Shown: positions 1 through 31,829 of the stretch, piece after piece | Layout: every line of letters starts with the position of its first letter | How positions within the stretch are numbered: position 1 is the stretch's first letter | Virus record (IMG/VR): IMGVR_UViG_3300049846_000155 | Span: 1 to 31,829 of that record | DNA from: a virus | Strand: one strand, 5' to 3' | DNA length: 31,829 bases | The notes under the pieces: model-generated | Database searches by the model: none | The model's input: only the letters and a program-made list of their open reading frames with translations | Told to the model about the DNA's origin: nothing | Made by a program: the position numbers and the translations under genes

Positions 1-142
1 TGGGGTAGGGGGGATCGCCTTATCCTCCACATAAACCTTCTAGGGCCGTTTGGTGATGACGCATTGCATAAATAAAGTCTGTTAGTGATCAACGGTTTTG
101 GGTTGCTTGCAGATGGAGGTGTGAGCATGTAACACTGGAGGA
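1..142. other. Gene-free leader before terminase small subunit
   Basis: No convincing gene is visible here. The plus-strand reading frames are broken by stops (for example TAA at 73-75, TGA at 122-124, TAA at 130-132) and hold at most a 15-codon open stretch. The sequence begins with two G runs and is already G-rich. It ends with TGGAGGA at 136-142, directly in front of the terminase small subunit ATG at 143. A terminase small subunit next to a gene-free stretch is where a packaging site (cos or pac) would be expected, but no specific motif can be named. Confidence 0.5.
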
Positions 143-733
143 ATGAGTGGAATTGAGGAGCGGATTGAGGAGATAAGGGGATTGCCTGAGCGTAGTGTTA
201 CGCAGGTGATGGAGTTGAATAAGTTAGAGGTCCTTGCGGATGTGTTTGACAGGATATCGTGTGGTGGGACGTTGCCGCAGGTATGTGTAGAGAAGTTGAT
301 ATCGTACAACGTGGTATGGAAGTGGATAGAGAGCAGTGCGGATGTTAGGGCGTTGTATGACGAGTCGCTTCGGCGTAGGGATGAGTGGTTGAAGGAGTTA
401 GTGATACACGAGGTGAAGACGATAGCTGCTGCGGATCCGCGGATGTTGTTTAGGGCTGATGGGGAGTTTTTGCCAGTGCATGAGTGGCCTGAGGCGATAG
501 CGAAGGCTGTGGCTAGTGTAGATGTTGCGGAGATTTGGGAGGGTCGAGGGAGTGAGCGGCAGGTAGTGGGACACGTTAAGAAGGTTAGGTTTTACGATAA
601 GAATAAGGCGATTGATACGTTAGCGAAGACGTTGGGGTTGATGACTGAGAAGGTGGAGCACAGTGGGAGTGTGAATTGGGAGGACGTGGTATCGAGGGCT
701 GTTAAGGGTGACGAGGATGTGAGTGATGAGTAG
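143..733 (+). CDS. terS: Terminase small subunit
   Basis: A 196-aa protein, probably the DNA-recognition subunit of the packaging motor. It would bind the packaging site on concatemeric DNA and hand it to the large subunit. The N-terminal half is helical, with a possible helix-turn-helix around residues 25-75 (a TLPQVC...VVWKWI stretch). The C-terminal segment KAIDTLAKTLGLMTEKVE is typical of phage small terminases of the Terminase_2 type. Its position directly before the large subunit, with an 11-nt overlap, supports the call. The ATG at 143 follows TGGAGGA with very short spacing, so the true start could be slightly different, but an in-frame TGA at 122 blocks any longer form. Codon use is strongly biased to G-ending codons (GAG, AAG, GTG, TTG), unlike genes beyond about 2.5 kb. 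Confidence 0.85.
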   Translation: MSGIEERIEEIRGLPERSVTQVMELNKLEVLADVFDRISCGGTLPQVCVEKLISYNVVWKWIESSADVRALYDESLRRRDEWLKELVIHEVKTIAAADPRMLFRADGEFLPVHEWPEAIAKAVASVDVAEIWEGRGSERQVVGHVKKVRFYDKNKAIDTLAKTLGLMTEKVEHSGSVNWEDVVSRAVKGDEDVSDE

Positions 734-2189
734 ACGTGGGGCACTGAATACGTTTGAGGCGCAGTTACGAGATAAGGTGAGAGTGTGGCGAACGGATCCT
801 GTGGCGTTTGTGCAGGATGTGTTTAAGGTGACGCCGGATGCGTGGCAGGTGGATGTGCTTCGGGAGTTTGCGGTATCGCAGCGAGTGGCGATGACTGCGT
901 GCAAGGGGCCAGGGAAGACTGCGGTTATATCTTGGTGTTGTTGGAATTTTTTAGTAACGAGGCCGTATCCGAAGATAGCAGCGACGTCGATTAGTGGGGA
1001 TAACCTTGCGGATGGTTTGTGGGCTGAGATGTCGAAGTGGCAGCAGAAGAGTGATTTGTTGAAGGGGTTATTTGAGTGGACGAAGACACGCATAGCGAAC
1101 AAGAAGAATCCAGAGAACTGGTTTATGAGTGCGAGAACGTGGCCGAAAAGTGCGGATACGTCACAGCAAGCGAATACGTTAGCAGGGCTGCACGCGGATT
1201 ACATCCTGTTCGTTTTGGACGAGAGTGGAGGTATCCCTTCCGCTGTGATGGCTGCGGCAGAAGCGGCGTTGTCGTCTGGGATAGAGTGCAAGATATTGCA
1301 AGCAGGGAATCCGACGCACCTTGAGGGGCCGCTGTACGATGCGTGTACGAAGGCGAAACACCTGTGGAAAGTTTTTAATATCACAGGAGATCCTGATGAT
1401 CCGAACCGCTCGCCGCGTGTGAGTGTTGAGTGGGCGAAACAGCAGATTGAACAGTACGGAAGAGATAACCCTTGGGTACTGGTGAACGTGTTTGGTAAGT
1501 TCCCACCGGCGTCGATTAATGCGTTACTTGGGCCGGACGACGTTAAGGCTGCGATGAGACGGAGAGCGGAAGGATATGAAACAGCACAGAAGCGACTCGG
1601 AATTGATGTGGCGCGATTTGGTAATGACAGTACGATTATATTTCCGAGACAGGGGCTTATGGCTTTTGCGTGCTCAGAGATGCGCGGAGCACGAACTAAC
1701 GAGATTGCAGCGCGTGTTGCGCAGACTAAGATTGACTGGGGTAGCGAGATCGAGTTCGTTGATGAAACTGGAGGCTATGGCGGCGGAGTTGTCGATGCAC
1801 TCATACAGGCTGGGCACGCTCCGGTCGGAGTTAGCTTCAGCGGAAAGGCGATTGACTCTCGGTATCTTAACAAGCGAGCGGAGATGTGGTTCTTGATGAG
1901 TGAGTGGGTTAAGCGCGGAGGCGTGCTACCTGAAGACGATCAGCTATCGAGAGAACTCACTGCCGTGACGTATACCTTTGTGGGTGGGAAGTTCCAGATT
2001 GAACCGAAGGAACAGATTGTAAAACGCTTAGGGTTTTCGCCGGACAGAGCGGATGCGCTCGCGCTTACGTTTGCGATGCCTGAAGCTCCGTCTGCGAATA
2101 GTGTGATAGGACAGGCGCAGTTCAGTAGTGGGTCTAGGAATGTGAAGTGGGATTTTGATCCGTTCGCTGATAGGATCGAGATTCTATGA
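723..2189 (+). CDS. terL: Terminase large subunit (packaging ATPase/nuclease)
   Basis: The 488-aa motor protein that translocates DNA into the prohead and cuts it. Numbering from the GTG at 723, the ATPase half shows Walker A KGPGKT (61-66), Walker B ILFVLDE (161-167, catalytic D166-E167) and the coupling motif AGNP (194-197). The RNase H-like nuclease half shows the acidic clusters GIDVARFGND (293-302), FVDETG (345-350) and DRADALALT (441-449). All key residues are present and the length is normal. The start may be GTG 723 or ATG 726; both follow GAGG at 713-716 and overlap the small subunit gene. The first half shares the G-rich codon bias of the small subunit and the second half fades toward the genome norm. 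The stop overlaps the next ATG. Confidence 0.97.
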   Translation: MMSRRGALNTFEAQLRDKVRVWRTDPVAFVQDVFKVTPDAWQVDVLREFAVSQRVAMTACKGPGKTAVISWCCWNFLVTRPYPKIAATSISGDNLADGLWAEMSKWQQKSDLLKGLFEWTKTRIANKKNPENWFMSARTWPKSADTSQQANTLAGLHADYILFVLDESGGIPSAVMAAAEAALSSGIECKILQAGNPTHLEGPLYDACTKAKHLWKVFNITGDPDDPNRSPRVSVEWAKQQIEQYGRDNPWVLVNVFGKFPPASINALLGPDDVKAAMRRRAEGYETAQKRLGIDVARFGNDSTIIFPRQGLMAFACSEMRGARTNEIAARVAQTKIDWGSEIEFVDETGGYGGGVVDALIQAGHAPVGVSFSGKAIDSRYLNKRAEMWFLMSEWVKRGGVLPEDDQLSRELTAVTYTFVGGKFQIEPKEQIVKRLGFSPDRADALALTFAMPEAPSANSVIGQAQFSSGSRNVKWDFDPFADRIEIL

Positions 2190-2668
2190 AAACTCGTATT
2201 GTGTTCGGTGAAGAATCCGTTTCTGATTTTATTGATATGCACTCGGAGTTGCTGTTTGATAACGCAGCAGAGACAGGAGTACCTGGTGAGGTCTTAGATC
2301 CAGACTGGGACCGGTATTATTCCATGGAAAATAATGGCTTACTGCGGTTGTTCGTAGCACGAGAACGTCCAGTGGATACGGAAGACTGGGCAGCAGTGGG
2401 TGACACCGTGGTAGGGTTTTGCTTGTTTCTCGTAATAAGTCATGCACACTATAAGAAAAGAATCTGGGCGTTCCAAGACATGCTGTGGTTTAAAAAAGAT
2501 TACAGAGGGTTTGCTCCGGTCCGGTTTATAAAGTGGTGTGACGATGAACTCAGGTGTCTTGGTGTTCACATCGTGATGAGAGACGTGACGGAAATCGTAG
2601 ATTACGGTAGAGTGCTACGAGCGTTTAATTACGAACCGCTTGAAACGAAATGGGTGAGGAGATTATAA
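2186..2668 (+). CDS. GNAT-like N-acetyltransferase
   Basis: A 160-aa protein starting in an ATGA overlap with the terminase large subunit, so translation is likely coupled. Its pattern fits the GNAT acyltransferase fold: an N-terminal helical region, then beta strands around LLRLFVARE and VVGFCLFLVIS, then WAFQDMLWFKKDYRG (about 91-105), where the acetyl-CoA-binding loop normally follows strand 4. After that come a helix (FIKWCDDELRCLG) and a final strand/helix pair ending near FNYEPLETKWVRRL. Compact GNAT-like proteins are known between terminase and portal in several podoviruses. The substrate is unknown; a host or virion protein are possibilities. No classical Q/RxxGxG/A loop is obvious, so the enzyme could be divergent or inactive. 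Confidence 0.65.
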   Translation: MKTRIVFGEESVSDFIDMHSELLFDNAAETGVPGEVLDPDWDRYYSMENNGLLRLFVARERPVDTEDWAAVGDTVVGFCLFLVISHAHYKKRIWAFQDMLWFKKDYRGFAPVRFIKWCDDELRCLGVHIVMRDVTEIVDYGRVLRAFNYEPLETKWVRRL

Positions 2669-2671
2669 GAT

Positions 2672-3004
2672 ATGGGTACTGGCGCAGAAATACCGATTAT
2701 TCTTGGGATTATTGGAGCAGCGTCCACAGGTGCAGCGATGCACTCTGCGAACGTAGCTCGTGAAGATGCGAAGAGTGCGAAACGTGGACAGGACGAAAAA
2801 GAGCGCGGTATGCGCGAAGGTCTTGAGAAACAGAGAGCACAAGAAGAAGCCATGGGGGCTGACAAGATGGCGAAATCTGCTAGTATTCGTAGACAGAAAG
2901 CGTTATCACGAAGAGGACAGTCCAGGGCTGACACGATTTTAACGTCTCCGCTTGGATTGGCCGCGTCTGGTGAAGGGTATAAAAAGACTCTGCTAGGCGA
3001 ATAG
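2672..3004 (+). CDS. Small conserved virion-module protein (unknown function)
   Basis: A 110-aa protein between the acetyltransferase and the portal. The N-terminus has a glycine/alanine/isoleucine-rich hydrophobic stretch (about residues 5-25, EIPIILGIIGAASTGAA). This could be one membrane-inserting helix. A highly charged helix rich in Lys/Arg/Glu/Gln follows (30-85). The C-terminal tail has TILTSPLG (about 89-96) and KKTLLG near the end. I recognise a similar TILT-xx-LG ... KTLLG tail in small phage proteins located next to portal genes; their role is not known to me. A GAGGAG sequence lies about 10 nt upstream of the ATG. A minor head or core component is possible by position. Confidence 0.7.
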   Translation: MGTGAEIPIILGIIGAASTGAAMHSANVAREDAKSAKRGQDEKERGMREGLEKQRAQEEAMGADKMAKSASIRRQKALSRRGQSRADTILTSPLGLAASGEGYKKTLLGE

Positions 3005-3014
3005 AAAAAGTTAG

Positions 3015-3034
3015 TTCGCAGATGGTTTTGCGAA
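3015..3034 (+). other. Small hairpin upstream of portal ribosome binding site
   Basis: A perfect 6-bp inverted repeat, TTCGCA (3015-3020) and TGCGAA (3029-3034), with an 8-nt loop sits in the 39-nt gap before the portal gene. The 3' arm runs into the ribosome binding site GAAAGGA (3032-3038). In RNA it could partly hide that site and tune portal translation. A 6-bp stem is short, so this may be chance. Confidence 0.25.
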
Positions 3035-3043
3035 AGGACACGG

Positions 3044-4783
3044 ATGGAATCGAAGCGCGGAAGATATGAAATCTTAAGGGCACAGCTAGAGTCTGAACGC
3101 TCGTCGTTTATTGCACACTATAGGGACTTGGCGGATTACATATTACCGCGCCGTCCGCGATTTCAGGTTTCAGACGTAAACAGAGGCGACCGACGTAATC
3201 AGAAAATCATAGATTCTACCGCTACGTTCGCAGTTCGCACACTTAGGTCTGGAATGATGAGTGGTATTACGTCTCCGGCTCGCCCCTGGTTTCGTCTTAC
3301 CACTCCAGACCCAGCACTGGCAGAGGTTGGAGCAGTAAAACAGTGGCTCCACTTCGTTGGCGACAGAATGACGACTGCGTATCTGCGGTCGAACTTATAT
3401 AACGTATTGCCGATTGTTTACGGGGACATGGGTACGTTCGGTACTGCGTGTATGTTAATCGAGGAAGATATAGACGACGTTATTCGTTGCTATCCGTTCC
3501 CTATTGGTTCGTACACAATTGCTAATAACTCAAAGCTTAAGGTCGATGTGTTCCAGCGCGAGTTCAGACTTACCGTTAGGCAGCTCGTTCAGAAATTTGG
3601 ACAGCGTGATCAGAACGGAAAGATCGACTGGAGTAATTTTAGTACTCACGTTAAAAATTTGTACGACCGTGGAACGCTTGAGGCGTGGGTTGATGTATGC
3701 CACGTTATCGAGCCGAATGAAAATTATAAACCTGGCACAGTGGCAAGCAAGGATAAAAAATATAAATCTTGTTACTATGAGAAGGGTGTTTCTGGCGTTT
3801 CCAACACAGCATACATGGGTGTCGATGAAGACAAGATGTTGCGTGAAAGTGGTTACGATTATTTCCCAGTTTTAGCCCCACGATGGGAAGTTAACGGAGA
3901 AGATGTTTACGGAACTGATTGCCCAGGCATGACTGCTCTTGGTGATATCAAGGCATTGCAGTTGATGCAGAAACGTAAATCACAAGCGATCGAGAAGATG
4001 GTGTTTCCGTCGATGGTTGGGCCGTCGTCGATGAGATCTGCAAAAGCTTCGTTATTGCCTGGCGATTTGACGTTTGTTGATGAGCGCGAAGGAACGAAAG
4101 GGTTTAGACCTGCACATGAAGTTAACTTGAGAATCGCTGAACTCGGTGGAGACATCAGAGAGCATCAGGTAAGAATCCAACGTGCGTTCTACGAAGATTT
4201 GTTTTTGATGTTAGCCACGACTGATCGTAGAGAGATTACTGCTCGTGAAATTGATGAACGTCATGAAGAAAAGTTGTTGGCACTAGGTCCAGTTCTTGAG
4301 CAGTTGAACCAAGACTTGCTTGATCCGCTAATTGATATAACTTTCAATATAGGGATGAAACAGGGATTGTTTCCACCTCCTCCGCAAGAGTTGCAAGGGG
4401 TGGATCTCAAGGTAGAGTACGTCTCTATTATGGCGCAATCTCAGAAATTAGTTGGCATTGCTGGCATTGAGCGTTTTGCATCGTTTGCAACACAGGTAGC
4501 TCAGGTCTCTCCAGAATCCCTTGATAAGGTTGATGTTGATCAGATGCTTGATGTTTACTCAGACATCACAAGCGTACACCCAAGTATTATTAGAACAGAC
4601 GAAGCAGTTGAGCAGATCAGAGCACAACGAGCAAAAGCGCAACAAGCTCAACAGGCTGCTGAGATGGCCGCACAAGGAACTGCTGCTGTAAAGAATCTGT
4701 CTCAGTCTGACATGGAAGGCGATAACGCTTTAACTAGGATGTTGCAAAATGCAAATGCAGGAGCGTTGGCACAGGGTCTATGA
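3044..4783 (+). CDS. Portal protein (T7 gp8-like head-tail connector)
   Basis: A 579-aa protein of the T7-type head-to-tail connector family (Head-tail_con). It should form the dodecameric ring at one capsid vertex, through which DNA enters and leaves and to which the terminase and tail adaptor dock. Family-like features are the N-terminal RYRDLADYILPRR-type segment (here HYRDLADYILPRRPRF, about 25-40), a TLRSGMMSGITSPARPWF segment (about 66-85), and the late helical part with DRREITAREIDERHEEK (about 397-413). The C-terminus (about 520-579) is a Gln/Ala-rich helix typical of the barrel or tail. A good ribosome binding site, GAAAGGA, lies 5 nt before the ATG. The length fits podovirus portals, and the stop overlaps the next ATG. 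Confidence 0.95.
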   Translation: MESKRGRYEILRAQLESERSSFIAHYRDLADYILPRRPRFQVSDVNRGDRRNQKIIDSTATFAVRTLRSGMMSGITSPARPWFRLTTPDPALAEVGAVKQWLHFVGDRMTTAYLRSNLYNVLPIVYGDMGTFGTACMLIEEDIDDVIRCYPFPIGSYTIANNSKLKVDVFQREFRLTVRQLVQKFGQRDQNGKIDWSNFSTHVKNLYDRGTLEAWVDVCHVIEPNENYKPGTVASKDKKYKSCYYEKGVSGVSNTAYMGVDEDKMLRESGYDYFPVLAPRWEVNGEDVYGTDCPGMTALGDIKALQLMQKRKSQAIEKMVFPSMVGPSSMRSAKASLLPGDLTFVDEREGTKGFRPAHEVNLRIAELGGDIREHQVRIQRAFYEDLFLMLATTDRREITAREIDERHEEKLLALGPVLEQLNQDLLDPLIDITFNIGMKQGLFPPPPQELQGVDLKVEYVSIMAQSQKLVGIAGIERFASFATQVAQVSPESLDKVDVDQMLDVYSDITSVHPSIIRTDEAVEQIRAQRAKAQQAQQAAEMAAQGTAAVKNLSQSDMEGDNALTRMLQNANAGALAQGL

Positions 4784-5070
4784 ATATTTCAGAACCATCA
4801 AAGATTAAAGAGAACGAGAAGCGCAATAAGTCTGTACGCGAAGTTGAACTTGAAGATGTTCGCTTTTTGTTGGCTCACAAGCAGGGAAGAAGGTTTCTTT
4901 GGAGATACCTTGCAGAGTGCAATGTATATGGCAATCTAGTAGGTATAGACGATTCTCACACGAATAGATTACTCGGACAAAGGAATGTCGGAATTAAGCT
5001 TATAACAGACATCATGGAATCAGATGCTTCTGTATATGGGCAGATGCAGAAGGAGTTTGGAAGTGAGTGA
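4780..5070 (+). CDS. Bbp19-like phage protein
   Basis: A 96-aa protein that I recognise as similar to Bordetella phage BPP-1 Bbp19-type small proteins. The tell-tale core is GRRFLWRYLAECNVYG (about 36-51), followed by a Thr/Asn-rich loop and GQRNVGIKLITDIM (about 66-79). The family is regularly encoded between portal and scaffold/capsid genes in BPP-1/epsilon15-like phages; its function is not established. It starts in an ATGA overlap with the portal and ends in an 8-nt overlap with the scaffold gene, so it lies in a tightly coupled head operon. Confidence 0.85.
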   Translation: MNISEPSKIKENEKRNKSVREVELEDVRFLLAHKQGRRFLWRYLAECNVYGNLVGIDDSHTNRLLGQRNVGIKLITDIMESDASVYGQMQKEFGSE

Positions 5071-5689
5071 AGTAGAAAAACAATCCGAGACTATCGAAGC
5101 TGTCGGCGAAAAATTATACGGAGAAGAGAAACAAGAGGTTAAGGAAGACTCTAAGGAAGTTAAAACCGAAACAAAGGAGGAGGCTAAACCTGAAGCAAAG
5201 GCTGAAGACAAAGCACCTACGGAGTTCGCATTAAAACTTCCAGAAGGCTCTCTATTGAGTAAGGAGCACTTGTCTAAGGTAGAGGCTTTTGCCAAAGAGC
5301 ATAAGCTATCCAAAGACGTAGCCCAGTCCCTCGTGGAGATGAAAAATGCTGCTGTAGCGGAAGCTACGGCTGCTCAGGCTGAAAGCTTAAAAGCACAGAC
5401 TGAAACAATGAAGGATGTCTGGTACGATGAGACATTGGCTGATCCAGAAATTGGCGGAGACAAAGCTCGTGAGAGCGTTGAGTTTGCCAGAAGAGGGTTG
5501 GACGCTGTTGCATCTCCAGAACTCAAAAAACTTCTCGTAGACACCGGTATGGGAAACCATAAAGAGGTCATACGAACATTTAACAATCTCTATAAAAAGT
5601 TCTTAGCAGAAGACAAAGTTGTTCAGGGTGGCGCAAGCGTCCCTAGCAAGAAGTCTCTTGAAGAGACCTTTTATGGACAAAAACAATAG
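5063..5689 (+). CDS. Capsid scaffolding protein
   Basis: A 208-aa acidic, lysine/glutamate-rich protein directly before the major capsid gene, which is the classic position of the scaffold that shapes the prohead and then leaves. The first 50 residues are a low-complexity Glu/Lys/Ala stretch, probably disordered. The core FALKLPEGSLLSKEHLSKVE and the following Ala-rich helix with AVAEATAAQAESLKAQTE match the layout of scaffolds in this phage class. I chose GTG 5063 because AAGGAG (about 5049-5054) precedes it, and a longer in-frame form from 5024 would read deep into the upstream gene with no family-like residues. No protease motif is visible. Confidence 0.85.
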   Translation: MSEVEKQSETIEAVGEKLYGEEKQEVKEDSKEVKTETKEEAKPEAKAEDKAPTEFALKLPEGSLLSKEHLSKVEAFAKEHKLSKDVAQSLVEMKNAAVAEATAAQAESLKAQTETMKDVWYDETLADPEIGGDKARESVEFARRGLDAVASPELKKLLVDTGMGNHKEVIRTFNNLYKKFLAEDKVVQGGASVPSKKSLEETFYGQKQ

Positions 5690-5700
5690 GAGTGTAAACT

Positions 5701-6702
5701 ATGTCTACTTTAGCAGCTAACGCGCTAACACTCGCTGACTGGGCTAAACGGCTTGACCCAGATGGCAAGGTTCCAAGTATTGTCGAGCTATTATCTCAGA
5801 CCAACGAAATTTTGGCTGATATGTTGTTCATGGAAGGTAATCTTCCTGTTGGACATCGTACCACCGTTCGCACTGGTCTACCAACTGTTGCATGGCGCTT
5901 GCTTAACCAAGGTGTTCAGCCTTCTAAAAGCACGACTGCACAAATTGATGAATCTTGCGGTATGCTAGAAGCGTACAGCGAAGTCGATCGCGACCTTGCT
6001 GAACTCAATGGCAACACTGCATCTTTCCGTCTTTCTGAAGCTCAAGCTTTTATTGAAGCTATGAACCAAGAAATGGCAAGCACACTTTTCTACGGAAATG
6101 CATCTGTATCTCCTGAAGAATTTACTGGTCTTGCAATTCGCTACTCTTCTTTGAGTGCGACAAACGGACAGAACATCATCAGCGGTTCTGGCTCTGGCTC
6201 TGACAACAGCTCAGTTTGGCTTGTTGTTTGGGGTGCTCAAAGCATCTTCGGTATCTTCCCTAAAGGATCTAAAGCAGGTCTTTTCCATGAAGACGAAGGT
6301 CTTGTAACTCTTGAAACGACTGCTGGTATCGCTGGTTCTCGTATGCGTGCATACCGTGACCACTGGCAGTGGAAATGTGGCGTTGCTCTTAAAGACTGGC
6401 GCTATGTTGTTCGTATTCCGAACATCGACATTTCTAACTTGGTTGGTAAGTCCTCTGCGGCTGACTTGACTGAGTTGATGATTAAAGCAATTCATCGCGT
6501 ACCGAATATCCGCCTTGGTAAAGCTGCGTTCTACATGAACCGTAGCTGTTTCCAAATGTTGGACATTCAGCGTCGTGATGATGTAATTTCTGGTGGTGGT
6601 TTGAGCTATATGAATGTTGATGGAGTTGCTACGCCTATGTTCCGTGGCATCCCTGTTCGCATCTGTGATGCTCTAACTGAAACAGAAGCAGCAGTAGCTT
6701 AA
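5701..6702 (+). CDS. Major capsid protein (epsilon15 gp7 / Bbp17-like)
   Basis: A 333-aa shell protein, probably an HK97-fold subunit. The N-terminus LTLADWAKRLDPDGKVPSI (about 10-28), the EILADMLFMEGNLPVGHRTT region (about 36-55) and the pattern LPTVAWRLLNQGVQPSKSTT (about 60-79) are characteristic of the epsilon15 gp7-type capsid family. SYMNVDG..T..FRGIPVR near the C-terminus fits the A-domain of the same family. AGGAG lies 10 nt before the ATG, suited to high expression. The nucleotide composition here is balanced or slightly C-over-G, and codons differ sharply from those of the terminase genes. Confidence 0.95.
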   Translation: MSTLAANALTLADWAKRLDPDGKVPSIVELLSQTNEILADMLFMEGNLPVGHRTTVRTGLPTVAWRLLNQGVQPSKSTTAQIDESCGMLEAYSEVDRDLAELNGNTASFRLSEAQAFIEAMNQEMASTLFYGNASVSPEEFTGLAIRYSSLSATNGQNIISGSGSGSDNSSVWLVVWGAQSIFGIFPKGSKAGLFHEDEGLVTLETTAGIAGSRMRAYRDHWQWKCGVALKDWRYVVRIPNIDISNLVGKSSAADLTELMIKAIHRVPNIRLGKAAFYMNRSCFQMLDIQRRDDVISGGGLSYMNVDGVATPMFRGIPVRICDALTETEAAVA

Positions 6703-6714
6703 TAGGAGGATAAA

Positions 6715-7149
6715 ATGTATTTAGATTCACAATTATTGTTCAGTGATGCTCAGGCTGTTACGGCTGATGCCGCTTCTACTAATCAGGTAGATCTCGGTGT
6801 TGCTCGTAACTTGTTTGATGGCGAACCACTTGCTGTAGTTCTCATTGTAGACGTAGCAGCAGATGGAACAACCACAGACGAAACTTATGAGTTCCAAATT
6901 GAAACAGATGGAGATTCTGGTTTCGGATCACCAACAGATCTTCTTGCTCACTCTATTGGGTACGCAAGTTTGACTGCTGGCTCTAAACACGTTCTCCCAA
7001 TCCCAGTTGGTGCTGCTGTAGAGCGTTACCTCCGCGTTTATTACAACGTAGGTGGAACATCTCCTTCAGTAACCGTTACTGCGTTCTTGCAACCTCTCAG
7101 CATGGTTGATAAGTTCAAGGTATACGCAGATAACATCACTATCAGCTAG
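6715..7149 (+). CDS. Bbp16-like capsid cement protein
   Basis: A 144-aa beta-rich protein 12 nt after the capsid gene with a strong AGGAGG ribosome binding site. The N-terminal MYLDSQLLFSDAQAVT followed by STNQVDLG is typical of the Bbp16 cement family known from BPP-1, a jellyroll-type protein that clamps neighbouring capsid subunits. The middle has DETYEFQIETDGDSGFGSP, followed by a strand-rich end (HVLPIPVGAAVERYLRVYY, about 98-116). No other function is suggested. It should decorate the outer shell and stabilise it after DNA filling. Confidence 0.9.
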   Translation: MYLDSQLLFSDAQAVTADAASTNQVDLGVARNLFDGEPLAVVLIVDVAADGTTTDETYEFQIETDGDSGFGSPTDLLAHSIGYASLTAGSKHVLPIPVGAAVERYLRVYYNVGGTSPSVTVTAFLQPLSMVDKFKVYADNITIS

Positions 7150-7159
7150 GGAGTAACAA

Positions 7160-7339
7160 ATGAAAGTTAAAGCAACTAAGAATGGGTACTACGACAACAA
7201 ACGCAGGAAGGAAGGGGCTGTTTTCGAACTAGCTCATCCAGACAAGGAGTTCTCTCACAAGTGGATGGAACAAGTTGGTCCTGCTAAGAAAAAGAAAGCT
7301 GTCGAAGTAGAAGAAGAATCCCAGGACGAGGAGCTTTAA
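7160..7339 (+). CDS. 59-aa conserved phage protein near cement gene
   Basis: A small gene with ATG at 7160 and TAA at 7337-7339, preceded by GGGAG about 7 nt upstream and only 10 nt after the cement gene. The product begins MKVKATKNGYYDNKRRKEG and continues VFELAHPDKEFSHKWMEQV, then a basic Lys run and an acidic Glu-rich tail. I recognise this GYYDNKRRxEG plus xFSxxWMExV pattern from very small proteins next to capsid genes in many phages. Their fold is thought to be a small SH3-like or adaptor-like unit, which I cannot confirm. The highly charged last 15 residues are probably disordered. Confidence 0.8.
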   Translation: MKVKATKNGYYDNKRRKEGAVFELAHPDKEFSHKWMEQVGPAKKKKAVEVEEESQDEEL

Positions 7340-7347
7340 TAAAAGAT

Positions 7348-7377
7348 TGGGGGTGGCTCAGAAATGGGCTGCCCCTA
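7348..7377 (+). terminator. GC-rich hairpin after the head operon
   Basis: The arms GGGGTGGC (7350-7353 plus 7354-7357) and GCTGCCCC (7368-7375) pair over 8 bp with two G-U pairs, and the flanks 7348-7349 / 7376-7377 can extend this to 10 bp. The loop is 10 nt. It lies in the 53-nt gap between the 59-aa gene and the next gene. No run of T follows (TATATCATGG), so it is not a textbook intrinsic terminator. It may lower readthrough, or protect the 3' end of the abundant capsid and cement messages. Confidence 0.4.
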
Positions 7378-7392
7378 TATCATGGAGGATAA

Positions 7393-7746
7393 ATGGCTAC
7401 TACAGTTACATTGACGGAATATACAAGATATGGAGCAGAGGCCAACATCGCTACTTGGACTTTGGCTAACGGTGAAACTGGAGAAGCTGTTCAGTTCCCT
7501 GGTAGTACTAGCAAGAGCGTTCAGTTCTCTGGCACCTTTGGTGCTGGTGGAACGGTTGTACTTGAGGGGTCAAATGACGGAACAACGTATTTCACCCTCA
7601 CTGATGGAGACACAAATTCTCTCTCTAAAACATCTGCTGCATTAGAGCACGTTTACGAAAACACACTATATTTAAGACCGCGAGTTACCGCTGGAGATGG
7701 AACAACTTCCATTAAAATCGTGCTCATGGTTAAGAGGGCTAAATAA
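7393..7746 (+). CDS. Small beta-rich structural protein
   Basis: A 117-aa protein rich in Thr, Gly and Val with alternating strand-like segments and no Cys. The core GAGGTVVLEGSNDGTTYFTL (about 51-70), followed by LYLRPRVTAGDGTTSIKIVL (about 92-111), resembles a small jellyroll or discoidin-like beta sandwich. It shares this pattern with the product of 8789-9121 (GAG, VV, SND, aromatic residue, then R..V...G...I.L), so the two are probably distant paralogues. Its position after the cement gene suggests a capsid decoration or fibre-base protein. AGGAGG precedes the ATG. I have no named family. Confidence 0.75.
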   Translation: MATTVTLTEYTRYGAEANIATWTLANGETGEAVQFPGSTSKSVQFSGTFGAGGTVVLEGSNDGTTYFTLTDGDTNSLSKTSAALEHVYENTLYLRPRVTAGDGTTSIKIVLMVKRAK

Positions 7747-8228
7747 TGAGCGATTTAATTAAAGCAGGACAGGACTTAAAAAGCTTTCTTGGAAAGTTTA
7801 AACCTTTGTTTGATGCTGCTGACAAGCTTGAAGCGGTTGGTTCATTAGAACAAGCTGCTAAGGAAGCTAAAGGTCAACACGAGAAAGCACAGAAGGAATT
7901 GAGCGAAGCCAAGGCCGCTGTTGAAGCTAAGAACGCAGAGTTTGAAGCTGCAAAGCAACTTGTTGAACTTACCAAGCAGGAAGTTGTTGCAATTAAGATG
8001 GCTGCTATTGAAGAGATGAAGCTTGCAAAACAAGCTGCTCAGGCAGAGCATCTTGCGGCAGTCAAAGACAAAGAAGCAAAGCTTGCAGAGCTTGAAAAGA
8101 AGGTCCATGAGGCTCATGTTGAAAAAGCCAAAGTAGTTGCTGAGGCTGAAGAGCATAAGCATCAACTGGATGAAATCAAAAAACACATTAAAGAAACAAA
8201 GCAGAAGTTTGAAGCTTTTGCTAAATAG
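7746..8228 (+). CDS. Long coiled-coil protein
   Basis: A 160-aa protein starting in a TAATG overlap with the previous gene. After a short N-terminal segment (DLKSFLGKFKPLFDAADKLEA) it is one nearly continuous Ala/Glu/Lys helix from about residue 30 to 158, with heptad-like spacing and no Pro or Gly after about residue 44. It is almost certainly a parallel or antiparallel coiled coil, about 19 nm long if straight. It lies among fibre-like genes, so it could be a rod or shaft, a head fibre stalk or an assembly factor. Because such low-complexity sequences match many unrelated proteins, no function is assigned. Confidence 0.75.
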   Translation: MSDLIKAGQDLKSFLGKFKPLFDAADKLEAVGSLEQAAKEAKGQHEKAQKELSEAKAAVEAKNAEFEAAKQLVELTKQEVVAIKMAAIEEMKLAKQAAQAEHLAAVKDKEAKLAELEKKVHEAHVEKAKVVAEAEEHKHQLDEIKKHIKETKQKFEAFAK

Positions 8229-8237
8229 GGGGAAAAC

Positions 8238-8783
8238 ATGTTGAAGTATGTACTAATTGGATTATTTTTGGCTGTAAACTCAAACGCCACTGTTAAGGTT
8301 TTCAACGCAAGCGGAGTTGACCTTGGTCACTTTGACGACATTAAATGCGGAGCAGGTGTAACTTGTTCTCAGTCTGCTGGTCGGTTGTCTATGACCGTAG
8401 AGTCAATCACTGGTGATCTTGTAGGTGATGGTGGAGATCAGTTATATGGCTTCTTGCAAAATCAAGTTGCTTCTACTACTACAGCTATCACTGCTTCTCA
8501 GTGTGGAAGCACATTCGTAAGCAACTCTGCTGACGTAATGACTCTTCCTGAAGCTTCTACTGTTTTGGGATGCCGATTAACATTTGTATGTGGAACTGCT
8601 GATGACTTCGACGTTAACCCTGCCGATGCTTCAGACACAATCCTTCCAACTGGAGCTTTGACTCCTTCTGCTGGCGATGCAATTCGTTGTACCGACGCTG
8701 GTGGTGGATTTGTTCTTGAGGCTGTAGGTGCAAACGCATGGGCAGTACTTAGCACTAATCTTACAATTACAGACGTAAACTAA
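8238..8783 (+). CDS. Beta-rich structural-type protein with signal peptide
   Basis: A 181-aa protein with a clear Sec-type N-terminus: a Lys at position 3, hydrophobic core YVLIGLFLAV, then NSNA before TVKVF, with likely cleavage after about residue 18. The rest is Thr/Ser/Gly/Ala rich. The second half, MTLPEAS...GCRLTFVCG...DTILPTGAL...AWAVLS, follows a beta pattern (LP-xx-G-xx-F-xx-V-xx-I ... W) found at the tips or bases of many phage fibres. The same pattern occurs in the tail fibre at 25308. Five or more Cys residues suggest disulphides, fitting a periplasmic or extracellular location. A GGGG sequence precedes the ATG. A signal peptide on a virion-type protein is unusual. Confidence 0.7.
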   Translation: MLKYVLIGLFLAVNSNATVKVFNASGVDLGHFDDIKCGAGVTCSQSAGRLSMTVESITGDLVGDGGDQLYGFLQNQVASTTTAITASQCGSTFVSNSADVMTLPEASTVLGCRLTFVCGTADDFDVNPADASDTILPTGALTPSAGDAIRCTDAGGGFVLEAVGANAWAVLSTNLTITDVN

Positions 8784-8788
8784 TCGTT

Positions 8789-9121
8789 ATGGGGATGGGC
8801 CAGCCTTCAGTATTGCCGCTGTTAAGTTCAGTGACTACTACTGGGGCTGGTTCTCATCATCCAATGTGGAACAGCGAGAAGGCTTTTCACATTATACACT
8901 CTACAACATCTGGTGCTGGGGCTGCTGTTGTCGTCGTTCAAGTTAGTAACGATGCAACGAACTGGTTAGATGCAGCTACATTTACTCTTACGCTATCAAC
9001 CACACCAACATCAGAAGCATTTTGTAGAAACGGACCATGGAAGTATGTTCGTGGAAAAGTTAATTCAATTAGTGGCACAGGAGCAAGCATAACGCTTATT
9101 GCTAGCAACCTGACCAGATAA
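8789..9121 (+). CDS. Small beta-rich structural protein, paralogue-like
   Basis: A 110-aa Thr/Ser/Ala-rich beta protein. Its core GAGAAVVVVQVSNDATNWLD (about 43-62) and the later KYVRGKVNSISGTGASITLI (about 86-105) mirror the product of 7393-7746, so it probably has the same small beta-sandwich fold. Both may decorate the capsid or sit at the base of the fibres encoded just downstream. ATG 8789 and ATG 8795 are both possible starts. The ribosome binding site is weak, and the gene lies 5 nt after the preceding stop, so translation may depend on reinitiation. Confidence 0.7.
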   Translation: MGMGQPSVLPLLSSVTTTGAGSHHPMWNSEKAFHIIHSTTSGAGAAVVVVQVSNDATNWLDAATFTLTLSTTPTSEAFCRNGPWKYVRGKVNSISGTGASITLIASNLTR

Positions 9122-9139
9122 AGCGGCAAGGAGGCCACT

Positions 9140-10351
9140 ATGTCTGTAGTGATAAATGAAGACCTCTGGACAGGTGGGGTTGGTACTGCTGATCTTGCTG
9201 CAATTATTGCTGCTGTAGATGGTTTAGAGGGCATGGTAGATGGAGTAGAAGCTCTACTAACCGCCATAGAAGCAGACACAACAACACTTGCTGCAATAGA
9301 TTACGCAACAGAGGCAAAACAAGACACTATCATTGGTCATGTAGATGGAATTGAATCTACATTAAACACTATAGCAGGTCAGGTTTACACAGAAGGTGAT
9401 GTAGATACATCCATAACTGGTCCTGCAATGTTAGCTGAGGAAGCTTCTACAAGCACTTTAAAACCAGTAAACACAAAGCAACTTGGAATACAGGTTACCA
9501 GCTCTGATTATGGTTTAATAACTAATTCAGTTATTCATGGTCTTAGTTCTGCTGGTGGTGGAACATTTGTAGATGCCAAGGTTAATCCAAGCGGATCTCT
9601 TGAGGTTAATGCTAATCAAAGCACACACGACAATCTAAATGCTAACGCAAATATTCAGGTAGCTAATACAGACGTATCAAACGCCAATCCTGTTCCAATC
9701 AGTGATGCAGGTGGATCTGTTACAGTAGATGGAACTATTGCTGCAACTCAGTCTGGAACTTGGAACATTAACAATATTAGTGGAACAGTATCGCTTCCTA
9801 CTGGTGCTGCAACCGCAGCAAACCAAACTACCGCAAACTCGTCACTATCCTCTATTTTAGCTGCTGTTGATGGCCTAGAAGGATCAGTAGATGGTGTAGA
9901 AGCGTTGCTTACAACCATAGATGGAAGAGTCGATGGGTTAGAGGCTTCCACATCCTCTATTGATTCTAAAACACCTGCTTTAGGACAAGCTCTTGCGGCA
10001 GCGTCTGTCCCAGTGGTTTTGACTGCAGCACAGTTAACTACGTTAACACCACCAACAACTATAGGTACAAAAACAGATTTAACTCCATCTGCACCAACAT
10101 CTGCAACCGTTGGGGTGGCATCAGCTCAGGCAGTTGCGGCAGCAGCCACTCGTAAGGGACTGGTTCTTATCAACACAAGTGTTAATACAATATCTTTAGC
10201 TTTTGGATCTGCTGCAGTACTTAACTCTGGAATTACTTTGTATCCAGGTGGTGTATATGTGATGGACGAATACACATATGACACAGGTGCAGTTAATGCG
10301 ATAGCAAGTGCAGCATCAAGCAATCTATCTATTCAGGAGTACTTAACTTGA
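9140..10351 (+). CDS. Fibre-like structural protein with repeated coiled-coil motif
   Basis: A 403-aa Ala/Thr/Ser-rich protein with a strong ribosome binding site (AAGGAGG, about 9128-9134). The short motif AAVDGLEGxVDGVEALLTxI occurs twice, at residues 24-43 and 241-260, with shorter relatives GHVDGIESTLNTI (about 67-78) and DGRVDGLEAS (261-270). Its 7-residue spacing suggests trimeric coiled-coil segments. A centre of the type SGTWNINNISGTVSLPTGAAT (about 205-225) is common in phage surface proteins. The C-terminal about 85 residues (GLVLINTSVNTISLAFG ... LYPGGVYVMDE) look like a compact beta sandwich seen at the end of many decoration proteins. It probably encodes a head or tail fibre segment and is coupled to the next gene by a TTGA overlap. 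Confidence 0.75.
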   Translation: MSVVINEDLWTGGVGTADLAAIIAAVDGLEGMVDGVEALLTAIEADTTTLAAIDYATEAKQDTIIGHVDGIESTLNTIAGQVYTEGDVDTSITGPAMLAEEASTSTLKPVNTKQLGIQVTSSDYGLITNSVIHGLSSAGGGTFVDAKVNPSGSLEVNANQSTHDNLNANANIQVANTDVSNANPVPISDAGGSVTVDGTIAATQSGTWNINNISGTVSLPTGAATAANQTTANSSLSSILAAVDGLEGSVDGVEALLTTIDGRVDGLEASTSSIDSKTPALGQALAAASVPVVLTAAQLTTLTPPTTIGTKTDLTPSAPTSATVGVASAQAVAAAATRKGLVLINTSVNTISLAFGSAAVLNSGITLYPGGVYVMDEYTYDTGAVNAIASAASSNLSIQEYLT

Positions 10352-12621
10352 TTAAGAATCCTGTAGCCTTCATAGGACAAAGAGTTCTTGGTGGCACAAG
10401 TGGTTCCATACCATATATAGATTCTAATTCTGCTCTTGCTCAAGACAATACCAAGTTATTCTGGGATGCAACCAACAAGCGCCTTGGAGTGTCTATCGCA
10501 GCTCCTGTGTGCCCACTTGATGTAGATGGGACATCTGGAAATTATACCGATGGTTTATCACTAAATCGGTATGGAGTGGCTAGATTTTCAAGAACAAATA
10601 CAACGTCGCTATCTGGTGGAGACTCTGATGGACAGATGCATCTTGAGCTTAGCCTTAATCCATCTACTTCATACGCAGGTCTAGCTACAAATACGTTGAC
10701 CTCATTTCTTTTAATACCATCAGGAAATGCTCAGAACTTCACCACAACTGGGATGAGAGCGGCTAACTTTACGTTTCGTCATCTTGGCACAGGAACGGTA
10801 TCGACAGTAAACGGACTAGCATCTGGATTTGGTCTTACATCCACAGGTACTGTAACAACACTTATTGGTATTGCTGCGTCTGCTATTAATAGCGGCGGTG
10901 GTACGATAACGCTTCTTGAGTCATTTCGTGTTTCACAACCCTCTGGAAGAACATCTGGATCACCTAACTCTACGTTCACTACGATTTATGGAATCAACAT
11001 CCAAGATCAGACGCCAACAGGTGCTAGCAACACTGTTACTAACGCTCCAATTGCTCTTAAGATTCAGAACCAAACTGGCAGCGGTGCTTACGGAATTCAG
11101 ATGGGTACTGGCCTTAACTATTTTGCAGGAAGTGTTAGGATTGGGTCTACTACTGCTCCAACCAATGCTCTTGATGTTACAGGAACGGCCACGGCAAGCG
11201 TACAGGTCACTACACCAGTTGTTAGCGGTGGCACAGGAAGTGGTAATACACTAATATTAGAATCAAACGATACCACATGGCCTCGTACTGCATATATAAC
11301 AACAGATCATCTAACAATTGGCGCAAACTATACTTATCCAACTGGGAGTGCTGCTACTCTATATGCGATTCAGATTAACGAGGCTATAAGTTCTATTGAT
11401 GTAGCAAATCCAAATATCAACACGATGAACATTGTACCAACGTGGACATATACCACCGGACAATCGTGGGGACTAGTTCTTAAGGCGGCACTTAATTTTA
11501 TTCCAAACGTAACCAGTGCGGTAGGTGCTGGAGGAACTGATTCATGTATTTACGCAGGTATAAACACTCAGCCACAATTAACCATATCTAGTGGTTCTCG
11601 TACATGGACTAACTTCTGGGGACTTGCAGTAGATCCTCGTAATGTAGGAACAAGTGGAACTATCACTGCAATGATTGGTGTTCGAACACGTGGCAGCGTT
11701 GCCTCAGGAACCACCGCCACATCATATCAGGCTTTTACGTCGGACTTCTCAAGTGTATCAGGATCAACTGTTGGAACATTCTATGGATCAACCGTACAGC
11801 CAACACTGGCTGGGACAACCACAGACTTCTTTGGTCATCTTGTAGCACCAAGCATTACTGGTACGTGTACTAATTTCTATGGATTTAAGGTTACTGATTC
11901 GTCTACCCCATCTGGTACAAAGATTGCGTTTTATCACTCAGGAACAAATGCTCACTCTAGATTTCAGGGAATGGTAATGATTGGCGCAGATTCAGCTCCA
12001 TCGTATCCATTGCATGTAACAGGAAGTATAGCATCTTCGTCTCTTACTTCTGGTCGTGTACCATTTGCCACCACAAACGGTGAGTTAATTGATGACTCTA
12101 CGATGACATTTGGATCTACACGTTTAACATTACAAAATTTAACATCAACAAATGATACATTTTTAAATTTAGTTTCTATAGGTGGAAGTGTTTATAGCTA
12201 TAACAGCGTAGATACGGTTGGCAACGGAATGTCCTGTATCAGAGCACAGGTTAATTTAACCGCACAAAGTGCAGCTGTAGGAACAACGACGCTTTATACT
12301 CCAGGCATATCTAACATGTACTGCGTTAATATATATTTGAAGGTAACAAGGGCGGCAACTACAAGCTCTACTCTTGGTGCCGTTACGATAGGCTTTACTG
12401 ATCCAACAGACTCTGTCGCCCAAAGTGTTACTGTTCAACTAGGACGAACCGACGGCAACTCAGGTTCTACATATATTGGTAATAACACCACGACGGTACT
12501 TCAGGGTAAGTGCATTATCCACGCAAAGAATGGCGTCGCTATAACATATGCCATTGGTTATACTAGTTCTGGAGCTACAACCATGCAGTACAAGGCAACA
12601 ATAAGGCTGGAAGAAATATGA
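10348..12621 (+). CDS. Large fibre-like protein with knitted motifs
   Basis: A 757-aa Thr/Ser/Gly-rich protein starting at TTG 10348 in a TTGA overlap, with CAGGAG (10335-10340) about 8 nt upstream. Three motifs of the tail-fibre type (short strand, G-xx, AP, then L-xV-xG) occur: RLGVSIAAPVCPLDVDG (45-61), RIGSTTAPTNALDVTG (264-279) and MIGADSAPSYPLHVTG (544-559). Between them lie long beta-rich stretches with repeated YG/FYG turns. The last about 110 residues form a separate beta-rich unit ending YKATIRLEEI. No chaperone or peptidase domain and no catalytic pocket is visible. It is probably a trimeric fibre, but its location between cement and tail adaptor genes makes a head fibre as likely as a tail fibre. 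Confidence 0.75.
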   Translation: MIKNPVAFIGQRVLGGTSGSIPYIDSNSALAQDNTKLFWDATNKRLGVSIAAPVCPLDVDGTSGNYTDGLSLNRYGVARFSRTNTTSLSGGDSDGQMHLELSLNPSTSYAGLATNTLTSFLLIPSGNAQNFTTTGMRAANFTFRHLGTGTVSTVNGLASGFGLTSTGTVTTLIGIAASAINSGGGTITLLESFRVSQPSGRTSGSPNSTFTTIYGINIQDQTPTGASNTVTNAPIALKIQNQTGSGAYGIQMGTGLNYFAGSVRIGSTTAPTNALDVTGTATASVQVTTPVVSGGTGSGNTLILESNDTTWPRTAYITTDHLTIGANYTYPTGSAATLYAIQINEAISSIDVANPNINTMNIVPTWTYTTGQSWGLVLKAALNFIPNVTSAVGAGGTDSCIYAGINTQPQLTISSGSRTWTNFWGLAVDPRNVGTSGTITAMIGVRTRGSVASGTTATSYQAFTSDFSSVSGSTVGTFYGSTVQPTLAGTTTDFFGHLVAPSITGTCTNFYGFKVTDSSTPSGTKIAFYHSGTNAHSRFQGMVMIGADSAPSYPLHVTGSIASSSLTSGRVPFATTNGELIDDSTMTFGSTRLTLQNLTSTNDTFLNLVSIGGSVYSYNSVDTVGNGMSCIRAQVNLTAQSAAVGTTTLYTPGISNMYCVNIYLKVTRAATTSSTLGAVTIGFTDPTDSVAQSVTVQLGRTDGNSGSTYIGNNTTTVLQGKCIIHAKNGVAITYAIGYTSSGATTMQYKATIRLEEI

Positions 12622-12914
12622 CAAAAGAAGAATATATTAAGGGAATCACCGACTCTAGAATCATGGACAACCCAGACGCCGTTTCTAGTTTTTTAGTTCA
12701 GCTAGCGATTCTTCCAGACGATCAAAAGCTTGCTCTAATTAAGGGATTCGTTTTGCAGATAGGCGAACAAAAGCTTCAAGAGAACACGGAGAGCCTACAA
12801 GGAATTGAAACTAGATTTGCGCAGGAAAAGGAAGCACAGCAAGCTAAATTGCTTCTTGAACAATCAATCATCGCGGATATACTCCAAGAAAACCAAATAG
12901 GAGAACCAACATGA
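12618..12914 (+). CDS. Small helical protein, unknown function
   Basis: A 98-aa protein starting in an ATGA overlap with the fibre gene and ending in an ATGA overlap with the next gene. The first half looks helical (SSFLVQLAILPDDQKLALIKGFVLQIG, about 24-50). The second half is a Gln/Glu-rich coiled-coil-like helix (about 52-90). It has no signal peptide and no Cys. By position it could be a fibre assembly factor or a small linker, but nothing in the sequence fixes a role. Confidence 0.65.
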   Translation: MTKEEYIKGITDSRIMDNPDAVSSFLVQLAILPDDQKLALIKGFVLQIGEQKLQENTESLQGIETRFAQEKEAQQAKLLLEQSIIADILQENQIGEPT

Positions 12915-13207
12915 TTAAAGACTTATCAAAAGCAGTTTTGGATTTAGACGGTAAAGAAATTATGGCATCTGAGGATAAGGCATTATTAATGTCTGACGCA
13001 ATAGTTCAAGCATTGCTTGCTATGCAACAGAACCAGACCCTTACTCTTGAAGAGAAAATGGACAAATATTTCTTGGCTAAAAAGGTAAAAGACAACCCAT
13101 CTAGCTGCGAGTTAAAAGCGGAAGAAATTACCGCCATTAAAAAGGCTGTGGGGGAGACTTATTTTCCAGTTGTGGTAGGATTTATAGTAACGGAATTAGA
13201 AAAATAA
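12911..13207 (+). CDS. Small conserved phage protein, unknown function
   Basis: A 98-aa protein of mixed helices. It begins with KDLSKAVLDLDGKEI (about 3-17), has EEKMDKYFLAKKV (about 47-59), and ends with LKAEEITAIKKAVGETYFPVVVGFIVTELE (about 68-97). I recognise this order (LDGxx near the start, an EEK helix, then EEI-xxIKK-xVG-x-x-xPxVVG) from small proteins encoded near capsid or tail genes in many phages. No function is known to me. It is linked to the preceding gene by an ATGA overlap and followed 9 nt later by the adaptor gene. Confidence 0.7.
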   Translation: MIKDLSKAVLDLDGKEIMASEDKALLMSDAIVQALLAMQQNQTLTLEEKMDKYFLAKKVKDNPSSCELKAEEITAIKKAVGETYFPVVVGFIVTELEK

Positions 13208-13216
13208 GGAGTTTAA

Positions 13217-13828
13217 ATGGCGTCTGATACGGAGATTGCTAATCTTGCACTTAGCCACCTTGGAGTTGGTAAGGAGATCTCTGATCTGACGACAGAGAGA
13301 TCACAAGAGGCTCTTGTGTGTAAGCGGTTTTACGAAATAGCAAGAGAAGCAACTCTTAGGGATTTTCCATGGCCTTTTGCTACAAGGTTTGTATCTGCCA
13401 CACTCATTGAGGAAGACCCTACGGATGAGTGGGGGTATTCTTACCGATATCCTGCAAACTGTCTCAGAATAAGACGCATCCTGAGTGGCATAAGAAACGA
13501 CAACAGGCAGTCTCGCGCTCCATATAAGCTTGCCCAGGACGATAATGGAAAGTTGTTCTATTGCGACATCGACGAAGCGGAGATAGAATATACTGTAAAC
13601 GAAGACAACGAGGACATGTACGATTCTGATTTCATCATGGCCTTTTCTCTTCGGCTTGCCGCATACATCGCTCCAAGGATAACCGGAGGAGATCCGTTTA
13701 AGCTTGGTGAAAGAGCAATGCAGCTTTACTTGTTTGAGCTTAATTCTGCTAAAAATAATGCTCTCAATGAGGAGCAAGTAGAACAAGATGTAGAGAGCGA
13801 ATACATCAGAGCGAGGGATGGAATTTGA
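13217..13828 (+). CDS. Tail adaptor (tail tubular protein A / gp11-like)
   Basis: A 203-aa protein that should bind beneath the portal and join it to the tail nozzle. It has the family layout: MASDTEIANLALSHLGVG at the start, RFYEIAREATLRDFPWPFATRF (about 37-58) where a conserved RD-xPW-xFA is diagnostic, then YRYPANCLRI (about 76-85). The second half is a helix pair (DSDFIMAFSLRLAAYIAPRITG, about 135-156) with the typical LA-xx-IAPxITG motif. AAGGAG lies 8 nt upstream of the ATG. The stop overlaps the TTG start of the next gene (TTGA), a usual arrangement for the adaptor and nozzle pair. Confidence 0.88.
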   Translation: MASDTEIANLALSHLGVGKEISDLTTERSQEALVCKRFYEIAREATLRDFPWPFATRFVSATLIEEDPTDEWGYSYRYPANCLRIRRILSGIRNDNRQSRAPYKLAQDDNGKLFYCDIDEAEIEYTVNEDNEDMYDSDFIMAFSLRLAAYIAPRITGGDPFKLGERAMQLYLFELNSAKNNALNEEQVEQDVESEYIRARDGI

Positions 13829-16800
13829 CAACAGTAGCTCAACGGTCATTCAGCGGTGGTGAGATAGCTCCGTCACTGTATTCAAGGACCGACACTCAGA
13901 AGTACGAAACAGGTCTTAAAACGTGTAGGAACTTTTTCGTAATGAGGCATGGTGGTGTGTCTAACAGGTCTGGCTCTGTTTTCATTGGAGAAGCTAAGGA
14001 TTCTACTAAAGAGGTTAGGCTTGTTCCGTTTGTATTCAATTCAGATCAGACGTATGTATTAGAGTTCGGCGACCTGTATATGCGAGTGATCCAAGACGGA
14101 TCTTATCTATATGATTCTACTAAGTCTGTTACTGCTGGTGGTATTACTAATGCTTCTCCGGCTGTTGTAAACTCAACTGCACATGGTTTCTCAAACGATG
14201 ACGAAGTTCTAATTACTGGTGTTGTTGGCGACATGGCTACATTTGTAAATGGAAGAAACTTTAAAGTAGCCAACGTAGCGGCGAACACATTCACATTAAA
14301 ATACATGGATGGAACCGCTGTTGATTCTACAGCGTTCGGAACGTGGACCTCTGACGGAACTATAAAAAGAGTTTACACAAAAACACATGGCTATGCAGAA
14401 GCGGATCTATTTGATTTACGGTTTATTCAGTCTGCTGATGTAATTGTTATAACCCATCAGTCCTATCCTCCAACTGAGCTAACGAGATCTGCGCACACTA
14501 CATGGACGTTTACAACCATTGATTTCACACCAAACATTTCTAGGCCAACTGGGCTGTCTGCTTCTGTTGGTGGTGTTGGAACAAAGACATTTAGGTATAA
14601 GGTAACTGCTGTTGCGGAAGAAAGTTTTGAAGAAAGTCTTACTGGGTTCGGTGCTACTAACTCTATTTCTGGAATAACAAAAGCAAATCCAGCGGTAGTT
14701 ACATACACTGGTGCAGACAATGTTATCAACGGAGACACTGTTTACATTTCTGGAGTTGTTGGCATGACAGAAGTGAATGGAAACAGTTACACCGTAGCCA
14801 ACCTGAACACTGGTGCAAATACGTTTGAATTGCAGGGAATAAATTCTACCGGATACACAACATATACATCAGGTGGAACCATCAGCAAAAACGAGGCAAC
14901 TATAACATCTGCGGCAGATCCAACAACAAGTGCTCCACACACTGTTTCATGGACAGCGGTTACTGGTGCTCAGAGTTATAACATTTACAGAGGCGTGAAT
15001 GATTACTACGGACTTATAGGTGTTGCTGGAGCTACATCTTTTAGTGACACAGGATCCATTGAGCCAGATACAGCCGACACCCCTCCAATAGAAAGAGATC
15101 TGTTTGGGACTGCTGATGACTATCCTAAGACAGCGACTTACTTCCAACAGAGGTTGATGTTTGCAAATACCACTAACAACCCAGAAACGGTGTATGCATC
15201 AAAGACTGGATCGTTTAAAAACTTTTCAATATCATCTCCTATCCAAGACGACGATGCCGTTACTTTTTCTCTTGCTGGTAGGCAGGTAAACTCTGTTGAA
15301 CACTTAGTTGATATCGGTAAGCTTATTGTACTAACAACTGGTGGTGAGTGGTCCATTGAAGGGTCATCTGGTATTTTAAAACCAGGAGAAATAAATCCAA
15401 AGCAATATTCTTACAACGGAGCTGGAGTGCTTGCACCTCTTGTCGTAGGCGGTAATGCTCTTTATCAACAAGCTCGTGGTTCTATCGTGCGAGATCTTAC
15501 GTTTGATTACCAGGTGGATGGATACCGTGGTAATGATCTTACAATTTTCTCTGCGCACATGTTTGATGGGTACACTCTTTATGACTGGACGTACCAGCAA
15601 ATCCCTAACTCTATCGTTTGGGTTATCCGTAGCGATGGCGCACTCCTTGGTCTAACATACATCAGAGAACACCAAATCTGGGGCTGGCACAAACACGACA
15701 CTGATGGAACTTTTGAGAGTGTGTGTTCTGTTCCAGAGGGGACAGAGGATGCGTTATACGTTGTGGTCAACAGGACGATCGGTGGTGTTGCAAAACGCTA
15801 CATAGAGCGGTTTTCCTCAAGATTCATCTCTGACATTAAAGATGCTGTGTTTATGGATTCAGCTCTTACCTACGACGGAAGACACACTGGATCAACTACG
15901 ATGACAATAACTGGCGGTCATACAATAACTGGAGCTACGCAAGCAAATCCATGTGTTGTGACATCTGCTTCTCACGGATTCCAAAACGGAGACACCGTTT
16001 ACATTCTTGGTGTAGGTGGAATGACCCAACTAAACGGAAACACATATACCGTTGCTGGAGTGACTACCAACACGTTTCAACTCAGTGGAACGAACAGCTC
16101 TGGATATGGGGCATATACCTCTGGCGGAACTGTCTCGACCTATAAGTATGACGACACCGTTACAGTCACAGCAAGTGCTTCTACTTTTACATCAACAGAT
16201 GTTGGTCATGAGATACACATGACCGGATCAGACGGTACATTAATAAGGTTCGCCATAGATAGCTACGTTAGTGGAACCGTAGTCAGAGGCCGTCCAAACA
16301 AAACCGTGCCTGCGTCAATGCGTTCAGTTGCTATCACGACGTGGGCAGAGGCTGTAGATGAGGTCACAGGGTTATGGCATCTTGAAGGCAAGGACGTAAC
16401 TATCTTTGGGGACGGATCGGTAGAATCAAATCCAAATAATGAGGCTTATGTCACAGTCACCGTATCTGATGGAACGGTTGCTCTAGCTAGACCATACGCA
16501 GTTCTTCATGTGGGCCTTCCTTATATTTCTGACATTCAGACGCTTAACATAGACACAGACGGAAGATCATCTATAGGTGATAAGAAAAAAATTATTCACA
16601 AGGTCAGCGCATTTGTTGAGGCTTCTCGTGGCATGTTTGCAGGACCAAGAGCGCCATCTGATGACGCGACCGACCCATTAGAAGACTTATACGAATTAAA
16701 AATAAGAGAGAACGAAAACTACGACGACCCTGTTGATCTTGCGACAGAAGTGGTTGATATTAATATTATGCCAGAGTGGAACTCAAGCGGTAGCGTGTTT

Positions 16801-16878
16801 ATACGTCAAGTTGATCCTCTGCCTCTGGCTGTTCTGTCTGTAATACCATCAGGGTTAATTACATCAGGAGGTAATTAA
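13825..16878 (+). CDS. Tail nozzle/hub protein with FCCH repeats
   Basis: A 1017-aa protein starting at TTG 13825, after GAGGGATGG. The opening QRSFSGGEIAPSLYSRTD (about 6-23) and KTCRNFFVMRHGGVSNRSG (about 32-50) are the hallmark of tail nozzle proteins in epsilon15- and BPP-1-like podoviruses, the functional match of T7 gp12. The rest of the frame (about 430-680 and 800-1017) also follows that family. Three FCCH-type inserts (about 107-180, 284-356 and 702-770) share the pattern NP-VV-xxx-HG-x-x-GD-x-V-x-I-x-G-V-G-M and an ending SGGT. Residues 239-283 plus 357-421 resemble one FN3-like domain (FRYKVTAVAEE, then WTAVTGAQSYNIYRG) split by the second FCCH repeat. These additions make the protein much longer than simple nozzles. 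Confidence 0.85.
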   Translation: MTTVAQRSFSGGEIAPSLYSRTDTQKYETGLKTCRNFFVMRHGGVSNRSGSVFIGEAKDSTKEVRLVPFVFNSDQTYVLEFGDLYMRVIQDGSYLYDSTKSVTAGGITNASPAVVNSTAHGFSNDDEVLITGVVGDMATFVNGRNFKVANVAANTFTLKYMDGTAVDSTAFGTWTSDGTIKRVYTKTHGYAEADLFDLRFIQSADVIVITHQSYPPTELTRSAHTTWTFTTIDFTPNISRPTGLSASVGGVGTKTFRYKVTAVAEESFEESLTGFGATNSISGITKANPAVVTYTGADNVINGDTVYISGVVGMTEVNGNSYTVANLNTGANTFELQGINSTGYTTYTSGGTISKNEATITSAADPTTSAPHTVSWTAVTGAQSYNIYRGVNDYYGLIGVAGATSFSDTGSIEPDTADTPPIERDLFGTADDYPKTATYFQQRLMFANTTNNPETVYASKTGSFKNFSISSPIQDDDAVTFSLAGRQVNSVEHLVDIGKLIVLTTGGEWSIEGSSGILKPGEINPKQYSYNGAGVLAPLVVGGNALYQQARGSIVRDLTFDYQVDGYRGNDLTIFSAHMFDGYTLYDWTYQQIPNSIVWVIRSDGALLGLTYIREHQIWGWHKHDTDGTFESVCSVPEGTEDALYVVVNRTIGGVAKRYIERFSSRFISDIKDAVFMDSALTYDGRHTGSTTMTITGGHTITGATQANPCVVTSASHGFQNGDTVYILGVGGMTQLNGNTYTVAGVTTNTFQLSGTNSSGYGAYTSGGTVSTYKYDDTVTVTASASTFTSTDVGHEIHMTGSDGTLIRFAIDSYVSGTVVRGRPNKTVPASMRSVAITTWAEAVDEVTGLWHLEGKDVTIFGDGSVESNPNNEAYVTVTVSDGTVALARPYAVLHVGLPYISDIQTLNIDTDGRSSIGDKKKIIHKVSAFVEASRGMFAGPRAPSDDATDPLEDLYELKIRENENYDDPVDLATEVVDINIMPEWNSSGSVFIRQVDPLPLAVLSVIPSGLITSGGN
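14143..14364 (+). repeat. FCCH-type repeat 1 of tail hub
   Basis: This codes for residues about 107-180 of the hub protein: ITNASPAVVNSTAHGFSNDD, then VLITGVVGDM, a short NGRNFKVANV strand and SDGTIKR. It is the most divergent of three related units, with GDM where the others have G-MT. In Pfam terms this resembles the E1 FCCH domain that is commonly reported in phage tail proteins. Confidence 0.6.
14674..14892 (+). repeat. FCCH-type repeat 2 of tail hub
   Basis: This codes for residues about 284-356: ITKANPAVVTYTG, NGDTVYISGVVGMTEVNGN, SYTVANL, a NTFEL strand, and TSGGTISK. It is very close to repeat 3 in protein sequence. It interrupts an FN3-like segment, as shown by flanking pieces that read continuously when it is removed. 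Confidence 0.7.
15928..16134 (+). repeat. FCCH-type repeat 3 of tail hub
   Basis: This codes for residues about 702-770: ATQANPCVVTSASHGFQNGD, TVYILGVGGMTQLNGNTYTV, a NTFQL strand, and TSGGTVS. It shares nearly all signature positions with repeat 2, including NGDTVYI, GMT, LNGN/VNGN and SGGT, so the two probably come from a duplication or from the same donor. Confidence 0.7.
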
Positions 16879-17513
16879 TGGGAGCAGGAAGCGCAAGCGG
16901 ATCTGGTGCAGGAGCTAATACCGGAGCCAACTATATGTTAGCCGGAAGCATGACTCAGGTTGCTGCTGGATTCGGCACGTCTTACGTTAATGCCCAACAA
17001 GCAAAAGCTCAGGCTGAGTACGAACTAGGTGTTTCACAAAGCAACCAAGCGTTGGCTGAAATCCAGGCACGAGATGTTGTAACAAGAGGAAACAAAGAAG
17101 CTCAGTTGTTGAAAGCAAAAGGGCAAGCAATGATAGGGTCTCAACGTACCGCCCTTGCTGCTCAGGGCATAGATATTGAATCTGGATCCGCACTGGACGT
17201 ACAAGCAGATACCGCAGCTCAAATAGATTTAGATATTATTACAATAAGAAACAATGCATGGAGAGAGGCTTGGGGCTACAAATATCAAGCAGCTCAATAT
17301 GGCTTTCAAGGTCAGATGGCAGCACTTGCTGGACAAAATGTAGCAAGGACATCCCTTATCACAGGCGGACTTGGTGCTTTTGGTGGAACCACTAGAGCGT
17401 ATGGTGAGTATATGAACTCTCGTGGTAAAAGAAAAACAGGAACGTCTGCCGAAGACATTGCCACTAACATAAACGATGCCCCTGATGGATCATATTATAG
17501 GAGTGTAGTTTAA
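16878..17513 (+). CDS. Internal virion protein (T7 gp14-like position)
   Basis: A 211-aa protein starting in a TAATG overlap with the hub gene. After a Gly/Ala/Ser-rich start (1-30) it is a long helix with the sequence type RDVVTRGNKEAQLLKAKGQA, then GSQRTALAAQGIDIESGSALDV (about 87-108), followed by IDLDIITIRNNAWREAWGY (about 116-134). The GSQRxALAAxGIDxxSGSAxDV signature is typical of the first of three internal core (ejection) proteins of BPP-1/epsilon15-type and T7-like podoviruses. Such proteins are stored in the capsid and released with the DNA to build a channel across the envelope. A Gly-rich hydrophobic stretch follows near residues 158-172. Confidence 0.82.
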   Translation: MGAGSASGSGAGANTGANYMLAGSMTQVAAGFGTSYVNAQQAKAQAEYELGVSQSNQALAEIQARDVVTRGNKEAQLLKAKGQAMIGSQRTALAAQGIDIESGSALDVQADTAAQIDLDIITIRNNAWREAWGYKYQAAQYGFQGQMAALAGQNVARTSLITGGLGAFGGTTRAYGEYMNSRGKRKTGTSAEDIATNINDAPDGSYYRSVV

Positions 17514-19324
17514 TGCCAAGTGTACCCAGGTACGAATCAAGAATCCAACAGTCCGCCACTCCCAACGTTAAGAGCCAGTCGTCTGCTCCTGATGCTGCGT
17601 TTGGCGCAAGTGAACCTCTGTTCAAACTTGGCGCACAAATGGGTGAGGCTGTTTATAAGATAGGGAAAGAAGAGTACGACAGAGCAAACGATATGGTTGT
17701 CTTGGACGCCTACGGAGAAGCTCTAAAAAGAAAGAATGACAGACTTCTAAACCCAGATACAGGTCTTGTTACGTTTCAGGGCGAAAGAGCCAACGGAGCC
17801 ATTGATCACTTTTCTCCGCTGTATCAACAAGATCTAGACGAGATTGAGCAGGGTCTTCATAACGCAGATCAAAAGGCAGCCTTCCAGAAATATAAAGCTG
17901 CACAGATGAAGGAGTTTAACAATAAACTCCAAGCACACACATTCACAGAAACCAGCAAGCTAAAGCAAATTAAAGTCATAAGCTCAATGGATAACATCAG
18001 CGATGATGCTGCACTTGACTTTAGGAATAGGCAGAAACTAGACCAATCCAGAGAACAGGTACTTGGACTTAGTACTCAACTCGCTTATGAGCAAGGTCTA
18101 CCAAAGGAAGCAGAAGACCAGCTCAAGAGACAGAATATAACTAAATACCATAACAAAGTAATTAGCCAGATGATGTCCTCAGATGATCCAGGTGTTAAGG
18201 ATTACTTTAATAAGTACAAAAGCGAGATGGATCCAGACGAGATGAAGAATCTCAAAGATAAAATAGAGAACGGATCAAAGATCTCTGAGGCTTACAAAAT
18301 CTCTGACAGTCTGGTGTCTAAACACAAGACCATCGAGTCAGCTATGAGTGAGCTATCAAAGATGGGCCTAGACGGTGAGATAAGAGACGCCGTTACACCA
18401 AGGCTAGAGCGTGAGTTCAGATATAGATCTGCGGCTCAAAAGAAAGCACAAGATCAAGTGTTTCTTGACATGCAGATGAAGGTAGATGCTGGGTATATCC
18501 CAACACCTAATGATTTTGGTAACCTTACCCCAGCTCAGGCTAAGGGAATGAAATCTTATATGAAGCCGTTTGCTCTTAAAGACGATCCAGAGGTTGCTTC
18601 AATCCTTAACAACATGGATGCAGAAGATCTATCGACGATTGCGCCAGAGGATCTTGCTGGGAAAAGAAATAAACTCACGAGAGAAACATACCAGAAGATG
18701 TGGCAGCGTATTCAAATCGCAAGAAAGTATGCTGAGGGTGATGCAGCCTCGGCAGAGCAGGCAACTGTAGATAAACAGAAGCAGCAAATAAAACAAACTG
18801 CTATGCAGTCTGCTGGAGTTATCCCAAAGGGTAAGACCATAAATGAAGCAGTCAAGACAGGGCACGCACAGTCTGTCTATAACATGGATGAAATAATTCG
18901 AGTAGAAGCTGCTGAACTTACAAAACTCAGCGGCAAAAAAGAACCTGACGTAGAAATCTATAAGAAGGCAGCAGACAATGCCGCAAAAAGATATGTAATG
19001 ACTTATAAGAACGTAAAAGACGCTACGTTTGGATCTTCTCCATTTGCGGTAAAGCAAAGGGTAAATATTCTTGATGCGACAAAAGAAGATGCTGATTCTG
19101 CGTTTATACCAATAGAAGAAGTCGATCCTGCCTTCAAAACAGGACTGAAAGACTGGCTAAACAAAAAGGGCAAGATTAAAACCAGATATAATAATGGAAC
19201 TCTGTGGGAGAGCCATGTTAATAATATCACTGAGAGAGCTGCTGCTAAAAAGCAGCTTGGGATGACAGACAACGAAATAGCTAAATGGGTTGACGCAGAA
19301 GTAGCGAAGATAGAAGGAAAATAA
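17513..19324 (+). CDS. Internal virion (ejection) protein, middle
   Basis: A 603-aa, mostly helical, highly charged protein with no Cys and no signal peptide, in TAATG overlap with genes on both sides. The start MPSVPRYESRIQQSATPNVK and the segment LLNPDTGLVTFQGERA (about 77-92) match the second core protein in this class of podoviruses, which takes the place of T7 gp15. After virion ejection it would form part of the periplasmic tube. Most of the rest (residues 100-600) is helical repeats with Lys/Asp/Glu-rich linkers. No catalytic motif is visible. The tight three-gene string 16878-25293 suggests that these products assemble together. Confidence 0.8.
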   Translation: MPSVPRYESRIQQSATPNVKSQSSAPDAAFGASEPLFKLGAQMGEAVYKIGKEEYDRANDMVVLDAYGEALKRKNDRLLNPDTGLVTFQGERANGAIDHFSPLYQQDLDEIEQGLHNADQKAAFQKYKAAQMKEFNNKLQAHTFTETSKLKQIKVISSMDNISDDAALDFRNRQKLDQSREQVLGLSTQLAYEQGLPKEAEDQLKRQNITKYHNKVISQMMSSDDPGVKDYFNKYKSEMDPDEMKNLKDKIENGSKISEAYKISDSLVSKHKTIESAMSELSKMGLDGEIRDAVTPRLEREFRYRSAAQKKAQDQVFLDMQMKVDAGYIPTPNDFGNLTPAQAKGMKSYMKPFALKDDPEVASILNNMDAEDLSTIAPEDLAGKRNKLTRETYQKMWQRIQIARKYAEGDAASAEQATVDKQKQQIKQTAMQSAGVIPKGKTINEAVKTGHAQSVYNMDEIIRVEAAELTKLSGKKEPDVEIYKKAADNAAKRYVMTYKNVKDATFGSSPFAVKQRVNILDATKEDADSAFIPIEEVDPAFKTGLKDWLNKKGKIKTRYNNGTLWESHVNNITERAAAKKQLGMTDNEIAKWVDAEVAKIEGK

Positions 19325-22300
19325 TGCCAGGCTTTAATCCAAGTGAAGACTACGCAAAAGCAACCCCTCAGCCAGAAGCTCAGTCAGGTTTTAATCCCAC
19401 AGAGGAAGAGACGGTTCCTGCCGTAATAGACATAGCTGCTGATATTCCACAGGATAAGGCGGCACAGATATTCAAGTATGCAGAAAAGCTTGGAGTTCCT
19501 GAGACGTTTGTTGATAGCAATTTCGACGAAGTAAAAAAGCAGGTAGATAAAGACGACTTTGATATTGCTGAGTTTAGAGCAAAAAGTCCTTTGTTGGCTG
19601 CATGGAAAGCAAACGACCCATATAAGTTTTCATTCTCAAAGCCTGAGCTTGGGTTCTTTGGAGGAATTGAGCATAGCTTAAGAGTTGCCAAAGACGCTTA
19701 TAACCGTGGTGCAAACCAACAAGAACTTGGAGAGCTATACGACACTCAGCGAGGCAAGGGGTATCTTGGTCCAATAGAGCTAAAGCGACTCTCTGACATA
19801 GAAAATGAGAACCTAAAAGCTGACAGAAGATACGGATTAGGAAAGCTTGATTATATTGCGAACACGGTTGGGCAGACATTCGGTCAGGGCGCAATAACTG
19901 CACTTGGAACAACGGCTGTTAGAGCTGGAGCTGCTGTTGGCGGCGGACTATTAGCCGGTCCTGCTGGAGCGGTCGTAGCAGAACGTACTGCTGCCGTCCC
20001 TCTTGCTGCTTACACTGGATATAGATCTCTAAAGATGAATAGAGGTTTTGCATATAAAGATCTGGTTGACGGCGGTGTAGACCACGCGACTGCATCAGAT
20101 ATCGCTCAGGGTATAGGTGTAATAAACTCCGTTATTGAAGCCGGATCAGACTATGTGATGGGCGGAATACTTGCGTCTGGAATAAAAAAAATTACTGCTC
20201 AGTACGGCGGAAAAGCAATGTCCGTTATTGTAAAAGAAGCTCTGATGCAGCCAACGAAAAGGGCTGCTCTTATTGCAGCCTCAAAGAAGATGGCTGGGGC
20301 TGGAGCATCTGAAGGCATTGAAGAGTTCTTGCAGGCTTTAGTGTCTGGTGGTGGAAAATCAATAGCTCAGGACATGTCTGGCGTAGCAGCAAACGACCCA
20401 CGAAGAGAATCGGTTGGTCAGGTTCTAAAGCAAGGGGCTGGTGAAGGTATCGACGCCGCTATAGGTTCCGCGTTATCTTTCGGTCTTATATCCGCTGGAA
20501 CAAACCTACATTCAGATATAGCGAGCATTAGAAAAGCAGAAGCAGATTACCAAGAAGCCAAGGGGCTTGAACCGCAAATTTCAGAAAGCGTTGTTCTTGG
20601 TTCAAACGAAAAAGTTGGGGAAGAGTTGCTTGGTGTTACCTTTCAGGGGTCTGAAAAAGAAACCACATACATTGATACAACTAAGTTTGAAGAGTACTGG
20701 TCATCCAAAGGACTAGACCCAAGAGCCGTTGCCGCTGAGATCATGGGAGACAACGGTGCCTCGTTTGATGAAGCAAAAAACGAAAGCAAGTATATTGAGA
20801 TTCCTACTTCTAAGTACAACATGAGCATTGTACGCCCAGGGCATGGCGATTTTTTTAGGGATCACAAGAAGTTTTCTCCTGAAGATCTCACAAAAGCAGA
20901 AGCAGACGAGTTACTCAAAGACGTTGAAAAGTTTCTTGATGAATCAAAAAAACTTACTCCAGAACAGATAGCAGAGCAGTCGTTTATTAAAGATCATGTT
21001 AGGGACACAGTTCTTAAATCTGGTAGATTTGACGCGCTATACGCCGATGCCGTGGCTAACCTGTATGATTTACGGTACTCAGAAAGAGCAGAACTTCTTG
21101 GTGTAGAAAAAAATGATTTGTATAGGAAATCTCTTTTAAGCATAGAGAACGGTCCAGCCATAGGCAAAACCACAGATGAGCGTGGCGCTCTCAGGTATGT
21201 AAACGGACTCCCCAAGATGACCCTTGGTGAAGACGCAGACCTTTCTACAATTACGCACGAGACAGGCCACCTGTGGCTCAATGAGATGATGTCAGATGAG
21301 GCCGTCGTTGCTTCTGTTGAGAGCAAGAACTTCCGACAGCAGGCGTTCTTGGAAGACATGCAAACCGTCAGAGGGTTCTTTGGAAAGCAAAACCACGCGT
21401 CTGCTTTAAAAGTTATTGAAAAGTTGCACAAAACAATGACATCAAAGCTAAACAAAGATCCTGCAAACAAGGATCTACAGCGTTTTGTATCTGACACAAC
21501 TGGAGCACTTGAAGAAATCAAGAACAACGGAGGAGAGAAATTCCTTGCTGAAAAATCAGCCACTCTGTTCCAGGGCGTAGACGAAAAACATAAGTGGGTT
21601 TTTATAACCCCTTACCATGAGATGTTCGCTGACGGGTTCAATAAGTATCTAATAGAAGGCAAAGCTCCTGATAAGTCTCTTCGTGGATTATATTCTAGGT
21701 TTAAGTCATTCCTAATGCAGATATACTTAAACTCAAAAAACATTGGTGTTAACTTAACCGACGAGATGCGCGGTGTTTTTGATCGCTTAATAACCATAAA
21801 CCAAAAGCGAGAACAAGACCTTCCTGAGTTCAAACCATTAATAGCAAACCCAGAAAAATGGGGTATGACTAAGACTGAGGCAGCCAGCTATTCCAACAAC
21901 ACCAAAGCCATGAGAGAGGCTGAAGAGGCCAAAGCTTTTGAGTTAGCAAGTGAAGACATGCTTAAAGAGCGAGCTGCAATGGAAAGCGACTTATACGATA
22001 AAGCGTTCGCTGATGCTAAAGCTGAATTAAAATCAGATAAGAGATATGTGGCCCTTAACGTATTTAAGCATGGAGAAGGTCCAGACGGTGCTCCGATACC
22101 AGCTCAGTTTAAAAAGCTTCTTGGTGGATTAAATAAAAAAGAAGTGACTAGATTATACGGTGCTGACACTGCAAACTCTCTACCTCAGTATGTATTCAAG
22201 TCTTACGCAAAAAAAGAAGATCTTGAAACAACATCAAAAACATTAGGCTTCGCTGGCAGTGAAGATCTTATAAATCAAATTAAAGGTCTTGAAGACGTTG

Positions 22301-25293
22301 ATGCAATGGCAGATAAAATTGCCTCAGAGCGAGTAAGAAAAGAAGTAGGCAGCATCCTTACTGATGCCACTCTTGCTGACAAGATAATGGAGATGGTTCA
22401 TACAAGGCAGCGAGATCAAGTGCTGCATGATGACATGCAGGCTATGTATGCTAAGTCTCCAACAAAAGCTGCAAGCATGATTGGAAAGCTTCTCAGAAGG
22501 CCACCGACTCCGGCTGAATTAAATAAGGCTGTAGCAGAAGCAACGCAGAAGAAAAAACTTGGCGCAATAAGTTCAAGGAAAAGGGCTGAGTATGAAAAGA
22601 AATATGCAAAATCAAAAGTAGCATACTTCAAGCGAGGGGATAGTGCTGGCGTACAGCAAAGTCTTCGTGATGAAGCTTACTCGTCTGCTGCATACCAAGA
22701 AGAGCTTGCTATCGAGAAAAGGCTTACAAAATTTGTAGAAAAAGCCAGGAAGATAAACTCACTTAAGACAGATGAAACCAGCAAGACAAGGGACATGGAT
22801 ACAATCTATGCAATCCGTGCGATCCTATCTCGCGTTGGCTTATCAAACGATAGAGGCACGAAAAGCGTTGCGGACTATCTAAGGAAAACAAAAGAATATG
22901 ATCCTGCAACATACGACAGGATTGTTGGATTCTTTGAGGGGACTCTTAACGCACTTCCTGGTGAGGTTGGTCGATTCAGAGACATAACTGTAGAACAGTT
23001 TGACCAGCTTGAGGCGATGGTCGACGGTTTGTATGAACTATCAAGCACACTTAAAACTATTAATGTTGGTAAAGAGAAAGTTCTGAAAGAACAAGCAATA
23101 AAGGAAATAACCGGATCTCTATCAGACATCTCAAAAAAAGTACCAGTAGGTAAGAGAGTTACAGCAAAAGATGGTTTCAACAGATTCGCCCAGAAGTTCA
23201 CTATTGGTTCTATCCGCATGAGATCACTTGCTGATGAGCTTGATCTTGGTAACATCAATGGACCTATACATAAGTATATTTTCGATCCAGTACAAAACGC
23301 TGTCGTGACTTTTACAAGAGAGCGAAATAAGAAGTTCAAAGAGCTTGCAAAGATTTTGAACAAATACACGAAGACATGGGAAGAGCGAGAAATTATTTTT
23401 AAGGATGGCGGAACAGACGAAGACGGTAACGCCATTGATTTCGTTTTCACAAACACAGCTCACCTCATATCTGCACTTAGACATATCGGTAATGAAAGCA
23501 ACAAAAGAAAACTTTTGCTTGGTTACGGATGGGCCACTGAAACTGAAGTCCAGGCTGCTGACGGTAGCACGACCACGGTTTTTGATTCATCTAAATGGGA
23601 CAACTTCATCATAGGTCTCCAACAAAAAGGCATCCTTAAAAAAGAACACTACGATTATCTTCAGGCTGAGTGGGATTTAAATAAGAGCCTTCTTCCTGCT
23701 GCTCAAAAGGCGCATAAAGAAATGTATGGATATCACTTCAATGAGATAGAGTTGTCTCCGGTTGTTACTCCATGGGGCAATTATGCTGGTGGTTACGTTC
23801 CAGCTATTGTTGATAAGTCGCTTCTTGTTGGTGATCACAAAAATCAGGAAGAGTTGGAATCATTAACTAATCAGTATATGTTTCCAACCACTGGCCGTGG
23901 CTTTACTAAGGGCCGTAATGAGAATTATACAGAGAAGCTTTTGCTTGATATGAAACAGGTTCCTAACCACCTAGACAAGGTTCTTAGGTTTACTCATATT
24001 GAGCCATCCGTTAAAAATGTAGCTAAACTTGTAAAAACAAAAGAAGTTCAAGCGTCCATTGACGGAGTTCGTCCAGGTAGTGTTGAACACGTTGTGTTGC
24101 CTTGGTTAAGAAGAGCCGCATCACAGAGCACTGTTTCTGCACCAGAGCAGGCAATATGGAAAGCACTTGAGGGCGTATCAAAATCATTAAGATCAAATGC
24201 ATCTATGCGATTCCTTATGGGTTCGTTCTCAAATGCGTTTCAACAAGTGACAGGAGGATCTGTTGCGTCAGCAAGACTTGGACCAAAATATGTAGCCCTT
24301 GGATATGCTCAGGCTATGACAAGTCCTTTTGAGACGATTAAAAGCATAAGTGAACGGTCAGAGATGATGGCACAGCGTTTTGAACAGGAGAACGTGCAGC
24401 TTAATGGAGAGATAAAAGAACTCATCGTAAATCCAACTGGATACGAGAAAACAAAAGAGTTTATCCAACAAAACGCCCTTATCCTGCAAAACATAACCCA
24501 GTCGTTTACTGATAGATCCGTATGGCTTGCGGCCTATGCTAAGGCTACCGATCAGAAGATGTCAGAAGCCGATGCAGTGAAGTTCGCAGATAATGAAGTC
24601 ATTCTAACTCAGGGATCAAACCTTGCTTCCGAAATATCAGAGACAGAAGTAGGAAACAATTCCTACAAACTCCTAACTATGTTCTGGGGATACTTCAACA
24701 TGGTTGCTAACCTGAACCGTGGAGAGTTCGCCAAGGCAATGCGCACAGGCGGTTATGGTGAAGCTGTTCCTAGGCTTATGTTTACATACTTCTGGTCTGT
24801 TGCTATGGCTGCCGGATTGTCTGATTTAATCATGCAGGCTATGAACGGATCTCTTTCTGATGAAGACGATGATGGGATTCTTGATGAACTTATGTTCACC
24901 ATGAGCACAGCTCAGTTCAAGTACGCAGCAAGGCTTGCTCCTCCTGGTGCCAACATCTTCACTTCTCTTGCTGTTGGTCATTTTACCGATGTTCAGTACG
25001 ATGACCGCATCTCCATGTCTCCTGTTCTTTCTCAAATAGAGTCTGGAGAGAGGGCTTTAGACAACTGGGAAATGTACTTCAAGAAAGACAACCCTAAATA
25101 CCTTAAAAAAGCGATTGGACCAACGCTGGATACAGCTACACTATTTACAGGTATTCCGTTCTCACTCGCTGCAAGGCCGTTGAATTATCTTATGGAAACA
25201 GACGTTCAGCCTACGAACTCAGTTGGTGACTTCTTAGACTTTAGTAGGGGATTAGTAACAGGCAAAACTGGACAAGAAGGCAAAAAGAAATAA
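19324..25293 (+). CDS. Giant internal virion polyvalent protein with zincin motif
   Basis: A 1989-aa protein, the largest in the window, in the place of T7 gp16. The N-terminus FNPSEDYAKATPQPE is typical of phage large polyvalent proteins. A Gly/Ala-rich hydrophobic region (about 185-235) could insert into membrane. HETGH lies at residues 645-649 (THETGHLWL), a zinc metallopeptidase motif with H645, E646 and H649; the third ligand is not certain. Residues about 1650-1989 are helical, with a hydrophobic YFWSVAMAAGLSDLIMQAM segment (about 1820-1840), and resemble the C-terminal domain found in polyvalent proteins. No lysozyme-type domain is evident. It may be ejected with DNA and cut host or virion proteins during entry. 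The TAATG start couples it to the gene before. Confidence 0.85.
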   Translation: MPGFNPSEDYAKATPQPEAQSGFNPTEEETVPAVIDIAADIPQDKAAQIFKYAEKLGVPETFVDSNFDEVKKQVDKDDFDIAEFRAKSPLLAAWKANDPYKFSFSKPELGFFGGIEHSLRVAKDAYNRGANQQELGELYDTQRGKGYLGPIELKRLSDIENENLKADRRYGLGKLDYIANTVGQTFGQGAITALGTTAVRAGAAVGGGLLAGPAGAVVAERTAAVPLAAYTGYRSLKMNRGFAYKDLVDGGVDHATASDIAQGIGVINSVIEAGSDYVMGGILASGIKKITAQYGGKAMSVIVKEALMQPTKRAALIAASKKMAGAGASEGIEEFLQALVSGGGKSIAQDMSGVAANDPRRESVGQVLKQGAGEGIDAAIGSALSFGLISAGTNLHSDIASIRKAEADYQEAKGLEPQISESVVLGSNEKVGEELLGVTFQGSEKETTYIDTTKFEEYWSSKGLDPRAVAAEIMGDNGASFDEAKNESKYIEIPTSKYNMSIVRPGHGDFFRDHKKFSPEDLTKAEADELLKDVEKFLDESKKLTPEQIAEQSFIKDHVRDTVLKSGRFDALYADAVANLYDLRYSERAELLGVEKNDLYRKSLLSIENGPAIGKTTDERGALRYVNGLPKMTLGEDADLSTITHETGHLWLNEMMSDEAVVASVESKNFRQQAFLEDMQTVRGFFGKQNHASALKVIEKLHKTMTSKLNKDPANKDLQRFVSDTTGALEEIKNNGGEKFLAEKSATLFQGVDEKHKWVFITPYHEMFADGFNKYLIEGKAPDKSLRGLYSRFKSFLMQIYLNSKNIGVNLTDEMRGVFDRLITINQKREQDLPEFKPLIANPEKWGMTKTEAASYSNNTKAMREAEEAKAFELASEDMLKERAAMESDLYDKAFADAKAELKSDKRYVALNVFKHGEGPDGAPIPAQFKKLLGGLNKKEVTRLYGADTANSLPQYVFKSYAKKEDLETTSKTLGFAGSEDLINQIKGLEDVDAMADKIASERVRKEVGSILTDATLADKIMEMVHTRQRDQVLHDDMQAMYAKSPTKAASMIGKLLRRPPTPAELNKAVAEATQKKKLGAISSRKRAEYEKKYAKSKVAYFKRGDSAGVQQSLRDEAYSSAAYQEELAIEKRLTKFVEKARKINSLKTDETSKTRDMDTIYAIRAILSRVGLSNDRGTKSVADYLRKTKEYDPATYDRIVGFFEGTLNALPGEVGRFRDITVEQFDQLEAMVDGLYELSSTLKTINVGKEKVLKEQAIKEITGSLSDISKKVPVGKRVTAKDGFNRFAQKFTIGSIRMRSLADELDLGNINGPIHKYIFDPVQNAVVTFTRERNKKFKELAKILNKYTKTWEEREIIFKDGGTDEDGNAIDFVFTNTAHLISALRHIGNESNKRKLLLGYGWATETEVQAADGSTTTVFDSSKWDNFIIGLQQKGILKKEHYDYLQAEWDLNKSLLPAAQKAHKEMYGYHFNEIELSPVVTPWGNYAGGYVPAIVDKSLLVGDHKNQEELESLTNQYMFPTTGRGFTKGRNENYTEKLLLDMKQVPNHLDKVLRFTHIEPSVKNVAKLVKTKEVQASIDGVRPGSVEHVVLPWLRRAASQSTVSAPEQAIWKALEGVSKSLRSNASMRFLMGSFSNAFQQVTGGSVASARLGPKYVALGYAQAMTSPFETIKSISERSEMMAQRFEQENVQLNGEIKELIVNPTGYEKTKEFIQQNALILQNITQSFTDRSVWLAAYAKATDQKMSEADAVKFADNEVILTQGSNLASEISETEVGNNSYKLLTMFWGYFNMVANLNRGEFAKAMRTGGYGEAVPRLMFTYFWSVAMAAGLSDLIMQAMNGSLSDEDDDGILDELMFTMSTAQFKYAARLAPPGANIFTSLAVGHFTDVQYDDRISMSPVLSQIESGERALDNWEMYFKKDNPKYLKKAIGPTLDTATLFTGIPFSLAARPLNYLMETDVQPTNSVGDFLDFSRGLVTGKTGQEGKKK

Positions 25294-25307
25294 ACTAGGA
25301 GAAAGAC

Positions 25308-26780
25308 ATGACCATAGCTAGTACCATCAACAGAAACGACTATCCTGGCACTGGAGCGCAAACCACGTTCACCTATAGCTTTAGAATCATTGAAGATTCT
25401 GATTTGTTGGTGATTCATACTGACAATGCAGGAGTTGACACTGAATGGACCCTTGGGGTGGAATACACCGTTACAGGAGCAGGGGCCGCTGCTGGTGGAA
25501 CTGTAGTCGTTAAGACCACTCCAACGGATTACACTCCAGACTCAGACGAGTTCATTTCCATTCGACGAGTTCGCCCGCTCACTCAAACTACGGACATAAG
25601 AAACCAAGGAAGTTTCTATCCAGAGGCTCATGAGGATGCTTTTGACCATTTGATCATGATCGCCCAACAGCATCAAGATGACATTGATAGGTCAATCAAG
25701 CTTCCAGATTCCATTGACTTTGCTGATTTCAACACAGATCTACCAACCACAATAGTCGGCGAAGCAAGCGTAACGATCATAACTAATCCTGCCGGTGATG
25801 GCTTTGTAGTTGGTCCTACTGCTGCTGCTATTGAAGGAGCACAGGCTGAAGCAACTGCTGCGGCCGCTAGTGCTGCTGCTGCATTAGTAAGTGAAACAAA
25901 CGCTGCTGCTAGTGCGGCTTCTGCTGCTGTAACGGTTTCAGGTCTTCTTGGTAATGACGTTTCATTTAAGGTATTTGGCGACTCTCCTGTAACGCTGACA
26001 TCTGCTGACAAGGGTAAGGTGATATCGTGTGATTGCACCGGTGGGGCGATCGCTATCACTCTTCCTGCCATTGCTGGACTAACCCTTACATACCCATTTG
26101 GTCTTGTAATAAAAAAGACAGACTCATCTGCTAATAAGATCACGGTAACGAGAGCGTCTACGGATACTATTGATGGAGCTACATCAATAGAGATTGAGTC
26201 TCAGTACGAAGGTATTTTATTGTTTGCTGAAAATTCAACAGCTCCAGATCAGTGGAGCATGATTAAGTTTGGGGCTGCTAGTGCTGGTGGCGGCGGTGGA
26301 GCACTAATCTGGAACGATGACGGACCTAACGCTCCTGTATACTCTTCTGAGTTTGGCAATGAGGTATACCTGTTTGAAGCTGGTCTTGGTCAGACTATCT
26401 ATACAGTGGTTAAGGTTCCTTCTACCTATGTAGTTGGACGACCCATTGCTCTTAAAATTAGTCAGTATACACCTGACAACTTTGCAACAATGCTTCTAAC
26501 ATCTGTGACAACCCTTATATCTACAGGGTCGTCAGCCATGAGTTCAACAACCAACCAATACACGAGCACCAATTCTGCTCTTTCAAACTCTGTAGCGTAT
26601 CAATTAAGAACGGTTTCATTGGATCTAACAACAAAGTCCACAGATCCATCACCAGGACAGATAAATGGTGTGGCAGTGGCACCAAACGATCTACTTCTGG
26701 TCGCCGTTAGTAGGGGCACAGACACCTCTACGGAACACGTTAGGCTTGTTCCTGGTGGCTGCGAAACAACTTTTAGATAG
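25308..26780 (+). CDS. Tail fibre / tailspike with T7-type attachment domain
   Basis: A 490-aa protein with AGGAG about 8 nt before the ATG. The first about 130 residues follow the T7 gp17-type virion-attachment domain: NDYPGTGAQTTFTYSFRI, a beta-rich stretch, then FISIRRVRPLTQTTDIRNQG and EAHEDAFDHLIMIAQQHQDD (about 108-127). A RSIKLPDS turn leads to an Ala-rich helical segment (about 170-212) that looks like a trimeric shaft. Residues about 225-320 carry a beta module (ITLPAIAGL...LVIKKTDSSANKITVT...DQWSM) also seen in the 8238 gene product. The C-terminus (about 330-490) is a distinct Ser/Thr-rich domain of unknown type, probably for receptor contact or binding the next protein. No enzyme motif is seen. 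Confidence 0.82.
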   Translation: MTIASTINRNDYPGTGAQTTFTYSFRIIEDSDLLVIHTDNAGVDTEWTLGVEYTVTGAGAAAGGTVVVKTTPTDYTPDSDEFISIRRVRPLTQTTDIRNQGSFYPEAHEDAFDHLIMIAQQHQDDIDRSIKLPDSIDFADFNTDLPTTIVGEASVTIITNPAGDGFVVGPTAAAIEGAQAEATAAAASAAAALVSETNAAASAASAAVTVSGLLGNDVSFKVFGDSPVTLTSADKGKVISCDCTGGAIAITLPAIAGLTLTYPFGLVIKKTDSSANKITVTRASTDTIDGATSIEIESQYEGILLFAENSTAPDQWSMIKFGAASAGGGGGALIWNDDGPNAPVYSSEFGNEVYLFEAGLGQTIYTVVKVPSTYVVGRPIALKISQYTPDNFATMLLTSVTTLISTGSSAMSSTTNQYTSTNSALSNSVAYQLRTVSLDLTTKSTDPSPGQINGVAVAPNDLLLVAVSRGTDTSTEHVRLVPGGCETTFR

Positions 26781-26788
26781 GGAGATAT

Positions 26789-28654
26789 ATGAAAAAACTA
26801 GCACTACTTGGATTATTTATTGGAGCCTTAGCGTTTGGAGCCATTGGGGAAGTAGAGAAGCAGGACTTCGCCAATAAGAATATCCTTCCTAATAGCGGAT
26901 TTGAGAATGGTAAAGCAAAGTGGGCTGCAAGCGGTGGAACATTCACAACCACTACTACAGCGGCACGAGTTGGATATGGTGGAGCAGCAGCATCGTTTGA
27001 TGCTAGTGCAGGATCTCAGATCTTGAGTGCCTCTGCTCTAACAATTCCACCTGCGCTATATGGACGTAACGGTACGTTCTCATGCTTAATCCAAACCCCT
27101 ACTGGCACGGCTACTCATACACTGTCAGTATATGACGGATCAAACACACTAGCTTCTCAGACAGTAGTAAGCTCTACTGCATATACTAAAGTAGAAGTTA
27201 ACTTCGTATTTCCATCAAGTGGATTGATTACTCCAAGGATTACGTCAGCAGCAGATGAGCCTACCATCTATGTGGACGGATGCTATCTTGGTGCTGCTTC
27301 TAACATTTCAAACGTGAGTCAGGCTCAGTTTATTGGGAGCGCATACATACCAACTGTTGCTAACTGTACTTGGAGTAGAACTAGCACATCTTTTGGTGCG
27401 TTCACTGCGGACACAGATTGCGGCGGTCCTACTGTGGAGTTTAACCCTGGACCAGGGACTATCCAAACAACAGACGCCGACCTACCTCGTTTTACGGTAA
27501 ACAATCTTCCTCCAGGTTACTACGAGGTGTCTATTGAAACAAGCCAAGGGACAACCGAGAACATTAATGCGGCGCTTGCTATTAGCGATGGTACAACAAC
27601 AAGCGGTGCCACTAGTTATAACACTAACGCTGGAAGTGAATTTGGTCACTACGTTAAAGGATTTTTCTCATATACCTCTTCAGGAAATAGATCTTTTGAA
27701 CTATATGGACGGTCAGCATCCGGAACTTTTAACGTGGTTCATACTCAGCAAGCTGGGGTTGCTAAGATGAACTTTAGCATTAAAAGATATCCGTCAGCTT
27801 CAGAGGTGGCTTATAACCCATCTCAAGTTCCTGCGTTGTGGAGTGGATATCATGAAGATACTTGCGTGTTTGCGTTCTCCACAAATAGCTTGGCTGATTC
27901 TGCTGATGATGGAACCTGCACTCTAGTTGAGACTAAAAACATTAACTTCGGTACAGTGGTAACCTACGGAGCTTCTAAACCTGGAATTACATTTACACCT
28001 AAGATCACTGGAGACTTTGAGGTATGCGCATCGTTTAGTGCAGATAACTCAGCTACAGGTGAGACTAAGTTTGAGCTTAGTGATACGACTCCAACAACTG
28101 TTAATACTGTAATCAAACAGGCTGACACAAACATACAGGACTACGGTCCGGTGTGTGGTATTTACAGCGTATCGTCACTTTCATCTAAGACGGTTAGGTT
28201 AAGGGGTGCTACTGACTCTGGTACTGTAAGCATCACCTCTGCTTCATACACGGCTTACAATGCAAAGCCTGTAAGATGGACCATTAAACAGATCACCCCT
28301 CAAGTGTCTAACCCACAGATTGTAAATTCTGTTACCTCTGAGTCAAGTGGTGGTGTAAAGATTGCTTCTGCATATATTACAAACTCAGGAACACCAACAG
28401 TATCAAGTCAGGACGGTAGCTTCATCACTTCAATTACTGACAATGGCGTTGGTGATTTTACATTGAACTATTCATCTAGCACATGGAGTGCTGCTCCTAG
28501 ATGTTTCATTAGTCCAGCGTCTGGTGGGGGTTACTGGTGTAACGGTCAAAGCGTACCGACAACAACGACAGCACGTTTTCAGTGTTGGAACGTAAGTGGA
28601 GGCGGTACTGCCGCTGACTTTGCAGTTCAGGTTATGTGTGTAGGGGCTAAATAA
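26789..28654 (+). CDS. Secreted-type adhesin with carbohydrate-binding-like domain
   Basis: A 621-aa protein with GGGAG about 7 nt before the ATG. It begins with a Sec-type signal peptide: KK, then LALLGLFIGALAFGAIG, with likely cleavage after about residue 20. Residues about 33-160 (NILPNSGFENGKAKWAAS ... FVFPSSGLITPRI ... IYVDGCYLG) resemble a CBM4/9-type beta sandwich often found on adhesins. The middle holds two or three more beta units with paired Cys. The end (SSQDGSFITSITDNGVGDFT ... APRCFISPASGGGYWC, about 535-590) looks like a terminal receptor-binding module. Position after the tail fibre suggests a receptor-binding protein. The signal peptide is odd for a virion protein and might instead mark an exported factor. 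Confidence 0.7.
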   Translation: MKKLALLGLFIGALAFGAIGEVEKQDFANKNILPNSGFENGKAKWAASGGTFTTTTTAARVGYGGAAASFDASAGSQILSASALTIPPALYGRNGTFSCLIQTPTGTATHTLSVYDGSNTLASQTVVSSTAYTKVEVNFVFPSSGLITPRITSAADEPTIYVDGCYLGAASNISNVSQAQFIGSAYIPTVANCTWSRTSTSFGAFTADTDCGGPTVEFNPGPGTIQTTDADLPRFTVNNLPPGYYEVSIETSQGTTENINAALAISDGTTTSGATSYNTNAGSEFGHYVKGFFSYTSSGNRSFELYGRSASGTFNVVHTQQAGVAKMNFSIKRYPSASEVAYNPSQVPALWSGYHEDTCVFAFSTNSLADSADDGTCTLVETKNINFGTVVTYGASKPGITFTPKITGDFEVCASFSADNSATGETKFELSDTTPTTVNTVIKQADTNIQDYGPVCGIYSVSSLSSKTVRLRGATDSGTVSITSASYTAYNAKPVRWTIKQITPQVSNPQIVNSVTSESSGGVKIASAYITNSGTPTVSSQDGSFITSITDNGVGDFTLNYSSSTWSAAPRCFISPASGGGYWCNGQSVPTTTTARFQCWNVSGGGTAADFAVQVMCVGAK

Positions 28655-28677
28655 CCAACATGATCCAAGGAGGGATT

Positions 28678-28923
28678 ATGAGTAAACTATCAGAGAATAC
28701 TTTAATTCCCCTGGGATTGGCTATAGTGGCAATAGGCGGAGCCGCTGTGTGGTTAACTACAATACATCTATCAAACAACGCTAACGCTGAAAACATTGTA
28801 GAGATCAAAGCTACTGTTGATAAGTACTCAGATACACAGCAGAAGATCTTTGAATCTATAAATCAGATTAAGCAGGATGTTTCTGAGATTAAGACCGAGT
28901 TAAAATATATTCGCAAGAAATAG
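28678..28923 (+). CDS. Small membrane protein with coiled-coil tail (lysis region)
   Basis: An 81-aa protein. I start it at ATG 28678 because AAGGAGGG (28668-28675) sits just upstream, whereas the in-frame ATG 28660 has none. One transmembrane helix (about residues 9-28, IPLGLAIVAIGGAAVWLTT) is followed by a soluble coiled-coil tail (about 39-81) with IxxIKxxVxxI-type heptads and a KK end. This topology suits an i-spanin or a holin-associated protein. It lies at the start of the probable lysis cassette. No further assignment can be made from sequence alone. Confidence 0.65.
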   Translation: MSKLSENTLIPLGLAIVAIGGAAVWLTTIHLSNNANAENIVEIKATVDKYSDTQQKIFESINQIKQDVSEIKTELKYIRKK

Positions 28924-28938
28924 AAAAGCTGGCATAAT
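28910..28938 (+). promoter_or_regulatory. Possible promoter before lysis genes
   Basis: A -35-like TTCGCA (28910-28915) and a -10-like CATAAT (28933-28938) are separated by 17 nt, matching consensus at 4 of 6 and 5 of 6 positions. The site overlaps the end of the membrane-protein gene and would start transcription near 28945, ahead of the 28972 gene with its AAAGGGG ribosome binding site. Such matches are common by chance. Confidence 0.25.
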
Positions 28939-28971
28939 AAACACATCTCACATGGAAAGGGGATAATAAGT

Positions 28972-29202
28972 ATGGAAGCTGTATTCGCTGATATTATGAA
29001 AGTATTGGAAGGTGCTGTAGCTCAATCCGCTATGGTTGCCGTTGTTATTGAGTTTGTTCTTCGTATGATCCCATCTGCTAAACCACTTGGTATTGCATAC
29101 ATCATCGCTGATGTTGCTAAAGCAGTTGGCGGAATCTTCATGAAGGTTGGAGAGTTGCTTGATAAAGTACTCCCACAAAAGATTAAGCCCCCAGTAGAAT
29201 AA
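28972..29202 (+). CDS. Holin-like small hydrophobic protein (candidate)
   Basis: A 76-aa protein with a good ribosome binding site (AAAGGGG, about 8-14 nt upstream). Residues about 12-32 (LEGAVAQSAMVAVVIEFVLR) form one likely membrane helix. A second amphipathic stretch (PLGIAYIIADVAKAVGGIFM, about 38-57) could form another. The tail LLDKVLPQKIKPPVE is basic. Small size, two hydrophobic stretches, basic tail and location two genes before the endolysin gene fit a holin, which would make pores to release the endolysin. It recalls small proteins I associate with phages of predatory bacteria, which is a weak impression. No experimental family signature is available. Confidence 0.55.
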   Translation: MEAVFADIMKVLEGAVAQSAMVAVVIEFVLRMIPSAKPLGIAYIIADVAKAVGGIFMKVGELLDKVLPQKIKPPVE

Positions 29203-29206
29203 CTAC

Positions 29207-29452
29207 ATGGATTGGTTGACACAATCATTAGGTTTGGGGAAGGCGATCTTCCAATATCTGGACCGCTTAAATGGAACCAAGTATTACGATCGTCTTCTCC
29301 TTGCCGAAAAGGATTACTATGCGGAACTTAATAAGCCTCCAGAGTTTCTTGATGACAATCGGCTTTCTCACCTTAGGATTGAGCTTGAGTTATTGCTCAA
29401 CACTGCCTGTTCTCAGATTGGAAGCGCAGCAATTAAGGCTGGATCCCAGTAA
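29207..29452 (+). CDS. Small helical protein of lysis region
   Basis: An 81-aa protein beginning 4 nt after the previous stop without a clear ribosome binding site, so translation probably depends on reinitiation. It is mainly helical and charged: LGKAIFQYLDRLNGTKYYDR (about 10-29), LLLAEKDYYAELNK (about 30-43), then HLRIELELLLNTACSQIGSAA (about 55-75). There is no true membrane helix. Its last 134 nt are shared in another frame with the lipoprotein-like gene at 29319, an arrangement like nested lysis genes. The conservation-like pattern KDYYxELNKP suggests it is real, but the function is unknown. Confidence 0.6.
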   Translation: MDWLTQSLGLGKAIFQYLDRLNGTKYYDRLLLAEKDYYAELNKPPEFLDDNRLSHLRIELELLLNTACSQIGSAAIKAGSQ

Positions 29453-29618
29453 GCCTACGGTGTACTTTACTTACACTGAGTGTGTTAAAAAGTTCTTAGG
29501 TGCTTGCACCAAGAAGGAATTGAAGCGTAAAGAATATGATTTGGCTGACCCTGCAACTCGCAGTATGTTTATTTCTATGGGTTTTGTATTCCAAGTGAGA
29601 GAGAAACCTGGGCAATAG
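29319..29618 (+). CDS. Lipoprotein-like protein overlapping upstream gene
   Basis: A 99-aa protein starting at ATG 29319 with a good AAAGGA sequence (29308-29313), inside the 3' part of the 29207 gene but in another frame (+1 relative to it). It begins with R2 followed by a hydrophobic stretch (LISLQSFLMTIGFLTLGLSL) ending LSYC with Cys at 26, a near-lipobox in which the residue before Cys is Tyr rather than Gly/Ala/Ser. The mature part has a Cys pair (YTECVKKFLGACTK, about 53-66), then KRKEYDLADPATRSMFISMGFVFQVRE (about 70-96). Overlap plus lipid-type signal resembles o-spanins, though the partner lacks a membrane helix. A lipoprotein role in envelope disruption is likely, but not proven. 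Confidence 0.6.
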   Translation: MRNLISLQSFLMTIGFLTLGLSLSYCSTLPVLRLEAQQLRLDPSKPTVYFTYTECVKKFLGACTKKELKRKEYDLADPATRSMFISMGFVFQVREKPGQ

Positions 29619-29622
29619 TTAT

Positions 29623-30153
29623 ATGATACTAGACACAATTAAAGGTAATGCGGCAATCAAGCAGAGTGTTCTCATCGGTGTAGCTTCTGCTTTCGTAGGA
29701 GTTAAAGAGAACGGTTACAACGACGGCGAGTTCGTTCGCATGTTCCAAGACTTCATTGGCGATGCCAAGAAAGAATCATGGTGCATGGCTTTCGTTCAGT
29801 ACTGCGTTAACCTTACTGACAAGATCATGTACCGAGTAGATCACGACATGCCTCAGTCTATTATCCACAAGTCTGAGCACTGTTTAACGGTATGGAATAA
29901 TACATCACAGACCCTTCGGTTGAACGCTCCTGTGCCTGGCTGTATCGTTATCTGGAACCATATTGGCACATCCAATGGTCACACAGGTATTGTGGAATCT
30001 GTCGATGGTACAACCATGCAGGTTTTGGAAGGGAATACTGGACCTGGCGCAGGCGTAGAAGCTAACGGTGATGGGGTATACAGGAAAACAAGATACCTTG
30101 ATACAAGCAGCTCTAAGATGCAAATAAAGGGATATATAAGACCTTGGGTTTAA
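29623..30153 (+). CDS. CHAP-domain endolysin
   Basis: A 176-aa protein. The pattern ESWCMAFVQYCV (51-62, catalytic C54), PGCIVIWNH (105-113), NGHTGIVESVDG (118-129, catalytic H120) and LEGNTG (135-140, third residue E136 or N138) is that of CHAP amidase/endopeptidases that cut peptidoglycan peptide cross-links or the amide bond. The N-terminal VGVKENGYNDGEFVRMFQDFIG is usual for the phage TIGR02594-type version of the fold. There is no signal peptide or separate cell-wall-binding domain, so release would need a holin. The gene ends convergent with the minus-strand gene after it, overlapping by 4 nt. The nearest TAG is 29616-29618; no ribosome binding site is obvious. Confidence 0.88.
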   Translation: MILDTIKGNAAIKQSVLIGVASAFVGVKENGYNDGEFVRMFQDFIGDAKKESWCMAFVQYCVNLTDKIMYRVDHDMPQSIIHKSEHCLTVWNNTSQTLRLNAPVPGCIVIWNHIGTSNGHTGIVESVDGTTMQVLEGNTGPGAGVEANGDGVYRKTRYLDTSSSKMQIKGYIRPWV

Positions 30154-30356
30154 TGAACTGTTTGGCCGTGAATTGGAGCCATTTCAGCTTCTTCGATTCC
30201 TACTTCTCCAAAAATTAAGAACGCTGCGATACTGCACTTAAGTTGGTTTCTGTTGTACTGACCGGAGTCCATTAGCTCTATAGCTATAGCTTTAATATCA
30301 GCCCAGTCTTGTTCAGAAAAGTCAAACTCATATTTACACAATTCACGTTTAGACAT
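30150..30356 (-). CDS. 68-aa conserved-type helical protein
   Basis: A small minus-strand gene. I start it at the ATG complementary to 30354-30356, because AAGGAG lies about 10 nt upstream on that strand; a longer in-frame start at 30389 has no ribosome binding site and would read into the upstream gene. The product (MSKRELCKYEFDFSEQDWAD ...) looks helical, with IKAIAIELMDSGQYNRNQLK (about 22-41) and a hydrophobic stretch AAFLIFGEVG. The DSGQYNRNQLKC segment has the look of a small DNA-binding or regulator protein, but this is not a recognised family. Stop overlaps the endolysin stop; its start overlaps the end of the zinc-ribbon gene. Confidence 0.55.
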   Translation of the reverse strand: MSKRELCKYEFDFSEQDWADIKAIAIELMDSGQYNRNQLKCSIAAFLIFGEVGIEEAEMAPIHGQTVH

Positions 30357-30504
30357 ACCTGTAGCACTCCTTGCGTCGGCAGTTCTCACATAAACGCTGG
30401 TACTTAGTGTTAGCTAGGAACGTAACCTTGCAGCTTTCGCCAAGGCACTTCCTAGCAAACTTCGGTGCGTTTTTTCTTCCCCTTCTGTGGGGTGTTTTCT
30501 TCAT
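30349..30504 (-). CDS. 51-aa zinc-ribbon-like protein
   Basis: An ORF on the minus strand from ATG (complement of 30502-30504) to TAA (complement of 30349-30351). Its product starts MKKTPHRRGRKN, basic, and contains Cys at 20, 25, 39, 42 and 47: KCLGESCK, then LCENCRRKEC. A C-x4-C ... C-x2-C spacing with basic flanks is typical of small zinc ribbons that bind nucleic acid or act as adaptor proteins. The stop overlaps the start of the 68-aa gene (8 nt), so they would be cotranscribed. No ribosome binding site precedes the ATG, and only 2 nt separate it from the inverted repeat, so the message may be leaderless. Confidence 0.6.
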   Translation of the reverse strand: MKKTPHRRGRKNAPKFARKCLGESCKVTFLANTKYQRLCENCRRKECYRYV

Positions 30505-30506
30505 AT

Positions 30507-30543
30507 TTATATTGTCTCACGGTACTTTGATTTTACAATATAA
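30507..30543. promoter_or_regulatory. Perfect 9-bp inverted repeat: divergent promoter/operator candidate
   Basis: The arms TTATATTGT (30507-30515) and ACAATATAA (30535-30543) are exact reverse complements, separated by 19 nt. They fill nearly all of the 42-bp gap between the divergent genes starting at 30504 (minus) and 30547 (plus). Rightward, TTGTCT (30512-30517) and TACAAT (30534-30539) are 16 nt apart. Leftward, TTGTAA and GACAAT (complements of 30533-30538 and 30511-30516) are also 16 nt apart. Both predict transcription starts at or next to the start codons. Binding of a dimeric regulator to the repeat is an alternative or additional role. Confidence 0.5.
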
Positions 30544-30546
30544 GTA

Positions 30547-31230
30547 TTGGGTAACTATCTAGGAATTTCAGATCTCCAGATCCCCTACGAGCACATTAAA
30601 GCTCTTGAGTTCTGCGCGTACTTAAAAAGACACTTCAAAATTCCAGACGACAACATTTACAATGTTGGTGATGAGCTAGATAATTTCCATGGCGGATCGT
30701 GGCCTAAGGGCGCAGAATATCCTCATACACCAAGACAAGAGAGCCTAATCAGCAAGGAAAAACTCAAGGACTGGTACGCTGAGTTTCCAAAAATGAAACT
30801 TGCTATGTCTAACCACGGATCAAGGTGGATGCGTAAAGCGTTCCATGCTGAGATACCAAGCGAGATGCTTCGTAAATACGAAGACTTCATTGGCGCTCCT
30901 GATGGGTGGATATGGAAGCAGCAGTGGAAGGTAGACTGCAAGCATCCGTTCATTGTTGAACACGGAGACAGGTACGGAGGACAGCACCCACATATAGCTG
31001 CGGCTATGCATAACGGTATGTCTACAATAATTGGACACCATCATTCCAAGGCAGCGATAAGCTACATCAAGACCGCTGGCCTGGACATATGGGCGTGTGT
31101 TGCTGGATCACTTATCGACTTTGAACAGTACGCATTTGAGTACGGTCGTAATGCTAAACTACAGCCACAGATTGGCGCTACAGTGATTTTGAACGAAGGC
31201 CGTCACGTTATATGGATACCGATGGAATGA
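30547..31230 (+). CDS. Metallophosphoesterase (calcineurin-like)
   Basis: A 227-aa protein beginning at TTG 30547; an in-frame TAA at 30541-30543 excludes a longer form, and the first beta strand starts at residue 5. Motifs in order: SDLQ (8-11, D9; the usual H of D-x-H is Q11), GDELD (41-45), SNH (88-90, N89 and H90), a late H139, and IIGHHHS (161-167). These match a two-metal phosphoesterase centre that cleaves phosphoesters, as in phage relatives with SDLQIP-type starts. Substrate unknown: a nucleotide, DNA end or protein phosphate are possible. No ribosome binding site is visible, consistent with a leaderless message from the adjacent promoter candidate. The next gene starts within its stop (ATGA). 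Confidence 0.8.
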   Translation: MGNYLGISDLQIPYEHIKALEFCAYLKRHFKIPDDNIYNVGDELDNFHGGSWPKGAEYPHTPRQESLISKEKLKDWYAEFPKMKLAMSNHGSRWMRKAFHAEIPSEMLRKYEDFIGAPDGWIWKQQWKVDCKHPFIVEHGDRYGGQHPHIAAAMHNGMSTIIGHHHSKAAISYIKTAGLDIWACVAGSLIDFEQYAFEYGRNAKLQPQIGATVILNEGRHVIWIPME

Positions 31231-31508
31231 AGTTACCAAGAGAAGAGGACTATCCGTCTGAGTTATCTCTGTGGGGTGAAACCTATAAGATAACTTTCGT
31301 TAAGGGCATGGCTGATTACGGAAGCTGCGACAGTGGTAATATGGAAATCAGAATAAGAAGTGGAATGAGGCCAAGCAGTATTTTAAAAACATTTATTCAC
31401 GAAGCAATCCACATGGTCGAGTTCATTCATGGGTTTGAACTACCACACAGCCAGGTTTACTTGCTTGAAAAAGCTCTATACAGGATAATTAAGCAGTCTT
31501 GCTCATAA
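31227..31508 (+). CDS. Small zincin-like metallopeptidase-type protein
   Basis: A 93-aa protein. I use ATG 31227, in an ATGA overlap with the phosphoesterase stop; ATG 31212 is also in frame but lies within that gene. The chain runs through beta strands (LWGETYKITFV, then MEIRIRSG) into the helix TFIHEAIHMVEFIHG, where HEAIH (58-62 of this form) is the HExxH zinc motif. A third ligand might be a Glu/His further along, such as in LPHSQVYLLEKAL. This resembles short phage proteins of the SprT/ImmA-like zincin type. It could be a protease or a zinc-binding inactive relative. The coupling to the phosphoesterase implies joint expression. Confidence 0.7.
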   Translation: MKLPREEDYPSELSLWGETYKITFVKGMADYGSCDSGNMEIRIRSGMRPSSILKTFIHEAIHMVEFIHGFELPHSQVYLLEKALYRIIKQSCS

Positions 31509-31829
31509 GGTATTTACTGTTTGGGTGGCTATATCCGCGTGGATAAAAATATTCCCCAAGAACTCCGCCGATAGATCCGTAGTGCTCTCTTAGTTTTTCC
31601 CACCAGTTTTCCCTGGCATCATCAAGTTCTTTATATCTTCCTTGGAGTGCCTCGATTATAAACCACGCTAGTATTTTGTGGTCTTGCTCTTTACTCTTTG
31701 CTGATCTGTTGATTGCGTTCTTCAACACACCCACATCAACACAGGACAGTTTCTCGCCAGCACAGTTTTTCATGTGTACCCACATCCCTGGGTTTCTCCA
31801 TAGCAGTGGATTATTTCTCCATGTTAGTA
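31489..31829 (-). CDS. Partial CDS running off window end, unknown
   Basis: A minus-strand frame with stop at 31489-31491. A start at the ATG complementary to 31783-31785 is possible, but the frame stays open to the window edge and the upstream codons read as plausible protein (TWRNNPLLWRNPGMWVHM), so the gene is probably cut. The visible 98-113 residues include KAINRSAKSKEQDHKIL-like and ARENWWEKLREHYGSIGG segments, rich in aromatic and charged residues. It ends with PRGYSHPNSKYLMSKTA. It recalls no family that I can name. It converges with the zincin-like gene, overlapping by 20 nt. The strand change suggests the start of an early or regulatory gene block. Confidence 0.55.
   Translation of the reverse strand, partial: LTWRNNPLLWRNPGMWVHMKNCAGEKLSCVDVGVLKNAINRSAKSKEQDHKILAWFIIEALQGRYKELDDARENWWEKLREHYGSIGGVLGEYFYPRGYSHPNSKYLMSKTA

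Follow-up and report, generated by a model that had tools for sequence, protein, structure and literature searches.

The promoters of bioA and bioBFCD in Escherichia coli overlap face to face within a long imperfect palindrome, the operator of BirA, which measures 34 bp from TTGT to ACAA. The cI gene of phage lambda starts with AUG and is transcribed from the promoter pRM. Its mRNA is leaderless (PMC9031893). In bidirectional promoters with a shared -10 element, short symmetric DNA directs RNA polymerase both ways, and binding in one orientation excludes binding in the other (Warman, Grainger; PMC12825309, PMC10268837); the two transcription starts are 7–25 bp apart, usually 18 bp (PMC10268837). 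The core promoters for CR and M in the restriction-modification systems EcoRV and CfrBI, located in or around one regulatory stretch, also overlap, so that polymerase cannot hold both; in EcoRV they are divergent. They are under the control of a C protein, and the EcoRV C transcript has a leader (PMC5333194); a mirror symmetry of their promoter elements is not known. Of the documented kinds, shared -10 promoters and overlapping divergent promoters of the EcoRV type come nearest to the viral locus described here.

The locus is a 42-bp intergenic gap (positions 30505–30546; 24% GC) in the 31.8-kb viral fragment IMGVR_UViG_3300049846_000155 (positions 1–31,829; the window). It separates the ATG (at 30504) of a leftward gene encoding a Cys-rich, zinc-ribbon-like protein from the TTG (at 30547) of a rightward gene encoding a metallophosphoesterase (MPE). 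The interpretation that we favor, with a probability of about 0.58, is that the gap contains overlapping, mutually exclusive face-to-face promoters of the sigma70 type, whose messages would be leaderless or have very short leaders. Whereas promoters of the shared -10 type have a single common -10 element, here each of two elements would serve as -10 in one direction and as -35 in the other, and a distance of 42 bp between the starts predicted at 30504 and 30546 is outside the range of 7–25 bp around a shared -10. The span from TTGT to ACAA is 27 bp, in contrast to the 34 bp of the BirA operator, and an involvement of BirA is not implied. As in the case of lambda cI, a phage message would begin at a start codon, but with two divergent genes instead of one and, for the MPE gene, with TTG instead of AUG. 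The design of the gap is unusually tidy but not unprecedented. A description of this geometry was not found in a search of titles and abstracts that covered the subscription literature thinly, which is weak evidence of novelty. If the favored interpretation is true, the gap would be a minimal arrangement of a pair of mutually exclusive promoters and their start codons around 42 bp, and a clear test case for elements that are used reciprocally as -10 and -35 and for the UUG-initiated translation of leaderless messages.

Genomic setting of the divergent gene pair

The major capsid protein encoded in the window matches the GP7 family and shares 60.2% and 59.3% identity with those of Enterobacter phage BUCT554 and phage phiV10, respectively, which identifies the window as a podovirus of that broad group; its host is likely a member of Pseudomonadota. 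The stretch of the window that was tested had no DNA-level match among 50,697 named phage records. The zinc-ribbon-like protein (51 aa; 30349–30504, minus strand) has no match in Pfam or PDB or among named phages. The end of its gene is overlapped by that of a 68-aa protein (30150–30356, minus strand) without a Pfam match, and similar proteins occur in the same gene order at two related loci (L002 and L076). The MPE (227 aa; 30547–31230, plus strand) matches phrog_221 (5.8e-35) and has relatives in 635 records of named phages, every one of them less than 60% identical. Solved structures matching the profiles of the zinc-ribbon protein or the MPE were not found.

The MPE gene is followed by that of a 93-aa metallopeptidase-like protein with a HEAIH motif (31227–31508, plus strand), which is also present in L002 and has a weak match, below the cut-off, to DUF6782, a family of putative metallopeptidases. 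Directly before the gene of a CHAP endolysin, the window contains two overlapping open reading frames (ORFs) on the same strand but in different frames (29207–29452 and 29271–29618), a placement that we take to be reminiscent of nested spanin genes.

The inverted repeat and its putative promoters

The initial annotation had pointed out a perfect 9-bp inverted repeat with a 19-nt center between the divergent genes, and this repeat is indeed present, with its left arm (TTATATTGT) at positions 30507–30515 and its right arm (ACAATATAA) at positions 30535–30543. Outward extension takes the repeat into both start codons, with pairing at 12 of 13 bases. Among 20,000 shuffled versions of the gap each, perfect repeats of at least 9 bp arose 26 times with dinucleotide shuffling and 62 times with base shuffling; because the whole window contains two such repeats (with loops of 3–40 nt), the repeat in the gap is unusual by its location, not by its length. 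A search for further copies, which had been proposed as a check, revealed no second copy in the window. An operator that recurs in the phage was rejected, since the window lacks a second full repeat and most further occurrences of a single arm, there and in 14 kb of L002, contain one mismatch. The exact repeat was likewise rejected as a mobile or shared module: among the 57 viral loci that contain TTATATTGT-N15-23-ACAATATAA, starts of ORFs of at least 40 aa were located near both arms in none and near one arm in nine, and most of these loci were therefore taken as chance occurrences.

Both hexamer pairs required for each arm to act as the -10 element of one promoter and the -35 element of the other, with spacers of 16 nt in both directions, are found in the gap. 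In the rightward direction, RNA polymerase would take the left arm as -35 (TTGTCT; 30512–30517, plus strand) and the right arm as -10 (TACAAT; 30534–30539, plus strand), with a predicted start at 30546. In the leftward direction, the right arm would serve as -35 (TTGTAA; 30533–30538, minus strand) and the left arm (GACAAT; 30511–30516, minus strand), together with the TG upstream of it, as an extended -10 (TGA; 30517–30519, minus strand; TGAGACAAT), a feature that had been overlooked; the predicted start at 30504 is the A of the zinc-ribbon ATG. The predicted starts, which had been suggested to fall at the first codons, are 0 nt from the start codon for the leftward promoter and 1 nt before the TTG for the rightward promoter. 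Because the promoters overlap, the two polymerase complexes could not occupy the gap at the same time, and the starts would be mutually exclusive per binding event.

On both strands, the spacers are within the 15–19 bp expected of an overlapping divergent sigma70 promoter pair. An equal or better pair of promoters with starts between -2 and +1 of both start codons appeared in 46 of 20,000 shuffles (75 if the strands are considered exchangeable). By bare consensus, the gap is not special: 2.8 kb of sequence contain five promoter-like sites, as compared to 5.5 expected from shuffles, and the hexamers fit the sigma70 consensus, which may not be that of the host, only moderately well (9 and 8 of 12 positions). 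A fit of at least 8 near the start codon was found at 5 of the 34 starts in the window, three of which belong to other genes. Promoter activity, the two start sites, their mutual exclusion, and leaderless translation are what we infer from these elements. A repressor-free toggle, in which the orientation of polymerase alone would pick one of two leaderless messages, one of them with a leaderless UUG, from a 42-bp palindromic promoter, is a more far-reaching version and seems unlikely. In bidirectional promoters, exclusion can be without consequence while basal activity is low and shows itself once one direction is strongly activated (PMC12825309), so that a switch-like role is not implied for the gap.

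It had also been claimed that neither gene has a ribosome binding site, which was borne out by the weak duplexes with the 16S rRNA tail (-2.6 kcal/mol for the MPE gene and -4.0 kcal/mol for the zinc-ribbon gene). Good Shine-Dalgarno sites are present on most late genes of the window, and values of -4.5 kcal/mol or better are reached at 27 of its 34 starts. The gap pair ranks among the seven weakest; since five of the 32 other starts are also weak, the missing Shine-Dalgarno sites are not unique to the pair. They are, however, missing or poor at both divergent genes in all four genomes that possess the pair (window, L002, L060, and L076). In the MPE frame, a TAA (30541–30543) is followed directly by GTA and TTG, and the catalytic SDLQIP motif is reached without a further usual start codon, which leaves the TTG at 30547 as the only usual start of the gene. 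The zinc-ribbon ATG is supported by the homolog in L002, which opens with identical residues. The messages of both genes are probably leaderless or nearly so. The preference of leaderless mRNAs for AUG agrees with the ATG of the zinc-ribbon gene but not with the TTG of the MPE gene, for which leaderless translation appears to be a poor fit. On leaderless messages in E. coli, UUG is far less efficient than AUG (PMC9031893), and the MPE gene may therefore be poorly translated or use a leader of a few nucleotides.

Conservation in relatives and competing explanations

The only near relative in the collections searched is L002 (contig IMGVR_UViG_3300049846_001243), whose MPE and zinc-ribbon protein are 86% and 61% identical to those of the window. 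Only 22 of 65 four-fold degenerate sites (34%) in the MPE gene are identical, which is close to saturation, whereas 31 of 42 positions in the gap are identical, without an indel. The conservation of the gap, which is the strongest evidence for the promoters, is not random: both rightward hexamers are fully identical (12/12; binomial p 2e-6 against the four-fold sites), in contrast to 7 of 16 positions in the spacer between them (Fisher p 0.0017) and 4 of 13 in the inner center (30520–30532), which is not conserved. The leftward hexamers, which are offset by one base, are also completely identical, as is the union of both sets (14/14); the rightward identities were counted by script, the leftward identities and the union were read from the alignment. 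This amounts to strong purifying selection on a phage intergenic gap while synonymous sites are almost saturated. Identity extends through positions 30512–30519 (8/8), which include the CTCA at 30516–30519 (TGAG of the leftward extended -10), and decreases slightly at the outer edges (6/7 and 6/7). The distances from the promoter elements to both start codons are unchanged. The prediction that the repeat would be preserved in relatives holds for the hexamers and their spacing but not for the symmetry: in L002, positions 30509 and 30542 have each changed without compensation at the partner base, which leaves 7 of 9 pairs; the inner six pairs are kept. Selection appears to act on the promoter elements and not on the mirror itself, and the pattern in this alignment fits two promoters whose discriminators are fixed better than it fits a hairpin or a symmetric site for a protein.

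A profile search for the MPE recovered 26 loci. The promoter survey comprised 20 MPE starts, without the five weakest loci (L096–L100), L077 and L078 (upstream DNA equal to that of L076), duplicate contigs (L002=L075, L060=L083, L061=L085, L062=L087, L063=L094, L064=L096, L065=L097), and the loci of a separate search (see L073 below); start codons were chosen in-frame codons, several of which are uncertain in the distant genes. The motif ATTGT-N17-23-ACAAT is present upstream of 3 of the 20 starts, namely in the window, in L002 (as L075), and in L080, whose MPE is 55% identical to that of the window. In L080, ATTGT-N20-ACAAT is located 35 nt before the ATG, with a promoter spacer of 17 nt and a predicted start at the ATG. 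Such a motif occurred anywhere in the 150 bp upstream in 21 of 20,000 shuffles, a value uncorrected for the 17 other starts; the promoter score of 7/12 is ordinary (1106 of 5000 shuffles).

The initial annotation had also considered that a dimeric protein binds the repeat, a notion that found no positive support. As an explanation of the gap, a dimeric regulator that occupies TATTGT-N19-ACAATA and represses both genes, with promoters beneath, is improbable. Its two 6-bp half sites are conserved in L002, which encodes a Fis-like helix-turn-helix (HTH) protein nearby (HTH_8, 2.8e-5), and the base pair flanking the core is C-G in L080 but A-T in the window. However, the fixed spacing and symmetric half-site conservation expected of a dimeric regulator are not found: the half sites are 19 nt apart in two phages but 20 nt in L080, only seven of the nine pairs are kept in L002, the cores are separated by 25 bp (approximately 2.4 helical turns), and the conserved CTCA next to the left arm has no mirror image on the right. 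Moreover, there is no second site in the window, and a second pair of arms was not seen in 14 kb of L002.

The case of L080 bears on another explanation, which we consider about equally improbable, namely that only the MPE promoter is conserved and that expression of the zinc-ribbon gene is weak or driven by sequences elsewhere. Both the symmetry and the leftward promoter would then be by-products, because -35 elements of the TTGT type and -10 elements of the ACAAT type are by nature reverse complements. L080 retains the motif although a divergent gene was not seen there and a co-directional ORF of 204 aa ends just upstream of the MPE gene, and the loss of perfect symmetry in L002 points in the same direction. 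Against this explanation, L002 has kept both the CTCA at 30516–30519, not every base of which is required by the rightward promoter, and the spacing between the leftward promoter and the ATG. An RNA hairpin, a cruciform, or a functionless chance palindrome is very improbable. The window strand does fold better than its shuffles (z -3.0), which speaks for a hairpin, but L002 does not (z 0.17; two stem pairs broken without compensation), and the gap has neither a terminator-like site nor a match to any known RNA family in Rfam.

More distant MPE genes and their surroundings

Divergent pairs of zinc-ribbon and MPE genes are also present in L060 (MPE 53% identical to that of the window), with a gap of 187 bp, and in L076, with a gap of 61 bp. 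In L060, the MPE gene has a TATAAT that ends 8 nt upstream of its ATG, and there is no obvious -10 element beside the zinc-ribbon start; the MPE start of L076 has no comparable promoter. The distant MPE genes of L084, L086, L088, L089, L092, and L093 have strong Shine-Dalgarno sites.

In L061 (2932–3675) and its duplicate L085 (1932–2675), the MPE frame is open upstream, and there is no ATG, GTG, or TTG before a GTG at the catalytic motif; a GGGGGAGGG run is located upstream, and translation may begin at a less common codon. The Fis-type protein of L002 (4651–4950, minus strand; 100 aa) contains four cysteines and is encoded beyond the MPE operon, at a place whose counterpart the window does not reach. 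Contig IMGVR_UViG_3300035666_000068 (38.7 kb) carries similar but non-identical MPE copies at its opposite ends (L077 and L079; 58% and 56% identical to that of the window). Another MPE (L073; 45% identical) is encoded on a contig (JAIXYK010000064.1) that was binned as part of a Bacteroidetes metagenome-assembled genome, which may reflect a prophage or a binning error.
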